Shown here: positions 1 through 64,000 of the stretch, in pieces
Position numbering within the stretch: the first letter of the stretch is position 1
How the letters are laid out: each line of letters starts with the position of its first letter
Source of the DNA: Affinibrenneria salicis
GTDB taxonomy: Bacteria; Pseudomonadota; Gammaproteobacteria; Enterobacterales; Enterobacteriaceae
Assembly: GCF_008710095.1 (NCBI RefSeq)
Contig: NZ_VYKJ01000006.1
Location: 258,318 to 322,317 of the forward strand
Length of the DNA stretch: 64,000 nt
Direction of reading: 5' to 3'
Translations under genes and position numbers: made by a program
The notes under the pieces: model-generated
The model's database searches: none
Told to the model about the DNA's origin: nothing
What the model saw: only the letters and a program-made list of their open reading frames with translations

Positions 1-2
1 TG

Positions 3-338
3 CTCGGCAATGCCGATGCGCCGTGGTTTGGCGGCGCCGCCGCGTTAAACAGCCAGTTTATCGCCAGTCGGGCGCAGGAGGCGCGGACCTTTACCCAGGC
101 CTACGCGCGCGCGGTGCAGTTTATTCAGCAGCAGCCGGATGCCGCGCGCGAGCACATCACGGGCTATACCAGCATCGAAGCCTCGCTGAGCAAGGAGGTT
201 CCGCTGCCGGGATTCGTGATGTATGACGAGCTGAAAGGCGACAATCTGGTCTGGTTCCAGAAATTCTATGATGTGTTCACCGAAAGAAAAATCTTTCGGC
301 AGCCGGTTGATGTCGGCAGCCTGATTTACCAGGCCTGA
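3..338 (+). CDS. ABC transporter substrate-binding protein, C-terminal part (NMT1/SsuA-like)
   Basis: Only the last ~111 codons lie in the window; the 5' end is cut by the window edge. The frame read from base 3 (LGNADAPWFGG... to ...VGSLIYQA) looks like the second lobe of a periplasmic binding protein of the NMT1/THI5, SsuA/TauA type. The call is supported mainly by context: a permease and an ATPase of the same importer class follow 16 bp downstream and overlap each other. It would capture the substrate in the periplasm. The substrate cannot be read from this fragment. Sulfonates, taurine or nitrogenous small molecules are all carried by relatives, and no ssuD or tauD is visible here. Confidence 0.7.
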   Translation, partial: LGNADAPWFGGAAALNSQFIASRAQEARTFTQAYARAVQFIQQQPDAAREHITGYTSIEASLSKEVPLPGFVMYDELKGDNLVWFQKFYDVFTERKIFRQPVDVGSLIYQA

Positions 339-354
339 TTGAGGAGCCCTGATT

Positions 355-1119
355 ATGCGTCAACACTGGACTACCAAATTTCTCCCCGTCGTCGGCCCGG
401 TATTGCTGTTTCTGTTCTGGCAACTGGCGGTCAGCGCCAAATGGCTGAACCCGATATTGCTGCCTTCTCCCATCGAAACGCTGGGCTATATGTTCCAGTC
501 CTTCGCCGATGCGGGCATGCGTACGGATATCGGCGCCACGCTGTACCGCACGCTGACGGCGTTTATATTCGCGGCGCTGATCGGCGTACCGCTCGGCGTT
601 ATCCTCGGCAGTAATGAAAAGATTTACCGCAGCCTGGAATTTCTGATCGATTTCTTTCGTTCCACGCCGTCTTCCGCGCTGATCCCGCTGTTTTTGTTGA
701 TCTTCGGCATTACCGACGCCAATAAGATCGCCATTTCGGCCTTCGCGGCGGTGCTGGTGATCCTGTTCAACAGCGCTTATGGCGTGATGAATGCGAAGAA
801 GACCCGGCTGATGGCGGCCAAAGTCATGGGCATTTCCCGCTGGCATATTTTTAAAGACATCATGCTGCTGGAAAGCCTGGCGCAGACCTTCGTCGGGTTG
901 CGCACCGGCGTTTCGATGGCGCTGGTGATTGTCATTGTGGCCGAAATGTTTATCGGCTCCGAAACCGGGCTGGGACACCGTATCATCGACGCCCAGCAGG
1001 TGTTTAATATTCGCGATATGTACGCGTCGATCTTAATTACCGGCGCGCTGGGATATTTGCTTAACGTACTGTTTTTAATCGTCGAAAAAAGAATTGTTCA
1101 CTGGAGTGGCAAAGCATGA
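355..1119 (+). CDS. ABC transporter permease (SsuC/TauC family)
   Basis: A 254-residue inner-membrane protein with about six hydrophobic segments, starting with a TM helix near residues 10-30. The EAA-type loop that docks the ATPase is recognisable around residues 150-175 (AAKVMGISRWHIFKDIM). Size and organisation fit the BPD_transp_1 permeases of nitrate/sulfonate/taurine-type importers. It lies between the binding-protein fragment and the ATPase, and its stop overlaps the next start by 4 bp, indicating translational coupling. The substrate is unknown. The frame has a proper ATG and an upstream GAGGAG-like Shine-Dalgarno. Confidence 0.85.
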   Translation: MRQHWTTKFLPVVGPVLLFLFWQLAVSAKWLNPILLPSPIETLGYMFQSFADAGMRTDIGATLYRTLTAFIFAALIGVPLGVILGSNEKIYRSLEFLIDFFRSTPSSALIPLFLLIFGITDANKIAISAFAAVLVILFNSAYGVMNAKKTRLMAAKVMGISRWHIFKDIMLLESLAQTFVGLRTGVSMALVIVIVAEMFIGSETGLGHRIIDAQQVFNIRDMYASILITGALGYLLNVLFLIVEKRIVHWSGKA

Positions 1120-1934
1120 CTGAACTTCGCACACGACAAACGCGTGATGCCGGCTCGACCTCGCCGCAGTACCCGGCGCCGAATACGCACGTGACCATCC
1201 GAGGGCTGAACAAATCTTTTGCCGGTCAGCCGCTGTATACCGACTTAAATCTGGATCTGCCGCGCGGCAAGATCGTCTCGATCTTCGGCCCGAACGGCTG
1301 CGGCAAATCGACGCTGATGAATATGATCGCCGGCCTGATCCCGCTGGACAGCGGCGAAATTCTGTTCGACGGCAAGACGCTGGCGGATACCACCATCGGC
1401 TATGTGTTTCAGAACTACCGCGACGCGCTGTTTCCGTGGATGAGCGCGTGGAAAAATATCGCCTATCCGCTGGTGCGCAGCGGTATGAGCCAGGCGGCGG
1501 TAAAACAGCGGATGGATGAGCTGATCGCGATGTTCGATATCCGATTCGATCTGCTGCGTTATCCCTATGAACTGTCGGGCGGCCAGCAGCAGACCGTGTG
1601 TATCATGCGCGCGCTGGCGACCGGTCCGGAGGTGATGTTCCTCGACGAACCGTTCTCCGCGCTGGATTTTGAAATGACGCTGTTTATCCGCGATAAGCTG
1701 CAGGAAGTGCAATTGGCGACCGGCGTCACTATGGTGATTGTTTCGCACGATCTGGAAGATGCGGTGTTTCTGGCGGATGAGATCCTGCTGCTGACCCGGC
1801 GGCCGACCCAGGTGGCGGAAATCGTGCCCTTCGATTTGCCGCGTCCGCGCGGCGCCGAGGCGATGAGCGACCCGGAATTTATCCGGGTCAAGGCCCATAC
1901 GCTGGCGGTCTTTAAACGGGAGATGGCGGCCTGA
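1116..1934 (+). CDS. ABC transporter ATP-binding protein (SsuB/TauB family)
   Basis: A 272-residue cytoplasmic ATPase that energises the importer encoded just upstream. Visible motifs are Walker A GPNGCGKSTLMN near residues 60-71, the Q-loop region (YVFQNYRDALFPW), signature LSGGQQQTVCIMRAL, Walker B MFLDEPFSALD and the switch histidine in VIVSHDLEDA. The first ~25 residues are a non-conserved leader, so a slightly later start is possible, but the ATG used here overlaps the permease stop (ATGA). It is the last gene of this operon and faces the response-regulator gene tail to tail. Confidence 0.87.
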   Translation: MTELRTRQTRDAGSTSPQYPAPNTHVTIRGLNKSFAGQPLYTDLNLDLPRGKIVSIFGPNGCGKSTLMNMIAGLIPLDSGEILFDGKTLADTTIGYVFQNYRDALFPWMSAWKNIAYPLVRSGMSQAAVKQRMDELIAMFDIRFDLLRYPYELSGGQQQTVCIMRALATGPEVMFLDEPFSALDFEMTLFIRDKLQEVQLATGVTMVIVSHDLEDAVFLADEILLLTRRPTQVAEIVPFDLPRPRGAEAMSDPEFIRVKAHTLAVFKREMAA

Positions 1935-1998
1935 CCGTCTGGCGCCCGGCGTGGATGCGCCGGCCGCGCCGGCGGGTTCGCGTTTAGCGCGCGGCGGA

Positions 1999-2901
1999 TC
2001 AGTTCAGTACCCTGAGCGTCAGTGCGGCGGCGGAGGTACGGTTGTCCACGTCCAGTTTTCGGAAGATCTGTTCCAGATGTTTATTCACGGTGCGCGGGCT
2101 GAGGGCCAGAATCTGGCCGATTTCCCGATTGGTTTTGCCGCGCGAGATCCACAGCATCACTTCCGACTCGCGCAGCGTCAGCGCGAAATTTTTGCGCAGA
2201 ATCGCGGTTTCATCATCCGGTTGCTCCATCTCCTCCAGCCTTAACAGGTATTCGCCCTTTTCGGTGCGTCGGGAGAGGTAAATGCGCAGCGCGGGCGAAA
2301 GGTGCGCCAGCGCCAGCGGCTGCGCGCCGTTGGGCGCGCTGCTCAGCCAGGCGAGTAAGCGGATGACGAAGTCTTTGTCCGGCGTGAAGGCGCGATCGCA
2401 GCACTGCTCCAGCAGGCGCCATGAATGCGGCGTGGCCCACAGCAGCTGGCCGCGCGCGCTGAAGGCGCAGGTCAGTTGGCCGACCGAGTCCAGCGCGTTG
2501 TAGGCGCTGGACGTCAGCTGCGAGTTATGCAGGTGGGTGCGCATTCTGGCCAGCAGCTCTTCGATGCGAATCGGCTTCACCACATAATCGACCACGCCGA
2601 CATCGAACGCATTGACGACGTCTTTGGTGTCGCACAGTCCGGTCATAAAGATGATCGGCGTATGGCGCAGCGTTGGATTCTGGTGCATTTTCCTGCTGGT
2701 TTCGAATCCGTCCAGATGCGGCATAACGGCGTCCATCAGGATAATATTGGGGATAATCTGCTGCGTAATCGCCAGCGCCTGAGCGCCTTCCAGCGCCACC
2801 AGCACGGTGAAACCGGCGTCGTCCAGATTATCGTTCAGCATACTGACGGTATTGATATCGTCATCAACAATCAATACGGTGGGTTTGTCATTGCGGGACA
2901 T
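1999..2901 (-). CDS. LuxR-type response regulator (REC + HTH)
   Basis: A 300-residue response regulator. The receiver domain has the acidic pair in IVDDD (residues ~11-15), phosphoacceptor Asp57 in ILMDAVMP, and the conserved Lys in YVVKPI. The C-terminal LuxR/NarL helix-turn-helix (TLRESEVMLWISRGKTNREI...) spans about residues 235-290. The start MSRNDKPTV is preferred over an upstream in-frame ATG because the receiver fold begins there. It overlaps the stop of the upstream hybrid kinase by 14 bp, so the two are co-expressed and presumably partners. The short-amide/urea importer on the other side of the kinase is the likely regulon (inference). The 21-bp phased palindromes at 6373-6430 are candidate binding sites. 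Confidence 0.85.
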   Translation of the reverse strand: MSRNDKPTVLIVDDDINTVSMLNDNLDDAGFTVLVALEGAQALAITQQIIPNIILMDAVMPHLDGFETSRKMHQNPTLRHTPIIFMTGLCDTKDVVNAFDVGVVDYVVKPIRIEELLARMRTHLHNSQLTSSAYNALDSVGQLTCAFSARGQLLWATPHSWRLLEQCCDRAFTPDKDFVIRLLAWLSSAPNGAQPLALAHLSPALRIYLSRRTEKGEYLLRLEEMEQPDDETAILRKNFALTLRESEVMLWISRGKTNREIGQILALSPRTVNKHLEQIFRKLDVDNRTSAAALTLRVLN

Positions 2902-5900
2902 GTTTTTTCTCCAGAACGTCCAGCTCCGCCACAATGTTCTCGAAGCGAAAGCGGCTGGCCAGCATATCAAGCGTTTCCGCATCCCGGCTGGCCAGTTTTT
3001 CTTCCCTTACCATTTGCGTCAGGACCTCGCGAAAGCCTTTGGCATAGCCCAGTCTGGCGGCGCCGCGCAGCGCTGCCAGATCTTCCTGCGATAGCGAACG
3101 GCGGGCGCTGAGCGCGGGCGTCGCCGGCCGGTGATCCGCCGCGCGCACCCATTCGATGTTGAGCATTTCGCCCAGATTATCGAGCAGGACGGGCATGCGG
3201 ATCGGTTTCACCTGATAGCGAATCTCGCCCGGATTCTTGATGTGCCGCCATTTGCCTTCATCCGCTTCGGCGGAGATCATCAATACCGGCTGGTTCTGCC
3301 CGCGCGTCCTGAGTTCGCTTAACAGCGTCCAGCCGTCCATGTCCGGCATCGCCACGTCGAGCAGCAACATGTCGAACACCCGTTGTCCGACCATCGCCAG
3401 GCAGGCGCGCGCGTCGCCGGCCTGCGCGAGGCTGAAGCCCAGCGGAGTCAGGGCGTCCTGCATAAGCTGGCGGTGCGACTGGTCATCATCGACGATCAGC
3501 AGTGTTTTGCCGGGGCCGTGATAGTGGGTGATGCGGCTGGGTTCGTTTTTTTTGTAACTGGCGCCGCTGTGGCTGGGCAGCATAATGCTGAGCCGGAAGC
3601 GGGTGCCGGCGCCGCGGATACTCTCTACCTGCAGATCGCCGCCGAGGATATAGGTCAACAGGCGGGTGATGGTCAGCCCCAGTCCGGTGCCGTTGCGGCC
3701 CGCGTCGTGGCTGATGCGCTCAAACGGCCTGAAAATGCGCTCCAGATCGGCTTTATCGATGCCTACGCCGGTATCGTCGACCGAGAAGAACGCTACCTCG
3801 CTGCGGTACTGGAAGTCGAGCGTGACGCCGCCGCGGTCGGTGAATTTAATGGCGTTTGACAGCAGGTTGATTAATATCTGCCGCAGCCGACTCTCATCCG
3901 TCATCACCACGTCCGGCAGATAATGCGGGGCGTTATAGACAAACGTCAGTCCTTTGTCCTGCGCCTGCTGGCTGAACATTTCCACCAGTTGCTGCATCAT
4001 TTCGCCGATGCGCACCTCCTCGCGATGGATCTCCATTTTGCCGGCTTCGATCTTGGAGATATCCAGCAGCCCTTCAATCAGGCTGGCCAGATGTTCGCCG
4101 CTGCGCCGGATGACGCTGATGCCGCGGCGGCGCGGACGGGGAATATCTTCCGCGTTTTCCAGCAGTTGCGCGTAGCCCAGCATGGCGTTGAGCGGCGTGC
4201 GCAACTCATGCGTGATGCCGGTCAGGTAGCGACTTTTAGCCTGGTTGGCCTCGTCGGCCGCTTCCATCGCCTGCTGCAGCTGTTTATCGGTGGCCTCGTG
4301 CGCGAGAATTTCTTTTAACAATCGTTCGCTCTGGAGCCGCAACTCATCCTGAGCCACCTGACGGCTTTTGTTGGTCAGAATGAACAGCCAGGTGGTGATA
4401 CCGGTCACGATGAGCAGAATAAAAAAGACTTTCCATAGCGCCGCCGCCAGCAGCGATTCCTGATCGACGAATTCGTCCTTCATCTGCACGAAAATCAACA
4501 GCAGCAGGATGCCGATCACGCTGCTGAACAGACACAGGATGCTTAAAAAACTCCAGATTTTCGGGTCGATCTTTTTTAACCGGCGGTAAATTTTATTGCC
4601 GGGAAAGAGGCCGGCGATTTGCTCGGCGTAGTGCGCCTGAGGTTTACAGGCGTCGTTGCACTGTACGTCCAGCGAGCAGCAGAGCGAGCAAATGGCGCCC
4701 TGATAAAGCGGGCAGTAGCTCATTTCCGGTTTTTCAAAATGGTGGTTGCAAACGCAGCATTCGCTGGTTTCCACCGGCGTCGGCGGGCGGGCGAGATAAA
4801 ATTTTCCGCGCGTATACCAGGCCAGCAGCGGGGCGAAGATAAAGGTCAGGCACAGAGAAAGCAGCGAGGCGAACACCTGCAGCGTATGGCCGAACCAACC
4901 CAGGCAGGCGCAGAGTCCGATGCCCAGCGAGAGCAGCATTGAGCCCATGCCGACCGGGTTGATGTCATACAGATAGGCGCGCCGGAATTCGATGCCGGCG
5001 GGGCGCAGGCCCAGCATTTTGTTGAGGGTCAGGTCGGCGACGACGGTGCCCAGCCAGGCGGTGGCCGCCACGGCGTAGATGCCGAGAATATCCTCGAAGA
5101 CCCGATAGACGCCGAGCTCCATCAGCAGCAGGGCGATGCCGACGTTGAAGAACAGCCAGACGACGCGGCCCGGATGGCGATGCGTCAGGCGCAGAAAAAA
5201 ATTGGACCAGGCGATCGAACCGGCGTAGGCGTTGGTGACGTTGATTTTTAGCTGCGACAGCACCACGAATATCCCGGTCAGCGCCAGCAGCCAGCCGGAG
5301 GAGTGCGTGACGTAGCTGAAGGCGACCAGATACATGTGGGTCGGCTCGCTGGCCAATTCGACGCCGAGCCCGTACCTGAAGGCCAGCACGGCCAGAAACG
5401 ATCCCATCATAATCTTCAGCGCGCCGACCACAATCCAGCCAGGTCCGGCGGCGATCGCGCTTAGCCACCATTTCCACGGCTGACGCCGCGTTTTCGCCGG
5501 CAGAAAACGCACCTGATCGACCTGTTCGCCGATCTGCGATACCAGCGAGAGCAGCACCGAGCAGACCGCGCCCAACTGCAGGAAGTCGAAGTGGTCGACA
5601 GCGGGGGAAAGCAGTCCCTGGAACGACGTCCAGCTGGAGAACGTGGCGATATCGGTGAGTAAGATCAGCACAAACGGCGTGAGCTGCAGAACCAGCCAGC
5701 ATAGCTGGGTCCACTGCTGAAAGCGCGAGATAAAGGTAAAGCCGTAGGTGACCAGCGGGGTCACGATCAGCGAGCTGATCAGGTAGCCGACGTGCAGCGG
5801 CAGGCCGAACAGCAAATCCAGCGCCATCGCCATGATCGCCGCTTCGAGCGCGAAAAAGATAAAGGTGAACGACGCGTAAATCAATGAGGTGACGGTGGAG

Positions 5901-6247
5901 CCGATGTAACCAAAACCGGCGCCGCGGGTCAGCAAATCGATATCCAGCCCATAGCGCGCCGCGTTAAGACTGATCGGCAGCGACAGCAGGAATATGATCG
6001 CGCTGACCAGCAGCACGGCGAGCGCGACATAGTGAAAACCGTAGGACAGGGTCAGCGCGCCGCCGATCGCTTCGAGGGCGAGAAAGGTGATGGCGCTGAG
6101 CGCGGTGATCACCACCCGGCCGGCGCTCCAGCGTCGCGCCGCCTTCGGCGTATAGCGCAGGGCGTAATCTTCCAGCGTCTGGTTGGTGACCCATTGGTTG
6201 TACTGGCGTCGCGCCTGAAATGCTTTCTGTTGTGCCGTCATGCCCAC
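2888..6247 (-). CDS. NCS1 permease-like sensor fused to hybrid histidine kinase (HisKA-HATPase-REC)
   Basis: A 1119-residue fusion. Residues ~1-480 form a 12-helix NCS1-type (cytosine/purine/allantoin permease) membrane domain. A cysteine-rich insert follows at ~490-535 (CCVC, YCPL, CSLCC, CNDAC). Two further TM helices lie at ~550-575 and ~590-612 with a short coiled-coil linker. Then come a HisKA domain with phospho-His680 (HELRTPLN), an HATPase domain (GTGLGLTITRLL) and a C-terminal receiver with Asp964 (LLLDVAMPD). Similar permease-kinase fusions are known and probably use the transporter fold as a ligand sensor. Adjacent urt-like and formamidase genes suggest urea or short amides as ligand (inference). 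The Cys cluster might bind metal. No Hpt domain was seen. Confidence 0.85.
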   Translation of the reverse strand: MGMTAQQKAFQARRQYNQWVTNQTLEDYALRYTPKAARRWSAGRVVITALSAITFLALEAIGGALTLSYGFHYVALAVLLVSAIIFLLSLPISLNAARYGLDIDLLTRGAGFGYIGSTVTSLIYASFTFIFFALEAAIMAMALDLLFGLPLHVGYLISSLIVTPLVTYGFTFISRFQQWTQLCWLVLQLTPFVLILLTDIATFSSWTSFQGLLSPAVDHFDFLQLGAVCSVLLSLVSQIGEQVDQVRFLPAKTRRQPWKWWLSAIAAGPGWIVVGALKIMMGSFLAVLAFRYGLGVELASEPTHMYLVAFSYVTHSSGWLLALTGIFVVLSQLKINVTNAYAGSIAWSNFFLRLTHRHPGRVVWLFFNVGIALLLMELGVYRVFEDILGIYAVAATAWLGTVVADLTLNKMLGLRPAGIEFRRAYLYDINPVGMGSMLLSLGIGLCACLGWFGHTLQVFASLLSLCLTFIFAPLLAWYTRGKFYLARPPTPVETSECCVCNHHFEKPEMSYCPLYQGAICSLCCSLDVQCNDACKPQAHYAEQIAGLFPGNKIYRRLKKIDPKIWSFLSILCLFSSVIGILLLLIFVQMKDEFVDQESLLAAALWKVFFILLIVTGITTWLFILTNKSRQVAQDELRLQSERLLKEILAHEATDKQLQQAMEAADEANQAKSRYLTGITHELRTPLNAMLGYAQLLENAEDIPRPRRRGISVIRRSGEHLASLIEGLLDISKIEAGKMEIHREEVRIGEMMQQLVEMFSQQAQDKGLTFVYNAPHYLPDVVMTDESRLRQILINLLSNAIKFTDRGGVTLDFQYRSEVAFFSVDDTGVGIDKADLERIFRPFERISHDAGRNGTGLGLTITRLLTYILGGDLQVESIRGAGTRFRLSIMLPSHSGASYKKNEPSRITHYHGPGKTLLIVDDDQSHRQLMQDALTPLGFSLAQAGDARACLAMVGQRVFDMLLLDVAMPDMDGWTLLSELRTRGQNQPVLMISAEADEGKWRHIKNPGEIRYQVKPIRMPVLLDNLGEMLNIEWVRAADHRPATPALSARRSLSQEDLAALRGAARLGYAKGFREVLTQMVREEKLASRDAETLDMLASRFRFENIVAELDVLEKKHVPQ

Positions 6248-6372
6248 TCTCTGCTGAACCTGCCGTTCGCTGTTGACAGCCTGATGCGGGCGAAAGCAAG
6301 CAAATCTGGTGCCAGAAGACGTGTGCTCGCGCGCGCAAGGGTCAGCATGCCTGCGCGCCGGGCGTTCGCCTA

Positions 6373-6430
6373 TACGTCAAATGACGTATTTTCTGCGTCA
6401 GTTGGCGCATTGCCGGCCTGAGCTGGCGCA
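6373..6430. promoter_or_regulatory. Phased palindromes in the divergent promoter region of the amide operon and its sensor
   Basis: The 239-bp gap between the divergent kinase and binding-protein genes contains a perfect-arm palindrome TACGTCAAATGACGTA (6373-6388). It is followed by TGCGTCAGTTGGCGCA (6394-6409) and a weaker 16-mer ending in TGGCGCA (6415-6430). The centres are 21 bp apart, two helical turns, so all three lie on one face of the DNA. That layout is typical of cooperative binding by a dimeric LuxR-type regulator. The response regulator at 1999-2901 is the obvious candidate. No convincing sigma-54 promoter was seen. Confidence 0.55.
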
Positions 6431-6486
6431 GCCCATGATGGAGGCGATTTCTCATTCGCGTCGTCTTTCAACACAGGGGTATGCAT

Positions 6487-7764
6487 ATGTTCAGTCAGTT
6501 TCAGCGCGGGATCGATACCGCGGCGTCCGGCTCCGCAGGACCGCGGTTTGCACCACATTTGCGCAGCGGCCTGCTGGCCGCCGCGCTATTCTCGGCGGCC
6601 GCGCAATTCGCCGTCGCCGCGCCGGCCGCTCAGGCGGTGAACAGCCAGGGGCTGGCGGTGACCGATACCAGCGTGAAGGTGGGCATCCTGCACTCGTCCA
6701 CCGGGACGATGTCCATCAGCGAGACGGGCTCTATTCAGGCGGAAAAACTGGCCATCGACCAGATCAATCAGGCCGGCGGCGTGCTGGGGCGAAAGATTGA
6801 ATATGTGCAGGAAGACGGCGCCAGCGACTGGCCTACCTTCGCCGAGAAGGCCCGCAAGCTGCTGGTCAGCGATAAGGTCGCCGCGATTTTCGGCGGCTGG
6901 ACCTCGGCGTCGCGCAAGGCCATGCTGCCGGTGCTGGAGCAGTATAACGGCATGCTGTACTACCCCACCTTTTACGAAGGGCTGGAGCAGTCGCCGAATG
7001 TGATTTACACCGGTCAGGAAGCCACTCAGCAGATCATTTCCGGCATCGACTGGGTCGTGAAAAACAAGCAGGCGAAGACTTTCTATCTGCTCGGTTCGGA
7101 CTACATTTGGCCGCGCACCGCCAATAAAATCGCTCGCCACCATATCGAGAAGCTGGGGCTGAAAGTGATTGGCGAGGAGTATTACCCGCTCGGCAATACG
7201 CAATTCAATTCGGTGATTAACAAGATCAAGCTGAAAAAGCCCGACGTCATCTATGCGATTGTCGTCGGCGGCTCGAACGTCGCCTTCTATAAACAGCTGA
7301 AGGCGGCCGGCATCGACATGAGCAAAGAGAAACCGCTGCTGCTGACGATCTCGGTAACGGAGGATGAGATTCGCGGTATCGGCGGCGAGAATATCGCCGG
7401 CGCCTATGCGTCGATGAAGTACTTCCAGAGCCTGGACAACCCGGCCAATAAAGCCTTTGTCGCGGCGTTTAAGCAGCGCTATGGCGACGACATGGTGATC
7501 GGCGACGTAACCCAGGCCGCCTGGCTCGGGCCGTGGCTGTGGAAGGCGGCGGTGGAGAAGGCCGGCTCCTTCGACATCGATAAAGTGCGAGCGGCGTCGC
7601 CGGGCATTGAAATCAAAGAGGCGCCCCAGGGCTACGCCCGCATCCACGAAAACCACCATCTGTGGTCTAAAACCGTCATTGGCCGCGCGCGGACGGACGG
7701 TCAGTACGATGTGATCTACCAGACGCCGGAACTGATCGAACCTAATCCTTTCCCGAAAGATTAA
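6487..7764 (+). CDS. urtA: Urea/short-chain amide ABC transporter substrate-binding protein (UrtA/FmdD-like)
   Basis: About 425 residues: a periplasmic binding protein of the leucine-binding (Peripla_BP_5) fold, specifically the UrtA/FmdD branch. An N-terminal secretion signal with a long basic n-region ends near AVAAPAA. The mature part begins TSVKVGILHSSTGTMSISE and contains the diagnostic YYPTFYEGLEQSPNVIYTG stretch. An ATG 6 bp upstream (6481) is only 1 bp behind the AGGGG ribosome site; the ATG at 6487 has a 7-bp spacing and is preferred. It heads a six-gene operon ending in formamidase, so formamide or related amides are likely ligands, with urea as the alternative. Confidence 0.9.
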   Translation: MFSQFQRGIDTAASGSAGPRFAPHLRSGLLAAALFSAAAQFAVAAPAAQAVNSQGLAVTDTSVKVGILHSSTGTMSISETGSIQAEKLAIDQINQAGGVLGRKIEYVQEDGASDWPTFAEKARKLLVSDKVAAIFGGWTSASRKAMLPVLEQYNGMLYYPTFYEGLEQSPNVIYTGQEATQQIISGIDWVVKNKQAKTFYLLGSDYIWPRTANKIARHHIEKLGLKVIGEEYYPLGNTQFNSVINKIKLKKPDVIYAIVVGGSNVAFYKQLKAAGIDMSKEKPLLLTISVTEDEIRGIGGENIAGAYASMKYFQSLDNPANKAFVAAFKQRYGDDMVIGDVTQAAWLGPWLWKAAVEKAGSFDIDKVRAASPGIEIKEAPQGYARIHENHHLWSKTVIGRARTDGQYDVIYQTPELIEPNPFPKD

Positions 7765-7772
7765 TCCGTGCG

Positions 7773-7795
7773 GCTCTCCGCCATCGGCGGAGAGC
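7773..7795 (+). terminator. Perfect 10-bp stem hairpin between urtA-like and urtB-like genes
   Basis: GCTCTCCGCC, a 3-nt loop ATC and GGCGGAGAGC form an uninterrupted GC-rich stem 8 bp after the binding-protein stop. No U-tract follows. It is more likely an mRNA-stabilising or partial-attenuation element that keeps binding-protein levels above permease levels, as is common in ABC operons, than a full terminator. Confidence 0.5.
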
Positions 7796-7820
7796 GTTAA
7801 TCCGCGCCAGGGGAGTTGCC

Positions 7821-8744
7821 ATGTTCAGTGAGTATAGTTTTGCCGATTTAGCCTCGATCTTCGTGATGCAGGGGTTTTCGGGGCTGAGTTTGTTCGCCGT
7901 TTTTGTCCTGATGTCGCTTGGCCTGGCGATCATTTTCGGCCAGATGGGCGTGATTAATATGGCGCACGGGGAGTTTATGATCCTCGGCGCCTATGTGACC
8001 TGGCTGACGCAGCATCTGTTTTTACGTTTTATGCCGTCGCTGTTCGCCGGTTACTTTTTTGTCGCCATTGCGCTGGCCTTTCTTTGCGCCGCGCTGCTGG
8101 GCGCGTTGATCGAGCGGGTTCTGATTCGCCATCTTTACCACCGTCCGCTGGATACCCTGCTGGCGACCTGGGGGCTGAGCCTGATTTTACAGCAGACTTA
8201 TCGTTCGCTGTTTGGCCCACGCGAAGTGGGGGTGGAACTGCCTGACTGGCTTATGGGGTCGTATTCGTTCGGCGACAACATCGAAATCCCGATCAACGGC
8301 GTGTTCGTGATGTGCCTGACGGCGGCGATCACCGCCATGGTCGGCTGGCTGATGTATCGCTCCTCCTGGGGTATCCGGGTACGCGCGGTGGTGCTCAACC
8401 GGGCGATGGCCGCTGCGGTCGGCATTAATACGGCGCAGGTCGATAACCGCACCTTTGCGCTGGGCTGCGGCATCGCCGGCATCGCCGGCAGCGCCTTCAC
8501 CATGATCGGCTCCACCGGGCCGACGGCCGGCCAGCAGTACATTGTGGATACTTTCCTCGTGGTGGTGTTCGGCGGCGCGCAAAGTTTGCTGGGCACCATC
8601 GCCTCCGCTTTCGCCATTTCTCAGTCGCAGTCGACGCTGGAATTCTTCCTGAGCGGATCGATGGCGAAAGTCATCGCCTTACTTATCGTGGTCGCGATCC
8701 TGATGTTGCGTCCTCAGGGGCTGTTCGCCCGCCGCGTGCGTTAA
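7821..8744 (+). CDS. urtB: Urea/amide ABC transporter permease (UrtB/LivH-like)
   Basis: A 307-residue integral membrane permease of the branched-chain amino acid/urea importer class (BPD_transp_2), with about eight hydrophobic segments. Typical family stretches are GLAIIFGQMGVINMAHGEF near residues 33-52 and the AMAAAVGINT region near 195. It has no long N-terminal extension, unlike some UrtB proteins. It lies 56 bp after the binding protein and 14 bp before the second permease, and should form the heterodimeric channel with it. Confidence 0.88.
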   Translation: MFSEYSFADLASIFVMQGFSGLSLFAVFVLMSLGLAIIFGQMGVINMAHGEFMILGAYVTWLTQHLFLRFMPSLFAGYFFVAIALAFLCAALLGALIERVLIRHLYHRPLDTLLATWGLSLILQQTYRSLFGPREVGVELPDWLMGSYSFGDNIEIPINGVFVMCLTAAITAMVGWLMYRSSWGIRVRAVVLNRAMAAAVGINTAQVDNRTFALGCGIAGIAGSAFTMIGSTGPTAGQQYIVDTFLVVVFGGAQSLLGTIASAFAISQSQSTLEFFLSGSMAKVIALLIVVAILMLRPQGLFARRVR

Positions 8745-8758
8745 CCAGGAGCCGTAAG

Positions 8759-9877
8759 ATGAGCGCATTAAAACGTTATCCATGGTTGAGCCTGACCTTC
8801 CTTTTGCTGGTCATCGGCGTGGTCATGCCGCTGATGCTGGATATTTTCCGCCTGAATCTGGTGGGCAAATACCTGACCTATGCCTTTGTGGCGATCGGCC
8901 TGGTGCTGTGCTGGGGCTACGGCGGTATTCTGAGCCTCGGCCAGGGGATCTTTTTTGGCCTCGGCGGCTATTGCATGGCGATGTTTCTCAAGCTGGAAGC
9001 CTCGACGCCGGCCGACACCCGCATTCAGACCACTCCCGGCATTCCGGACTTTATGGACTGGAACCAACTGACGCAGCTCCCCTTATTCTGGCAGCCGTTT
9101 CATTCTTTCAGCCTGACGCTGCTGGCCGTACTGGTGCTGCCCACGCTGTTCGCCTGGCTATTGGGCAGCGCGATGTTCAAACGCCGCGTCGGCGGCGTCT
9201 ATTTCGCCATCATCACGCAGGCTGTTTCCGCCATTCTGACCATCCTGATTATCGGGCAGCAGGGCTACACCGGCGGTATTAACGGCATCACCGATTTACG
9301 TACGCTGCTGGGCTGGGATATTCGCACCGACCAGGCCAAATATATTCTTTATTACGTCAATATGCTGTGTCTGCTGGCCGTGATCGTGTTCTGCTGGTTT
9401 ATTTTGCACAGTAAGCTGGGGCGTCTACTGGTCGCGATTCGTGATAAAGAAGATCGCGTACGTTTCTCCGGCTACGATGTCGCCAGTATTAAAACGGTGG
9501 TGTTCTGCATCAGCGCCGTATTCTCCGCCGTCGGCGGCGCACTCTTTACCCTGCAGGTCGGCTTTATGTCGCCGGGTTTTATCGGCACCGTCGCTTCTAT
9601 TGAAATGGTTATTTTCTGCGCCGTGGGCGGCCGGCTGTCGGTAATCGGCGCGGTTTATGGCGCGTTATTAGTTAATGGCGCCAAAAGCGCGATTTCCGAG
9701 TCATTCCCGGAGCTGTGGACATTCGCCATGGGGGCGTTGTTTATCGCCGTGGTGCTGGTATTTCCTCAGGGACTGGCGGGACTGTATAGCGGATATATTT
9801 CCGCGTGGCTGAGCTGGCCGAAAAAACAGCTGCGCAAAATCAGCGTAAAAATCGCCACGCCGGTCGGGAAGGGATAA
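8759..9877 (+). CDS. urtC: Urea/amide ABC transporter permease (UrtC/LivM-like)
   Basis: A 372-residue permease, the second channel subunit of the urt-like importer. It carries about ten hydrophobic segments. The loop CWGYGGILSLGQGIFFGLGGY (residues ~46-66), diagnostic of the UrtC/LivM family, is present, as is IRDKEDRVRFSGYDV around residue 230. It has a clear AGGAG ribosome site and sits in the operon between the first permease and the first ATPase, with only 3 bp to the latter. Confidence 0.88.
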   Translation: MSALKRYPWLSLTFLLLVIGVVMPLMLDIFRLNLVGKYLTYAFVAIGLVLCWGYGGILSLGQGIFFGLGGYCMAMFLKLEASTPADTRIQTTPGIPDFMDWNQLTQLPLFWQPFHSFSLTLLAVLVLPTLFAWLLGSAMFKRRVGGVYFAIITQAVSAILTILIIGQQGYTGGINGITDLRTLLGWDIRTDQAKYILYYVNMLCLLAVIVFCWFILHSKLGRLLVAIRDKEDRVRFSGYDVASIKTVVFCISAVFSAVGGALFTLQVGFMSPGFIGTVASIEMVIFCAVGGRLSVIGAVYGALLVNGAKSAISESFPELWTFAMGALFIAVVLVFPQGLAGLYSGYISAWLSWPKKQLRKISVKIATPVGKG

Positions 9878-9880
9878 ATC

Positions 9881-10627
9881 ATGAAGCCAATTAAAGAAAT
9901 CATTCTTGCGGTGGAAGGGCTGACCGTTTCGTTTAACGGCTTTAAAGCGGTTGATGATTTTTCCATGTATGTCGACGAAGGCCAGATTTATGTGATTATC
10001 GGCCCGAACGGCGCGGGGAAAACGACGGTGCTGGATCTTATCTGCGGCAAAACGAAATTAACCAGCGGCAGTATTAAATTCAAAAATAAAGAAATCAGTC
10101 GGCTAAAGGAAAATAAAATCGTGCATGCCGGCGTCGGACGGAAATTTCAGAATCCGTCCATCTATGAAAATCTGACGGTATTTGAAAATCTCGAACTGTC
10201 TTATCCAAAAGCCCGGTCGGCTCTGGGCGCGCTTTTTTTTCGCCGCGATGAAGCGCTGACCCGGGCGATTCATGACGTGGCGCAGCAGATTTTTCTGGCC
10301 GATGCGCTGGACGTGCAGGCCGATTATCTCAGCCACGGCCAGAAGCAGTGGCTGGAAATCGGCATGTTGTTGATTCAGGACCCCAGCCTGCTGATGCTGG
10401 ACGAGCCGGTGGCCGGCATGTCGGTGGCGGAACGCCGGCAGACCGCCCAACTGCTGCGGCGAATCGCCAAAGGGCGTTCGGTGCTGGTTATCGAGCACGA
10501 TATGCAGTTTGTCGAAGACATTGCCGATCACGTGACGGTTATGCATCAGGGCAAGGTGTTATCCGAAGGCAGCATCGATAAAGTGAAAAACGACCGGCGC
10601 GTCATCGACGTTTATCTTGGACATTAA
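9881..10627 (+). CDS. urtD: Urea/amide ABC transporter ATP-binding protein (UrtD-like)
   Basis: A 248-residue cytoplasmic ATPase. Walker A GPNGAGKTTVLD lies near residues 44-55, the signature is LSHGQKQWLEIG (the His variant of LSGGQ usual for UrtD), Walker B is LLMLDEPVAGMS, and the switch His is in VIEHDMQFV. Homologues energise high-affinity urea or amide uptake together with UrtE. It starts 3 bp after the permease stop and ends 11 bp before the next ATPase, consistent with one transcript. Confidence 0.9.
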   Translation: MKPIKEIILAVEGLTVSFNGFKAVDDFSMYVDEGQIYVIIGPNGAGKTTVLDLICGKTKLTSGSIKFKNKEISRLKENKIVHAGVGRKFQNPSIYENLTVFENLELSYPKARSALGALFFRRDEALTRAIHDVAQQIFLADALDVQADYLSHGQKQWLEIGMLLIQDPSLLMLDEPVAGMSVAERRQTAQLLRRIAKGRSVLVIEHDMQFVEDIADHVTVMHQGKVLSEGSIDKVKNDRRVIDVYLGH

Positions 10628-10638
10628 GGAGCCTGACG

Positions 10639-11331
10639 ATGTTAACGCTCAGTCATTATGACGTCGCCTACGGCCAGAGCCGAATTATCAGCGATCTCAG
10701 CCTTGAGGTGCGCAGCAATGAAATTGTCGCGTTGGTGGGCAGAAACGGCATGGGAAAAACCACGCTGATGAAATCGTTAATCGGCATGATCCCCAGCCAG
10801 GCCGGCAGCGTGGCGTTTAACCACGAGGATATTTCAACGCTGAAAAGTTATCAGCGGGTAAGAAAAGGCATCGGTTTTGTGCCGCAGGGGCGCATGGTTT
10901 TTTCCACCATGACCGTTGAAGAGAATATTAAAACCGGCCTGCCGGCATCCGCGAATAAAAACGGCGTTCCGCACGATTTGTATGACATTTTCCCGGTGCT
11001 GCGGGATATGCGCCATCGACTGGCGGGCAATTTATCCGGCGGTCAGCAACAGCAATTAGTCATGGCGCGCGCGCTGGCCGGCCGGCCAAAACTATTATTG
11101 CTGGATGAACCGACGGAGGGTATCCAGCCATCGATCATTAAAGAGATGGCGAAAATATTGAGGGCAATTCGCGATGAGCGCGGATTAACGATTGTTGTTT
11201 CCGAACAGGTATTAAGTTTTGTCATGGACGTCGCCGATCGAATTCTGGTGATGGAAAAGGGCGCGATTGTACATCAGGAAGATCGTCAACGCGCGGATGA
11301 AAATAAGATCGCGGCATATTTATCGGTGTAA
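10639..11331 (+). CDS. urtE: Urea/amide ABC transporter ATP-binding protein (UrtE-like)
   Basis: A 230-residue ATPase of the LivF/UrtE class: Walker A GRNGMGKTTLMK, signature LSGGQQQQLVMARAL, Walker B LLLLDEPTEGIQ and a switch region VVSEQVLSFV. In this class the usual H-loop histidine is replaced by Gln/Glu, as seen here (SEQ). It pairs with the UrtD-like subunit. It has a GGAG ribosome site 8 bp upstream and is followed after 50 bp by the formamidase gene. Confidence 0.9.
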   Translation: MLTLSHYDVAYGQSRIISDLSLEVRSNEIVALVGRNGMGKTTLMKSLIGMIPSQAGSVAFNHEDISTLKSYQRVRKGIGFVPQGRMVFSTMTVEENIKTGLPASANKNGVPHDLYDIFPVLRDMRHRLAGNLSGGQQQQLVMARALAGRPKLLLLDEPTEGIQPSIIKEMAKILRAIRDERGLTIVVSEQVLSFVMDVADRILVMEKGAIVHQEDRQRADENKIAAYLSV

Positions 11332-11381
11332 ATATGCCTGTGTAACCCGTGTTAACCACACTAAAAAGTGAGAGGTCTATT

Positions 11382-12398
11382 ATGGGCAGTACCGGAAGCG
11401 TAAGTGCATGGGATGAAGCGTTATTAATTGCCGCCATTCAATATCCCGTTCCCGTGATTAAAGGACCGGCGGATATTCAGCTGCAGGTGGAGAAAATATG
11501 TAAAGCGGTCGACTCGACGAAAGCCGGCTATCCCGATCTGGATGTGATCGTCTTTCCTGAGTATTCAACCCAGGGGCTGAATACTAAAATCTGGACCTAC
11601 GATGAAATGTTGCTGTCGCTGGATAGCCCGGAAATCGATTGTTTCCGCGCGGCCTGTCGGCGCAACGATCTCTGGGGGGTCTTTTCCCTGATGGAGCGGA
11701 ATGAGGACCCGGCGCTGCCGCCGTATAACACGGCGATTATCATCGATAACCAGGGAGAAATCGCGCTGCATTACCGTAAGCTGCAGCCGTGGGTGCCGAT
11801 TGAACCCTGGATGCCGGGCAACATGGGTATGCCGGTGTGCGACGGGCCGAAGGGATCGAAGCTGGCGGTGTGTATCTGTCATGACGGTATGTTCCCGGAA
11901 TTGGCGCGCGAGGCGGCCTACAAGGGCTGCAACGTTTATATTCGGATCTCCGGCTACTCGACTCAGGTCAACGATCAGTGGATCTGGACCAACCGGACTA
12001 ACGCCTGGCAGAACCTGATGTATACCGTGTCGGTTAACCTGGCCGGCTATGACGAAGTGTTCTACTACTTCGGCGAAGGCACCGTCTGCAACTATGACGG
12101 CAATGTGATCCAGCAAGGGCATCGCAACCCGTGGGAAATCGTTACCGCCGAACTATTCCCGCGGCTGGTGGATAAAGCGCGGGAAAACTGGGCGCTGGAG
12201 AACAATATCTTTAACCTGGGCTGCCGCGGCTATGTCGGTAAGCCGGGAGGCGAACGGGCCAACTACCTGACATGGGTACGCGATCTGGCTAACGGCGAAT
12301 ACCGCCTGCCGTGGGATGAAACCATCAAAGTGCGCGACGGCTGGAAGTACTATCCCGACGGCGTGAAGCTGGGACCGCTGCCGAAAAGCGACGAGTAA
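11382..12398 (+). CDS. amiF: Formamidase (formamide amidohydrolase, EC 3.5.1.49)
   Basis: A 338-residue member of the nitrilase superfamily that hydrolyses formamide to formate and ammonia in the cytoplasm. The start MGSTGSVS, behind an AGAGG site, is chosen over an upstream in-frame ATG at 11349. With it, the catalytic triad falls at Glu60 (FPEYS), Lys133 (YRKLQPW) and Cys166 (CICHDGM), the same numbering as in Helicobacter pylori AmiF as I recall it. The central region ([19 protein letters not shown]) is highly conserved with AmiF rather than with the aliphatic amidase AmiE. As the last gene of the operon it gives the importer its metabolic purpose: formamide as nitrogen source. Confidence 0.93.
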
Positions 12399-12753
12399 AT
12401 GCCGGGCGAGCGCGGGCCGCGCAGGGCGCCGGTTGAGCGTCTGACGCAGACCGCGCGTCGCCATCCCGCCAGGCGGCGGCCCAACGCCGCCGGCCCCTGT
12501 CCGGCCCGGATAGCTCAGGCCGCAAGCCGCGCTTAACTCTGCGCCCGACAGACTCGTCATCCTTCAGATTGCCGGCGCGTCGGCTACGACCCATGGTCCG
12601 GCCGTCCCCGGCCTCACCCCTGCGGGGCCAATGCGCTGTGCAAAACAATCACGTTTTCCCGGCAGCCCGAATTATTTGGCGTCTGGATTGGCTCCCCGGC
12701 CGCTTAATGAGCTGAACTGCCGGCGGACCGTTCGCCTGCCGCCTGTCTCGATT
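12399..12753. other. Intergenic region without recognised gene
   Basis: A 355-bp GC-rich stretch after amiF. Short open frames on the minus strand are low-complexity Pro/Arg/Gly translations without any recognisable domain. No clear terminator with a U-tract was found. It ends at the left boundary of a diverged MITE copy. Confidence 0.4.
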
Positions 12754-12917
12754 TAAATATCTTTGCATCATCGCGCTACACTTCTCTTCCTCTGACTGAG
12801 TATGATGCCGAAAATTAACTTTATCCGATTGTTTTTAATCATTTTTATCTCATTTTATCGGCAGCCGCGCGTTATGTCCGGATCGAGAGTGAAGCATCAA
12901 TGCGCGAAGCTATTTAG
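12754..12917 (-). mobile_element. MITE copy A (~164 bp, diverged)
   Basis: The 3' 65 bp align closely with the left end of copies B (46123) and C (57516) in reverse complement, including the terminal GAAGCATCAATGCGCGAAGC and TATTTAG. The other end (TTAAATATCTTTGCAT... then GCGCTACACTT) matches the opposite terminus, and the middle TGTTTTTAATCATTTTTAT matches the internal segment. It is the most diverged of the three copies. Its B-left terminus runs into the coding sequence of the PEBP gene and provides that gene's stop codon. Confidence 0.65.
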
Positions 12918-13589
12918 ATTATGCAGACTGTAGCTTACTTGCAGAGAGCCGGCGGCCAGAATATGTGGCTGTATACTCTGCATCAAGGACTGTTCAGTGA
13001 GCGGTCGGCCGGCGGCGCGGCTAATATTCAGGGCGAACACGCTGAATTTATAGCGATGTGGTTTTTCATCGTTCCAGGGCGGACAGGGGCCTTTGTAGCC
13101 GCCGTACGGGCCGTTGCGCATAAATGCGGCGAAGCCGTTGGGCTGCCGTACGCCATAGCGGGTTTTAACTAAAGGCAGTCCCTGCGGCGCGCGCGCCGAT
13201 CCCTCCACGCCGGCGGGAATGGCGTGCACTTCCGGCGGAATGTCGGTCAGCAGCCAGTGGGTAAAGGCGCGTCGCGCGGCGTTGGCCGGGATGATTCGCG
13301 CCGCTTGATTGATGTCGCTTAATTCCTGCGGTACGTCCAGATCCTGCATGATCAACAGCCACGATTTCGTGCCCTGCGGTCCGGCGCTCCAGCGCAGCGC
13401 GGGATTTTCTCCCGCTGCCGGCGAAATCTGCCGCGGGGCGGAGAGGCGGCAGGCGGCATAGCGCGCCGGCAGCTCCAGCGCCGGGTCGATATCGTCAGCC
13501 CATACCGTTAATGGTTGCGTCGCTGCGGCAGTAATGGAGAAAAAAAACGCCATGGCCGCGCTTATTTGTGCTGTCGTTAATCTGATCAT
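12897..13589 (-). CDS. Secreted YbhB/YbcL-type PEBP (Raf kinase inhibitor-like) protein
   Basis: A 230-residue exported protein of the phosphatidylethanolamine-binding family. An N-terminal signal peptide (MAFFFSITAAATQ region) precedes a PEBP core with PALRWSAGPQGTKSWLLIMQ, DLDVP, THWLLTDIPP and GPCPPWNDEKPHRYKFSVFAL. The ATG at 13589 has an AGGGTG site; a GTG at 13598 is the alternative. Function in bacteria is poorly defined; relatives bind small anions or lipids. The last six residues (LNSFAH) and the stop codon are encoded by the end of MITE copy A, so the native C-terminus was probably replaced. It stands alone, convergent with amiF. Confidence 0.85.
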   Translation of the reverse strand: MIRLTTAQISAAMAFFFSITAAATQPLTVWADDIDPALELPARYAACRLSAPRQISPAAGENPALRWSAGPQGTKSWLLIMQDLDVPQELSDINQAARIIPANAARRAFTHWLLTDIPPEVHAIPAGVEGSARAPQGLPLVKTRYGVRQPNGFAAFMRNGPYGGYKGPCPPWNDEKPHRYKFSVFALNISRAAGRPLTEQSLMQSIQPHILAAGSLQVSYSLHNLNSFAH

Positions 13590-13680
13590 CGTCGTCACCC
13601 TGTAAAGAACAGCGCTGATCTTATCAGCGGACGCGCTGCTGCCGACGCACAGAAAAGATCGGTTTAGCGTACAACAACGC

Positions 13681-14568
13681 TCATTTTAACGGCGAGCTGT
13701 CGAGGTAGCGCTGCAGTTGCTGTCTGAATCGCCTGACGGATCGATAGCCGGCGGCGAGCGCGACGTCATGCATCGCCATGCCTTCGTCCTTTAGCATGAT
13801 CATGGCCTGCGACATGCGCTCTTCCGTCAGCAGGACGCGTATGCCGGCGCCTTCGCGCATCAGTTTGCGCCGCAGGGTGGCGTTGCTCATGCCGAGTTCC
13901 GCCGCGAGAGCATCCAGCGTCCAGTTTTGCTCCGGATGCCAGCGAAAAAGCAGACGCACCGTTTCGGTTATGCTGGCGCTGCGGTTGACGGGGCGCAACG
14001 GCAGCGCTTTTTTCATGTCCAGAATGAGCAGCACTTCCATCACGCGATGTTCGATTAAGGTTGCGGGCAGCGCCGGATCGGTGATTCCCTCTGCGGCATG
14101 ATGGACGGCCTGAATCAGCGGGGTATCGAGAGGCACGGACAGTCGGTGGGTATAGGGCGTTGCCTGCCACTCTGGGTGTGCGCGAAAAGTATGGGTAATC
14201 AGCCGCTGCGGGAACCGAATGAAAATCGCCCGATAGACGCCGCTGCGGGCATCCGGCGCGTTAACGACATCGCCGCGCCAGCCGGCGGGCAAAGCCAACG
14301 CGGTATGCGCCGGGAAGGTCATATTGCGCCCCATCGTCACCAGCTGCTTGGCGCCTTCCAGAATCACGACCAGGGAGGGCTGGCGCAGAACCACATCGGC
14401 GATGCGTTCTTTGCTGTGGGTCACGAAGGAGAACAGCGCCGCGCCTTCCTCCGCGATGTGGCGCGCGCCGTCCGGCCGGTTATCCTGGCGGACGAAGTCC
14501 GTTAAACGCGTTATGGCGTCGGTTTGGTTGTGCAAAATGGCCTCACAGAGTATTTTAAGCGCCGGCAC
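13681..14568 (-). CDS. AraC-family transcriptional regulator
   Basis: About 295 residues with an N-terminal ligand/sensor-like part and a C-terminal AraC helix-turn-helix pair (WTLDALAAELGMSNATLRRKL and the second helix DVALAAGYRSVRRFRQQL), ending near SSPLK. The frame is open without an ATG up to 14682, which would overlap the divergent neighbour. A GTG at 14568 (VPALKILCEAIL) is therefore the likelier start, though uncertain. It is divergent from the CPBP protease gene, whose promoter it may control (inference). The inducer is unknown. Confidence 0.8.
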   Translation of the reverse strand: MPALKILCEAILHNQTDAITRLTDFVRQDNRPDGARHIAEEGAALFSFVTHSKERIADVVLRQPSLVVILEGAKQLVTMGRNMTFPAHTALALPAGWRGDVVNAPDARSGVYRAIFIRFPQRLITHTFRAHPEWQATPYTHRLSVPLDTPLIQAVHHAAEGITDPALPATLIEHRVMEVLLILDMKKALPLRPVNRSASITETVRLLFRWHPEQNWTLDALAAELGMSNATLRRKLMREGAGIRVLLTEERMSQAMIMLKDEGMAMHDVALAAGYRSVRRFRQQLQRYLDSSPLK

Positions 14569-14652
14569 TCTATCATAAACGCGTTGCGCGTATATCGCGC
14601 CCTCCCGGCGTGAGGGATATACGCGTCGCGGTGAAGACAAGGAACGGTGGCA

Positions 14653-15327
14653 ATGGCAGCCTGGGAAGAAGTTGCAGCACATAAAGAAACAAAAGGTTTT
14701 TTCTCGATGTTCGCGTTGATGGTGTTATTGAGTTTCGTTCCTTTATTTTTACCGAATCAGCAACGGTTGTATCAACTGGGTTTAATGTTCCCGCTTTTAT
14801 TTATCATCGAATTTAGCGTGATTATGCCGCTGTATTTTTATTTCTTTAGAAAAAAAGAGGGGCTCGGTAAAGGTCGTTTTAATGCGCGGCTGTTTTGTCT
14901 GTTGCTGGTTACGATTCTTGCTATACAGTTTATTCTGCCGACGCTATTGGGCATAACGAAAAGCGAAGGCTGGATGAGAGATCAGGTTTCGCTGCACGGC
15001 TGGATATTCATTCTTTCACAGTTTCTGCTGATTGTTATTGTCCCTGTCTATGAAGAGGTGGTCTTCAGGGGATTCCTGTACGGGGCGTTAAAAGCATGGT
15101 TCGCCAATAATGTCTGGTGGGCCGCGATTGTCTCTTCCATCATGTTTACTCTGCTACATACGCAATATACCGATTTTCGAACGTTAGCGATTTTGTTCCT
15201 GGTTGCGCTGTGTTTCACTGTCGCGCGGGTTAAATCAAACGGTTTGTTGATGCCCATTGCGCTGCATATCACTATGAACGGTCTGGTGTTCGGCATGATG
15301 ATCGCGATAACGCACTATCGCGCATAG
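14653..15327 (+). CDS. CPBP-family intramembrane glutamic endopeptidase (CAAX protease-like)
   Basis: A 224-residue polytopic membrane protein with 6-7 hydrophobic helices. The family catalytic motifs are present: Glu134-Glu135 with Arg139 (YEEVVFRG), His169 (FTLLHT) and His205/Asn209 (HITMN). Bacterial members cleave peptides within the membrane and some protect against self-made peptides or act in surface protein maturation; the substrate here is unknown. AAGGA lies 9 bp before the ATG at 14653, so the GTG at 14647 is less likely. A divergent AraC regulator lies immediately upstream, and a GC hairpin follows the stop. Confidence 0.85.
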   Translation: MAAWEEVAAHKETKGFFSMFALMVLLSFVPLFLPNQQRLYQLGLMFPLLFIIEFSVIMPLYFYFFRKKEGLGKGRFNARLFCLLLVTILAIQFILPTLLGITKSEGWMRDQVSLHGWIFILSQFLLIVIVPVYEEVVFRGFLYGALKAWFANNVWWAAIVSSIMFTLLHTQYTDFRTLAILFLVALCFTVARVKSNGLLMPIALHITMNGLVFGMMIAITHYRA

Positions 15328-15328
15328 C

Positions 15329-15362
15329 GGCGCTGCATCCGGGAAGCCATCCCGGCAGCGCC
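15329..15362 (+). terminator. GC-rich hairpin after the CPBP gene
   Basis: GGCGCTG...CAGCGCC with an inner CCGGGA/TCCCGG stem and a small bulge begins 2 bp after the stop codon. No U-tract follows, so it may act as a weak or Rho-assisted terminator. Confidence 0.45.
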
Positions 15363-15456
15363 TGCGCGCGCGTGACATATTCCTGACACAGTGGGGCGCT
15401 ATCTTTAGCCCGTTACTACGGGGGCGATAGTGTTTCCTGACCGATCAGGAGGACGT

Positions 15457-16023
15457 ATGGGCTGTGTCAGTAATATCGTTATCGTGCATGGACTTTCATC
15501 AACGCCGCGTCATCACTGGTTTCCGTGGTTACGACAACAGTGCGAAAACCTCGATACCCGCGTGATTATCCCTAAAATGCCGATGCCGCGCGCGCCCTGT
15601 GCGGATAAATGGCTGGCGCAATTGAACGAGACGATTGAAGCGCCGAATGAAAATACGTGGTTTATCGGGCATAGCCTCGGCTGTATTACCATTCTGCGCT
15701 ATTTATCCTCTTTGCATGAACGGCAAAAAGTCGGCGGTGTCATTCTGGTTTCCGGTTTTTTCCAGCGGGTCGAACAATATCCCGAGGTTAACGCGTTTAC
15801 CGAAGCGAAAATTAACTTTGCCCTGTTGCGCAAAATAATCAGACACCGTATTACCATCTTGTCGTCCAACGATACGGTGGTGGCGCCTCACCACACGGTT
15901 AACTTACGCGAACAGCTGGATGCGGAGCTTTATCAGTTCGCCGGCTGCGGCCATTTTCTCGACTGCGACGGTTTTCATCAGTTTCCGGCGTTACATAACA
16001 TACTGCGGGATTATCTGAACTGA
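15457..16023 (+). CDS. RBBP9/YdeN-type alpha/beta hydrolase
   Basis: A 188-residue single-domain hydrolase of the RBBP9/YdeN family (serine hydrolase, esterase-like). The oxyanion stretch IVIVHGLSSTPRHHWFPWL opens the protein. The nucleophile is Ser73 in GHSLGC, with the acid Asp139 (SSNDTVV) and base His166 (GCGHFLDC). The start is fixed by a perfect AGGAGG 4 bp upstream of ATG 15457; an upstream in-frame start at 15430 lacks a site. The substrate is unknown. It is a single gene, convergent with the EamA transporter gene. Confidence 0.85.
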   Translation: MGCVSNIVIVHGLSSTPRHHWFPWLRQQCENLDTRVIIPKMPMPRAPCADKWLAQLNETIEAPNENTWFIGHSLGCITILRYLSSLHERQKVGGVILVSGFFQRVEQYPEVNAFTEAKINFALLRKIIRHRITILSSNDTVVAPHHTVNLREQLDAELYQFAGCGHFLDCDGFHQFPALHNILRDYLN

Positions 16024-16032
16024 TGCCGCCGT

Positions 16033-16905
16033 TCAGCGGCGCCGTCCGGCCGGCGTCATGCGTCCGCCGCCGCTGACCACCGCGATAAAGATACCGCCGA
16101 GAATCAGCGCCGCGCCCAGCAGTTTACTGGCGTTGAGCGGGTCGCCCATGATCGCCGCGCCCATCAGAAGCGCCAGCGCCGGGCTGAGCAGCGAATAGGG
16201 CATGATGAGGTTGACCGGGTACTTCTTCAGCAGCCAATACCACAGCGAGTAGGCCATCAGGGAAGAACCGAGCGCGCTGTACAGTACCCCGAGCCAGCCG
16301 CGCCAGCCCGCCGTCAGCAGCAGCGAGATCTGATTATGCTCAAACAGCAGGGAGCTGACGGCGACAAACGGGATGGAAAACAGCGATACCCAGCCGCTCA
16401 GCGTCAGCGGCGCAATGGGCGGCGCGCGTTTGATCAGGATATTGCTGCAGGCCCAGCCGGCGGCGCTGGTCAGCAAAAACAGCAGGCCGCGCCAGGAAAA
16501 CAGCGTCGGGCTGCCGGCCATCACCGCCACCCCGGCGAACGCCAGCGCGATGCCGGCGACCTGGCGCGTCGACAGCGGTTCTTTCAGCCATAGCGCGGCC
16601 AGCAGCATCGCCATTGGCGTGCCCATCTGCACCAGCAACGCGGCGCTGCCGGCGTCGGTGTAGCGCATGCCCAGCGCCAGCAGCGCAAAGTGAATAAAGC
16701 CGAAGGTAAACGCCAGCAGCCACACCAGCCCGCACTGACGGCGCTGGAGCCGGGTAAACGGCACCAGCACGGCCGCAACGATAATAAAGCGCAGCATCAT
16801 CATCAGCAGCGGCGGCAGTTCCATCAGGCCGAACTTCATCGCCACCACATTAAACGCCCAGCCCGACACCACCAGCAGCAACAGCAGAAAATGGCGGCCG
16901 GCCAC
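16033..16905 (-). CDS. EamA/DMT-family transporter
   Basis: A 290-residue inner-membrane protein with ten predicted helices in two EamA repeats (about 5-135 and 150-285). Members export or import small metabolites such as amino acids and purines. It uses a GTG start directly after the amidase stop codon, with no gap, and is the last gene of the seven-gene operon starting at 22081. That links it to the same substrate or product as the nitrilase and amidase pair. The exact cargo cannot be read from the sequence. Confidence 0.85.
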   Translation of the reverse strand: MAGRHFLLLLLVVSGWAFNVVAMKFGLMELPPLLMMMLRFIIVAAVLVPFTRLQRRQCGLVWLLAFTFGFIHFALLALGMRYTDAGSAALLVQMGTPMAMLLAALWLKEPLSTRQVAGIALAFAGVAVMAGSPTLFSWRGLLFLLTSAAGWACSNILIKRAPPIAPLTLSGWVSLFSIPFVAVSSLLFEHNQISLLLTAGWRGWLGVLYSALGSSLMAYSLWYWLLKKYPVNLIMPYSLLSPALALLMGAAIMGDPLNASKLLGAALILGGIFIAVVSGGGRMTPAGRRR

Positions 16906-18279
16906 TTACGCCTGTTCCCGCGCCAGGGGGGGCAGGCGCCGGTGGTAATCGCTGTCCTGCTGAAAATGGATCGCCAGATCCAGCAGCCGATGCTCCGCGC
17001 CGTCGGCGCCGATCAGCTGCATGCCGATCGGCAGGCCGTCGGCGTCGAAACCGGCGGGCAGGCTGAGCGCCGGCAGCCCCGCCAGACTGGCCAGGCAGGT
17101 GAAGTGCATGTTGCCGGTCAGCACGCTCTCTTCCTGCTCGCCGATGCGGATCCGCGCCTGTCCTTTACGCGGCGCGGTAAACGGCAGGGTCGGAGTGAGG
17201 ATGACGTCTACCTGGTCGAAACTGCTCAGCAACTGTTGCCGCAGCACGCTGCGGTAGCGCTGAGCCTGCAGGTATTCAAGCGCGCTCAGTCCGTTGCCGG
17301 CCTGCAGCAGGAGGCGTACGTCCTCGCCGTATTCCTCGCTGCGCGCCGCTATCCACGGCGCGTGGATAGCGCTGGGCTCGGCGACATTGATCACGACCTG
17401 CGCGTTGACCGCCTGTTCCAGCCCGCTCAACGGCAGGTTGCAACAGCGTGCGCCGGCGGCGGCGAACCACGCCAGCAGCGCCTCGTACGCCCTGGCCACC
17501 GCCGGCTGCACCGCGCCGCAGTAATCCTCCAGCAGCCCGATGCGTAGCCCGGCCAGCGGCGATAGCGCCGGCGGATGCGGCTCGCCGGCCAGCGTCGCGT
17601 ATACCTGCGCGCAGTCCTCGGCGTAGGCCGCCAGCGGACCGGCGGTATCCATACTCCAGGCCAACGGGAAAATACCGTCGGTATCGATGCGGCCGATGCC
17701 GGGGCGCAGGCCGGTGACGCCGTTCATCGACGCCGGCAGCCGCACCGATCCTCCGGTGTCGGTGCCCAGCGTGGCCAGCGCGCTGCGCACCGCCGCCGCC
17801 GCGCCTGAACCGCCGCTGGAGCCGGCCGGGATCCGTTCGCTGTCCCAGGCGTTGCCGGTGGCGCCGTAGTGCGGATTATCGGTGGTGCCGCCCCAGGCGA
17901 ACTCATGCATATTGGTGGTGCCGATAATCAGCGCGCCGGCGCGTTTCAGCCGCCGCACCACCGCAGAATCGGCCGTTGCCTGCTGACCGGCCAACAGGCG
18001 GCTGCCGGCGTGCATTTCTTCGCCGGCGAGAGCGATATTCGCCTTGATCGCCAGCGGCATGCCGTGCAGCGGACCCAGATCGTAGCCGTTTTCCAGCAGG
18101 CTCTGGCAGGCGATGGCCAGTCGCCGGGCGCGCTCGGCGAACAGCTGGTTGAAGGCGTTGAGTGCGCGGGTCTGCGCTTCACGCTGCAGGCAGGCCTCCA
18201 GCAGTTCGGGAAAACTGAGCCGGCCGGCGCGTATGCGCCGTCCGGCCTCGCACATCGACAGACGCAGAATTTCGTTCAT
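16906..18279 (-). CDS. AtzE/HpxY-like amidase (amidase signature family)
   Basis: A 457-residue amidase-signature hydrolase with the Ser-cisSer-Lys triad: Lys79 (PLAIKANI), Ser154/155 (PAGSSGGSGA) and Ser178 (GTDTGGSVR). The start MNEILRLSM overlaps the upstream 71-residue gene by 4 bp. A pairing with a small AtzG-type protein is characteristic of AtzE (1-carboxybiuret hydrolase of cyanuric acid degradation) and of the HpxX-HpxY pair of purine catabolism operons. It probably hydrolyses a carbamoyl or amide intermediate supplied by the importer in the same operon (inference). Glutaminyl-tRNA amidotransferase function is excluded by the absence of gatB/gatC. Confidence 0.85.
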   Translation of the reverse strand: MNEILRLSMCEAGRRIRAGRLSFPELLEACLQREAQTRALNAFNQLFAERARRLAIACQSLLENGYDLGPLHGMPLAIKANIALAGEEMHAGSRLLAGQQATADSAVVRRLKRAGALIIGTTNMHEFAWGGTTDNPHYGATGNAWDSERIPAGSSGGSGAAAAVRSALATLGTDTGGSVRLPASMNGVTGLRPGIGRIDTDGIFPLAWSMDTAGPLAAYAEDCAQVYATLAGEPHPPALSPLAGLRIGLLEDYCGAVQPAVARAYEALLAWFAAAGARCCNLPLSGLEQAVNAQVVINVAEPSAIHAPWIAARSEEYGEDVRLLLQAGNGLSALEYLQAQRYRSVLRQQLLSSFDQVDVILTPTLPFTAPRKGQARIRIGEQEESVLTGNMHFTCLASLAGLPALSLPAGFDADGLPIGMQLIGADGAEHRLLDLAIHFQQDSDYHRRLPPLAREQA

Positions 18280-18491
18280 CGCCGCGTCTCCGGCGCGCTT
18301 CCGGCCACCGGGCGCAGCGGCGTCAGGCGCACCGTCACCGGCGGGACGTCCGCGCCAAAGGTGGCGGCGGCGAACGCGCACAGCGACTCGGCCCGCGCGG
18401 CGCAGTCCGCCAGCACCGGCAGCAGCGCCTGCTGCTGCGCGGGCGTCAGCGCCCCGGCCAGACTCAACCGGTGGGAGAGTGATTTATTCAT
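18276..18491 (-). CDS. AtzG/HpxX-like small protein (DUF4089)
   Basis: A 71-residue helical protein (MNKSLSHRLSLAGALTPAQQ...) with an AGGAGA ribosome site. Its stop overlaps the amidase start (ATGA). Length, position and the PVTVRLTPLRPV-like tail fit the DUF4089/AtzG family, whose members bind and stabilise AtzE-type amidases in a GatCA-like complex. Assignment relies mainly on position and size, as the family is short and divergent. Confidence 0.7.
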   Translation of the reverse strand: MNKSLSHRLSLAGALTPAQQQALLPVLADCAARAESLCAFAAATFGADVPPVTVRLTPLRPVAGSAPETRR

Positions 18492-18516
18492 TGCAGGTCT
18501 CCTGTCTGGCCGGGGT

Positions 18517-19527
18517 TCACTGCGCCGCGTCGATCGCTTCTTTCGCGCGCGTCGCCAGATCGACATTGACGTTGTTTTCATACGACGTCGCCGGCGACGG
18601 GTAGGCTTTGATATTTTTCGCGTACAGCGCAATGTTCATATTGTTGTCCCAGGCGGCTTTAGACACCAGCGCGTGATCCGGGTAGCCCTTCGCGTCGATG
18701 CCGCGCTGCACCGCCTGGCGCACCAGATCCGGCGGCAGGTTGGGGAAATATTTGCAGGCGATCTCCACCGCGCGATCGACGTTGGCGTAAATGAAGCGCG
18801 ATGCCTGCTCGAACGCGGTGACCACGCCCTGCGCCGCCTGCGGATGGCTATCGATATACGCCTGCGTGGTGGTCAGGCTGGAAAAAGCGAACGGATACCA
18901 GTCTCTGTTGGCCGAGAACGAGTAAACCGCGTGCAGGCCGTTTTGCCGTTCGGCCATGGTCACTTGCGGTTCCGCCGCCAGCGCGTAATCCGCCCGGCCG
19001 GCCGCCACCGCCGGGATCTCGTTGCCGATGGCCACATGCACCAGCCGGACGTCGCTCAGCTTCTGCTGTTTGATCAGGTAGCTCATAAAGGCCCAGGTGG
19101 TATCCGGCTGGGGGCTGGTGACCACCCGTTTGCCGGACAGCAGCCCCAGGTTATCCTGCAGCGAGGCGGGATCCTTGCCGAAGATAAAGATGGTGGGCGC
19201 ATTCTGCACGCTGGCCACCACCACGCCGCCGCCGCCGTTTTCGCGCGATTTGGGCACGAAGACCGGGTCCTGGATGGAAAAGTCGGCCGAGCCGCCGAAC
19301 ACCGCGGCCCATGACTGCGCGCCGCCGCCGCCGGTGCTGATTTTGACTGCAACGCCCTGTTGCTTAAAGAACCCTTGTTCTTGCGCCACATATAGCGGCA
19401 GGTAGAGCAGCGACTGGAAAGCCTGATTGATGCGCACCGGCGTTTCCGCCGCCAGACTGATGCCGGATACCAGAGAACTAAACAGCGCCGCCAGCAGCGC
19501 GGCGCGCTTTACGGTTAACGTTTTCAT
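18517..19527 (-). CDS. ABC transporter substrate-binding protein (NMT1/SsuA-like)
   Basis: A 336-residue periplasmic binding protein. A clear signal peptide (AALLAALFSSLVSGISLAAE) precedes a mature part starting TPVRINQAFQSLLYLPLYVAQEQGFF, the usual opening of the NMT1/THI5-like fold. It sits 1 bp after the permease gene and 25 bp before the AtzG-like gene. The ligand is likely a small nitrogenous or sulfonated compound. The amidase and nitrilase in the operon favour an amide, ureide or pyrimidine-type ligand (inference). Confidence 0.87.
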   Translation of the reverse strand: MKTLTVKRAALLAALFSSLVSGISLAAETPVRINQAFQSLLYLPLYVAQEQGFFKQQGVAVKISTGGGGAQSWAAVFGGSADFSIQDPVFVPKSRENGGGGVVVASVQNAPTIFIFGKDPASLQDNLGLLSGKRVVTSPQPDTTWAFMSYLIKQQKLSDVRLVHVAIGNEIPAVAAGRADYALAAEPQVTMAERQNGLHAVYSFSANRDWYPFAFSSLTTTQAYIDSHPQAAQGVVTAFEQASRFIYANVDRAVEIACKYFPNLPPDLVRQAVQRGIDAKGYPDHALVSKAAWDNNMNIALYAKNIKAYPSPATSYENNVNVDLATRAKEAIDAAQ

Positions 19528-19528
19528 G

Positions 19529-20365
19529 TCATTTCCTGTCCCACGAGAGAATTAAGCGTTCTGACAACGCCACCAGACTGTTGAAAATCAACATCATCAC
19601 CATCACCAGCACGATGCCCGCCAGGACAATATTCATGCCGAAATTGGAACTGCCCAGCAGGATCATGTGGCCGACGCCGCTGTCTGAAGAGATGTATTCG
19701 CCGACGATCGCGCCCACCAGGGCAAAACCGACGTTCAGCCGCAGACCGGACAGCACCCACAGCATGGCGGACGGCACCACCAGCTTGCAAAAAATGGTGC
19801 CGCGCCCGGCGTCAAACGATCGCAGCAGGTTAATCAGATCCGGGTCGGTGCGCATCGCGCCCTTGTAGGAGGTGGTCAGCGAGACGACCACGCAGGAAAA
19901 GGCGACAATCACCACCTTCGACAGCATGTCGGTGCCGAACCAGATGATGGTAATCGGCGCGATGGCCAGCACCGGAATGGCGCCGATGGCGGCGATAAAG
20001 GGCGCCGCCAGATCGGAGATAAAGCGCGAGTACCACAGCAGTAGCCCCAGCGCCGAACCGCCCAGCGCGCCGACCGCGAAGCCGATGACCGTTTCCAGCG
20101 TGGTGACCCGAATATCGACCCATAACTCGCCGGAATGAAAACGAGTCACCAGCACATCCCAGACCATCGACGGGCTGGCGAACAGGAACTGACTGATGCG
20201 GCCGTAGCGTACGCCGAGCTCCCAACTGGCCAGCAGGCCGGCGACGATGACGAACTGCAGGAACAGCAGCGTATAGCGGCGCGTCGCCGGCGAGCGAAAA
20301 AAGGCTTCGCGCGGACCGCGCGAGCGCGGCGCGGTGACTGTTTCACGTGGTAAAACCCTGTTCAT
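19529..20365 (-). CDS. ABC transporter permease (SsuC/TauC family)
   Basis: A 278-residue permease with a ~35-residue polar N-terminus and about six helices. The ATPase-docking loop is recognisable near residues 185-205 (DLINLLRSFDAGRGTIFCKLV). It belongs to the same family as the permease at 355-1119 but is clearly a separate system. It lies between the ATPase and the binding protein of the nitrilase operon. Confidence 0.86.
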   Translation of the reverse strand: MNRVLPRETVTAPRSRGPREAFFRSPATRRYTLLFLQFVIVAGLLASWELGVRYGRISQFLFASPSMVWDVLVTRFHSGELWVDIRVTTLETVIGFAVGALGGSALGLLLWYSRFISDLAAPFIAAIGAIPVLAIAPITIIWFGTDMLSKVVIVAFSCVVVSLTTSYKGAMRTDPDLINLLRSFDAGRGTIFCKLVVPSAMLWVLSGLRLNVGFALVGAIVGEYISSDSGVGHMILLGSSNFGMNIVLAGIVLVMVMMLIFNSLVALSERLILSWDRK

Positions 20366-20384
20366 GAGCGGCCTCGTCGGGAAA

Positions 20385-21170
20385 TCAGGTCAGCAGCGCA
20401 GGTTCGCTGCCGATACTGCGCCAGATTTGTTCATAGTAGTCATTAAAGCGCGGCGACAGGCGTCGCTCCGGGATCGACAGGCTTTCGGTTTGCAGATCGA
20501 TCGCAATCTCATGCACGATCTCGCCTGGCCGCGCCTTCATCACGTACACCCGATCGGAGAGCGTCACGGCCTCTTCGATATCGTGAGTAATGAAGATCAC
20601 CGTTTTCTTTTGCTGTTTCACCACGCTGAGCAGTTCGCTTTCCAGCGCGATTTTGAGCGGATAGTCGAGCGCCTTGTAGGCTTCATCCATCAGGATGATT
20701 TCCGGGTTGGTCACCATGGTGCGCATCAGAGCCGCGCGTTGGCGCATACCGCCCGACAGCTGGGAAGGGTACTTATTTTCATAGCCCTGCATGTGGTAAC
20801 GCTCAAACAGCTCGCCCGCCCGCCGGCGCGCCTCGCGTTTCGGCGTACCGCGCACCTCAAGACCGAGAATGACGTTCTCCATCACCGTGCGCCAGGGAAA
20901 CAGCAGATCCTTCTGCAGCACATAACCCAATTCGGCTGAGGGGCTGCCGGTGGTTTCTCGCTCTTTGATCAGGATGTCGCCGTTATCCGGCGCCAGCAGG
21001 CCGGTAATGATATTAAACAGCGTCGATTTGCCGCAGCCGCTCGGGCCGACAAACGAAACGAACTCATTGGCGTGGGCGTGAAAATGCAAGTTATGCAGCG
21101 CGGTAAAGGTCGCGCCGCCGGCCGGGTAGCTTTTCCCGATGCCGATAGCCTGCAGTACTTTTTTTTTCAT
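20385..21170 (-). CDS. ABC transporter ATP-binding protein (SsuB/TauB family)
   Basis: A 261-residue ATPase with Walker A GPSGCGKSTLFN near residues 42-53, Q-loop YVLQKDLLFPW, signature LSGGMRQRAALMR, Walker B IILMDEAYKALD and H-loop FITHDIEEA. The Walker B glutamate is kept, but the following residues (EAY instead of the commoner EPF) are unusual. Its start overlaps the nitrilase stop by 4 bp, so import and hydrolysis are translationally coupled. Confidence 0.88.
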   Translation of the reverse strand: MKKKVLQAIGIGKSYPAGGATFTALHNLHFHAHANEFVSFVGPSGCGKSTLFNIITGLLAPDNGDILIKERETTGSPSAELGYVLQKDLLFPWRTVMENVILGLEVRGTPKREARRRAGELFERYHMQGYENKYPSQLSGGMRQRAALMRTMVTNPEIILMDEAYKALDYPLKIALESELLSVVKQQKKTVIFITHDIEEAVTLSDRVYVMKARPGEIVHEIAIDLQTESLSIPERRLSPRFNDYYEQIWRSIGSEPALLT

Positions 21171-22081
21171 CGCGCGTCTCCCTGCGGATCGCTGTGTCGG
21201 CTCTGTACGGTCAGCACCGACGGTTCGGCGCTGACTGGCACATAGTCTTTCAGAAAGTGATAGCCGATATAACCCACGCTGCGCGCCCGTACGATCTCCG
21301 CCTGAATATCGACCGTCGCCAGCGCCAGGCCGGCCGCCGGCCCGGTATCCGCGACGATGCGGCCAAGCGGGTCGATAATCCGGCTATGGCCGTGATAGTG
21401 CAGATTGCCGTGCTGGCCGAACAGGTTGGATTCCACCATCCAGCACTGGTTTTCCAGCGCCCGCGTCCGGCCAAACAGGGTGTAGGCGTCCACCATCGCG
21501 TCCTCTTCTCCGTCGTTGCCGTCGCCGGCATAGCCCCAGGCGGTCGGCATAATCATGATGTCGGCGCCCTGCAGCGCCAGCTGGCGGGTGCTCTCCGGAA
21601 AGACCTTGTCGTAGCAGATCAACATGCCGATGCGCCCCAGCGGGGTATCGAACACCGGGAAGCGCCGGCCGGGATAGTAGACGTGTTTCTCATCGCCCGG
21701 CTGATGTACCTTGCGGTAACGGCCCAGCAGGCCCTGCGGACCGAGCAGCACGGCGGTGTTGAACAGTACCTCGGCCCGCACGGGGTGGCGCTCGGTCATG
21801 CCGATCACCGCGTATAGCCCGAGCTGACGCAGCAACGCGCCGATCCGCCGCAGGCTGGCGCTGTTGTCCACCACCTCGGCCTGAGCGAATTGCCAACTGA
21901 CGTTATCGGCATTCCAGCTCAGGGTATCGGTGAGGTAACCTTGCAGAATCTGTTCAGGAAACACCACCAGCTGCGCGCCGTCGCGGGCGGCCTGGCTCAG
22001 GTAGTCGAGAATGTTGTCCAGATTGCGTTTTTTGTCGTAAAACGCCGGCATGGCGACCGTGGCGAGGATCAATGAACTCAT
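21167..22081 (-). CDS. Nitrilase-superfamily carbon-nitrogen hydrolase
   Basis: A 304-residue cytoplasmic hydrolase with the complete triad Glu43 (FPEQ), Lys124 (RYRKVHQPGDEK) and Cys156 (LICYDKVFPES). The acid loop and HVYYPGRRFPVFDTPLG are typical of N-carbamyl amino acid amidohydrolase or omega-amidase-like branches rather than true nitrilases. It is the first gene of the minus-strand operon and overlaps the transporter ATPase. Product ammonia would serve as nitrogen source. The substrate could be an N-carbamoyl compound, ureide or short amide; the sequence alone does not decide. Confidence 0.85.
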   Translation of the reverse strand: MSSLILATVAMPAFYDKKRNLDNILDYLSQAARDGAQLVVFPEQILQGYLTDTLSWNADNVSWQFAQAEVVDNSASLRRIGALLRQLGLYAVIGMTERHPVRAEVLFNTAVLLGPQGLLGRYRKVHQPGDEKHVYYPGRRFPVFDTPLGRIGMLICYDKVFPESTRQLALQGADIMIMPTAWGYAGDGNDGEEDAMVDAYTLFGRTRALENQCWMVESNLFGQHGNLHYHGHSRIIDPLGRIVADTGPAAGLALATVDIQAEIVRARSVGYIGYHFLKDYVPVSAEPSVLTVQSRHSDPQGDAR

Positions 22082-22142
22082 AGTTACCTCTGCGAGGTGG
22101 GCATTAACGTTAAATTGAGGTTAAATTCTCTTTTAGGCAAAT

Positions 22143-22166
22143 ATATTTTTCTTATAATAAAAATAT
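22143..22166. promoter_or_regulatory. AT-rich palindrome in the nitrilase/XRE divergent promoter
   Basis: In the 145-bp gap between divergent genes, ATATTTTT and AAAAATAT are perfect 8-bp arms around CTTATAAT, which itself contains a TATAAT-like -10 element. The position suits autoregulation and operon control by the XRE-cupin protein. Which promoter the -10 serves is unclear. Confidence 0.4.
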
Positions 22167-22226
22167 CGATAATATATGAAAATCCCGCAGGGACAGTGCG
22201 CCTCACTCAGACGATGAAGGGAAAGC

Positions 22227-22913
22227 ATGAAGACGACGAAACAGCATGAAACCACCGGCCTCGGGTCGGCGTTGACCAACGAAAAGGATTTCGGCGCGCG
22301 CATTAAAGCGATCCGCATGGCGCGTAATTACACGCTGGATCAGTTGGCGGAGATGAGCACGGTCTCGATTTCCACGCTATCGAAGATAGAGAACGGCCAG
22401 GTGTCGGCGTCTTTCGATACCATTGCCAAAATTGCCGGCGCCTTTGACTATTCCCTCGCCGAGCTGTTTTCCGCGCGGCTGCCGGCGGCCGCGCCGGCGT
22501 CGCCCGGCGTGACCGGAAGGCGGACGTTTACCCGGGCCGGTAAGGGGCTGGTGTTCAGCAGCGCCTGGTATCGTTACGATGTGCACGCCACCGAGCTGCT
22601 GGCGAAGGGCATGATCCCGGTACTGATGGATATCAGGGCGCGCGAGGTGCCGCCGCGCGCCGACTGGTCGATGCACGAGGGGGAAGAGTTTATCTATGTG
22701 CTGGAGGGCTGCGTAATGCTGCATACTGCGTATTATGCGCCGCTGACGCTCAACCGGGGCGACAGCGCCTATATCGACAGCACCATGTCGCACGCGTTCG
22801 TCTCGCTGAGCGAGGGCGAGGCGCGACTGCTGTCCATCTGCCTGACGGAAGAGATCGATTTTTCCGATATGACCGTCGGCCGCGCGGCGGCGATGACGCG
22901 CGACGGCGCTTAG
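22227..22913 (+). CDS. XRE-family regulator with C-terminal cupin domain
   Basis: A 228-residue transcription factor: HTH_3 at ~25-85 (GARIKAIRMARNYTLDQLAE...ISTLSKIENG), a variable linker, then a cupin_2 effector domain at ~145-220 (HEGEEFIYVLEGCVML...GDSAYIDSTMSHAF). PuuR-like regulators of this architecture control amine, amino-acid or nucleobase catabolism. It is divergent from the nitrilase operon and its stop overlaps that of the BMP-type permease gene by 4 bp tail to tail. It is the likely local regulator of one or both systems (inference). Confidence 0.87.
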   Translation: MKTTKQHETTGLGSALTNEKDFGARIKAIRMARNYTLDQLAEMSTVSISTLSKIENGQVSASFDTIAKIAGAFDYSLAELFSARLPAAAPASPGVTGRRTFTRAGKGLVFSSAWYRYDVHATELLAKGMIPVLMDIRAREVPPRADWSMHEGEEFIYVLEGCVMLHTAYYAPLTLNRGDSAYIDSTMSHAFVSLSEGEARLLSICLTEEIDFSDMTVGRAAAMTRDGA

Positions 22914-23842
22914 CGCTCGCCGCGGAACCAGGCCTCGCCCAGCGCATTGGGCAGTCTGGCGTGGCGGCCGAACAGCAGCAGCGCCAGCATCACGGCGGCG
23001 AAAGGCAACATCTGGATCACGTCGGTGGGAATATCGACGCCGGCGACCTGCAGCGCGGTGGTCAGCGACAGGCAGCAGCCGAACAGCGTCGCGCCGCCCA
23101 GCACCCACAGCGGGCGGCCGCGCGCCAGCATCGCCAGCACAATGCCGATAAAGCCGCTGCCGTTGGTCATAAACGGCACGAACAGGCCGGCGCCGACATT
23201 GGCCATATAGGCGCCGCCCAGTCCGGCCAGCAGGCCGGTGATCAGCACCGCCACGCTGCGGGTGCGCAGTACGTCGACGCCGGCCGAATCCAGCGCCGCC
23301 GGCTTATCGCCCGCCGCCTGCAGCCAGAGACCGAAATTGCTGTTGCGGTAAATCAGCGCCAGCAGCGCGACGGCGCCCAGCGACAGATAGACGATCGGCG
23401 GCTGGTTAAATAGCGCGCGGCCGACGACCGGGATATCCGCCAGCCCGGGAATCGGCAATGGTTCGATGCTGTTGAGGCGCGGGTAGGTGCGGCTGAACTG
23501 GAAGTGGTGCAGCAGCGCGGTCGCCCCCTCTGCGCCCAGCGTAAGCGCGATGCCAATCACAATCTGATTCAGACCCAGCCAGACGCAGCAGATCATCATC
23601 AGCGCCGCCACCAGCAGGCCGCCGCCGGCGCCGCCGATAAAGCCCAGCGCCGGCGAGTCGCTCTGCCACGCCACGTAAAAGCCGAGCCAGGCGCCGGTCA
23701 GCATCATTCCCTCCAGACCGATGTTCAGGACGCCGGCCTTTTCGGAAATCTGCTCGCCCAGACCGGCCAGCAGCAGAGGAATGCCCGACGCCACCACGCC
23801 GACCAACAGAGAGGTAAGAAACGCCTGGGTAAAGAGATCCAT
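22910..23842 (-). CDS. BMP-type nucleoside/purine ABC transporter permease (YufQ-like)
   Basis: A 310-residue permease (BPD_transp_2 class) with about eight helices and the characteristic GLGEQISEKAGVLNIGLEG stretch near residues 27-45, diagnostic of nucleoside-type permeases partnered with BMP lipoproteins. It is the distal gene of a four-gene importer operon, starting 2 bp after the other permease, and ends tail to tail with the XRE-cupin gene. Confidence 0.87.
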   Translation of the reverse strand: MDLFTQAFLTSLLVGVVASGIPLLLAGLGEQISEKAGVLNIGLEGMMLTGAWLGFYVAWQSDSPALGFIGGAGGGLLVAALMMICCVWLGLNQIVIGIALTLGAEGATALLHHFQFSRTYPRLNSIEPLPIPGLADIPVVGRALFNQPPIVYLSLGAVALLALIYRNSNFGLWLQAAGDKPAALDSAGVDVLRTRSVAVLITGLLAGLGGAYMANVGAGLFVPFMTNGSGFIGIVLAMLARGRPLWVLGGATLFGCCLSLTTALQVAGVDIPTDVIQMLPFAAVMLALLLFGRHARLPNALGEAWFRGER

Positions 23843-23844
23843 CG

Positions 23845-24933
23845 TCAGTTCCTTTTCGCCGCGCGGCGGCGCTCAATCAGTTCGAACAGGGCGAGAACCA
23901 TCAACAGGATGGCGACGGTCACCAGGGTGAAGAAGTTAGGCACGCCCAGCATGCGCGCGGCGCTCTCGCCGCCAATCGACAGAATGGAAAAGGCGAATAC
24001 GAACAGCAGCGTGGCGTAGCCGTTGAAGCGGGCCAGGAAGACCAGCGGCACGACGGTCAGACTGTAGGCCGGGTTCCAGTCGGCGCGCACGTTGCCCTGA
24101 ATGCCCAGCACTTCAACCGCGCCGGCCAGGCCGGCCAGCGCGGCGGAGAGCGCGAACACGGCGAGGGTCAGGCGGGTAACCGGCAAGCCGGCGTGCAGCG
24201 CCGCGCGCGGGCTGGCGCCCACCACGCGCAGCTGCAGGCCGAATGCGGTGCGCGTCATCATCAGGTGCACCGCCACGATCGTCGCGATGCCGATCAGCAG
24301 CCCGCTGGAAATATGGCTGCCGGGCAGCGGCGGCAGGCGGCTGGCGATATCGAGCGTGCGGGTCTGCGGCACGGTGGTCGTCGGATCGAGAAACACCAGT
24401 TTCACCAGTACGTTGGCGAACGAGATGCCCAGCAGGGACATCATCATGGTAGTGATGATCTCATTGATCTGGTGGCGGGCCTTAAGGATACCCGGCAGCA
24501 GCGCCCAGATCGCGCCGATCAGCATGCCGACCGTCATGCAGGCCAGCAGCGTCAGCCAGGCCGGCAGCCAGCTAATCAGCCAGGGCGCGCAGGCCGCGGC
24601 CAGCACCGCGCCGAGCACAAACTGGCCGTCGCCGCCCAGATTCCAGATACCGGCGCGGAAGGCGACGATCAGGCTGGCGGCGATCAGCAGCAGCGGCCCC
24701 ATGCGGGTCAGGGTGGCCTGGATGCCGGAGGGGGTCAGCAGGCCTTTATGCACCACGTAACCGTAATAAGTCAGCGGATTGACGCCCATCAACAACAGGA
24801 TGGCGCCGGTGATCATCAGCGCGATCGCGATCGGCCCGATCGAAAACGCCATCCCGCTTAGCCAGCGGGCGGCGGGCGGCCGCCGCGGCTGTATGAGATC
24901 CGCTTCGGGGGTATTGCTCTGACTGCTTGTCAT
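23845..24933 (-). CDS. BMP-type nucleoside/purine ABC transporter permease (YufP-like)
   Basis: A 362-residue permease of the same class, longer at the N-terminus (~25 polar residues). The conserved FRAGIWNLGGDGQFVLGA near residues 91-108 is typical of the YufP/RnsC group. Its start overlaps the ATPase stop by 4 bp. It forms the channel with the YufQ-like subunit. Confidence 0.87.
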   Translation of the reverse strand: MTSSQSNTPEADLIQPRRPPAARWLSGMAFSIGPIAIALMITGAILLLMGVNPLTYYGYVVHKGLLTPSGIQATLTRMGPLLLIAASLIVAFRAGIWNLGGDGQFVLGAVLAAACAPWLISWLPAWLTLLACMTVGMLIGAIWALLPGILKARHQINEIITTMMMSLLGISFANVLVKLVFLDPTTTVPQTRTLDIASRLPPLPGSHISSGLLIGIATIVAVHLMMTRTAFGLQLRVVGASPRAALHAGLPVTRLTLAVFALSAALAGLAGAVEVLGIQGNVRADWNPAYSLTVVPLVFLARFNGYATLLFVFAFSILSIGGESAARMLGVPNFFTLVTVAILLMVLALFELIERRRAAKRN

Positions 24934-26516
24934 GTTATTCCACTCATCAGTTTACCGACCTGCCGTCTGGCGTCGTCGCCATTGGCGACATGGCCGACGA
25001 TCCGCCCCTGCGACATCACCGCGATGTTGTCGGCCAGTTCGATGATCTCTTCCAGATCGGTTGAAATCAGCAGCACGGCGATGCCGCTGTCCGCCGCCTC
25101 GCGAATGCGGCGGCGGGCGGCGATACTGTTGTGCAGATCCAGCCCCCAGGTGGGTTTGGCGAAGATGACCGCGCGGGCGCGCCCGGACAGCTCGCGCGCC
25201 AGCATCACTTTTTGGATATTGCCGCCGGATAGCGTGCCGCAGGCGGTTTCTATGCCGGGCGTGCGCACATCGAACCGCCGCACCAGTCGTCGGGCGTAAG
25301 CTGCGATGCTGGCCGATTGCTCAATGCCGCGCCGCCAGAACGGCGCTTCGCCGATCTGCTTTAGCACCATGTTCAGCGCCACGGAAAAACGGCCGACGGT
25401 GCCTTCGCCGAGCCGATCGTCGGTCACGTAGCGCAGCCCGAGCCGGCGCCGTTCGCCGGGGCTCATCGCTTCGATGGCGATGCCCTGCAGGTAAATACGC
25501 CCTGCGTTCAGCGGCCGCTGCCCGGCAAGGCATTCGGCCAGCTGTTTCTGTCCGTTGCCGTCGATGCCGGCGATGCCGAGTATTTCGCCCGGCCGGATTT
25601 TCAGCGCGACCTGAGAGACGGCGATGTCGCCTTCCGTCACGCTCAGCGACAGTATTTCCAGCAGCGGCTTGTCGCGTGAAAAATCGCGCCGGGCGGGGCG
25701 GGCGGAGGCGGCGAGGGGCGGCGGGTTCGTCGCGCCGTCGCCGTTTGCGTCAGCGGGCGCATCCAGATCGAACATTAACCCGACCACCTGACGCGTGGCG
25801 CTGGCGGTATCCAGCGTCTTCAGACGCGCCGGCGGGAGCTCGCCCACCTTGCGCCCCATCCTCAGCACGGAGATGCGGTCGCCGTAGGCCAGCGCTTCGT
25901 TCAGTTTGTGCGTAATGAATACCACCGCCAGCCCCTGCGCCACCAGACGTCGCATCAGCGCGCCCAGCTCCTGTGCGTTGTCGGGGGTCAGCATTGCGGT
26001 GGCCTCATCGAGAATCAATAAACGGCTGCCGCGCAGCAGGGCGCGCACGATTTCCGCCTGCTGCAGCTCGCCGAGCGACAGGCTGCCGGCCAGACTCATG
26101 GGATTGACGCTGACGCCGATCTGCGCCGAGACGCGGCGAATCTCATTGGCCCAGCGTTTGCGATCCGGCCGTTTCCACCAGACGGCGCCGAGCGCCAGGT
26201 TTTCCGCCACCGTCAGGCTGGGCACCATCATCGAATGCTGGAATACGGTGCCGATGCCCAGCTGTAGCGCCCGCCGGGGAGACATAATGGTTTGACGCCG
26301 GCCGTTAATCAGGATCTCGCCCTCGTCCGGCCGCAGCAGTCCGGATAGCATGCCGACCAGCGTGGACTTGCCGGCGCCGTTTTCGCCCAGCAGGACGTGC
26401 ACCTCGCCGGGCCACAGATCAAGACTCACGCGCTCATTGGCCAGGATGCCCGGAAAGCGTTTTGACAGGTTGCGGATCGCCACCAGCGGTTCGGCGGCGT
26501 GATGAACATCGGTCAT
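24930..26516 (-). CDS. Duplicated ABC ATPase of the BMP-type importer (YufO-like)
   Basis: A 528-residue protein with two ABC domains. The N-terminal one is intact: Walker A GENGAGKSTLVG near residues 43-54, signature LSLGELQQAEIVRAL, Walker B LLILDEATAML. The C-terminal one has a degenerate Walker A (GIDGNGQKQLAECL, no GKS/T) and Walker B (VIFAKPTWGLD) but keeps LSGGNIQKVMLAREL, the usual asymmetry of sugar/nucleoside ATPases. An Ala/Pro-rich linker (~265-285) joins the halves. Confidence 0.9.
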   Translation of the reverse strand: MTDVHHAAEPLVAIRNLSKRFPGILANERVSLDLWPGEVHVLLGENGAGKSTLVGMLSGLLRPDEGEILINGRRQTIMSPRRALQLGIGTVFQHSMMVPSLTVAENLALGAVWWKRPDRKRWANEIRRVSAQIGVSVNPMSLAGSLSLGELQQAEIVRALLRGSRLLILDEATAMLTPDNAQELGALMRRLVAQGLAVVFITHKLNEALAYGDRISVLRMGRKVGELPPARLKTLDTASATRQVVGLMFDLDAPADANGDGATNPPPLAASARPARRDFSRDKPLLEILSLSVTEGDIAVSQVALKIRPGEILGIAGIDGNGQKQLAECLAGQRPLNAGRIYLQGIAIEAMSPGERRRLGLRYVTDDRLGEGTVGRFSVALNMVLKQIGEAPFWRRGIEQSASIAAYARRLVRRFDVRTPGIETACGTLSGGNIQKVMLARELSGRARAVIFAKPTWGLDLHNSIAARRRIREAADSGIAVLLISTDLEEIIELADNIAVMSQGRIVGHVANGDDARRQVGKLMSGIT

Positions 26517-26696
26517 AAAATCCCCGGTTGATGCGTTCCGGCGCGCGCCTGTTCAACTGCCGCGCTCATTTTTATAGCCACTTGATATCAATACTCTATT
26601 CGTCACGTTCAGCGCGCGCCGCCGCTATTACCCGCCGGCGCCGGCATCGCTTGTCGTCCACGCGACGGACGGGAGGCCTTCTCAGGACGCCGTTTG

Positions 26697-27719
26697 TCAG
26701 CCGCCCAATAGATTATGCAGGAAGCGCGCGTCATAGTGCGGCGTCACGGTGAGTTTACCGCTGCTAATTTCATCGCTCACTGCGTTTACCTGTTGCCAGA
26801 TATCCGCCGGAATATGTTTAGTCTGCAATAAACTCACGGAGCCGTCTTTTAATGACGTCGTGTAATTGCGGCTGCCGAATTTATCGGCTTTTAAATCCTG
26901 GATCATGGCGGTAAATACCGGCGTAAGATTCCAGATTACCGAACTGAGTAAATTCCCTTTATCAATACTCGATTTATCGCCGATGACGTCAATAAAGTAG
27001 ACTTTGCCGCCGTCGATGGCTTTGCTGGTTTCCACCGCCTGCAGCATGCCGAAGCTGGAACCATTGCCCTGGCCGAAAACAATGTCCGCGCCCGCGGCGA
27101 TCACCGAACTGGTGACGCGTTTGCCGCCGGCGGCGTCGCTGTAGGCGGCCGGGCCGATCACCGCATAGCGGATCTTAATATCGGCTTTGGTCGCCCGCGC
27201 GCCCTGGATAAAGGCGCTGGACTGGGCGTTCCATGACGGCGGCTCGCCGGAAACGACAATCCCCAGGGTGCCGGTGCGCGTCATTTTGGCCGCCAGCACG
27301 CCCGCCAGATAAGCGCCTTCGTGGCCGCTGGAGGTATAGTCGGCGACCGCTCCCTCTTTGCGCGCGTCCGGCCGGTCGGTGATGGCGACGGGGATTTGCG
27401 TCTGGGCGCCGATCTCCGGCGCGGCCATGTTGTAGCCGCTGGCGTGGGCGATCAGCAGCTGCGCGCCGTCGTCGGTCAGATCGCGCAGCGTCGGGCGCGC
27501 ATCGCCATAGCCGAGATTTTCCGCCACCATTACGTCGACATTTTCCGCTTTGCCCGCCGCTCGCGCGGCGTCAATGCCCTGTTGATTCCAGCCGAAATCC
27601 GTTCCCTGCTCCGGGGTTAAAATCGCAATGGATTTCACTTCGGCGGCCTGCGCCGAACTGCATAATGCCGCCAAAAGTGTTATCGTTCCCGCATATTTCA
27701 GTGCGCGCTTTATCACCAT
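26697..27719 (-). CDS. BMP-family (nucleoside/purine) substrate-binding protein
   Basis: About 340 residues with a signal peptide ending SSAQAAEVK. There is no lipobox Cys, so it is soluble periplasmic rather than a lipoprotein as in Gram-positives. The PnrA/BMP fold is shown by SIAILTPEQGTDFGWNQQGID, YTSSGHEGAYLAGVLAAKMT and FGQGNGSSFGMLQA. The ATG at 27719 (MVIKRALKYAG) has an AGGGTG site; an ATG at 27743 is the alternative. A gap of ~180 bp to the ATPase gene is larger than elsewhere in the operon. The ligand is probably a nucleoside or purine-like compound; this fits the neighbouring AtzE/HpxY-type amidase but is not proven. Confidence 0.87.
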   Translation of the reverse strand: MVIKRALKYAGTITLLAALCSSAQAAEVKSIAILTPEQGTDFGWNQQGIDAARAAGKAENVDVMVAENLGYGDARPTLRDLTDDGAQLLIAHASGYNMAAPEIGAQTQIPVAITDRPDARKEGAVADYTSSGHEGAYLAGVLAAKMTRTGTLGIVVSGEPPSWNAQSSAFIQGARATKADIKIRYAVIGPAAYSDAAGGKRVTSSVIAAGADIVFGQGNGSSFGMLQAVETSKAIDGGKVYFIDVIGDKSSIDKGNLLSSVIWNLTPVFTAMIQDLKADKFGSRNYTTSLKDGSVSLLQTKHIPADIWQQVNAVSDEISSGKLTVTPHYDARFLHNLLGG

Positions 27720-27812
27720 GTTCACCCTGTATCGATTCATCATTAACTTTGATTCGGAAAAATTTTTGCTGTGGCGTCGCCAGCCTGCGCGTGGCTGTTT
27801 GCGGAGTGATTT

Positions 27813-28259
27813 ATGAAAGCCTTACCATCATTTTTATTCCTTATGTTAATTAACTGTACGGCGGCTATCGCAACAGAAAATAGTGAAACCGGACGGGGAA
27901 CATGGGGATTGAGCATTATTCCGGTCACGCTGACGAACAGCGGGAATAGCCCGTTGACTTGTTCTGCTTCTACTGCACATTGGTATTCTGTGGCACTGGG
28001 CGATATTCAGCAAGGAAAAACCCTGCGCTTTAATCTGTGGAAAAACAGCGCGACGGGCGAAGTCTTTGTGCTGAATGCGCACCAGGATCGGATGCCGGTG
28101 CAGAGCCTGTGGTGCGGGGAAAGCCGCGACGCCTATAACTCCCGCCGGCAACTGGCGCTGCCGGATCGGCGGGGCCGCGCGCCGCGACCGATCACGCTGC
28201 GCTGCGCGGCCGGCGCGCAGCGCGTTAACTGCCGGCCCGCCTCTGATCCGGCGGGCTGA
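27813..28259 (+). CDS. Hypothetical secreted protein
   Basis: A 148-residue protein with a signal peptide (LPSFLFLMLINCTAAIATEN) and a mature part with Cys in PLTCSAST, SLWCGES, LRCAAG and VNCRP, which could form two disulfides. It does not match a family I recognise. The beta-rich N-terminal part is followed by a basic, less ordered tail. It is divergent from the BMP binding-protein gene (about 90 bp between starts) and convergent with mgtA. Confidence 0.6.
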   Translation: MKALPSFLFLMLINCTAAIATENSETGRGTWGLSIIPVTLTNSGNSPLTCSASTAHWYSVALGDIQQGKTLRFNLWKNSATGEVFVLNAHQDRMPVQSLWCGESRDAYNSRRQLALPDRRGRAPRPITLRCAAGAQRVNCRPASDPAG

Positions 28260-28315
28260 ACCTCATTTCCGGCGTTGGGCTTCCGTCGCCGCGTTTTTTT
28301 TCCGGGCGCGCGGCG

Positions 28316-31033
28316 TCAGAACCACTGGCCGAAGCGGCGAATATAGGCGAGTTTCACCAACTGGGCGACCGTGCAATAGCCGATTAGCGTGGCGGCCAGC
28401 CACGGGAAGTAGGCCCAGGGCAAAGACTGTAGTCCGATCAGGGGGCCCAGCGGCGAAAACGGCAGATAAATCCCCAGCGCCATCACCAGTCCGGTCGTCA
28501 GCATCACCGGCAGCGCGGCCGTGCTCTGGATGAACGGGATCTTGCGGGTGCGCAGCATGTGCACCACCAGCGTCTGCGACAGCAATCCTTCCACAAACCA
28601 GCCGGACTGGAACAGCGCCTGGTGTTCCACGCTGTTGGCGGCGAATACAAACCACATCAGCGCGTAGGTGGTGATATCAAAAATAGAGGAGGTCGGGCCG
28701 ATCCAAATCATAAAACGACCGATGTTTTTGGCGTCCCATTTGCGCGGCTTACGTAAAAACGCCTTGTCCATTTTGTCCCACGGCAGCGATAGCTGCGAGA
28801 TGTCGTACATCAGGTTCTGAATCAGCAGATGGATCGCCAACATCGGCAGAAAGGGAATAAAGGCGCTGGCGACCAGCACCGAGAACACGTTGCCGAAGTT
28901 GGAGCTGGCGGTCATATTCAGATATTTAATGATGTTGCCGAAGGTTTCGCGTCCTTTTATCACCCCCTGTTCCAGCACCAACAGGTTCTTTTCCAGCAGG
29001 ATGATATCCGCCGATTCTTTGGCGATATCGGTGCCGGTATCGACGGAAATACCGATATCGGCGTCGCGCAGCGCCGGGGCGTCGTTGAGGCCGTCGCCCA
29101 GGAAGCCAACGGTATGATCCCCGGCCTGCAGCGCTTTGAGTACGCGTGATTTTTGCAACGGCGTCAGGCGGCAGAATACCGTACGTTGTTCGACCAGCCC
29201 GGCGAGTCGTTCGTCGCTCAGCGTGTCGAGCTGCGCGCCGCACAATGGTTCGCCGGGCTCCAGGCCGACATCGCGGCAGATTTTGCTGGTGATGACCGGA
29301 TTGTCGCCGGTCAGGACTTTCACCGTCACGCCGTTTTCATGCAGCGCGCGGATCGCCGCCGCGGCGCTCTCTTTCGGCGGATCGAGGAAGGTCAACAGGC
29401 CGTGGATCACCAGATTGCGTTCGTCGCTGACGCGTAATGGCCGCGCGATCTCGGCCGGCTGCCGTTCGCGCGCGCCGATCATCAGGACGCGAAAGCCTTG
29501 CTGGTTGTAGCGTTGCGCCAGCGTATGCAGCGCAGTCCGGCGCGCCGGGTCCAGCGGCGCCGGCCGGCCGTTTTCGCAGATGTGCGTGGCGATCGCCAGC
29601 ATCTCTTCCACGGCGCCTTTACAGATTAGCCGCTGGCGATTGTCTTCGTCCGCCAGCACGATGGACAGACGTCGGCGGATAAAATCAAACGGCAGCTCGT
29701 CGATTTTGCGATAGCGTTTCAGCGCGGCGATGGCCGGCTTATTCCGGCCGAAGCGCATGATCGCCTTATCCATCAGGTTTTTCATACCGCTCTGGTACGC
29801 GCTGTTTAGCCAGGCCAGCTGCAGTACGCTCTCGTCGTTGCGACCGTGAATATCAAGATGGTGTTCAAGGATGATGCGGTCCTGCGTCAGGGTGCCGGTT
29901 TTATCGGTGCAGAGGATGTCCATGGCGCCAAAATTCTGGATGGCGTTCAGCCGTTTCACCACCACTTTGCGGCGCGACATGGCGATCGCGCCTTTCGCCA
30001 GGTTGGAAGAGACGATCATCGGCAGCATTTCCGGCGTTAAGCCGACGGCCACCGCCAGCGCGAACAGGCTGGCCTCCATCCAGTCTCCTTTGGTAAAGCC
30101 GTTGATCAGCAACACGATCGGCACCATCACCGCCATAAAGCGGATCAGCAGCCAGCTAACGCTGCTGACTCCGCGATCGAACGCGGTCTGCGCGCGGGCG
30201 CCGACGATGGATTTCGCCAGCGAGCCGAACCAGGTATGGCTGCCGGTAGCCACCACGACGGCGGTGGCCGTGCCGCTGGATACGCTGGTGCCCATCAGGC
30301 ACACTCCCGACAGCGCCAGCAGATCCTGTTCGCCGATCTGATGCGTTTGCGCGTCTTTGGCGCGGATGTCGCCGAGCAGGTCATATTTTTCCACCGGCAG
30401 CGATTCGCCGGTCAGCGCCGCCTGGCTGACGAACAGATCCCGCGAGGCGATCAGCCGCACGTCGGCCGGTACGATATCGCCGGCGGAGAGGTACAGAATG
30501 TCGCCGGGCACCAACTGCTGCAGCGGGACCTCCTGCTGTGCGGGCGCGGCGTTATCGGCGGCGCGGCGCAGCACGGTGGCGGTGGTGCGCACCATCGACT
30601 TCAGCGCTTCGGCGGCTTTGTTGGTGCGGTATTCCTGCCAGAAACGCAGCAGACCGCTCAGGCCGACCATCACCACCATGATTGTGATGCCGGCCAGCGA
30701 GGTTTGTTCGTTTTGCAGCCGCGGCAGCCAGTAATCGGTCATAAAGCTGATGGCCGCCAGCACGATCAGCACATAAATGAACGGATTGTTAAAGGCGGCG
30801 AGCAGTTGCAGCAGCGCGTGCGGCGCTTGTTCATGCGCCACCCGGTTTTCGCCATAGGTTTGCAGGCGTTCGGCGACGTCGTCCCCGGTTAAACCATACC
30901 GATGGGTATTCAGATTTGCCAGCGTCTGATCCAGGCTGTTTTGCGCCTCGCGGGCGATGGCGAAAGCGGGCGCCGTTTTCGGTTGCCCGGCGCGGCGCGG
31001 CACGTTCTGATTAGTCATGTTGGTCATGTTCAT
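28316..31033 (-). CDS. mgtA: Magnesium-translocating P-type ATPase
   Basis: A 905-residue P3B-type ATPase for Mg2+ uptake across the inner membrane. The phosphorylated Asp377 is in CTDKTGTLT. Other P-type motifs seen are TGES (ALTGESLPVEK), KGAVEEML in the nucleotide-binding domain, and GDGLNDAPALRDADIGISVDTG at the hinge. The ~55-residue N-terminal extension and C-terminal helices (QNLMYDISQLSLPWDKMD) are those of MgtA/MgtB. It is monocistronic. In enterics it is PhoP-controlled and has a regulatory 5' leader; the leader here shows no MgtL sequence I can recognise. Confidence 0.95.
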   Translation of the reverse strand: MNMTNMTNQNVPRRAGQPKTAPAFAIAREAQNSLDQTLANLNTHRYGLTGDDVAERLQTYGENRVAHEQAPHALLQLLAAFNNPFIYVLIVLAAISFMTDYWLPRLQNEQTSLAGITIMVVMVGLSGLLRFWQEYRTNKAAEALKSMVRTTATVLRRAADNAAPAQQEVPLQQLVPGDILYLSAGDIVPADVRLIASRDLFVSQAALTGESLPVEKYDLLGDIRAKDAQTHQIGEQDLLALSGVCLMGTSVSSGTATAVVVATGSHTWFGSLAKSIVGARAQTAFDRGVSSVSWLLIRFMAVMVPIVLLINGFTKGDWMEASLFALAVAVGLTPEMLPMIVSSNLAKGAIAMSRRKVVVKRLNAIQNFGAMDILCTDKTGTLTQDRIILEHHLDIHGRNDESVLQLAWLNSAYQSGMKNLMDKAIMRFGRNKPAIAALKRYRKIDELPFDFIRRRLSIVLADEDNRQRLICKGAVEEMLAIATHICENGRPAPLDPARRTALHTLAQRYNQQGFRVLMIGARERQPAEIARPLRVSDERNLVIHGLLTFLDPPKESAAAAIRALHENGVTVKVLTGDNPVITSKICRDVGLEPGEPLCGAQLDTLSDERLAGLVEQRTVFCRLTPLQKSRVLKALQAGDHTVGFLGDGLNDAPALRDADIGISVDTGTDIAKESADIILLEKNLLVLEQGVIKGRETFGNIIKYLNMTASSNFGNVFSVLVASAFIPFLPMLAIHLLIQNLMYDISQLSLPWDKMDKAFLRKPRKWDAKNIGRFMIWIGPTSSIFDITTYALMWFVFAANSVEHQALFQSGWFVEGLLSQTLVVHMLRTRKIPFIQSTAALPVMLTTGLVMALGIYLPFSPLGPLIGLQSLPWAYFPWLAATLIGYCTVAQLVKLAYIRRFGQWF

Positions 31034-32615
31034 ATTCTCTTTTGCTCTGTCCGCCGCGCAGGGGCGCGCATCCCGGTTTTCCCGGGGCGTAAGCGGGCTG
31101 CGCCCAACCGCTTCCAGGGCGTGGAAAGACGCAGGCGGCCGAGTTTTCAGCGCCGGGCTGATTCCGTGAGCGGGGCGGCAACGTCGATCCGTAAATGCGG
31201 ATCACCGGGTGCGGCCGACACTCCCGCCATCTGAAAGATGAAGGGGATAAAAATGATTAAGCGTTACGGGCGGGAGAAGAGGAACGGAAGGTGTGTACTC
31301 GTTATACTTCAAGCTACGGGCGCGTTGGCTCCCCTGTCGCTCGAATGATCTGGAGTAAACGGCGTGGATCTTGTTCCCTTATGCCGCCCGGCGCGGTTTA
31401 CCGGATATTCGGGGGTTATCGTCCATGTGGTCTCCTTGTCAGATGCACTGCGGGCGTAAACGCCGCGCGACGCGATTATCAGTAAGGGGATGCAACAGTC
31501 CGTAAAGGTGGAGTGATGCTGCCCGCCAGAACCGGCAAGCAACAGATCGGAAATGATGAGTCAGCTTGCCCGTGATCGAATGCAAAAATCGACCTGAGTA
31601 TAAAAACCGGGATTGTCCAAAAGGGTCTCCGCTAAGTTGACGAGCCTGAACTATAAAGACGCCATGTCGGCCTGTAAACCCGGTTTCTAAACCCTGGCTA
31701 AACGCCCGGACTGAAAAATTTTCGCCGGCCGCGCAGGGGCCGGCCGTATGTTTTTGCCGCCGCCTATCCTGCGCGGCACTCTCGCGCGGGATTTCCCGGC
31801 ATGAGCCGAATCGTTACGCGCAGGCAACGCAACTGTAAGCAGAAATCTATTATCCGACGTGCGGAATTGAGTGACATCAACGTTTCGGTAACCGGAACAG
31901 GGCAGGATATAGCGCCTGACGCAGTCGCTATAAATTGTCCGGCGAGATAATTATTGCCGATTTTTTATCCGTTAGAACAACAAAAATTAAATAAACAGGG
32001 AAAACGGCGCGGCAAATCATCCAGAATATTATATAAATATAAGTAAAATTTTTATTATCTAATAAAATTAATTTTGGATAGTGTGGCGGTATTTTATTAT
32101 CCTGGCCCATTTTGTCTATCGCTCATTTTGATGGCGCGGCGCTACTGATTACATTAATTAAATACTAACGTAGCGTAACGATTGATAATCATTTATTGGC
32201 TGCGCGAATGTTCCTGGTTTGCTGACATCAACGTTGTTAATACATAATCAAAAACGATTATCAGTCTGTTTTATGAATTTTTTGTTTACCGTATGAAGTT
32301 TTCTTTTCTTATTGAATGTGTAGACAAACAACAATTGAAATAACTCATTATTTTTTAGGGAAAAATAGCTGTTTATTTGTGATTTATCCTATTTGCATTA
32401 TCAGTTTTTTATAGAAAATGCGCTAAAACTCTTGAGTTAATTAGTCGGTATGCCTTAAGATTATTCTCATTTCTTGTGGTTCCTGGATAAGAAAAACTTT
32501 TCATTCACTGAGTTATTTTTCTGACAAGTTGATGACGTCTGGCTTGCTTATGTTTGCCGGGGGTGATCGGTCGTGCGTGGGTGTTTATTTAATATTAAAT
32601 TTTAAGGAATGAAAA
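31034..32615. other. Long intergenic region between mgtA and the flp/tad locus
   Basis: The part next to mgtA (31034-31330) should hold its promoter and leader. On the minus strand one frame there is proline-rich (TPSVPLLPPVTL around 31260-31310), loosely reminiscent of Mg2+-sensing leader peptides, but no start codon is clear. At ~31298-31350 there is a degenerate terminus of the 270-bp repeat family (TATACTTCAAGCTACGGGC then GCGTTGGCT). From ~31900 to 32600 the DNA is AT-rich and should contain the flp promoter. No convincing gene was found; a 60-residue minus-strand frame at 31928-32110 looks spurious. Confidence 0.4.
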
Positions 32616-32804
32616 ATGATGCGTAAATTATTTAAGTCATTGCAGAAGGATGAACGCGGCGTCTCCGCCCTGGAATACGCCATTCTGGCCGGTGTAATTG
32701 TCGTGGTTGTGGTAACCGGGGTTACTGGATTCAAGGACCAAATCAGTTCGCTGTTTACGAATGCCGGTTCATCGATTAGCAAAGCGGTAGAAGCTTCAAA
32801 GTAA
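32616..32804 (+). CDS. flp: Flp-family type IVb pilin
   Basis: A 62-residue prepilin, the major subunit of Flp pili. A short basic leader (MMRKLFKSLQKDERG) precedes the processing site. Cleavage after Gly leaves a mature pilin starting VSALEYAILAGVIVVVVV, with the Glu and Tyr of the G|XXXXEY motif, the hallmark of Flp pilins. It is preceded by AAGGAATG and an AT-rich promoter region. It is followed after 8 bp by its prepilin peptidase, and is the first gene of a 13-gene tad locus. Confidence 0.93.
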   Translation: MMRKLFKSLQKDERGVSALEYAILAGVIVVVVVTGVTGFKDQISSLFTNAGSSISKAVEASK

Positions 32805-32812
32805 AATAATTA

Positions 32813-33334
32813 ATGCCCTTTTTTACGCCCATTATTATTGCGCTGTTAATCGTCCTGTTCGGACTATTAATCCGTGCCGATTTGACCCGGCGTTGTTTAC
32901 CTAATCGCTGGGTGGGCTATTACGCTCTGCTGTTTCCCGCTTACGCCTCGAGTCAGGGGATGAGCGGGGGAGAGTTCGCCGCCCACTGCCTGGTGGGGGC
33001 GCTGGCCTTTCTGTTCCTGCTGCTGCCGTTTTTGCGCGGCGGCGCCGGCGGCGGCGATGTCAAATTGGGCACGGTAGTGATGATGTGGGCGGGGCCGCAT
33101 GCCGCGGCCTCCGTACTGGTGGCGATTGGTCTGGTCGGCGCGCTGATCGGAATAGCTGGCTGGCTGGCGGACCGTTTGACGACTAAGCGGCCGCCGGCCG
33201 CGTCAGCGGCGCGCGCGGAGCAGCCGGGCTTGTCGCCCGGTTACCTTCTGTCGGCCCGGCGCGGGGTGCCCTATGGCGTCGCGCTGGTAGCCGGCGGAAT
33301 AACGGCGCTGCTCAGCCAGGGGCTGTTGTCTTAG
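32813..33334 (+). CDS. tadV: Prepilin peptidase TadV/CpaA (A24 family)
   Basis: A 173-residue membrane aspartic peptidase that cleaves the Flp prepilin leader. The two catalytic Asp are visible: one in the early loop (RADLTRRCLPNRWV) and one in GGGDVKLG. It has the short form lacking the cytoplasmic methyltransferase domain of PilD, as usual in tad loci. Four to five TM segments are present, with a polar insertion at ~125-145. Confidence 0.9.
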   Translation: MPFFTPIIIALLIVLFGLLIRADLTRRCLPNRWVGYYALLFPAYASSQGMSGGEFAAHCLVGALAFLFLLLPFLRGGAGGGDVKLGTVVMMWAGPHAAASVLVAIGLVGALIGIAGWLADRLTTKRPPAASAARAEQPGLSPGYLLSARRGVPYGVALVAGGITALLSQGLLS

Positions 33335-33414
33335 CCCTGCCATCCGCAAGAAATTTTTCAACGACAGGTCGCTTTTTTCAGCCATCTGATCATCGAGCCG
33401 GGAGTCGCCTGTTG

Positions 33415-34347
33415 ATGTCTTCAGTCTTGAAATTTGCCTTAATTCTGCTGGCCGCGGCGCTGCTGGCCGTCGTTGCGCGTCTGTGGTTCGTCAGCAGTCA
33501 GAGCATCGCGCCGCCGCCGGCCCAGGTTGTGCAGGTGCGGGTCGCGGCGGCGGCGCTGCCGGCCGGATTGCTGCTGCGCGAAGGGGATATGAACTGGCAA
33601 GCCTGGCCTGACGGCAAAGAGCCGCAGGGCGCGCTGCGCGAGGGGCGCGACGAGGCCAAATTAAGCGGCGCGCTGTTGCGCAAGCCGATAGCCGCGGGAG
33701 AGCCGATTTTGGCCGGCGACATTATTCGCTCCGACGCGCCCGGTTTTCTGGCCGCGGTATTAAAGCCGGGCATGCGGGCCGTTTCGGTGCCGGTGGATGA
33801 CGTGTCCGGCAACGCGGGGCTGATTCAGCCGGGGGATTTCGTCGATATCATTCTGACCCAGCGGATGCGCCAGGAAGAGAATAATCATAACCGCGATACG
33901 CGCCTGGTGGTGAGTGAAACGGTGGTGGAACGGGCGCGGATTATCGCCGTCGGCTCCAGCATCCAGCGCCAGACGGAAGAGAGCGGCAAGGCGAATCGCG
34001 CCAGAACGGTCACCATTGAGGTGGCGCCGCGCGCCGCCGAAGCGGTGACGGTGGCGGCGCAGCTGGGCAACCTGTCCATGGCGCTGCGCAGTTTCGCGCG
34101 GGAAGACCGGGAGGAGGGCAATCATGACGCGGCGTCCGGCGCGACCGCCTCGGTCGTCGCGTGGGACAGCGCCCGCGGGGAGGCGTCGCGCCCGGTATGG
34201 GGCAATGATGTTTCGCGCGCGCTGGAGGGCGAGAAACGTGCGGACGCCGCCGCGGAAGGAACCATCGGCCCGCAAAGATCACGTCGGGTGATCATTCTGC
34301 GGGGCAGTCAACGTCAGGAACAGGAATTTAACACCTATGCTCGCTAA
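33415..34347 (+). CDS. cpaB: Flp pilus assembly protein CpaB/RcpC
   Basis: A 310-residue protein with one N-terminal TM helix and a periplasmic SAF domain (~45-110, AAALPAGLLLREGDM...AAGEPILAGDII), followed by the RcpC/CpaB core (VDDVSGNAGLIQPGDFVDIILTQ). Members act in the periplasm with the secretin, possibly engaging peptidoglycan. The ATG at 33415 is preferred to the TTG at 33412, with GGGAG 9 bp upstream. It overlaps the secretin gene by 11 bp. Confidence 0.88.
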   Translation: MSSVLKFALILLAAALLAVVARLWFVSSQSIAPPPAQVVQVRVAAAALPAGLLLREGDMNWQAWPDGKEPQGALREGRDEAKLSGALLRKPIAAGEPILAGDIIRSDAPGFLAAVLKPGMRAVSVPVDDVSGNAGLIQPGDFVDIILTQRMRQEENNHNRDTRLVVSETVVERARIIAVGSSIQRQTEESGKANRARTVTIEVAPRAAEAVTVAAQLGNLSMALRSFAREDREEGNHDAASGATASVVAWDSARGEASRPVWGNDVSRALEGEKRADAAAEGTIGPQRSRRVIILRGSQRQEQEFNTYAR

Positions 34348-35695
34348 GATTTCATGGCCAGGATTGGCGCTAGCGCTGGCCGCTTTATGTATGACGGCCG
34401 GCGCGGCGGGCGCGGCGCAGACGATGGCGCTGGCGGTCGGTCAGGGCGAACTGCTGCGCGTATCGGGCCAGATGGAGTCGGTGTTCGTGGCCGACCCGGA
34501 GATCGCCGATGTTCAGTCGCCGGCGCCGGGCGCGGTGCTGGTGCTGGGTAAGCGGGTGGGCACCACCTCGCTATACGCGCTGGATGGCGCCGGCAAACAG
34601 CTGTTGCAGCGCACGGTGGTGGTGCGCCATAACCTGGCCGAGATTCAGACGACGCTGCGCCAGCGTTTTCCGGCGCTGCGTCTGTCGCTGACCTCGTCGC
34701 CAGGCACCATTATGGTGGCCGGTTCGGTGCCCAACGCCGAAACGGCGGAGGCCATCAGCCAGACCGTTCGCCCCTGGCTGAACGACAAGGAACAGTTGCT
34801 CAACCAAATGTCGATAGCCAGTCCGGTGCAGGTGCATCTGCGGGTGCGGGTCACCGAAGTGTCGCGCGCGGTCACTCAGCAGTTCGGCGTCAACTGGGAA
34901 GCCATTACCAGCAAACCGGGTAATTTCTTGCTCGGGCTGGGCGGTACGCGCAACTTCGCCACCACCGCCTCGGGCGTGACCAATTACACCACGCAGTCCG
35001 GCTCTTACGGCATCATCGGCGGATTCAAATCGGGCAGCACTTCGATCGACACCATGATCGACGCGCTGGATAAAGAAGGGTTGATTAGCATCCTGGCCGA
35101 ACCGAACCTGACCGCGGTGTCCGGCCAAACCGCCAGCTTCCTGGCGGGCGGCGAGTTTCCGGTGCCGGTGCGTCAGGAGTCGGAAACCACCACCATCGAG
35201 TTCAAACCTTTCGGCGTCGCGCTCGATTTCACTCCCACCGTGCTGTCCGACGATCGCATCAGCCTCAAAGTGCGGCCGGAGATTAGCGAGATCGACGCCA
35301 ACAGCAGCATCACGATCGACGGGCTGACCATCCCCGGCATCTCCGTGCGGCGGGTGGAAACCACGGTTGAATTGGGCAGCGGGCAGAGTTTCGCCATCGG
35401 CGGCCTGCTGCAAAACAACGTCAGAGACGTGTTGTCGAAAGTGCCCGGCCTGGGGTCTATTCCGGTGCTGGGCAAGTTGTTTTCCTCTTCGGATTATCAA
35501 AACAGTAAAAGCGAGCTGGTGGTGATCGTCACGCCGTATCTGGTTCGCCCGGCCGCCGCCGGCCAGATGGCGACGCCGCTGGACAGCATGCGCGCCAGTT
35601 CCGATATCGAATACATGCTGCATAAAAAGATCGGCTTTGATCCGCTGCAGAGCAAGGTTCCACGCCTGACGGGCGCAGCCGGCTTTGTTTATTGA
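34337..35695 (+). CDS. rcpA: Type IVb pilus secretin RcpA/CpaC
   Basis: A 452-residue outer-membrane secretin. It has a signal peptide (ALALAALCMTAGAAGAAQ), an N-terminal pilus/T3SS-type domain (VGQGELLRVSGQMESVFVAD) and a C-terminal secretin domain (QTASFLAGGEFPVPV...VLSDDRISLKVRPEIS...SKVPGLGSIPVLGKLFSS). It forms the pore through which the Flp pilus leaves the cell, with the CpaD lipoprotein encoded next as its likely pilotin-like partner. Confidence 0.92.
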   Translation: MLAKISWPGLALALAALCMTAGAAGAAQTMALAVGQGELLRVSGQMESVFVADPEIADVQSPAPGAVLVLGKRVGTTSLYALDGAGKQLLQRTVVVRHNLAEIQTTLRQRFPALRLSLTSSPGTIMVAGSVPNAETAEAISQTVRPWLNDKEQLLNQMSIASPVQVHLRVRVTEVSRAVTQQFGVNWEAITSKPGNFLLGLGGTRNFATTASGVTNYTTQSGSYGIIGGFKSGSTSIDTMIDALDKEGLISILAEPNLTAVSGQTASFLAGGEFPVPVRQESETTTIEFKPFGVALDFTPTVLSDDRISLKVRPEISEIDANSSITIDGLTIPGISVRRVETTVELGSGQSFAIGGLLQNNVRDVLSKVPGLGSIPVLGKLFSSSDYQNSKSELVVIVTPYLVRPAAAGQMATPLDSMRASSDIEYMLHKKIGFDPLQSKVPRLTGAAGFVY

Positions 35696-35730
35696 CGACC
35701 CGCGATCCGAATAACTACGGGAGAGTGATG

Positions 35731-36141
35731 ATGAGAGTAACCGGGCTGGGACGATGCCTCGTTTGGCTGGCGGCCGGCGGCGCGCTGACGCTGCTGACCG
35801 GCTGTGGACGCGGGTGGCAACGGGATGTCGACGGTATGCCGGATGTTTCGTCCATCCGCTTACAGCAGCAGGGGACTCAGTGGGTCGCGCAGCCGCCGGA
35901 TTGCGCGTCTCTGCTGCAGCCGCAGCGCGACTGGCGCGATAACGATCGCTGGCGTATTGCGTTCGGCTGCGCCACCTATACCAACCTGGCGGTGAGTCTG
36001 GCGCGCCCGCAGGATTTGGCCGCGCCGCAGCCGTACCGCGCTATGCAGGCGGATGCGGCGGGGTTGGCGGTAAAGCGCTATCGCGACAACCAGGTTGAAC
36101 CGCTGCGGGAAACCCATTCCACGAAAAAAGTGAGTGAGTGA
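35731..36141 (+). CDS. cpaD: CpaD-like pilus assembly lipoprotein
   Basis: A 136-residue outer-membrane lipoprotein: signal peptide with lipobox LLTGC. The C-terminal half, FGCATYTNLAVSLARPQDLAAPQP, is the signature region of CpaD family proteins. GGGAGAG lies 5 bp before the ATG at 35731, preferred over 35728. It is shorter than alpha-proteobacterial CpaD. It sits between secretin and ATPase genes and presumably supports secretin assembly. Confidence 0.82.
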   Translation: MRVTGLGRCLVWLAAGGALTLLTGCGRGWQRDVDGMPDVSSIRLQQQGTQWVAQPPDCASLLQPQRDWRDNDRWRIAFGCATYTNLAVSLARPQDLAAPQPYRAMQADAAGLAVKRYRDNQVEPLRETHSTKKVSE

Positions 36142-36143
36142 CC

Positions 36144-37352
36144 ATGAGTGTTCTGGGCGATAAAGATCGCAGTGAATTACGCGCGGTGACCTTCGCGGCC
36201 TTTGTGCAGGACGCCGACAGCAAGGAGTCTCTGACGCGCTTTCTGAAGGCCAGCACCGTCAACGACTGCCGGGTTGAGCGCGGCAATATCGACGACGCCA
36301 TCGCCTGGCTGAAAAAGGTCGGCCGTTCGCCTCAGCGCCTGCTGGTCGATATCGCCGGCTCCAGCGGGCCGCTGGATGAGCTGGATCGGCTGGCCAACGC
36401 CTGCGAACCTTCGGTGCAGGTTTATGTCGTCGGCGATCGCAACGATATCGGGCTGTATCGCAACCTGCTGCAGCGCGGCGTGCAGGACTATCTGGTGAAG
36501 CCGCTGGGCACCGAGTTGCTGCGTCGCGTGCTGGATGAGGACGATCACAATCCGGTGCGGCAGCGCCGGCTGGGCAAGGCGATCGCGGTGGTCGGCACGC
36601 GCGGCGGCGTCGGCACCACCAGCGTGGCGGTGCATTTGGCCCGCGCGCTGTCCGCCGGCGGCGCCCACCGGCGCGTCGCCTATATCGACCTCGATTTCTA
36701 TGGCGGCAGCGGCACCAGCATGCTCGGCCTGTCGGGCGGCAACTCGCTGGTGGAGATTATGGGCAACGTCAGCCGGCTGGACCCGCAGTACCTGGAACGC
36801 ACCCTGACCACGGCGGATAACCGGCTGTATGCTCTCGGCGCCGAGCTGGACTATATGGATCCGTTCGAGGCCAGCGAAGGCGTACTGGGCGAACTGCTGA
36901 CCACGTTGAGCCAGCATTTTCACTATGTGGTGCTGGATGTGCCGCAGCGCGGCGGCGCCCTGGCGTCCGAGGCGTTTCTGCACGCCAGCCTGGCCTGCGT
37001 GGTGACGGAGCCGTCGGTATATTCGGCGCGTACGCTGGTCAGACTGGCGCGCCATATCGAAGCCCACCCCAATCCGGCCACCGTGTACAGCATTGTGAAT
37101 CAGACGCAGCCGCTCAACCGCAACAAAGTGAATATTAACGACTTTATGAAAACGGTGGATCTGCCGGTGGCGGTGCACATCGGCTATGACGCGCAGGCGC
37201 TGTCGCTGGCGGAAAATCTGGCTCAGGCGCTGCCCGAACGCGGCGAGTTCGCGCGCGGCATCAAACAGCTGGCCGGCATCCTGACCGGCGAGGCGCAAAG
37301 TAAACCGAAAACGGCGTGGTGGCCAGCGCTGCGCAGAGGGAAAACGGCATGA
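36144..37352 (+). CDS. tadZ: Pilus polar-localisation ATPase TadZ/CpaE
   Basis: About 402 residues: an N-terminal receiver-like domain without the phospho-Asp pattern (...YLVKPLGTELLRRVL) and a C-terminal ParA/MinD-like ATPase. The deviant Walker A GTRGGVGTTSVA lacks the usual lysines, a variation typical of TadZ. It positions the Tad machinery at its assembly site. The ATG at 36144 is chosen; a GTG at 36138 overlaps the preceding stop and is the alternative. Confidence 0.88.
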   Translation: MSVLGDKDRSELRAVTFAAFVQDADSKESLTRFLKASTVNDCRVERGNIDDAIAWLKKVGRSPQRLLVDIAGSSGPLDELDRLANACEPSVQVYVVGDRNDIGLYRNLLQRGVQDYLVKPLGTELLRRVLDEDDHNPVRQRRLGKAIAVVGTRGGVGTTSVAVHLARALSAGGAHRRVAYIDLDFYGGSGTSMLGLSGGNSLVEIMGNVSRLDPQYLERTLTTADNRLYALGAELDYMDPFEASEGVLGELLTTLSQHFHYVVLDVPQRGGALASEAFLHASLACVVTEPSVYSARTLVRLARHIEAHPNPATVYSIVNQTQPLNRNKVNINDFMKTVDLPVAVHIGYDAQALSLAENLAQALPERGEFARGIKQLAGILTGEAQSKPKTAWWPALRRGKTA

Positions 37353-38806
37353 GTTTCGGTCGCAAACCCGTCAGATCGGCCACGCCGTTCAGCCTCGCGC
37401 CATCGCCTGAAACGCCGGCGACGGAGCCGCGCGAGCGACCAAATAGCGCGCCGGCGGCCGCTCCGTCGCCAGCTCCGGTAGCGGCAACGGATATGACGCC
37501 GGAAAATGCGTCGGCGTCGTATCGACTGCCCGGCGTGGAAGATTCGGTGGTGCGTTCCGACCACTATGCCCGTATCCGACAAACCGTGTTCGCCACGATA
37601 GACGTCTCCAGCGCGCTACAGCGTTCGCGGGACGAGGTGCGGCTCGACGTGGAGGCGATCATTGAGGAAACGGTGGTCGCCGAAGGCATGCCGGTGACGC
37701 AGACCGAACAGCGGCTGATGGGGCAGGAGATCCTCAATGACATGTTCGGGATCGGGCCGATCGAACCGCTGCTGCAGGACGATACGGTTTCCGACATCAT
37801 GGTGAACGGTCCGGATCAGATCTACGTCGAACGTTTCGGCAAGCTGGAGCTGACGCCGCTTAAGTTCCGCGATAACGCGCATGTGATCAGCGTCGCCCAA
37901 CGCATCGCTTCCTCGGTGGGGCGGCGGGTGGATGAAAGCAGCCCGATGGTGGATGCCCGCCTGACCGACGGCAGCCGCGTGAACGTCATTTTACCGCCGC
38001 TGGCGATCGACGGCGCGTCGATCTCGATCCGTAAATTCTCGCGCAAGAACCTGACGCTGCAGCGCATGGCCGCGAGGGGCAGTCTGTCGCCCGCGATGGC
38101 CCGGGTGCTGGAAATCGCAGCGGCCAGCCGGCTGAACATTCTTATTTCCGGCGGTACCGGATCGGGCAAGACCACGCTGCTCAACGCGCTGTCGCGTTTT
38201 ATCTCCACTTCCGAACGTATCATTACCGTTGAGGATGCGGCGGAGCTGCAGCTACAGCAGCCGCACGTCCTGAGACTGGAAACGCGGCCGGCGAACCTGG
38301 AGGGCACCGGCAAGATCACCCAGGGCGATCTGGTGCGCAACGCGCTGCGTATGCGGCCGGACAGGATCATTCTGGGGGAAACCCGCGGGCTGGAAGCGCT
38401 GGATGTGCTGCAGGCGATGAATACCGGCCACGACGGTTCGATGACCACCCTGCACGCCAATAATCCGCGCGATGCGCTGATCCGGCTGGAAAGCATGGTG
38501 CTGATGGCCAACGGCAATTTGCCGCTCTATTCCATCCGCCGGCAGATCGCCAGCGCGGTACATATGATCGTGCAGGTGGAGCGTATGCGCGACGGCACCC
38601 GGCGCATCACCAGCATCGCCGAACTGGCCGGCATGGAGGGCGACGTAATCGTGATGCAGGAGCTGTTTCGCTTTAATTATGACGCCAGCGCTTACGACGA
38701 CGAGGTGAAGGGCACCTACGACAGCAGCAATATGCGGCCGATTTTCGCCGAGCGCGCGCGCTATTTCGGCATGGAAACGGCGCTGCTGGAGGCGGTGCAT
38801 CCATGA
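37349..38806 (+). CDS. tadA: Tad secretion ATPase TadA/CpaF
   Basis: A 485-residue hexameric ATPase powering Flp pilus extension (and retraction in homologues). A Pro/Ala-rich N-terminal tail (~1-60) precedes the CpaF core: MVNGPDQIYVERFGKLELT, Walker A SGGTGSGKTTLLN, Asp box/Walker B (RPDRIILGETRGLEALDVLQAM) and His box (HDGSMTTLHANNPRDALIRLE). The start overlaps the tadZ stop (ATGA). Confidence 0.94.
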   Translation: MSFGRKPVRSATPFSLAPSPETPATEPRERPNSAPAAAPSPAPVAATDMTPENASASYRLPGVEDSVVRSDHYARIRQTVFATIDVSSALQRSRDEVRLDVEAIIEETVVAEGMPVTQTEQRLMGQEILNDMFGIGPIEPLLQDDTVSDIMVNGPDQIYVERFGKLELTPLKFRDNAHVISVAQRIASSVGRRVDESSPMVDARLTDGSRVNVILPPLAIDGASISIRKFSRKNLTLQRMAARGSLSPAMARVLEIAAASRLNILISGGTGSGKTTLLNALSRFISTSERIITVEDAAELQLQQPHVLRLETRPANLEGTGKITQGDLVRNALRMRPDRIILGETRGLEALDVLQAMNTGHDGSMTTLHANNPRDALIRLESMVLMANGNLPLYSIRRQIASAVHMIVQVERMRDGTRRITSIAELAGMEGDVIVMQELFRFNYDASAYDDEVKGTYDSSNMRPIFAERARYFGMETALLEAVHP

Positions 38807-39786
38807 ATCAGGCCGATATCATCATGATCGCGAGCTTCGTCGCCGTGGTATTGGCCGGGCTGGCGCTGATGGTATTGCATGATGTGCTGCGCCATCGCGC
38901 GGCGGCGCGTATCCGGCTGCGGCTGAAAAGCGTCACCGGCGCGTCGCATAACGCGTCGCGGCAGAAAATCCTGCAGGAGCTGGAGCGCGCTCAGGCGGAA
39001 GCGCGTCAGCGTCGGCGGCGCGAAGCGATGGGCACCCTGGGCTACTATTTCAACCGGCTGGATACCGTCGCCGGGCGTCAGGGCAACCGTCTTCTGAGCG
39101 GCAGCGTGCTGGGGACTCTGGCGCTGGCCGTCGCGCTGCTGTTTCTCGGTTTTCTGCCCATAACCTGGTGGAGCATTCCCGCGGCGCTGTTGCTGGCGCC
39201 GCTGGCGGTTGCGGTCTTGCTTTATCGTAAACAGGTGGATCGTTTTCAGGTCAGCTTCCTCAACCAGCTGTCGGACGCGATGGATATGATTACCCGCGCC
39301 AGTCAGGCCGGGATTCCGATCACGCAATCCATCCGCAATGTCGGCGAACACTTCAGCGCGCCGCTCGGCCCGGAGTTTCGCCGCATGGGCGACAGTCTGC
39401 TGCTGGGCAACGATATTCAGGATGTAATGGATGACGCGGTACTGCGCGTGGAACTGCCCGATTTCGCTTTTTTCGCCGTATGTCTGGCGCTGCAGCGCGA
39501 TACCGGCGGCTCGCTGGTGGAGGCGCTGGATAATCTGGCCGCCATTATTCGCGCCCGGCGCGATCTGCGCCTGAAAACCAAAGCGATGACGGCGGAAGGA
39601 CGTTTGTCCGGCCTGATCCTGGCGGCCTTGCCGTTTTTTATCACCGGCGCGCTGTTTGCGCTCAGTCCGGACTATATCGGCGTGCTGTTTGAAACGCCCA
39701 CCGGGCAAAAGATGCTGTGGGCGGCGGGCATTATGCTGCTGCTCGGCGTGTTGTTGATCCGCAAAATAGCCAGCATGGAGGTTTGA
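38803..39786 (+). CDS. tadB: Inner-membrane platform protein TadB
   Basis: A 327-residue T2SSF-type protein with TM helices near residues 5-25, 105-150 and 265-325 and the cytoplasmic F-domain between them (DAMDMITRASQAGIPITQSIRNVGEHF). It works with TadC as the platform that couples TadA to pilin polymerisation. The start overlaps the tadA stop by 4 bp. Confidence 0.92.
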   Translation: MNQADIIMIASFVAVVLAGLALMVLHDVLRHRAAARIRLRLKSVTGASHNASRQKILQELERAQAEARQRRRREAMGTLGYYFNRLDTVAGRQGNRLLSGSVLGTLALAVALLFLGFLPITWWSIPAALLLAPLAVAVLLYRKQVDRFQVSFLNQLSDAMDMITRASQAGIPITQSIRNVGEHFSAPLGPEFRRMGDSLLLGNDIQDVMDDAVLRVELPDFAFFAVCLALQRDTGGSLVEALDNLAAIIRARRDLRLKTKAMTAEGRLSGLILAALPFFITGALFALSPDYIGVLFETPTGQKMLWAAGIMLLLGVLLIRKIASMEV

Positions 39787-39787
39787 G

Positions 39788-40729
39788 ATGGCGCTATTGA
39801 ACCTGATGGCGGCGCTGTGCGCGATAGCGGGAGCCGCGCTGTTTCTGTACGCGCGCACCAGCCGCCGCGCGCGGCTCAATGAGCGTCTGCGCGCCGAGGT
39901 GCTGCGTCGGGGCAGCCAGCAGTCACTACAGCGGCCATCCTGGCGCCGCCATCCGTTTATCCGCCGTCTGATCGGGCTGCTGCAGCCCGTTGGCCAGCTG
40001 GCGCCGCTGTTCAGCGCCGCTCAGCGTACGGAAATCGCCGGCAAACTGGTGTCCGCCGGGTTTCGCGGCTCACAGGCGCTGATGATCGTCGCCGCGCTGG
40101 CCCTGCTGTCGGTGCTGGTTTTGCTGGCGCTGGTGGCGGCGTTTATCTGGCCGCTGCTGGGCGGCAATCAGCTCTGGGGCATTTTGCTGTGTCTGCTGGC
40201 GGTCTATCTGGGCACGCTGTTGCCGCGTATTGTCCTCGACCGTTTAGTGGTGCGGCGTCAGCACCTGATCCAGCAGGGGCTGCCGGATGCTCTCGACCTG
40301 CTGGTGATCTGTACCAACGCCGGTCTGGGGCTGAACAGCGCCATTCAGCGGGTGGCGGAGGAGATGGACATCGTCTGCCCGGCGCTGGCGGATGAGCTGC
40401 GCCTGACCTCGGGCGAGCTACAGATCAGCAACGATACGGACGTTGTGCTGAAGCGACTGGCGCAGCGTACCGGGCTGGAGTCGGTCAATACGCTGGTCAA
40501 TACCTTACTGCAGTCCCGCCAGTACGGCACCGCCATTACTCAGGCGCTGCGTATTCTGGCGCGCTCGGAGCGCACCGCCCGCATGATGCGGCTGGAAGAA
40601 GCGGCCGCAAAGCTGGCGGTCAAAATCACCCTGCCGATGATGCTGTTTATTCTGCCCACGGTATTGATTGTGGCGGCCGGACCGGCGGTGCTGGGATTAA
40701 TCGCTTTTTTCGCCTCACAGCAACAATGA
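39788..40729 (+). CDS. tadC: Inner-membrane platform protein TadC
   Basis: A 313-residue T2SSF-type protein, the partner of TadB, with TM helices at ~5-22, ~95-150 and ~275-310 and the motif QQGLPDALDLLVICTNAGLGLNSAIQRVAEEM. It starts 1 bp after tadB. The final hydrophobic segment VLIVAAGPAVLGLIAFF is typical. Confidence 0.92.
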   Translation: MALLNLMAALCAIAGAALFLYARTSRRARLNERLRAEVLRRGSQQSLQRPSWRRHPFIRRLIGLLQPVGQLAPLFSAAQRTEIAGKLVSAGFRGSQALMIVAALALLSVLVLLALVAAFIWPLLGGNQLWGILLCLLAVYLGTLLPRIVLDRLVVRRQHLIQQGLPDALDLLVICTNAGLGLNSAIQRVAEEMDIVCPALADELRLTSGELQISNDTDVVLKRLAQRTGLESVNTLVNTLLQSRQYGTAITQALRILARSERTARMMRLEEAAAKLAVKITLPMMLFILPTVLIVAAGPAVLGLIAFFASQQQ

Positions 40730-40750
40730 CGACACAACGGAAAGGTAACG

Positions 40751-41545
40751 ATGATGAACGGTAATTTCCGCGCGCTCATGGCGCTGGTTGCAGCGCTGTC
40801 GCTCACGGCATGTTCGGCGCTGCATACCCCGGCGCCGTCGACGGGCAGGTCGGCGCCGGGTTTGTCGGCGACGGAGTCCGGCGATGTGCGCATCGCCGCC
40901 AGCGCGCTGCAGAGCGGCGATGTGAACGCCGCTCTTTCGATATACAGCCGCCTGGCGCAGACCCATCCCGACATGGCGGATGCCTGGCTGGGTCTGGCCG
41001 ATAGCCATTTTCTGCAGGCGGAGTTTGATGCCGCGAACAAGGCTTATGTCAGCGCGCAGCGACTGGCGCCGGACAATATCAACGCCTGGCTGGGTCCGGC
41101 GCGCATTTTGGTGCGCCAGCGCAATCTGCCGGCGGCGATTGAGCGCTTCCGTTCGATCCTGACGCGCTTCCCGGACAATCCGCAGGCCTTGTCCGGACTG
41201 GGCGTCAGTTACGATCTGTCCGGCGACTATCGCCAGGCGCAGAGCACCTACCGGCGCGGGTTACAGCTGTATCCGGATGATACGGCGCTGCGCAACAATC
41301 TGGGGCTATCGCTGGCGCTGAATGGTCAGCCGCGCGAAGCGGTCAATGTGCTGCTCGGCACCAGCGGCGTGTCCGGCCGCCTGCCGCAGGAGCGGGATAA
41401 TCTGGCGCTGGCCTACGGCATGCTGGGCCGCGACGATGCGGCGGAAGATATCCTGATGATCTCGCAGTCCCAGGACATGGTGCAGGATAACCTGGCGTTT
41501 TACCGCTACCTGCGTCAGAGCGCGGGGGCGGATACGCATGAATAG
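40751..41545 (+). CDS. tadD: TPR lipoprotein TadD
   Basis: A 264-residue lipoprotein (lipobox LTACS after a short signal) followed by about five tetratricopeptide repeats (for example ALSIYSRLAQTHPDMADAWL, ALSGLGVSYDLSGDYRQAQS). TadD is needed for pilus biogenesis in other species, probably as a PilF-like pilotin for the secretin. ATGs at 40751 and 40754 are both possible. It overlaps the next gene by 8 bp. Confidence 0.9.
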   Translation: MMNGNFRALMALVAALSLTACSALHTPAPSTGRSAPGLSATESGDVRIAASALQSGDVNAALSIYSRLAQTHPDMADAWLGLADSHFLQAEFDAANKAYVSAQRLAPDNINAWLGPARILVRQRNLPAAIERFRSILTRFPDNPQALSGLGVSYDLSGDYRQAQSTYRRGLQLYPDDTALRNNLGLSLALNGQPREAVNVLLGTSGVSGRLPQERDNLALAYGMLGRDDAAEDILMISQSQDMVQDNLAFYRYLRQSAGADTHE

Positions 41546-42026
41546 CCTGCGGCGGCGCGCGATCAGGCTGCGCCGCAATCAGCGGGGGGTAACGGCGCTG
41601 GAATATGCGCTGGTGGCGCCGCTGCTGTTCGCGGTGCTGTTTATCGCCATCGAAATGGCCTTCATCATGCTGGCGGACGCCCATCTGGATGTGGCGGCCA
41701 ACCGGGTGGCGCGCATGGGGCGCATCGGTATTACCGGCGACTGCCGACAGGCGGTGAGCAAGGTGATGAACAAGACGCTAGCGGCCTGGATTAGCGCGGA
41801 CAGCGTGGTGTACGCCGAAGCGAAGGTGTATGCCCCGGGCGGCGACAACGCGTTCGGCGATCTTAACGATCCGAACTATCAGCCGGCGTGCGACGTTGGG
41901 GATGTGGGAAATATGGTGATTTACCGGCTGGGCTTCGACCGTCCCGGGCTGACCGGCTTCATCTCCTGGCTGGGGCTGAGTCGGGTTCGCTTCGAGCGAG
42001 TGATCCTGATCCAGAATGAGCCATGA
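41538..42026 (+). CDS. tadE: TadE-like minor pseudopilin
   Basis: A 162-residue protein with a basic leader and the TadE motif RGVTALEYALVAPLLFAVLF, resembling a prepilin N-terminus that TadV could process. The rest is periplasmic. TadE/F-type minor pseudopilins initiate or modify pilus assembly. It overlaps its neighbours on both sides. Confidence 0.88.
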   Translation: MNSLRRRAIRLRRNQRGVTALEYALVAPLLFAVLFIAIEMAFIMLADAHLDVAANRVARMGRIGITGDCRQAVSKVMNKTLAAWISADSVVYAEAKVYAPGGDNAFGDLNDPNYQPACDVGDVGNMVIYRLGFDRPGLTGFISWLGLSRVRFERVILIQNEP

Positions 42027-42664
42027 GAATAACGCCGATGACGATTTTTTTCCGCTACTGGTCGCATTTAACGCGGCGTATGGGGCGCGACAGCCGGGGA
42101 ATGGTGGCGATTGAAGCCGCGCTGGTTATTCCGCTCGCGGTGTTTTTTATCATCGCTTCGTGGGAACTGTACCAGTATTTCAGAACGGCCTCGGTGGTGG
42201 ATCGCACGGCGTTTATGGTAGCCAACAGCCTGGCTATGCAGCGCGACCTAAAGGATGGCGATAGCCAATGCACGCTGGCGAACGCGGTCTGCACCTATAA
42301 CGCCATCGCCGCCGATCTGATGACGCCGCTCGATTATAAAAGCCGGGGCGGGATGGTGATCAGCCTGTATGAGGTTGAAACCGATGAGGATGGCAACAAC
42401 CCGGTCTGGAAAAGCAGCCCGCAGTGGCAAAAGATTTATCGGGGCGGCGACAACTCGCGCGACCTGTCGTCGCGCCTGACGCCGCCGGAGGGGTTCCCGG
42501 ATCCGGCCACTAACGATACCGTGATCGCGGTGGAAGTCGTTTATCACTATAGCCCGTTTGTGATGGGCGCGGCCTTCTGGCAGGCGCTGGGCGGCGAGAA
42601 GCAAGTGAGCAGCCGGGTGTTTTACCGTCCGCGTTTCAGCGCGCTGAGGACGCTGAGCGAATGA
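42023..42664 (+). CDS. tadF: TadF-like minor pseudopilin
   Basis: A 213-residue protein with the TadE/F-type N-terminal segment SRGMVAIEAALVIPLAVFFI and an extracytoplasmic remainder (FRTASVVDRTAFMVANSLAM). It belongs to the tad cassette by position (4-bp overlap with the preceding gene) and motif. Paired TadE/TadF proteins are common at this position. Confidence 0.85.
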   Translation: MRITPMTIFFRYWSHLTRRMGRDSRGMVAIEAALVIPLAVFFIIASWELYQYFRTASVVDRTAFMVANSLAMQRDLKDGDSQCTLANAVCTYNAIAADLMTPLDYKSRGGMVISLYEVETDEDGNNPVWKSSPQWQKIYRGGDNSRDLSSRLTPPEGFPDPATNDTVIAVEVVYHYSPFVMGAAFWQALGGEKQVSSRVFYRPRFSALRTLSE

Positions 42665-42683
42665 CGCCGCAGGGGGGATGGGC

Positions 42684-44534
42684 ATGTCCGCGCTAACGCT
42701 ATTGTTGTTTAACCTGCGGCGCGAGCAGCGCGGCGCGGTCACGCTGACCTGGCTGCTCTGCTTCCCGCTGTTATTAGTGGCTCTGCTGGGATCGATCGAT
42801 TTTATCCGCTACAGCGTGGTGCAGAGTAAGCTGCAAAACGCGCTGGATACCGCAGTGATTTCGGCCGGCCGCAATCTGGAAAAATTTACGCCTTCCGACG
42901 GCGCTCGCGAGGAGGCGCTGTGGCGCGCCGATGCCATCAGCTATTTCTTCAGCAATATGCCGCCGGGGTTTCTGGGCAGCAGCGTTTCGCGCGATAATTT
43001 GACCATTACCTATAGCGAAGAAACCGATGGGCAGGGCGCCACCAGCGGGCAACTGGTGCATATGCGGGCCACCGGCACGCTGCCGCTGCTGATTGCCGGG
43101 ATGACCAACCGAACCGGCTTCACGCTGGCGGCGGAAAATGAGGCGGTGCGCCGCACGCGCAGCGATCTGGAAATGGTGCTGGCGTTGGACAATACCGGGT
43201 CGATGGAGAACGAAAATCGGATCGGCGCGTTGAAGGCCGCCTCGCGGGAGTTGGTATCGACCGTGCTGGGAGCCTCGCACAGCGGCGGCAACAGCAAATC
43301 CTATATTGGCATTGTCCCCTTCGCCGATACCGTTTACATCGGCGCGGACAGAGCGCGCTGGCTGTCGCCCGCCGCCCGCGCGTTGCCCTATATCGAGGCC
43401 GGCAAGTATTGGGGCGGCTGCGTGGTGGAGCCTTACGACGGCCGGTTTAACGCCAGACCGGGACTCCCGGGCAGTTTTGAGCCGTTGATGACGGTCGGGA
43501 CGCTGAGTTCCGCCAATGGGTTGCAGACCGCCGCCGCGCTGAAAACTCGGGATGCGCCTGACGCCGTGGATTATCGCATTGTGCCGGGATCAACGCCTGA
43601 GATTAGCGGCGATCGCAGTATCAGCGCCGGGCTGGATGCGCACAGCGGCAATATCATCCCTAAGTTCGCCTTCAATGCGAATTACCGGCAGTGGCAGTAT
43701 GGCGATACCGGCGATGTGAACAACTGCCCGAAAAGCCGGCAGATGTTGTTTTTAACCAGTAACGAAAACGCGCTTAACGACAGGATCGACACTATGGCGG
43801 TGGATGGCCGCACCATCATCCCGCTCGGGCTATTGTGGTCGTGGCGCATGCTGGACGCCGGCTGGCGGGGCGAACGGGGCTGGGGCGACAGCGAGAAACC
43901 GCGCAATGCCGCCATCGGCCTGAACAAAGCCATCGTACTGCTGACCGACGGCAATAACGGCCTCGATCCTATTGTGGATAAAACCAGTACGAAGAGAGGG
44001 GTGGCGATTGATGGTGAACGCGATATCTCGCTGGATTACCACATTAGCTATCAATATCAGGTCAGACAATCGAAGAACGGCGACTGGTCGGCGGCGCACT
44101 CCGCCAGCCACGGCTTTCATCTCGATAAACTGAATGACGATAACCACTATCTCTCTTTTTATAAATACGCCAACAGCGCCGACTTTCATTCTCTGCGGAT
44201 CGGCAGCGACGAAGAGTTAGACAGCAGCAGCACGGAGATCGCTCCTTATGGCCGTTTGTATCAGGGGTTGCGCAACGGCAACGCCGACTGGCAGGTCGGC
44301 AACGACACGTTGAATACGCTGACCGCCGAACTCTGCAGCAATATTAAAGACAGCGGGATTAAACTCTACACGGTGGTGTTGGGCAACGGCACCAACAGCA
44401 GTACGAAGGCGATGATGCAGAGCTGCTCCAGCGGCACAGCCAGCTATTATTTCGACGCCACCAACGTGGACGATCTGTCGGCGGCGTTCGCTTCGATAGC
44501 CGCTTCGCTCACCGAACTGCGGCTCAATAAGTAA
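42684..44534 (+). CDS. tadG: TadG-like protein with von Willebrand A domain
   Basis: About 616 residues: an N-terminal TadE-like hydrophobic segment (QRGAVTLTWLLCFPLLLVAL) followed by a large vWA domain whose MIDAS motif is DNTGSM in VLALDNTGSMENENR. The second half (LCSNIKDSGIKLYTVVLGNG...) completes the fold. TadG anchors or presents the pilus complex in the envelope. ATG 42684 has AGGGGGG 6 bp away and is preferred to 42678. Last recognised tad gene. Confidence 0.88.
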   Translation: MSALTLLLFNLRREQRGAVTLTWLLCFPLLLVALLGSIDFIRYSVVQSKLQNALDTAVISAGRNLEKFTPSDGAREEALWRADAISYFFSNMPPGFLGSSVSRDNLTITYSEETDGQGATSGQLVHMRATGTLPLLIAGMTNRTGFTLAAENEAVRRTRSDLEMVLALDNTGSMENENRIGALKAASRELVSTVLGASHSGGNSKSYIGIVPFADTVYIGADRARWLSPAARALPYIEAGKYWGGCVVEPYDGRFNARPGLPGSFEPLMTVGTLSSANGLQTAAALKTRDAPDAVDYRIVPGSTPEISGDRSISAGLDAHSGNIIPKFAFNANYRQWQYGDTGDVNNCPKSRQMLFLTSNENALNDRIDTMAVDGRTIIPLGLLWSWRMLDAGWRGERGWGDSEKPRNAAIGLNKAIVLLTDGNNGLDPIVDKTSTKRGVAIDGERDISLDYHISYQYQVRQSKNGDWSAAHSASHGFHLDKLNDDNHYLSFYKYANSADFHSLRIGSDEELDSSSTEIAPYGRLYQGLRNGNADWQVGNDTLNTLTAELCSNIKDSGIKLYTVVLGNGTNSSTKAMMQSCSSGTASYYFDATNVDDLSAAFASIAASLTELRLNK

Positions 44535-44545
44535 GGGGGGAGGTT

Positions 44546-44773
44546 ATGAATCAAACCGAATTAAGCGCGTTGCTGCAGCAGTCCGGCTTTCCGCATGATA
44601 GCTATTCGATAGGTAAAGATAAGGATGAATCGCTTTGCCTGATCAACGACGGCCTCGGCTGGGTGATGTTTTATAGTGAAAGAGGAAGGCGCAGCCATCC
44701 CGAGTATTTTCAAACGGAAGAGGCCGCCTGCGCGGCGTTTCTGGCCAGCCTGAAGCATATGCTGGGCTACTGA
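44546..44773 (+). CDS. Hypothetical small protein at the end of the tad operon
   Basis: A 75-residue soluble protein (MNQTELSALLQQSGF...) with a GGGGAGG ribosome site 4 bp upstream and only 11 bp after tadG, so it is very probably translated from the tad transcript. It contains a WVMFYSERGRR stretch and a helical C-terminus (EAACAAFLASLKHMLGY). I do not recognise a family with confidence. The pattern GW.xFYSERG...F.TE.EA recalls small cytosolic proteins often found beside toxins, but no toxin lies here. Confidence 0.6.
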   Translation: MNQTELSALLQQSGFPHDSYSIGKDKDESLCLINDGLGWVMFYSERGRRSHPEYFQTEEAACAAFLASLKHMLGY

Positions 44774-44852
44774 GCATCGCGGCGTCTCCGCCCGCGGCAA
44801 GTCGCGTCTCCCCTTCAGGCAGCGGTGCGCCGCATCCGGTTCAGGCGGGTAT

Positions 44853-45150
44853 TTATACCGACGTTCTGTTTTCCTGCAGCCAGTGTGTAACCCGCGCAAT
44901 GGACTGGCCTACAAGTACGGCAAAGCGTCTGTCGCCGGCCAGACTGGCGAATAGTCTTTCGTCGGCCGTGAAAAGCGAACAGGGATCGGCCGCGTTAAAC
45001 ATCCGGCGCACCGTTTCGGCATTGAGCTCGCGGTCCTGACAGGCGTAAGGAATCTCCCTCTGATGCCAGCGTTAAAAACGCCGGCAGCAGATCGGGCGCC
45101 TGCGAGTCAGTGGTTTTATTTCTAAGGGCGGCAGGTCGGCAGAAAGAATA
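44853..45150 (-). pseudogene. 3' remnant of a polyol (D-arabinitol/mannitol-type) dehydrogenase
   Basis: On the minus strand, one frame reads IPYACQDRELNAETVRRMFN, ADPCSLFTADERLFASLAGD and ends HWLQENRTSV plus stop at 44853. This resembles the C-terminus of the mannitol/D-arabinitol 4-dehydrogenase family. The preceding part (APDLLPAFLTL, near 45070-45100) continues the same family pattern in another frame, so there is a frameshift at about 45070. The N-terminal ~80% is missing. The adjacent divergent GntR regulator was perhaps its original controller. Family identification is from memory of the pattern and should be treated as tentative. Confidence 0.5.
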
Positions 45151-45370
45151 AGAAATCGCCTTACCCGGCGGCAGTAAAAAGCGCAAGGGTTTGTGAGTGC
45201 GTTCACTGTTTAATTGCGGGCAATGTTGTCTCATTTTTAGTTGAAAGCTAGACAATGGCTTGTCTTCTTTGATTCCAATGAATCAGGCCATGTATCCAAT
45301 TGTTTAAATTGTTTTTTATTTCCGGATCAGTCGTTGGTTAATCTGTTTTTCGCCGAAAAGGGGTATACAG

Positions 45371-46078
45371 ATGGTCTATAAATCCATCGCGGATAAATTA
45401 TGCATTCGCCTCAATTCATCAGCTTATAATATTGGCGCGCCTTTACCGGCGGAGATGAAACTTGCAGAAGAATTCGGCGTTTCACGCATGACGATTCGCC
45501 GCGCCATTAATCTGCTGGTGGCGTCGGGAATGGTGGTTCGGCGGCACGGCAGCGGCACTTATGTCGCGCGAAAAGATGTATACCATGAAACGTCAAGCCT
45601 TACCGGCATGGTTGAGGGGGTGCAGCGGCAGGGCAAAAACGTGGTCAGTAAGGTGCTGGATTTTGAAGTTATTCCCGCCCCTCCGTCGATTGCCTGTCAG
45701 TTAAGACTCCGGGCTGACGAACGTCTCTATTTTTCGCGCCGCGTGAGATATGTCGATGGCAAGCCGCTGCTGGTTGAAGACAGTTACATGCCCGTTAAGC
45801 TGTTCCGTAATCTGTCGATTGCGCATCTGGAAGGCTCGAAACTAAATTACATTGAGAAAGAGTGCAATATTATTATCGGCGGCAATAACGAAGGCCTGAT
45901 ACCTGTTTTGGCGGATAAACAGATAGCCGCGTTAATGGAGGTGCCTGAAAAAACGCCGCTGTTACGTATCACGTCGCTTTTCTATAGCGTTGACGGGGAA
46001 TACCTGAACTATTCGGTTATGTATCGTAATGCCAACGTATACCAGGTTGAATATTGTCTAAAACGTATTTACGCCTGA
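45371..46078 (+). CDS. GntR-family regulator with UTRA domain
   Basis: A 235-residue HutC/FarR-subfamily repressor: winged helix at ~1-70 (PLPAEMKLAEEFGVSRMTIRRAIN, VVRRHGSGTYVA) and UTRA effector domain at ~90-230 (LRLRADERLYFSRRVRYVDGKPLLVEDSYMP). Its ligand is probably a sugar phosphate or polyol derivative. It sits upstream of no intact catabolic gene. The decayed polyol dehydrogenase on its 5' side and the polyol cluster 8 kb downstream hint at its former regulon (inference). A MITE lies 44 bp after the stop. Confidence 0.88.
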   Translation: MVYKSIADKLCIRLNSSAYNIGAPLPAEMKLAEEFGVSRMTIRRAINLLVASGMVVRRHGSGTYVARKDVYHETSSLTGMVEGVQRQGKNVVSKVLDFEVIPAPPSIACQLRLRADERLYFSRRVRYVDGKPLLVEDSYMPVKLFRNLSIAHLEGSKLNYIEKECNIIIGGNNEGLIPVLADKQIAALMEVPEKTPLLRITSLFYSVDGEYLNYSVMYRNANVYQVEYCLKRIYA

Positions 46079-46122
46079 ATACGGCCGAAAACATGAGAAC
46101 GGGGCACGATAGCCCTGCACTG

Positions 46123-46290
46123 CTAAATAGCTTCGCGCATTGATGCTTCACTTTTGACCATGCCACAGCGCGTAACTGATGATAAACGTATTAAAATAAT
46201 TATTAAAAACAGTCTATTATGGTTTTATCATAATATCGTTGTCACTTAACCTGCAGGGCAAGTGTAGCGCTATTATGCGAAACTATTTAG
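46123..46290 (+). mobile_element. MITE copy B (168 bp)
   Basis: Terminal inverted repeats CTAAATAGCTTCGC at the left and its near-perfect complement GCGAAACTATTTAG at the right enclose an AT-rich core without an open frame. Copy C at 57516 is closely similar over the whole length; copy A at 12754 is more diverged. It has no transposase, so it is non-autonomous. Target duplication is not obvious; a TA duplication inside the termini is possible if the element is IS630/mariner-like. Confidence 0.75.
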
Positions 46291-46739
46291 TCATCGAAAA
46301 AACGTATCGGGCCAGATTCTGTCGCGGAGATGCTTAGCGCGGGGCCGTCTGAATCAGGCTGTGTCCCGCAATTCATTTTCGCTGACTGACGGTGAGAAAA
46401 ACACATTATTTGGGGCATTTTGAACTGATTTCGTGAGTTTTACGGCTGCCTGCCGTCAGGGGGCGGTTTTTCATCGGCACGACAATTGCGGAACACCGCC
46501 TGGTTTATCTGCCGTTTTGAACCCGGGCCGGATTCGGCATTCTCACGAATTGCGCGCGCGGGCTACTCGCTGCGCTTGTCTTGCGGGGCAGCCTGACGTC
46601 CGTTAAATATGCGCGGCATTTTGTCTGCGTGCCGCCGTGTTCAAACCGGCGGCGCCTCGCCAGTTACGCCTGCCGGGCGTGACTACGAATCGTCACGCTC
46701 AGGCAGGCCGAAAAGCGGCGCGGCTTTTGCGCGCCGGGG
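46291..46739. other. Intergenic region, nothing recognised
   Basis: About 450 bp between MITE copy B and the chemoreceptor stop codon. Some GC-rich inverted segments occur (for example around 46445-46470, GGCTGCCTGCCGTCAGGGGG), but I see no gene, tRNA or clear terminator. Confidence 0.4.
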
Positions 46740-48401
46740 TTAAAAGGTTTCCCAGTTATCCCCTTTGTTCTTTCCCTGTTGCGGTCTGGCCGGCGCCATG
46801 GTCAGCGCCGGCGCGTCCGCCGGTTTTGCCGGCAGGGTCGGCCGCAGGAGCGGCTGCGTTTTGCTGTCCGGCAGTTTGAACGCGGCCACGGCATTGGTCA
46901 GATGATGGACCTGTTCCTCCAGCGACGCGGCGGCGGCGGCGGATTCCTGAACCAGCGCCGCATTCTGTTGCGTAACCCCGTCCATTTCGGTGACCGCCTG
47001 CTCAACCTGACTGATGCCGCGGCTTTGCTCGTCGGACGCGGTGGCAATTTCCCCCATCAGATCGTTGATGCGGGTAATGGAAGTGATGATGGCCGACATC
47101 GCCTCGCCCGTCTGGGTGACCTGCTTCGAGCCGGTGTTGACGCCCGCGACCGACTCGCTGATGAGTCCTTCAATCTCTTTGGCCGCCTGAGCGCTGCGCT
47201 GCGCCAGATTGCGCACCTCGCCGGCTACCACCGCGAACCCGCGCCCCTGCTCGCCGGCTCTGGCGGCCTCAACGGCGGCATTGAGCGCCAGAATATTGGT
47301 CTGAAACGCAATGCTGTTGATTACGCTGGTTATATCCTCGATCTTCTTCGAACTGGCGGTAATACCGTGCATCGTCGTCACCACTTCCTGCGCGACTTTT
47401 TCGCCGGCCTGCGCCGCGCTCACCGCCTGCTGAGTCAGGCTGCTGGCCTGATAAACATTTTCCGTATTCTGTTTTACCGTCGCGCCCAGTTGTTCCATGC
47501 TGGCCGCGGTTTGCGCCAGCGCGGAGGCCTGCTGTTCCGTTCGGGAGGACAAATCGATATTGCCGGCGGCGATCTCCTGTGATGCGTGGGATACGGTATA
47601 GCCGGAATCGCGCACCTGACCGATAATCTCGACCAGCGACAGGCGCATCCGCTCCATTGAACGCATTACATCGCCGATTTCACCTTTTACCGAGGCGTCC
47701 ACCGGCGTATTCAGCAGACCGCTGGCGATCTGGCTGCAGTGATCTTTGGCGATATCGAGCTGGTTCAGCACGTAGCGTTTCATCAAGACCATCATCACGA
47801 CGATAACCGCAATAAACAGCGCGGCAAAAACGCCCACCAGCGCCAGCGCAGAATTAAAGCTCGCCTGCGCGTCCTGGTTTAAATCTCTGGCGTACTGTTC
47901 ACGGAACGCCAGCAGCTTATCCAGCGCTATTTCATACTGGTGATCCAGCTGCGATACGGTGGCAATCTGTTGACTGAAACGTAACCGATCGTTATTGCGG
48001 GCGGCGTCCAGCAGCGGCTGCACCCCTTGTTGACGATAGGCAAGATAGCTGGCGCGATAGGCCTCGGCCAGCGCCGCTTCCCCTGGCTGTTTAGGCGAAT
48101 CAAGGTACGCCTGGAAGGCTGTATCCGCTTTGCCGGATATCGCCTCCATCTCATCGAAAATCTGTTTCGCGCGCGGCGCATTATTGCCATCCATCTCCTG
48201 CATGTATTCCATCAGGCGAACGCGCAGAGTACGACTGTGGTTAATCGGGTCGATAACCGATAACACGACGCGAATTTCTTTGTTCACGCTGTCGAGAGAA
48301 TTATTGCTGCGGATTAATAGCCAGACGTTGGATATTGTGCTGGCGATAAAAATAAAGAGTAATGTACTGAGAACCAGAATAGAAAATCGTTTAATTGACA
48401 T
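46740..48401 (-). CDS. Methyl-accepting chemotaxis protein with NWETF tether
   Basis: A 553-residue transmembrane chemoreceptor: TM1 at ~8-30, a periplasmic four-helix-bundle ligand domain (~35-190), TM2 at ~192-215 ([20 protein letters not shown]), HAMP, methylation helices and the signalling hairpin ([20 protein letters not shown]...[18 protein letters not shown]). It ends in NWETF, the pentapeptide that recruits CheR and CheB in enteric high-abundance receptors. The ATG at 48401 (MSIKRFS) has AGGA 7 bp upstream. The ligand is unknown. It is an orphan gene with no che genes nearby. Confidence 0.92.
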
Positions 48402-48652
48402 GGCCATTCCTGTGCAGATGGTAATCCTGAAATTAATTATCCCCGCGGTGTTTCGATATGCAGAAAACGAACGCGCCTGCATGTGCAAGATGAAGGGAAG
48501 CGCACTTACTATCGGCAGGGGGGGGCATAAGCTATAGCTTTACTTTTGTAACATAGTGTTTGTAATTATTTTTATCGTGCGGCGGGATCATTTGCGGGCG
48601 GGAGAAGAATCGCTGCCGAATGTATTCGATTGTCGGGGCGACTTTCCCCGGC

Positions 48653-48924
48653 ATAACTAAAATAATTTGAGTTGCAGCAAGGCGGCGACACAACGGCAAA
48701 TTCGTCGGCAACCAATTTGTCCAGCCAACGGGCCGACCTGCGGTGAGAGGCAGGCCGGCGCGCATTAATCCCCGGCAGATTACATCAGTAAGTGGCCGGG
48801 GGAAGCGATAAATCTGCCGGCAGCAGAGTTGAACGCCGATGGCGGCGGTCCGGCAAGGGCGAGCCCATGGATGGGGCGAGTAACCAGGCCAACGTATCTG
48901 CAACTTGCAGTATGCAGTGGTATA
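48653..48924 (+). repeat. 272-bp intergenic repeat, copy 1
   Basis: Shares near-identical sequence with copy 2 at 49894-50165 in the same orientation. It begins near CTAAAATAATTTGAGTTGCA and ends CTGCAACTTGCAGTATGCAG then TATA; the ends are imperfect inverted repeats of each other (GAGTTGCAG / CTGCAACTT). No genuine coding capacity was seen. An open frame across the minus strand is present in both copies but consists of repeat-derived sequence. Confidence 0.75.
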
Positions 48925-48977
48925 CAACCGACGGGCTCCCACAGCGTTCCCCCCGGAGCCCGTTGGCGCGAACAGGA

Positions 48978-49775
48978 TTATGACTCAGGCAGGTAAATTT
49001 CCGCCTTCATAAAAATAACCGCCTCCCCGATGATCCGCACGCGATCGCCGGCCAGTTCGCATCGCAAATAACCGCCGCGGGCCGAGGCCTGAAAGGCGGA
49101 TAATGTCTTTTTGCCGAGCTTTTCGGCCCACCAGGGAACCAGCGTCGCGTGGGTGGAGCCGGTTACCGGATCTTCCGGTATACCCACGCCCGGTGCGAAA
49201 CTGCGCGAAACGAAATCGTGAGCTTCCCCGCGAGCGGTAATAACCAGCCCGGTGGCGCCGAGTCGAGCTATCTGCTGCATATCCGGAATAAACGCGCGCA
49301 CCGCCGCCTCATTCGCCAGTTCGACAAAGATGTTGGCGTCGTGGCGGAAGATATTTTGCGACCGGTGTTGGAAAATGTCGGCAATGGGCGGCGGCAGTTC
49401 CTTCAGCGGTTGAGCGGGCATTGCAGGAATATCAAGGCAATAGCCCGCGTCTTCGGCTGAAACGCGCAGCGCGCCGATGCGGGTAAAAAACGTGATATCG
49501 CCCTGCACCTTATAGCAGGAGATCAGAATGTGCGCCGTAGCGAGGGTGGCATGGCCGCAAAAATCGACTTCGGTGGTTGGCGTAAACCAGCGCAACTGCC
49601 AGCCGTTATCTCTGGCGCAGGCGAATGCGGTTTCGGCAAGGTTATTTTCCGCCGCAATCGCCTGCATAACCTCATCATCTAACCATTGCTGCAGGACGAT
49701 GACCGCGGCCGGATTACCGGCAAAGACGCGCGTGGAAAAAGCATCGACCTGATACATTGTCATTGTTTTTGGCAT
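48978..49775 (-). CDS. PhzF-family isomerase/epimerase-like protein
   Basis: About 265 residues of the PhzF (diaminopimelate-epimerase fold) family: YQVDAFSTRVFAGNPAAVIVL at the N-terminus, catalytic-type Glu48 in ENNLAETAFA, FCGHATLATAH and the C-terminal GIPEDPVTGSTHATLVPWW. Most enteric homologues act outside phenazine synthesis and their substrates are unknown. ATG 49775 (MPKTMTM) is preferred; an ATG at 49802 is also possible. The gene is framed by two direct copies of the 272-bp repeat. Confidence 0.88.
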   Translation of the reverse strand: MPKTMTMYQVDAFSTRVFAGNPAAVIVLQQWLDDEVMQAIAAENNLAETAFACARDNGWQLRWFTPTTEVDFCGHATLATAHILISCYKVQGDITFFTRIGALRVSAEDAGYCLDIPAMPAQPLKELPPPIADIFQHRSQNIFRHDANIFVELANEAAVRAFIPDMQQIARLGATGLVITARGEAHDFVSRSFAPGVGIPEDPVTGSTHATLVPWWAEKLGKKTLSAFQASARGGYLRCELAGDRVRIIGEAVIFMKAEIYLPES

Positions 49776-49893
49776 GTGGTGTCCCATCAAAGATTTATTC
49801 ATGTCGTATCTGAGTCGCCTGCGTTGACAATGGTGTAAAGCTATTTCCGTTTCACCGGCGCCTGATAATCATAACGGGATAATGATATGGCGT

Positions 49894-50165
49894 TATACCT
49901 AAAATAATTCGAGTTGCAGCAAGGCGGCGACACAGCGACAAATTCGTCGGCAACCAATTTGTCCAGCCAACGGGCCGACCTGCGGTGAGAGGCAGGATGG
50001 CGCTCATTAATCCCCGGCAGATTACATCAGTAAGTGGCCGGGGGAAGCGATAAATCTGCCGGCAGCAGAGCTGAACGCCGATGGCGGCGGCCCGGCAAGG
50101 GCGAGCCCATGGATGGATCGAGTAACCAGACCAACGTATCTGCAACGTGAATTATGAAGGGTATA
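49894..50165 (+). repeat. 272-bp intergenic repeat, copy 2
   Basis: It starts TATACCTAAAATAATTCGAG and ends TATCTGCAACGTGAATTATG followed by AAGGGTATA. Its TATACC...GGTATA-like termini are imperfect inverted repeats. It differs from copy 1 by scattered substitutions only and has the same length, with phzF between the two. Confidence 0.78.
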
Positions 50166-50291
50166 TACTTGTCATAATTCAGGCCGCAGACGTGTCGCTT
50201 CCGTTATTCGCGGCCCGGGGACTCGCTCTTGCGCGATGGCGGAAAGCCTCGTTATTGACAAAATATCATTACCCTCAAAGGAAGGAAAATT

Positions 50292-50522
50292 ATGAAAACA
50301 CCAATCGCAGCCGCTCTTCTGTTATTTGCGGCCGGCGCCGTACAGGCCGGCGACGCTCATGTATGTCGTTCCGACGCTCAGTCTATCGATAAGGTAAAAA
50401 GTCTTACCGACAACACGGTATTTACCTGTGGCGAGCAGCTAAAAGGCACGCTGCCTCAACTGGCGAAACTGGGATGGCAGATTGTACAAATCGTACAACA
50501 AACGGAAGATCCGGCCGTATAG
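50292..50522 (+). CDS. Small secreted protein of unknown function
   Basis: A 76-residue protein with a signal peptide (AAALLLFAAGAVQAGDA) and two cysteines (HVCRSDAQ, FTCGEQ) likely to form a disulfide in the periplasm. The mature part is ~57 residues and ends LPQLAKLGWQIVQIVQQ. GGAAGG lies 6-11 bp upstream of the ATG. I do not recognise the family. Confidence 0.7.
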   Translation: MKTPIAAALLLFAAGAVQAGDAHVCRSDAQSIDKVKSLTDNTVFTCGEQLKGTLPQLAKLGWQIVQIVQQTEDPAV

Positions 50523-50883
50523 GCTAAAATTTATCACGAATTAATTATTCAGAAACCCTGACGCCGGACGCGCCTGAAAAATAGCGCCGCTTCGGCCATG
50601 CTGATTATCGCGTCGCGTTAACAATGCAGGACGCAAATGTCCGGGGGGGCTGCTTGCCGCGCGGCCGGTATGTATTACGCCGACGGTTTCACCGTATGTG
50701 CGCAGGGGGATATTGGTTTACCACACAGCATCGGCAATGCGTGAATACGTCTGACGGCGCCGGGATGGCCGGCTCCGGCGAAGAGGCGCCGACGGCGATT
50801 ATAGTTATCCTGTTTCGGCTCCGTCCGCGCTTCATCGCTAAAGCCTGCTTGCCGCGCGGCTTCTTCGGCGTCGTATTCGGCCA
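50523..50883. other. Intergenic region, possible small decayed frame
   Basis: A 361-bp gap before the mviM stop. On the minus strand a 70-residue frame (50675-50887, MMAEYDAEEAARQAGF...) starts on the mviM stop codon. Its first ~25 residues look protein-like but the rest does not, so it may be a truncated former operon partner. Nothing else was seen. Confidence 0.35.
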
Positions 50884-51801
50884 TCAAACCTCATGGCGCA
50901 ATAATTTTTCCACCGTGCGCTGCGCGATTAGCGCCTGTTCGCCCGATGTTTCCGGCGCGGTTTGATTTTGTACGCAGTCGATAAAGTGTTGAACACAGCC
51001 GACAAAGCCCCGCTGTTCCAGCGTGCTTTGCCAGTCTGGCGCATGGCGGAAAACGGTTCCTTTTCCGCTGTCCTCGCACCATTCCCGCATACCCGTTACG
51101 CGCAGTAAAGCGCCGCTGGACACGGCCTGGACATACTCCTGCTGACCGCCGGCATGGCGATGCATACTGGTGGTAATCTGCAGATCCTGACACGTGAAAT
51201 GATGTTCCGCATAAATCATCTCGCCTTTTTCGTTCGCGGCAATATTACCGCTCTGCAGGTTGACCGGCCCTCCCGCCAGCCATAGCGCCGTATCGACAAC
51301 GTGTAGATAGTCATCCAGCAGGGTAAAACGCACATCGTTCGGCCCGATACTATTGCCGCGATGCTTATCCATGCGCAGCGAGGACATGCTGGCCGAAAAT
51401 GTTTTTAACTGACGATACATCGGGGCAAACCGGCGGTTGAAGCCGACCATCAGCGTCAGCTTTTTGTCACTGGCCAGCTCCACCAGTCGTTCCGCTTCAG
51501 CCAGATTTTCCGCTAACGGTTTATCTACGCAGACATGGACGCCCAGACGCAACAATTCGCTGACCACGGCATAATGACTGCCGGTGGCGCTGTGGACGAA
51601 CACGGCGTCGCACCGTTGCGCCAGTTCGCCAAGAGAGCTAATGTACGGCAGGCGATACGCATTACAAATGGGCAGCGCCTTCTCCCGCGTCGGTGAAAAC
51701 GCGCCTTCCAGTACCCAGTCGTTTGCGGCGGACAGTACCGGCAGCCAGGCCTTTTGTGCAATGCCCCCCAAACCCACCACGCCAATGCGTAATTTAGTCA
51801 T
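50884..51801 (-). CDS. mviM: Gfo/Idh/MocA-family oxidoreductase MviM (YceM)
   Basis: A 305-residue NAD(P)-dependent oxidoreductase-like protein closely resembling E. coli MviM/YceM along its length: LRIGVVGLGGIAQKAWLPVL (Rossmann motif), GVHVCVDKPLAENL, LTLMVGFNRRFAP and STLEQRGFVGC. GGAG 8 bp before ATG 51801 fixes the start. The biochemical function is unknown. In E. coli it precedes mviN (murJ); here no mviN follows. Confidence 0.9.
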   Translation of the reverse strand: MTKLRIGVVGLGGIAQKAWLPVLSAANDWVLEGAFSPTREKALPICNAYRLPYISSLGELAQRCDAVFVHSATGSHYAVVSELLRLGVHVCVDKPLAENLAEAERLVELASDKKLTLMVGFNRRFAPMYRQLKTFSASMSSLRMDKHRGNSIGPNDVRFTLLDDYLHVVDTALWLAGGPVNLQSGNIAANEKGEMIYAEHHFTCQDLQITTSMHRHAGGQQEYVQAVSSGALLRVTGMREWCEDSGKGTVFRHAPDWQSTLEQRGFVGCVQHFIDCVQNQTAPETSGEQALIAQRTVEKLLRHEV

Positions 51802-52822
51802 ATTTAAGCTCCAGCTATCCCGTGATTTAGCATCATCGGCCATTTTCTGCAGGTTCGCTACACCATGGCATCACCAATGCGTTTATCTGACGGTTGGTCA
51901 TAACTCCGGCCCGTGGTAATGGTGTTTCCAATCAGCCATCGATCGCTTTTTCATGGCGCTCCGCCGGGCGGGAGAAGCAAATCGTGATCTTGCCCGGCCG
52001 CGGTGGATACCGCTTTACGCGAGATTGCTTTCCTCAAACTGTAGCGGTCTTAGACCGCCGTTGTCGCGGGAGGCGACGATGCCGGTGTAATCGACGTCCA
52101 TACATATATTCAAATATTGCCGGTTTAATCACTTCCTGCGCGTTGAATCTTTTTCCATGAACGCGCTTTACGTTACGGACTGTAAAAAATGCTCCGCACA
52201 GGCATTGTTGTCGCAGCAGACCTTTGCTCTTATGCTACATACCCGTTCGTTATTATTTGTAATATCCCCTTCATGCAGCAAGCTGCAGTCGCGTTGGTTT
52301 CGTCACTTGCCCTGCCATGGGCTGGCTCGTCCTTGCAGGGCCAGCCGTCAGCGACGTTCAATTTTGCTGCCGGCAGATTTATCGCTCACCCCGGCCGCTT
52401 ACTGCGCTACGCTGACGGGGATTAATGGGAGAGTCCGTCTCTCACCGAAGGTCAGACATTCGTTGCCGACCAATTTATCGCTGTAGCGCCGCCGTGCTGC
52501 AACTCGAATTATTTGGGAGATATATTAATAATAAATGGAAAAGCGATTTTTCTGTCGGCGTTCGCTATCGCGCCGCCCGCTCATTACACAGTTGACGGGA
52601 CACCTGCTTTGCCGGCGTCGCGTTGAAATGCATAGCCGCCGGATTCACCGGCGGTTTTAACCACGCCGATACGCTCAGCCGGGGGCGGCGCCCGCTGACG
52701 AAACTTTGGCGTATATTGATGACGGAAACGGTCTCTTAAGGGCTTTCGCTGGCGCCATGGCGCATTTGTTAACGATTTCACTCAATTAACCGGCGGCCGC
52801 TATTCGCGGGGAGGGGGCATTA
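51802..52822. other. Intergenic region containing repeat copy 3
   Basis: About 1 kb without a convincing gene. Apart from the repeat at 52263-52524, no recognisable motif was seen. Short frames have no domain features. Confidence 0.4.
52263..52524 (-). repeat. 272-bp repeat family, copy 3 (diverged, inverted)
   Basis: In reverse complement it reads ATAATTCGAGTTGCAGCA, GCGATAAATCTGCCGGCAGC and CTGCAGCTTGCTGCATGAAG, matching copies 1 and 2 with many substitutions and ~10 bp shorter. It is oriented opposite to them. Confidence 0.65.
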
Positions 52823-52860
52823 TTATAAACAAGTCTGGCGCAGGCCAGTCTTGTTTATAA
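52823..52860 (-). terminator. 17-bp stem hairpin downstream of the ribokinase-family gene
   Basis: TTATAAACAAGTCTGGC, a 4-nt loop GCAG and GCCAGTCTTGTTTATAA form a long stem with one mismatch, 20 bp beyond the kinase stop codon (minus strand). The AT-rich base of the stem gives A/T tracts on both sides, fitting a bidirectional terminator; an operator is less likely at this position. Confidence 0.6.
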
Positions 52861-52879
52861 TTGTATGCCGCGAACAATC

Positions 52880-53812
52880 TCAGCTAAAAAGGCGCTGGCG
52901 ATTTTGGGTGAGCGCGTGCGCGACATCGGGCAACATTGGGAAAGAGCTTTGACCGCCATATTTCTGAATCGAGCATGAACTAATTTCCGCCGCGAAGGGG
53001 ATCGCTTCCTGCAGTGAGATATCGTTCACCAGACAGTAGGCGATGCCGCCGATAAAAGAGTCTCCGGCTCCTGTGGTATCCACTACATCCGGGCAGAATA
53101 CCGCCGGATAGTGTTGCGCGCCCTCATCACTGGACAGTACCGCGCCTTTCTCGCCCAAAGTAATAATCACCTGACCCCTGACCCGTTTGTGTAATTCAGC
53201 GGCACTGGTGAGCGCGTCATTAACGGATGCAACGGACATTTTGCTCATGAAGCTGGCTTCTGTCTCATTCACGACCAGAAAATCGACCAGGCTCAGCGAC
53301 TGCCTGGAAACTTCTCTTGCTGGCGCGTTATTCAGCAAAATCTTACAGTGATGATGGCTGGCTAATTTGATCGCACGCTCAACCACATGGTCAGGAATTT
53401 CCGACTGCAGTATCACCAGTGGCTGTTCTTTAAATAAAGACTCACTGATATCAGATTCCTCGATCAGATAGTTCGCGCCTTTAATAATCGTGCTGCAGTA
53501 ATCGCCGGATTCAAGAATCTGTACAATACCGATGCCGGAGGTTTTGCCTCGCTGGGTAATGTGCGCTACCGATACATTGCTCCCATCTAACGACTTGATC
53601 AGCGCGCTGCCGTAAATATCGTTTCCAACACAGCCGATCATATTCACATTCAGTCCAAGCTTTGCGCATTGAACGGCCTGATTAGCCCCTTTCCCGCCTG
53701 GCATCAGCAGTAATTCATTACCGGTAAATGTTTCGCCTATTTCCGGCAGCCGGTCTTGCTGGACAAGAATGTCGTAGTTAAGACTGCCAATAACAACAAT
53801 ATCATATTTCAT
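52880..53812 (-). CDS. Ribokinase-family (PfkB) sugar kinase
   Basis: A 310-residue cytosolic kinase. The PfkB N-terminal motif GGKGANQAVQCAKLG is near residue 40 and the C-terminal motif DTTGAGDSFIGG near 245, with the catalytic Asp in GAGD. It is closest in appearance to ribokinases, but a pentulose or other sugar is possible. It is transcribed with the RpiR regulator (11 bp apart) and divergent from the isomerase-transporter pair. Base composition is more AT-rich than the flanking genes. Confidence 0.88.
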   Translation of the reverse strand: MKYDIVVIGSLNYDILVQQDRLPEIGETFTGNELLLMPGGKGANQAVQCAKLGLNVNMIGCVGNDIYGSALIKSLDGSNVSVAHITQRGKTSGIGIVQILESGDYCSTIIKGANYLIEESDISESLFKEQPLVILQSEIPDHVVERAIKLASHHHCKILLNNAPAREVSRQSLSLVDFLVVNETEASFMSKMSVASVNDALTSAAELHKRVRGQVIITLGEKGAVLSSDEGAQHYPAVFCPDVVDTTGAGDSFIGGIAYCLVNDISLQEAIPFAAEISSCSIQKYGGQSSFPMLPDVAHALTQNRQRLFS

Positions 53813-53823
53813 TATTTTGGCCC

Positions 53824-54705
53824 TTAATTGGTGGTTCGCTTTGAAACAACCGCATTTCTGGTGTTGTGTAAACTTGTTTGACTCTTTTTACTGGTTTTAC
53901 TGGCAATAATGGTAAATATGGCATCCAGGATATTGAGATGCACAATTCGAGTTGTCGCATTTTCTCCGGTAATCGGGTTGTTTTTTACCGATGAAATTAC
54001 CGAATGCTTTGCTATCAAACTTAAGGGGCTGTTGGGGTAATTAGTCAGACAAATCGTTTCTGCGCCATTCTCATTTGCGGCCTTTACCATTTGAATAATG
54101 TCAGTGGTCTGGCCGGAGTGTGATATAGCAAGCAGTATATCTCCAGGCCGCATTAGAGATGCCGTCATCAGTTGTTTATGGCTGTCACTAAAAACCGATG
54201 AAAAAATTCCAATCTTGAGTAGCTTATGATTGAAATCATCGCAGATGGACCCTGAACCTCCGCAACCCGCAATGAATATTCGCGTGTTTTCCTGTTTATT
54301 AATAAACAGATAGGCAACAGCCTCGATTACCGCGCTATTCACCACGCTTAACGATTCCTGCAGAGCCAGCACTGAATTCAAAAATGTACTCTCGAGCACT
54401 TTTTCGACGTATTGCTCGGAATCTGGTATGACGGGAATATCTAATACATTTTCCTGACTGTTCACTTGTTTTGCGATGTTTATTTTCAGATCATGGAAAC
54501 CAGTAAATCCTAATTTTTTTGAAACTTTGGTAATACTGGAAACACTGACATTCAGATAGTTAGCAATATCAGTGATACACATCTTTGCTAAGGATTGCGG
54601 GTTATCATCAATAAACCGGGCAATGGATCTTTCTTTCTTTCCAAGTTCGGGGGCCAGTGTGCGAGCCAGCAAAAATATTTCATTACCTTCAAGTCTGTTA
54701 TGCAT
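53824..54705 (-). CDS. RpiR-family regulator (HTH + SIS domain)
   Basis: A 293-residue regulator: N-terminal HTH_6 (KKERSIARFIDDNPQSLAKM...ITDIANYLNVSVSSITKV) and C-terminal SIS sugar-phosphate-binding domain (RIFIAGCGGSGSICDDF...LLAISHSGQTTDIIQMV). It probably senses a phosphorylated intermediate of the cluster. It is divergent from the isomerase gene. The three 19-bp palindromes in between are its likely operators. Confidence 0.9.
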   Translation of the reverse strand: MHNRLEGNEIFLLARTLAPELGKKERSIARFIDDNPQSLAKMCITDIANYLNVSVSSITKVSKKLGFTGFHDLKINIAKQVNSQENVLDIPVIPDSEQYVEKVLESTFLNSVLALQESLSVVNSAVIEAVAYLFINKQENTRIFIAGCGGSGSICDDFNHKLLKIGIFSSVFSDSHKQLMTASLMRPGDILLAISHSGQTTDIIQMVKAANENGAETICLTNYPNSPLSLIAKHSVISSVKNNPITGENATTRIVHLNILDAIFTIIASKTSKKSQTSLHNTRNAVVSKRTTN

Positions 54706-54801
54706 TTTAAGGACTCACTTGAAATTTTATCGGTAAGCTAGCATGATCAATATTCGAAAAGTGTTAACCCGATCACATGCTGTAAAATGTTTTACTTTCT
54801 A

Positions 54802-54909
54802 ATTTTACTTAAAGTAAAATAAATAAAGGTTAATACCTGATTTTATTTTACTTTAGATAAAATTGAGGTGTAATATTTTGATTTTAATATATTTTACTAA
54901 GGGTAAAAT
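54802..54909. promoter_or_regulatory. Three 19-bp operator-like palindromes
   Basis: ATTTTACTTAAAGTAAAAT (54802-54820), ATTTTACTTTAGATAAAAT (54845-54863) and ATTTTACTAAGGGTAAAAT (54891-54909) share ATTTTACT-N5-TAAAAT-type arms. Centres are 43 and 46 bp apart. A related inverted arrangement GTAAAATGTTTTAC lies at 54782-54795. They fill the 321-bp divergent region between the RpiR gene and the isomerase gene and fit RpiR-dimer sites capable of looping. Nothing else was recognised in that gap. Confidence 0.65.
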
Positions 54910-55026
54910 CTTAACCTTTAAAATGCAGTATTGAATTTTATTTTTAGTAGTATTTTCTATTGACCATTTACCTATAAAAGAAATCTCATTATAAATGACA
55001 GGAAATTCAATTGAAGGTGATAAAAA

Positions 55027-55980
55027 ATGAAATTCTCCTCTCGTATTAATTCATTTCGTTCACGCGCTGAACTGTTTGAAGCTAAGAATAAAATGGATAC
55101 TTGTGATCTCATTACCCGAATGGGTAGTGTCGATGGTTTGACACATATTGAGCTTAATTATCCTGAGCACTTTATTGGGCAGAGCAAAGAGCTAATTAAA
55201 CAGACTATTGCTGATAATAATCTGAAGGTCGGTGGTATCGCCCTGCGTTATAACAAGGATTTTATTGACGGTGAATTCACCAACCCAGATGCAACGCTTC
55301 GCAACAAAGCGATTGAAACCACGCTCGAAGCTGCTGAAGTGTGCAAATATCTTGGTGGAAACACCGTAACTTTGTGGTTTGGCTACGATGGCTATGATTA
55401 CCCCTTCCAGCAGGACTACTTCCGTGCATATGAACTGCTGGTCAGTGCGTTGCGGACAGTGACTCAGGCACATCCGGACATGCAATTCAGTTTTGAATAC
55501 AAGCCTTATGAGCCGCGTACCTTTTCCTATATCGGTGATGTCTCATCTACGCTTATGCTGATTGATGATGTCGGTTCGGATAACCTGGGCATTACCCTCG
55601 ACTTCTGCCACATGATCATGAAGAAAGAGAATCCCGCATTCTCGCTATTCCAGTCTGCACGAAAAAATCGCCTGGTCGGTTTTCACCTGAATGATGGCTA
55701 TGGCCACTTCGATGATGGTCTGATGCTGGGATCTGTACACCTGATGCAGACCCTGGAATACATCTATTACGCGAAGCGTGTTAATTTCAGCGGCCTGATT
55801 TATTTCGATACCTTCCCAAGTCGCGAAGATCCCGTAGCGGAATGCGCCCAGAATATTCGCATGTATAAAGCCCTCTCTGACTTTATCGATCGCCTTAGCA
55901 TTACGGAAATCGATCAGATAATCAAAAGCCAGGATGCACTCAAAGTACAGGCCATGCTGATGAAAATGATCGTTGAATAA
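55027..55980 (+). CDS. TIM-barrel sugar phosphate isomerase/epimerase
   Basis: A 317-residue AP_endonuc_2-type TIM barrel. Metal-site residues fit the family pattern: Glu in MQFSFEYKPYEP, Asp/His in LGITLDFCHMIM, His/Asp in VGFHLNDGYGHFDDG and Glu/Asp in the C-terminal strand (GLIYFDTFPSREDP). It probably interconverts a ketose or a sugar acid; xylose isomerase-like and L-rhamnose isomerase-like branches are alternatives. It is the first gene on the plus side of the divergent operators and is followed after 60 bp by the transporter. Confidence 0.85.
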   Translation: MKFSSRINSFRSRAELFEAKNKMDTCDLITRMGSVDGLTHIELNYPEHFIGQSKELIKQTIADNNLKVGGIALRYNKDFIDGEFTNPDATLRNKAIETTLEAAEVCKYLGGNTVTLWFGYDGYDYPFQQDYFRAYELLVSALRTVTQAHPDMQFSFEYKPYEPRTFSYIGDVSSTLMLIDDVGSDNLGITLDFCHMIMKKENPAFSLFQSARKNRLVGFHLNDGYGHFDDGLMLGSVHLMQTLEYIYYAKRVNFSGLIYFDTFPSREDPVAECAQNIRMYKALSDFIDRLSITEIDQIIKSQDALKVQAMLMKMIVE

Positions 55981-56040
55981 AAAAAACCATAATCTTGCCT
56001 CGTATTTACTACCAGTCAGTGTCTGACACTGGGGGAAACT

Positions 56041-57276
56041 ATGTTTGATAAAATAGGTTTGCCTAAGAATTTGCTGTGGGGCTATATCGGCCTGACTATT
56101 TTCATGATCGGTGATGGGGTTGAACAAGCGTGGATTTCAATCTGGTTGGTTGAAAAGGGTTTATCCGTTGCCGAAGCCTCCTACCTGATTACCGCTTATG
56201 GCGTGACCGTTACGCTGGCGGCATGGGTTACCGGCGTGCTGGTGCAAACGCTGGGGCCGCGCAAAGTCATGGTTTATGGCCTGATTACCTTCGTCATTGG
56301 CAGCGTAGGTTTTATCGGTATTGGTCTGAAAAGCATGCATATGGCATGGATGCTGCCGTTCTATGCAATTCGAGGCATCGGCTACCCGCTATTTGCCTAC
56401 TCATTCCTGATCTGGATTAACTACAGCACACCGGTAGCGCGTCGATCTACTGCCGTTGGCTGGTTTTGGTTTACTTTCTCTCTGGGTCTGAGCGTTATCG
56501 GTCCGTTCTTCTCATCAATGGCATTACCGATATTGGGTGAAATTCATGTGCTGTGGCTCGGCATGCTGTTTGTCGTCGTTGGGTCTGTTCTGGGTATCTG
56601 GGTGAATCGTGATGTGGTGCCGGCCTCAGAAATCCATCCATTCAGCGCCGGCGAGTTGATAAAGGGAATCACCATCCTGCAGAGACCGGTAATAGCCATG
56701 GGACTGGTTGTGAAATCGGTCAACGGGATTGCCCAGTATGGATTAGCAACCTTCCTGCCCCTGTATTTGATTAGTTATGGCTACAGTAAAACCGAATGGC
56801 TGCATATGTGGTCTGCCGTTTTCCTGGTGGCAATTTTCGCCAATCTTTTCTTTGGTTTCTTTGGCGATAAATTCGGCTGGCGCCCAACTATCATGTGGGT
56901 GGGTGGCTTTGGTTATGCCGCTGTGCTGATTCTGGTTTGGGCGGTGCCTCAGGTACTGGGCCACAACTTTTATGTTATGGCCTTCGTGCTTTGCCTGTGC
57001 GGGATTACCATGGCGGGCTATGTCCCCCTGTCAGCACTATTCCCGATGCTTGCGCCAGACAGTAAAGGGGCTGCAATGTCGGTTCTTAACCTTGGCGCTG
57101 GCCTGGGCGCATTTATCGCCCCCGCGATTACCGCGTTATTCTACTCATCGCTCGGCGCTGGGGGCGTATTGGGCATTTATGCCGGACTCTATGTCCTGAG
57201 TGGTGTACTCACACCTTTCCTTAAAACGCCAGAAGAACTCGATTCGCCTGTTGCAATGAAAGATAAGGCCGCGTGA
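56041..57276 (+). CDS. MFS transporter, RbtT/DalT/CsbX family
   Basis: A 411-residue, 12-helix major facilitator transporter. The N-terminus (LPKNLLWGYIGLTIFMIGDG), the PRKVMVYGL loop and AMSVLNLGAGLGAFIAPAI near residue 345 match the ribitol/D-arabinitol transporters RbtT and DalT as I remember them. It likely imports a pentitol or pentose as proton symporter. It shares the transcript with the isomerase; a hairpin terminator follows. Confidence 0.9.
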   Translation: MFDKIGLPKNLLWGYIGLTIFMIGDGVEQAWISIWLVEKGLSVAEASYLITAYGVTVTLAAWVTGVLVQTLGPRKVMVYGLITFVIGSVGFIGIGLKSMHMAWMLPFYAIRGIGYPLFAYSFLIWINYSTPVARRSTAVGWFWFTFSLGLSVIGPFFSSMALPILGEIHVLWLGMLFVVVGSVLGIWVNRDVVPASEIHPFSAGELIKGITILQRPVIAMGLVVKSVNGIAQYGLATFLPLYLISYGYSKTEWLHMWSAVFLVAIFANLFFGFFGDKFGWRPTIMWVGGFGYAAVLILVWAVPQVLGHNFYVMAFVLCLCGITMAGYVPLSALFPMLAPDSKGAAMSVLNLGAGLGAFIAPAITALFYSSLGAGGVLGIYAGLYVLSGVLTPFLKTPEELDSPVAMKDKAA

Positions 57277-57299
57277 CAGGCTGAAAAATTCTGCATATT

Positions 57300-57327
57300 A
57301 AAACCCCTGTCTGAGGGCCGGGGTTTT
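57300..57327 (+). terminator. Terminator after the polyol transporter gene
   Basis: AAAACCCC and GGGGTTTT enclose a 12-nt loop, 23 bp after the stop; the stem ends in a T-run on the plus strand, as expected for an intrinsic terminator. Confidence 0.75.
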
Positions 57328-57515
57328 ACGCTGACCGACAGCATCTCTCAGAAAATTTGTTGCTGTAATACCATCGTGAATGGCGGGTAGATCTCTCCGG
57401 CCATTCACCAGATCAATTATCCATTGAGCGTTGAACAGTCAGACTGAGCGCAATAACATGAGCAGCGTAATAATCCAGACTACTGCGAAGTGATACGACG
57501 CGGTTATTCCGTTTC

Positions 57516-57682
57516 CTAAATAGCTTCGCGCATTGACGCTTCGCTTTTGACCATGCTACAGCGCGTAACTGATGATAAGAGTATAAAATAATAATTAAAA
57601 ACAATTGATTATGATTTAATCATAATATCGTTGTCACTCAACCCGCAGGGAAAGTGTAGCGCGATTATGCGAAGCTATTTAG
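57516..57682 (+). mobile_element. MITE copy C (167 bp)
   Basis: It begins CTAAATAGCTTCGCGCATTG and ends GCGAAGCTATTTAG, giving perfect 14-bp terminal inverted repeats. The core matches copy B with scattered changes. It lies downstream of the transporter terminator in the same orientation as copy B. It has no coding capacity. Confidence 0.78.
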
Positions 57683-57943
57683 CGCACGGGCTTTATCGCC
57701 CTGATATCAGCGAACGGCCTTTACTGCCCTGTTATTGATACGGCTTCGCTATACCTTCATGGGGGGCATGAATTTCGGCGTGAGGCAATACATCTTCAGG
57801 TTGTTGGGATTCAGCTTCGGACAATTCAATTTCATCCGCGCCAGGGCTTTCGTTATAACGCTTTTCACTGCGTATGGACGAAATGATCATAATAAAATCG
57901 TTTTATACTGTATTCTCGCCAGTGATACCTGGGCCACAGGGGC

Positions 57944-58090
57944 TTAACCCAGCCAGGGAATAGTTGGATACGCGGCTAAGCGATGAAAACTATTTACAGA
58001 TGAATCATAACGCCAGAAAACCCGTAAAGAAAACATCCCTTCTTCACCAATATAATCCAACGTTTCTTCAGCTGACGCCGGCGCTGGCCG
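57944..58090 (+). mobile_element. Degenerate left end of an IS3-like element
   Basis: AATAGTTGGATACGCGGCTA and the following CCAGAAAACCCGTAAAG then TTCACCAATATAA resemble the left end and start of orfA of IS3 (GGACACGCGGCTAAG, CCCCGTAAA as I recall them), with many substitutions and no open frame. The right part of the element is absent. The comparison is from memory. Confidence 0.45.
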
Positions 58091-58153
58091 TATCGAGTAA
58101 AAAAATGATGGATCGTTTGATAGAGTAGCGTAGAACGCCGTGTTTGACACGTT

Positions 58154-58188
58154 GTGACAGGTGACAGGTGACAGGTGACAGGTGACAG
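58154..58188 (+). repeat. (GTGACAG)5 tandem repeat
   Basis: Five perfect copies of GTGACAG in a row with no interruptions, between the IS3 remnant and the NRPS promoter region. The heptamer unit puts it out of codon phase, and it is a likely site of slipped-strand copy-number variation. Confidence 0.9.
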
Positions 58189-58664
58189 CGGACTGAAATA
58201 TACCAGTGATGAAGCGATAAAATAGAATAAAACAACATTGAGCTAAATGGATATAAAGCCAGAAAAACACAGGGAAACACCTTTATTGCGCGTTACAACC
58301 GTACTGCGCGTTATGACTTACTGAGGTGGACTCTATTTATCACTGAATGAGTTACAATCCTTAGCAAAAAATGGCAGTGGTTTTATAGTGAGTAAGGGTC
58401 AAATATGGAATGGATACCACAAAAACGGTATGTGTTACATGCTGTATAACTCGACCTATATCCACCATTAAATAGGGTGGGGCGCGGGTTAACTAAAACT
58501 CAATAAGTTACAAAAAGTCATGGACTGACATATCCATGGAAAACTGCCGTCATTCAATTTATTCAACAAGATCCAGGTGATATAAACTATTTGACATGCA
58601 AAGAATAGGGATGTAATTTTAATTTTAATCGCTAAATGGAACGTAGCATTTTTTAAAAAAAGGG

Positions 58665-61600
58665 ATGTTAAGAATTATGATTAATGAAGAAAATACCCTG
58701 ACTGATGTCAGTTATGTTAACGATTTTATTTTACAATTTATACTACCTAATCGTTTTAATTCCTCAGAAAAAGCAATTGAAAGCGTTGAAATTCAAATAG
58801 ATGAAAAGGTTAATAAAAAGTTATTAAAAATAACAAAAGATAACCCGGTTCTCATAAATGGACTGTTCTGCGCAATGTTCACTGCTTTAGCTCATCGGGT
58901 TGCTAATAGCAGAATGTTGAGTTTCATAACTATAATAAACGAAACATATAGCAAAAAAATTATAAGCGAAGTAAATGATTCTGATATAAAACTAAAAGAA
59001 TACATAACGTATTTAACATCGCACATATATGATAATGATGTGAAATATGATTTAAAAGAAGAACCTGCCAACCTGATTATAAACTATCAAACACATACCA
59101 AAAGAAACATTGATGCTTCAAAAAATGTTGTAATAAATATTACTAAAAATAATGGTTTATTTAGTGCGAGTATAAATTTCAATACGGAAATATTTGATCC
59201 TTATTTAATTTTTGAATATGGGAAAAAATGTGAACAACTTCTGTCTGATTTTACTTGCGATACGAATATTTCTTTGCAGGATATACGACACTTAACTTTA
59301 AAAGAAAAAGATTTTCTTTTAAATGGTTTTAACGCAACAGATAAAGAAATAAAATTAAAAAGCATTGTTCAGCAATTTAAAAAACAAGTAAAAATAAATC
59401 GAACAAAAATAGCTTTGATCGATATTAACCATAATTTGTCATATGAGGAATTAGATCTGCAGTCAGACAAGATTTTTCACATGTTGCAAGATAAGGGATT
59501 GAAGAATGATATTGTTATAGTGATGATGCCGCATAGTATCGATTTAATCGTTACGATTTTGGGTATTATTAAAAGTGGAAATACTTATCTACCATTAGAT
59601 CCTGAAACACCGGATGAAAGGCTAAGGTACATTATTGAAGATAGTAAAGCAAGTTGCCTTATCTCCAATAAAGGACTCCATGAAGTTAATTTATCTAATA
59701 CGAACGATCCCCTTTCTGTGGTTAGTCATTCTGTTGAAAAAAATAAAAATATATACATAATCTACACATCAGGTTCTACCGGAAAACCTAAAGGCGTTGT
59801 TATCGCTGAAAATGAGCTGTTAAATTATACCGATTGGTGTATAGATAAATACATAAACTCAGATGACGATACTTTTGCTCTGTTTACTTCAATCGGTTTT
59901 GATTTGACAGTAACATCAATATTTCCTGCGTTATTATCCGGTTGCAAGATAAAAATATTCGATAGCGCAGAACCTGGAAGATCAATAGCAAATATACTTT
60001 TGGATAAAGATGTGACCATTTTAAAATTGACTCCAGCGCATCTGGAGTTGATTACTAAAATGGATATTTCTCAGTCTAAAATTCATACGTTTATTGTAGG
60101 GGGAGAGGCTCTTGTGAGTCGTTTAGCAAGAGATATAACCGATAAGTTTAATCATAAAGTAAATATTATAAATGAATATGGTCCTACCGAAACCACTGTC
60201 GGATGTATGAATTACAGTTATCGATACGATGAAAATAATTACAGCACGATTCCGATAGGAAAACCAATACAAAACTGCAAAATATATTTATTAGATGAAC
60301 AGCTTGTGCCCGTCTCTATTGGCGCTCCTGGAGAAATCTATATCGGCGGTAAATGTTTGGGAAGAGGGTATTTATATAAAAAAGATTTAACCGATAAGAG
60401 TTATATTAAATCTCCTTTTGAAGATGATCAACTAATATATAAAACCGGAGATTTGGCCAGGTTCACAAACCGCCGGGAGTTAATATTCCTGGACAGAAAA
60501 GATGATCAAGTGATGATCAGGGGTTATCGTGTCGAGTTGGGAGAAATAAAGAATCAAATTCTAAAGATTAATGGCGTTAAGTCAGTTGCTGTAATAAAAG
60601 TGGAGAATAAACATAACGTATATATATATTCCTATATTGTAAAAGAAAACGATATTTCCATAGACACCATTTCTATAAAGAAAGCATTGGCATCTAACTT
60701 GCCCGGTTACATGATTCCAGAAGAAATTTTCTTTGTACAGGAAATACCGTTAACCATTAATGGTAAAATTGATAAACGTAAGCTTCCGATAAGTAAAGAT
60801 AAAGAGATAATTACCCCTTCAGGAAAAAAAGTCAACTCAATAATAGAAAAAGAAATCATTCTTCTTTGGCAGAAAATTTTGAATATTTCGGAAAACATTG
60901 ACGTTAATACCAGCTTTTTCGATGCCGGTGGTCATTCTTTAAAGGTTTATGAGCTTTTTTACAATCTGGATAAAAAGTATAAAATAAAAATTGAAGTTTC
61001 AGGCTTTTATCAAAACCCTACAATATCTTTCATTTGTAATCAGTTGGAAAAACGAGATGTTTATTCTAGGTTCTCTGATTTCGTGTATTTAAAACCAATA
61101 CAGTTTAATAATAGTAATAAAAATGTATTCATTTTCCATGCTTCCGATGGGGATGTGGGGATTTATGCAAAACTGGCTGGTAAGTTATCAAAAGAATATA
61201 ATTATATTGGCGTCAATTATAAATATGATGATAATGACAAATCTATAAATTATCTGGCCAGTAAATATGTTTCAGAAATAAACAAGTTTCAAAGAGAGGG
61301 CGAATATAATTTATTCGGCTGGAGTTTTGGTGGGCTTATTGCTTTAGAGGTGGCTAAAATTCTTGAAGAGGAAAATAAAAAAATAAATTCTCTGACATTA
61401 ATTGACTCTTCATTTAGTCATAAAGAAGATAAATACCATGCATTAATATCATTGTATGAAAATCACAATTTCGATGAATGTATTAAGTTGTTACCACCTG
61501 ATTATGTCAGGTTTATAGATGGTGACGATGACAATCATTATCTTGATAAAATAAAAGAACTTATATTTTTGTTAAAACTAAGGCAAAACTATAAGTTTAA

Positions 61601-61799
61601 TCACACCTTGAAATGTGATCTAATGTACATTTATCAAGAAAGTAATTTTTTCATGGTTTCTGCATTAAGAAAAATAACAACTGGAACATGTTGTTGTTAC
61701 GAGATTAAGGAATCACACTACCAACAATTAAAAAATGATTCATCCATACATTTCATATCGGATAAGTTCAATGTCAATAATGGTAAAAAGGGAGTTTAA
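58665..61799 (+). CDS. Single-module NRPS: partial C, A (predicted Asn), PCP, TE
   Basis: A 1044-residue nonribosomal peptide synthetase. Residues ~20-215 look like the C-terminal half of a condensation domain without HHxxxDG. The A domain (~230-715) has YTSGSTGKPKG (367-377), NEYGPTE (503-509), YKTGDLAR, GYRVELGEI and catalytic Lys701 (INGKIDKRKLP). The carrier domain has phosphopantetheine Ser758 (AGGHSLK). The thioesterase has Ser887 (GWSFGG), Asp914 and His1018. Pocket residues D413, L414, T417, K454, I477, G479, E504, V512, G513, K701 read DLTKIGEVGK, one change from an asparagine code. ATG 58677 is an alternative start. The gene is far more AT-rich than the chromosome around it, so it was probably transferred. 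Confidence 0.92.
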   Translation: MLRIMINEENTLTDVSYVNDFILQFILPNRFNSSEKAIESVEIQIDEKVNKKLLKITKDNPVLINGLFCAMFTALAHRVANSRMLSFITIINETYSKKIISEVNDSDIKLKEYITYLTSHIYDNDVKYDLKEEPANLIINYQTHTKRNIDASKNVVINITKNNGLFSASINFNTEIFDPYLIFEYGKKCEQLLSDFTCDTNISLQDIRHLTLKEKDFLLNGFNATDKEIKLKSIVQQFKKQVKINRTKIALIDINHNLSYEELDLQSDKIFHMLQDKGLKNDIVIVMMPHSIDLIVTILGIIKSGNTYLPLDPETPDERLRYIIEDSKASCLISNKGLHEVNLSNTNDPLSVVSHSVEKNKNIYIIYTSGSTGKPKGVVIAENELLNYTDWCIDKYINSDDDTFALFTSIGFDLTVTSIFPALLSGCKIKIFDSAEPGRSIANILLDKDVTILKLTPAHLELITKMDISQSKIHTFIVGGEALVSRLARDITDKFNHKVNIINEYGPTETTVGCMNYSYRYDENNYSTIPIGKPIQNCKIYLLDEQLVPVSIGAPGEIYIGGKCLGRGYLYKKDLTDKSYIKSPFEDDQLIYKTGDLARFTNRRELIFLDRKDDQVMIRGYRVELGEIKNQILKINGVKSVAVIKVENKHNVYIYSYIVKENDISIDTISIKKALASNLPGYMIPEEIFFVQEIPLTINGKIDKRKLPISKDKEIITPSGKKVNSIIEKEIILLWQKILNISENIDVNTSFFDAGGHSLKVYELFYNLDKKYKIKIEVSGFYQNPTISFICNQLEKRDVYSRFSDFVYLKPIQFNNSNKNVFIFHASDGDVGIYAKLAGKLSKEYNYIGVNYKYDDNDKSINYLASKYVSEINKFQREGEYNLFGWSFGGLIALEVAKILEEENKKINSLTLIDSSFSHKEDKYHALISLYENHNFDECIKLLPPDYVRFIDGDDDNHYLDKIKELIFLLKLRQNYKFNHTLKCDLMYIYQESNFFMVSALRKITTGTCCCYEIKESHYQQLKNDSSIHFISDKFNVNNGKKGV

Positions 61800-61800
61800 T

Positions 61801-62925
61801 ATGTATTGTAAATCATGTGTAATTACGGAAAATTTTCCAGGTGCTGACTTTAACGATAATGGTGAATGTGCGATCTGTCGTAAATACAAAATTGATTTAA
61901 AAAATAAAATTGATACTGACGAAAGTAAGCTATTAGAAAACGAAAATGAACTTAGAGATAAATTAGAGTTATTTAAAAGAAATGGTTCACAATATGACGT
62001 TTTGGTTTGTTTAAGTGGTGGCGTAGATAGTAGCAATACTTTGATTGAAATTGTCAGGAAGTACAACCTGAAACCTCTCTGTTTCCATAATGATCATGGT
62101 TTTGAGGAAGAGGTCGCTACAGAAAACGTAAGAAAACTATGTGCCAGCCTGGGCGTGGATTTAATTATATGGCAAAATGACCATAATTTCATGAAAAAGT
62201 TATGGAAAACTTTTGCAGAATCCAGCTGTAATGATCTTAGCGGTTGCTATGTGTGTGGGAATATCATTTATTTAAATGCAATTCAGATAGCGGATAATTT
62301 CCATATTCCATTGGTTATCAATGGTTATTCAAAAGGGCAGGCGGAAATGATAAACAATAAAGAACGGGGCGCTTTATTGCTTTCAAAAATGGTTAATGTA
62401 ATACACGAAAGTAAAGATGATGTTTTCATCGATCATTTCATGAAGAAATTTGATGTAATGAAAAAACATATGATAATAAAAAATAAGAAAGATTTTGATA
62501 ATCTGGATTTGGCAAATAAAATATATTTATTGCCATTCTACTCTTTTAAATTCAATAAAACCGACAAAGAAATTCTTCGTAAAATTTGTATCAAACAATT
62601 TGACTGGAAGCCATTAAATACCAGTTTCCCAAATCGGACAACAAACTGTAAAATGGTATGGTTAAATACTTTTATAGATTTACAGAAAAATGGCTACACA
62701 ATGTATAATGAGGAATATTCGACGTTAATTCGTAAAGGTGAAATAACGCGTAGTAAGGCAGTCTCAGATTTAGATTTCCAACCGCCAGCAGGAATTATTG
62801 AGAGTCTGGCCGGTGAAATCGGCCTTGATCTTGAAGGTAAACCCTGGGAAAAGGAAAAAACTACCAGTAAAACCCCAGTAAATAAACTTACTCAAAGTGA
62901 TGAGAAGTTTGATTTTGATTTCTAA
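61801..62925 (+). CDS. PP-loop ATP-pyrophosphatase (adenine nucleotide alpha-hydrolase/amidotransferase-like)
   Basis: A 374-residue protein. An N-terminal zinc-ribbon (Cys3/Cys6 and Cys23/Cys26: YCKSC...CAIC) precedes the PP-loop SGGVDSS at 72-78, followed by a second CxxC (Cys149/Cys152, GCYVCG). This layout is typical of WbpG/PseA-type sugar amidotransferases and of thioamide/thiolation ATPases: it would adenylate a carbonyl or amide for attack by ammonia or sulfide. No HisH/HisF-like ammonia supplier lies nearby, which favours a sulfur or other nucleophile (inference). The AAGGGAG site ends 6 bp upstream and the start is 1 bp after the NRPS stop, so the two are coupled. Confidence 0.85.
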   Translation: MYCKSCVITENFPGADFNDNGECAICRKYKIDLKNKIDTDESKLLENENELRDKLELFKRNGSQYDVLVCLSGGVDSSNTLIEIVRKYNLKPLCFHNDHGFEEEVATENVRKLCASLGVDLIIWQNDHNFMKKLWKTFAESSCNDLSGCYVCGNIIYLNAIQIADNFHIPLVINGYSKGQAEMINNKERGALLLSKMVNVIHESKDDVFIDHFMKKFDVMKKHMIIKNKKDFDNLDLANKIYLLPFYSFKFNKTDKEILRKICIKQFDWKPLNTSFPNRTTNCKMVWLNTFIDLQKNGYTMYNEEYSTLIRKGEITRSKAVSDLDFQPPAGIIESLAGEIGLDLEGKPWEKEKTTSKTPVNKLTQSDEKFDFDF

Positions 62926-62939
62926 TTAGGGAGGGGGTT

Positions 62940-63860
62940 ATGAATATTCTTAACAATAAAAAATTATGCGCACATTTATCTTTGTATCTGGCGACGTCTA
63001 TATGGGGTTCTTCATTCATTTTCACTAAGGTTATTTTACTGGCAGATGTTCCTCCCATCACTACTGCTGGATTAAGATTCTTTTTTTCGTTTATTTTATT
63101 GTATATTTATATTGCGATAACTAAAAAAACCTCTTTACGTGTGAGTTTTAGGGAGTTATTGAATTATGCCATTCTGGGGTTTCTGGGCGTAACGATCTTT
63201 TACTGGAGTGAAAATGTTTCTCTTTTATATATTTCTACGGCCAGTTCATCCCTAATTAGAGCATTAGTGCCCGCATTAACACTTATCATGTCATTCTTTG
63301 TCTTTGGTGAAAAAGTAACCTTTACTAAACTTGCTGGGCTCATTATTGCTTTTATTGGTTCAATGGTAATTATACTGGATAGTGCTAATTTTAACTCATT
63401 GATTAACATTAATGTTGGGTATTTATATTCATTTCTGGCTACGGTTACCTTTGCTTTGTATAGTATATTGACTAAGGTCTTAACTAATAATAAAAACCCA
63501 CTTAAAGTTATTTTTTATGGTTTTGTCTTCGGAACATTATTCCTGATACCTCTGGGTATCAGTGAATATTCAAAGTTATATAGTATTACCATTACATTAA
63601 ATCTTATCTTAGGGTTTTTATATTTAATTGTTTTTTGTTCTATCTTATCGTTTTTCTTTTGGTCATGGGGTTTGAAATTCATAGATGCAGGTATCGCCTC
63701 TACCTATATGAATAACGTTCCTCTTGTGACGATGGTGTTAGGGACGCTATTTTTAGGTGAATATCTCAGTGGCTATCTGATAATCGGAGGAATATTTATT
63801 TTGTCAGGTATTTATTTATCGTCTATAAAAAGCAAGGAATCAGAGCGCGCGCCTTGTTGA
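62940..63860 (+). CDS. EamA/DMT-family exporter
   Basis: A 306-residue, ten-helix DMT transporter with two EamA repeats (LYLATSIWGSSFIFTKVI at the start and GYLYSFLATVTFALYSILTK opening the second). It has a strong GGAGGGGG site and lies 14 bp after the PP-loop gene, forming the third gene of the operon. The likely role is export of the pathway product and self-protection (inference). Same low-GC composition as the two genes before it. Confidence 0.88.
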   Translation: MNILNNKKLCAHLSLYLATSIWGSSFIFTKVILLADVPPITTAGLRFFFSFILLYIYIAITKKTSLRVSFRELLNYAILGFLGVTIFYWSENVSLLYISTASSSLIRALVPALTLIMSFFVFGEKVTFTKLAGLIIAFIGSMVIILDSANFNSLININVGYLYSFLATVTFALYSILTKVLTNNKNPLKVIFYGFVFGTLFLIPLGISEYSKLYSITITLNLILGFLYLIVFCSILSFFFWSWGLKFIDAGIASTYMNNVPLVTMVLGTLFLGEYLSGYLIIGGIFILSGIYLSSIKSKESERAPC

Positions 63861-63873
63861 GAGCATCGCAGCC

Positions 63874-64000
63874 TGATCTGTCCTTGATTTAGCGCCCACC
63901 TTGTTTTCAAATCAGTCAACGAAAGCGAGGTCACTATGACGAGACAACAATATACCCCAGAGTTCAAGCGCAGGGCTGTAGCGTTACTGCTCGAAAGCGG
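63874..64000 (+). mobile_element. Left end of an IS3-family insertion sequence (cut by window edge)
   Basis: TGATCTGTCC at 63874 begins like an IS3-family terminal inverted repeat. A 62-bp leader and the start of orfA follow. The remainder lies outside the window. It abuts the EamA gene by only 13 bp. Confidence 0.65.
63936..64000 (+). CDS. IS3-family transposase OrfA, N-terminal fragment
   Basis: Only 21 codons are visible: MTRQQYTPEFKRRAVALLLE..., the typical opening of the HTH_Tnp_1 (OrfA) transposase of the IS3/IS911 family. GCGAGG lies about 6 bp upstream. The gene is truncated by the window end, not by mutation. Confidence 0.8.
   Translation, partial: MTRQQYTPEFKRRAVALLLES

Follow-up and report, generated by a model that had tools for sequence, protein, structure and literature searches.

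Thioamides are rare among nonribosomal peptides. The thioamide synthetase of closthioamide, CtaC from Ruminiclostridium cellulolyticum, has been reconstituted and was called the first NRP thioamide synthetase in 2019 (PMC6772006). Its reaction is thiotemplated and depends on Fe-S and ATP; D77 and S78 and the cluster cysteines C154, C157, and C284 are the reported residues (PMC6772006). CtaC acts on the backbone amides of an acyl-capped peptide, and it turned over neither one other carrier-bound substrate, nor any free substrate tested, nor its normal substrate on a different carrier (PMC6772006). Another source, PMC13185837, deals with ribosomal thioamides and has no bearing on the operon described here.

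The window analyzed here is a 64,000-nucleotide stretch of the Affinibrenneria salicis genome. It contains an operon of three intact genes on the forward strand (58677–63860), encoding a one-module NRPS, a CtaC-like AANH enzyme predicted to be a [4Fe-4S] thioamide synthetase, and an EamA/DMT exporter. The NRPS ORF spans 58665–61799 and, with its first ATG as start, encodes 1044 aa. Starting at position 58677, as in the database copy (P0138), gives 1040 aa, and by eye the ribosome-binding site is better placed for this second ATG. The AANH gene (61801–62925, 374 aa) follows after a gap of 1 bp and the EamA gene (62940–63860, 306 aa) after 14 bp. An earlier sequence-only reading had described three tightly coupled genes with a composition far below the surrounding GC, and both statements were confirmed: the frames are intact with these short gaps, and the GC content is 31.4%, compared with 57.8% for window positions 1–58600. 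Third-position GC is 27–32% in the operon, 41–57% in the four sugar genes adjoining it, and about 79% in three distant sample ORFs. A foreign-looking and probably horizontally acquired operon is part of our best explanation.

The same composition, together with a remnant of an IS3-family transposase upstream (58275–58408, no strand assigned; 73% identical to transposases annotated as IS3 in the plasmid records listed), would also suit a passenger that arrived recently and is silent or decaying, which is compatible with any chemistry. A search with the AANH protein returned its own copy, and the other entries among the best 120 of 168 matches reached no more than 52% identity; this lack of a close relative likewise favors a passenger. 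However, the three reading frames are uninterrupted, the core motifs can be recognized, and the ribosome-binding sites look good, and we consider decay or silence quite unlikely. At the DNA level, there was no match in E. coli genomes and a single 52-base match in plasmids. The ORF start at 63936 may resemble an IS3 OrfA, and searches with that stretch gave no match.

The NRPS protein (58677–61799, forward strand) has Pfam matches to AMP-binding, AMP-binding_C, PP-binding, and Thioesterase. These correspond to an adenylation domain with core and C-terminal subdomain (59376–60767; PF00501 and PF13193), a peptidyl carrier domain (60855–61034; PF00550), and a type I thioesterase (61125–61796; PF00975 over the first part). 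Motifs corresponding to A3, A5, A7, A8, and A10 are present, as are GGHS in the PCP and GWSFG in the TE. The specificity code of the A domain is DLTKIGEVGK, which we take to be an Asn code, and the Asn reading of this domain agrees with it. P0251, named an iturin family synthetase by its source, has the identical code. The domains and the code support the proposal of a one-module NRPS for asparagine. The A-PCP-TE architecture given in the sequence-only reading stands for these three domains, but it omitted half a C domain at the N-terminus, and the order is half-C-A-PCP-TE.

This N-terminal part (the first about 230 residues, 58677–59357) resembles the C-terminal lobe of a condensation domain. 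A profile of the relatives' C domains (492 positions) aligned to it at profile positions 250–292, weakly, and 412–489. HHxxxDG was not found in this part of the protein, and in place of the complete condensation domain of a canonical elongation module there is the C-terminal lobe only. The literal pattern was also not found in the NRPS-AANH fusion proteins P0121–P0135, in which the C domains are complete, so the evidence is the missing first lobe and not the missing pattern.

The AANH protein contains a zinc ribbon (C3, C6, C23, and C26), a PP-loop, and three cysteines predicted to be cluster ligands. In the PP-loop SGGVDS (62014–62031, forward strand), S72, G73, G74, D76, and S77 are invariant in 32 of 32 rows and V75 is nearly so; D76 and S77 are kept in all 148 aligned rows. 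A carbonyl-activating PP-loop enzyme, as had been proposed, is supported; the Pfam matches to PP-loop families were below threshold only. The CxxC of C149 and C152 (62245–62256, forward strand) is present in 145 of the 148 aligned rows, and the remaining three are annotated sugar amidotransferases. The third predicted ligand, C283 (62647–62649, forward strand), is C in 144 rows, a gap in the three sugar enzymes, and Y in one other.

The best family model for the protein was WbuX (TIGR03573), an N-acetyl sugar amidotransferase, at 144.8 bits against a curated cut-off of 203.2, which was not reached. The structure model (pLDDT 85) matched the folds of 8wex, NcsA, and TtuA, and the best PDB match, 8wex, is a sugar amidotransferase. 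The overall fold, N-terminal zinc ribbon, and PP-loop are common to the WbuX type, and the WbuX and 8wex matches favor an amidotransferase that would convert the Asn side chain into an amidine. However, WbuX-type enzymes have a sugar substrate, and the three annotated examples all lack C149, C152, and C283. HisH and HisF2 genes lie near two of these three (at L051 and L053, but not in the stretch shown at L052), whereas no HisH/HisF-type partner is among the three genes of the operon. The kept Fe-S cysteines and the missing partners therefore disfavor the amidine that had been offered as an option, and we regard it as very unlikely; the same cysteines favor the thioamide, the modification that had been named first.

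A nitrile is another conceivable product, if the AANH enzyme dehydrates the side-chain amide of Asn to beta-cyanoalanine or a derivative. The nitrile synthetases ArtA and NitB have a related fold and are reported to activate an amide in an ATP-dependent manner. Their identity to the window enzyme is low (11% in the fold match) and their product contains no sulfur. Such a reaction needs no sulfur ligand, although almost every family member retains the three Fe-S cysteines, and the closest characterized chemistry fitting the motif set is that of CtaC; a nitrile is thus unlikely. The tRNA thiolases NcsA and TtuA differ in having a tRNA substrate, and their sequence similarity to the window AANH is weak.

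CtaC and the window enzyme are both of the AANH superfamily and have the TtcA/TtuA-type [4Fe-4S] motif. D76 and S77 are the counterparts of the PP-loop residues needed for CtaC activity, and C149, C152, and C283 are those of its three cluster ligands; from sequence, we predict these to be the cysteines of [4Fe-4S] sulfur-inserting AANH enzymes. CtaC acts on a carrier-bound substrate and clusters with thiotemplate enzymes, and the window AANH has a PCP in the preceding gene. Motif spacing differs (77/130 in CtaC and 73/134 in the window AANH, with an equal sum, as given by the published CtaC residues), which counts against the analogy. The systems also differ in that CtaC works with NRPS-independent oligo-beta-alanine and backbone amides, whereas the window has one Asn-coded NRPS module with a TE and a predicted side-chain target. 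The assembly genes for NRPS-independent oligo-beta-alanine in the closthioamide cluster are absent from the operon, which holds an NRPS module, an AANH gene, and an exporter gene.

Our main reading, with a rough probability of 0.6, is a minimal thiotemplate operon in which Asn is loaded, a side-chain thioamide is made, and the product is released and exported. The A domain would activate L-Asn and load its own PCP, and the AANH enzyme would adenylate the oxygen of the carrier-bound amide, which would then be replaced by sulfide held on the predicted [4Fe-4S] cluster. Because the side-chain carboxamide is the only amide on Asn-S-PCP, this would give 4-thio-Asn-S-PCP. Release by the TE would most simply yield free L-4-thioasparagine (C4H8N2O2S, calculated [M+H]+ 149.04), although a cyclized or oligomeric form may also arise, and the EamA protein would export the product. 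The best-supported product is accordingly an Asn side-chain thioamide, either 4-thioasparagine or a TE-made derivative. We infer the cluster, the sulfur chemistry and its site, the release form, and the export cargo from genes, motifs, code, homology, and co-occurrence; a role as antimetabolite or metal ligand is likewise presumed. Against this reading stand the backbone specificity of CtaC with its narrow substrate and carrier range (PMC6772006) and the sugar amidotransferase as best fold match. No side-chain thioamidation was found in the literature searched.

The AANH enzyme is joined to an NRPS elsewhere. Among 17 AANH-NRPS fusion proteins, 15 have an Asn-type code (nine DLTKIGEVGK, P0127–P0135, identical to the window code, and six DATKIGEVGK), one has a Gln code in an A domain interrupted by the AANH (P0137), and one is truncated with an unreadable code (P0136). 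P0121–P0126 have the order C-A-PCP-(TE)-AANH, with a TE in five of the six, which matches the gene order of the window; P0121 is the fusion at L016, in a Clostridia genome. In Roseovarius, an AANH homologue 22–26% identical to that of the window is inserted inside an Asn-coded A domain, and the second A domain of the protein has a different code. A candidate second split pair consists of P0246 (half-C-A(Asn)-PCP-TE) and the AANH protein P0023, for which the longest contigs are equally long (34,051). In the window operon, the arrangement is reduced and divided over separate genes. An AU test on membership of the window AANH in the fusion clade gave p 0.084, and no starred set holds the window AANH.

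Counting readable codes only, the AANH-joined module is carboxamide-coded at 6 of 6 loci, and the A domains of other proteins are so in 3 of 22; the other 19 codes, and also DARSASLMTK in a Streptomyces A domain, speak against the side-chain reading. Stand-alone AANH genes follow the carboxamide-code rule less often, and the AANH-joined modules are mostly one clade and hence not independent. Asparagine synthetase genes lie near AANH at 3 of 10 loci with partly inspected neighbors (AsnA as the next gene at L007, asnB with one gene between at L044, and the next gene at L048), but asnB is also near the sugar amidotransferase at L052, so this neighbor carries less weight. A stronger claim, that the three genes make and export free L-4-thioasparagine and that AANH thioamide synthetases joined to or embedded in Asn/Gln adenylation modules generally write side-chain thioamides, is tentative, at somewhat less than even odds.

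The fusions also suggest a backbone thioamide, in which case acyl-Asn or oligomers of Asn would be built by the TE or by a partner NRPS from another locus, with the thioamide placed in the chain. In the scanned fusions the C domain is complete, and those at L001, L007, L009, L013, and L016 come after PKS modules and probably make acyl-Asn, so a backbone amide is an alternative target there, as it is for CtaC in closthioamide (PMC6772006). The window module, however, has half a C domain only and ends in a TE, and the operon itself holds no second module or acyl-activating enzyme. A backbone target would also leave the recurrent choice of Asn or Gln unexplained, and we think it improbable for this operon.

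Thioamidation of carrier-bound substrates by CtaC is already known (PMC6772006), and NRPS-AANH fusions of the same order exist. The statement that the gene combination resembles no described pathway therefore holds in part: a search of the open-access literature, with MIBiG outside it, found no published cluster of NRPS, AANH, and EamA genes. If the side-chain thioamide of our main reading is correct, the product would belong to an unusual type of very small natural product containing sulfur, and the 5.2-kb one-module operon would be about the simplest system for studying sulfur insertion on a carrier-bound amino acid. Free thio-asparagine would represent a type of amino-acid antimetabolite or metal ligand that did not turn up in the literature searched. 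The Asn/Gln rule, if true, would give cryptic clusters a predicted functional group and site, and the A domains interrupted by an AANH, which in one case is circularly permuted, would form a new class of interrupted A domain.

The exporter gene (62940–63860, forward strand), already recognized in the sequence-only reading, is supported by two EamA stretches (PF00892 twice; TIGR00950 below cut-off). The neighborhood is conserved beyond this genome in that the NRPS-AANH pair recurs, but the EamA gene does not: BLAST gave no match at L001–L017 or among the ORFs called at L043–L050 (those at L044 being poorly called), and its membership in a conserved unit is not supported. Downstream of the fusions at L001, L007, and L013 there are other exporters (MatE, MFS).

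The sequence-only reading had reported three tightly coupled genes with a composition far below that of their surroundings, and both points were confirmed. The frames are open and follow the operon order NRPS (58677-61799), AANH, the PP-loop enzyme (61801-62925), and EamA exporter (62940-63860), and the GC content is 31.4%, compared with 57.8% for bases 1-58600 of the window. Third-position GC is 26.8, 29.9, and 31.6% in NRPS, AANH, and EamA, respectively. Three sampled ORFs distant from the operon have about 79%, and the four adjoining sugar genes 41-57%. Beside the operon, genes for an RpiR regulator, a ribokinase, a xylose-isomerase-like protein, and an RbtT/DalT-type transporter (52880-57276) form a locus for a sugar or a pentitol, where the GC content is intermediate at 45%. 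An IS3-family transposase-like piece (58275-58408, 73% similarity) lies upstream of the operon. Among the records with short plasmid matches to the window, 15 of 17 are from enterobacterial genera, nine of them Pantoea, which points to an enterobacterial host. The GC content also falls to 39% at 32001-33000, amid a region of about 55-66%.

Pfam assigned AMP-binding, AMP-binding_C, PP-binding, and Thioesterase domains to the NRPS. Its ten-residue A-domain code, read by alignment, is DLTKIGEVGK, which we take to be an Asn code; P0251, a database protein with the source name iturin family synthetase, carries the same code. Residues 1-230 match condensation domains only over their second half, at positions 412-489 and, weakly, at 250-292 of a 492-position profile. 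The HHxxxDG motif is absent from these residues, but it was likewise not found in literal form in the complete C domains of proteins that fuse AANH to an NRPS module, so the evidence lies in the absence of the first lobe. The half-C start is shared with P0246 and P0239, both Asn-coded A-PCP-TE proteins. Given this start and the A-PCP-TE order, the domain composition suggests a module that loads and releases its substrate on its own rather than one that serves elongation.

CtaC, the thioamide synthetase of closthioamide, is an AANH protein with a TtcA/TtuA-type [4Fe-4S] motif that thioamidates a carrier-bound substrate and requires ATP and sulfide; D77A and S78A abolished its activity, and C154A, C157A, and C284A diminished it (PMC6772006). 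About 75% of 100 CtaC homologues, mostly from anaerobes, were near thiotemplate genes, many near NRPSs (PMC6772006). Residues D76, S77, C149, C152, and C283 of the window AANH are counterparts of these CtaC residues, and the spacings from D to the first C and from the first to the last C (73/134, versus 77/130 in CtaC) have equal sums. Kinship of the window AANH with CtaC is thus suggested by its motif, its fold class, and its context.

By established NRPS logic, the A domain would convert Asn to Asn-AMP and then to Asn-S-PCP. By analogy to CtaC, AANH would adenylate the side-chain amide oxygen and then deliver a cluster-held sulfide; the TE would free the product, and EamA would export it. 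The side chain is the sole amide at hand because the half-C leaves the operon no evident backbone-amide builder. We estimate the probability of side-chain thioamidation of Asn-S-PCP, followed by TE release and EamA export, at about 0.6. There is no sulfur donor among the three genes, and the authors of the CtaC study state the same of the closthioamide cluster (PMC6772006). Nitrile formation has a precedent in ArtA/NitB (PMC13060819), and AANH might form a nitrile from the Asn amide instead, which we consider unlikely. For the favored thioamidation, no paper on thioasparagine or related terms was found in the open-access library searched, which is weak evidence of absence; no such pathway was described among the matches listed (titles and opening lines of abstracts), where only PMC6772006 treats the enzyme type. 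Compared with CtaC, the new points as far as seen are the format of a single Asn module, the side chain as predicted target, and the A domains interrupted by AANH.

A genome scan using the AANH alignment alone found an NRPS-like ORF at 16 of 17 loci, fused to AANH at six of them. A fusion-directed search yielded 17 proteins, including one cut-off sequence (P0136) and 15 with a complete Asn-type code (six DATKIGEVGK, nine DLTKIGEVGK), each of the 15 being 49-88% identical to its nearest fellow fusion. P0121-P0126, a form found at L016 among the loci scanned, have the order C-A-PCP-(TE)-AANH, with the TE detected in five of six; judged by domain order, they are the window operon in a single polypeptide. 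Longer fusions at L001, L007, and L009 have two condensation stretches each, and L017 has one between PCP and AANH.

P0137 carries what is presumably a Gln code in its AANH-holding module, whereas the code of its other module differs. Its AANH (residues 939-1403) lies within the C-terminal subdomain of the Gln-coded A domain and is circularly permuted, with the zinc ribbon after the rest, in one predicted protein where an assembly error is possible. A distant AANH (residues 862-1186) lies likewise inside the C-terminal subdomain of an Asn-coded A domain in a Roseovarius plasmid protein (L043:5424-13469; near copy L045 on a Pseudohalocynthiibacter plasmid), whose second A domain has a code differing from Asn. 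At L008 (7026-15236), two A domains share the code DPENIGHIDK; an insertion of about 570 residues carrying radical SAM and B12-binding domains splits the first, and a methyltransferase appears to split the second.

Carboxamide (Asn or Gln) codes occur in 6/6 AANH-joined modules and 3/22 A domains of other proteins (readable codes, counted over the loci; Fisher p 0.0002, overstated because most fusions are one clade). Left out of this count were L045 and L050, which duplicate L043 and L016, all truncated codes, and, in the joined class, the second A domain of L043. An A domain in the gene adjoining AANH at L044 (DARSASLMTK), missed by the ORF caller, makes the latter count 3/23. Asparagine-forming genes, which lend some weight to the association, were found at three of ten loci with partly inspected neighbors (L001, L007, L009, L012, L013, L016, L043, L044, L047, and L048): AsnA follows the fusion at L007, asnB is separated from AANH by one gene at L044, and an Asn_synthase gene adjoins AANH at L048. 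An asnB is also near one annotated sugar amidotransferase (L052). Stand-alone AANH at L003, L005, L006, L008, L012, and L047 is accompanied by modules with other codes, which counts against a law for all AANH members; at L004 and L046 a Gln code lies in the gene next to AANH, and at L014 an Asn code lies further upstream.

In drawn genomes searched for AANH for rarity and INDEPENDENCE (E below 1e-40), matches numbered 2/369 in the class of G005 (the genomes of L012 and, apparently, L011), 3/391 in that of G003 (itself and two new), and 1/297 in the phylum of G008 (itself). In the tree, the window AANH has a long branch, and no partner of it is well supported; placement within the fusion clade was not rejected (p-AU 0.084). 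P0023, an AANH of a different clade, and P0246 (half-C-A(Asn)-PCP-TE) appear to share a 34,051-base contig, the longest in both records; thus the split Asn form, with NRPS and AANH in separate genes, appears from these sequences to exist at least twice.

At L048 (4498-17786), AANH lies beside genes for an asparagine-synthase-like protein, a radical SAM protein, FMN reductases, and ketosynthases; this locus perhaps converts a polyketide primary amide to a thioamide. A Streptomyces plasmid (L044:6190-12879) carries asnB, A-PCP, an AANH-condensation domain fusion, and an Asp/Glu racemase. At L012 (6981-8996), an E1-E2 (P-type) ATPase gene directly precedes the stand-alone AANH gene and might point to a metal-binding product.
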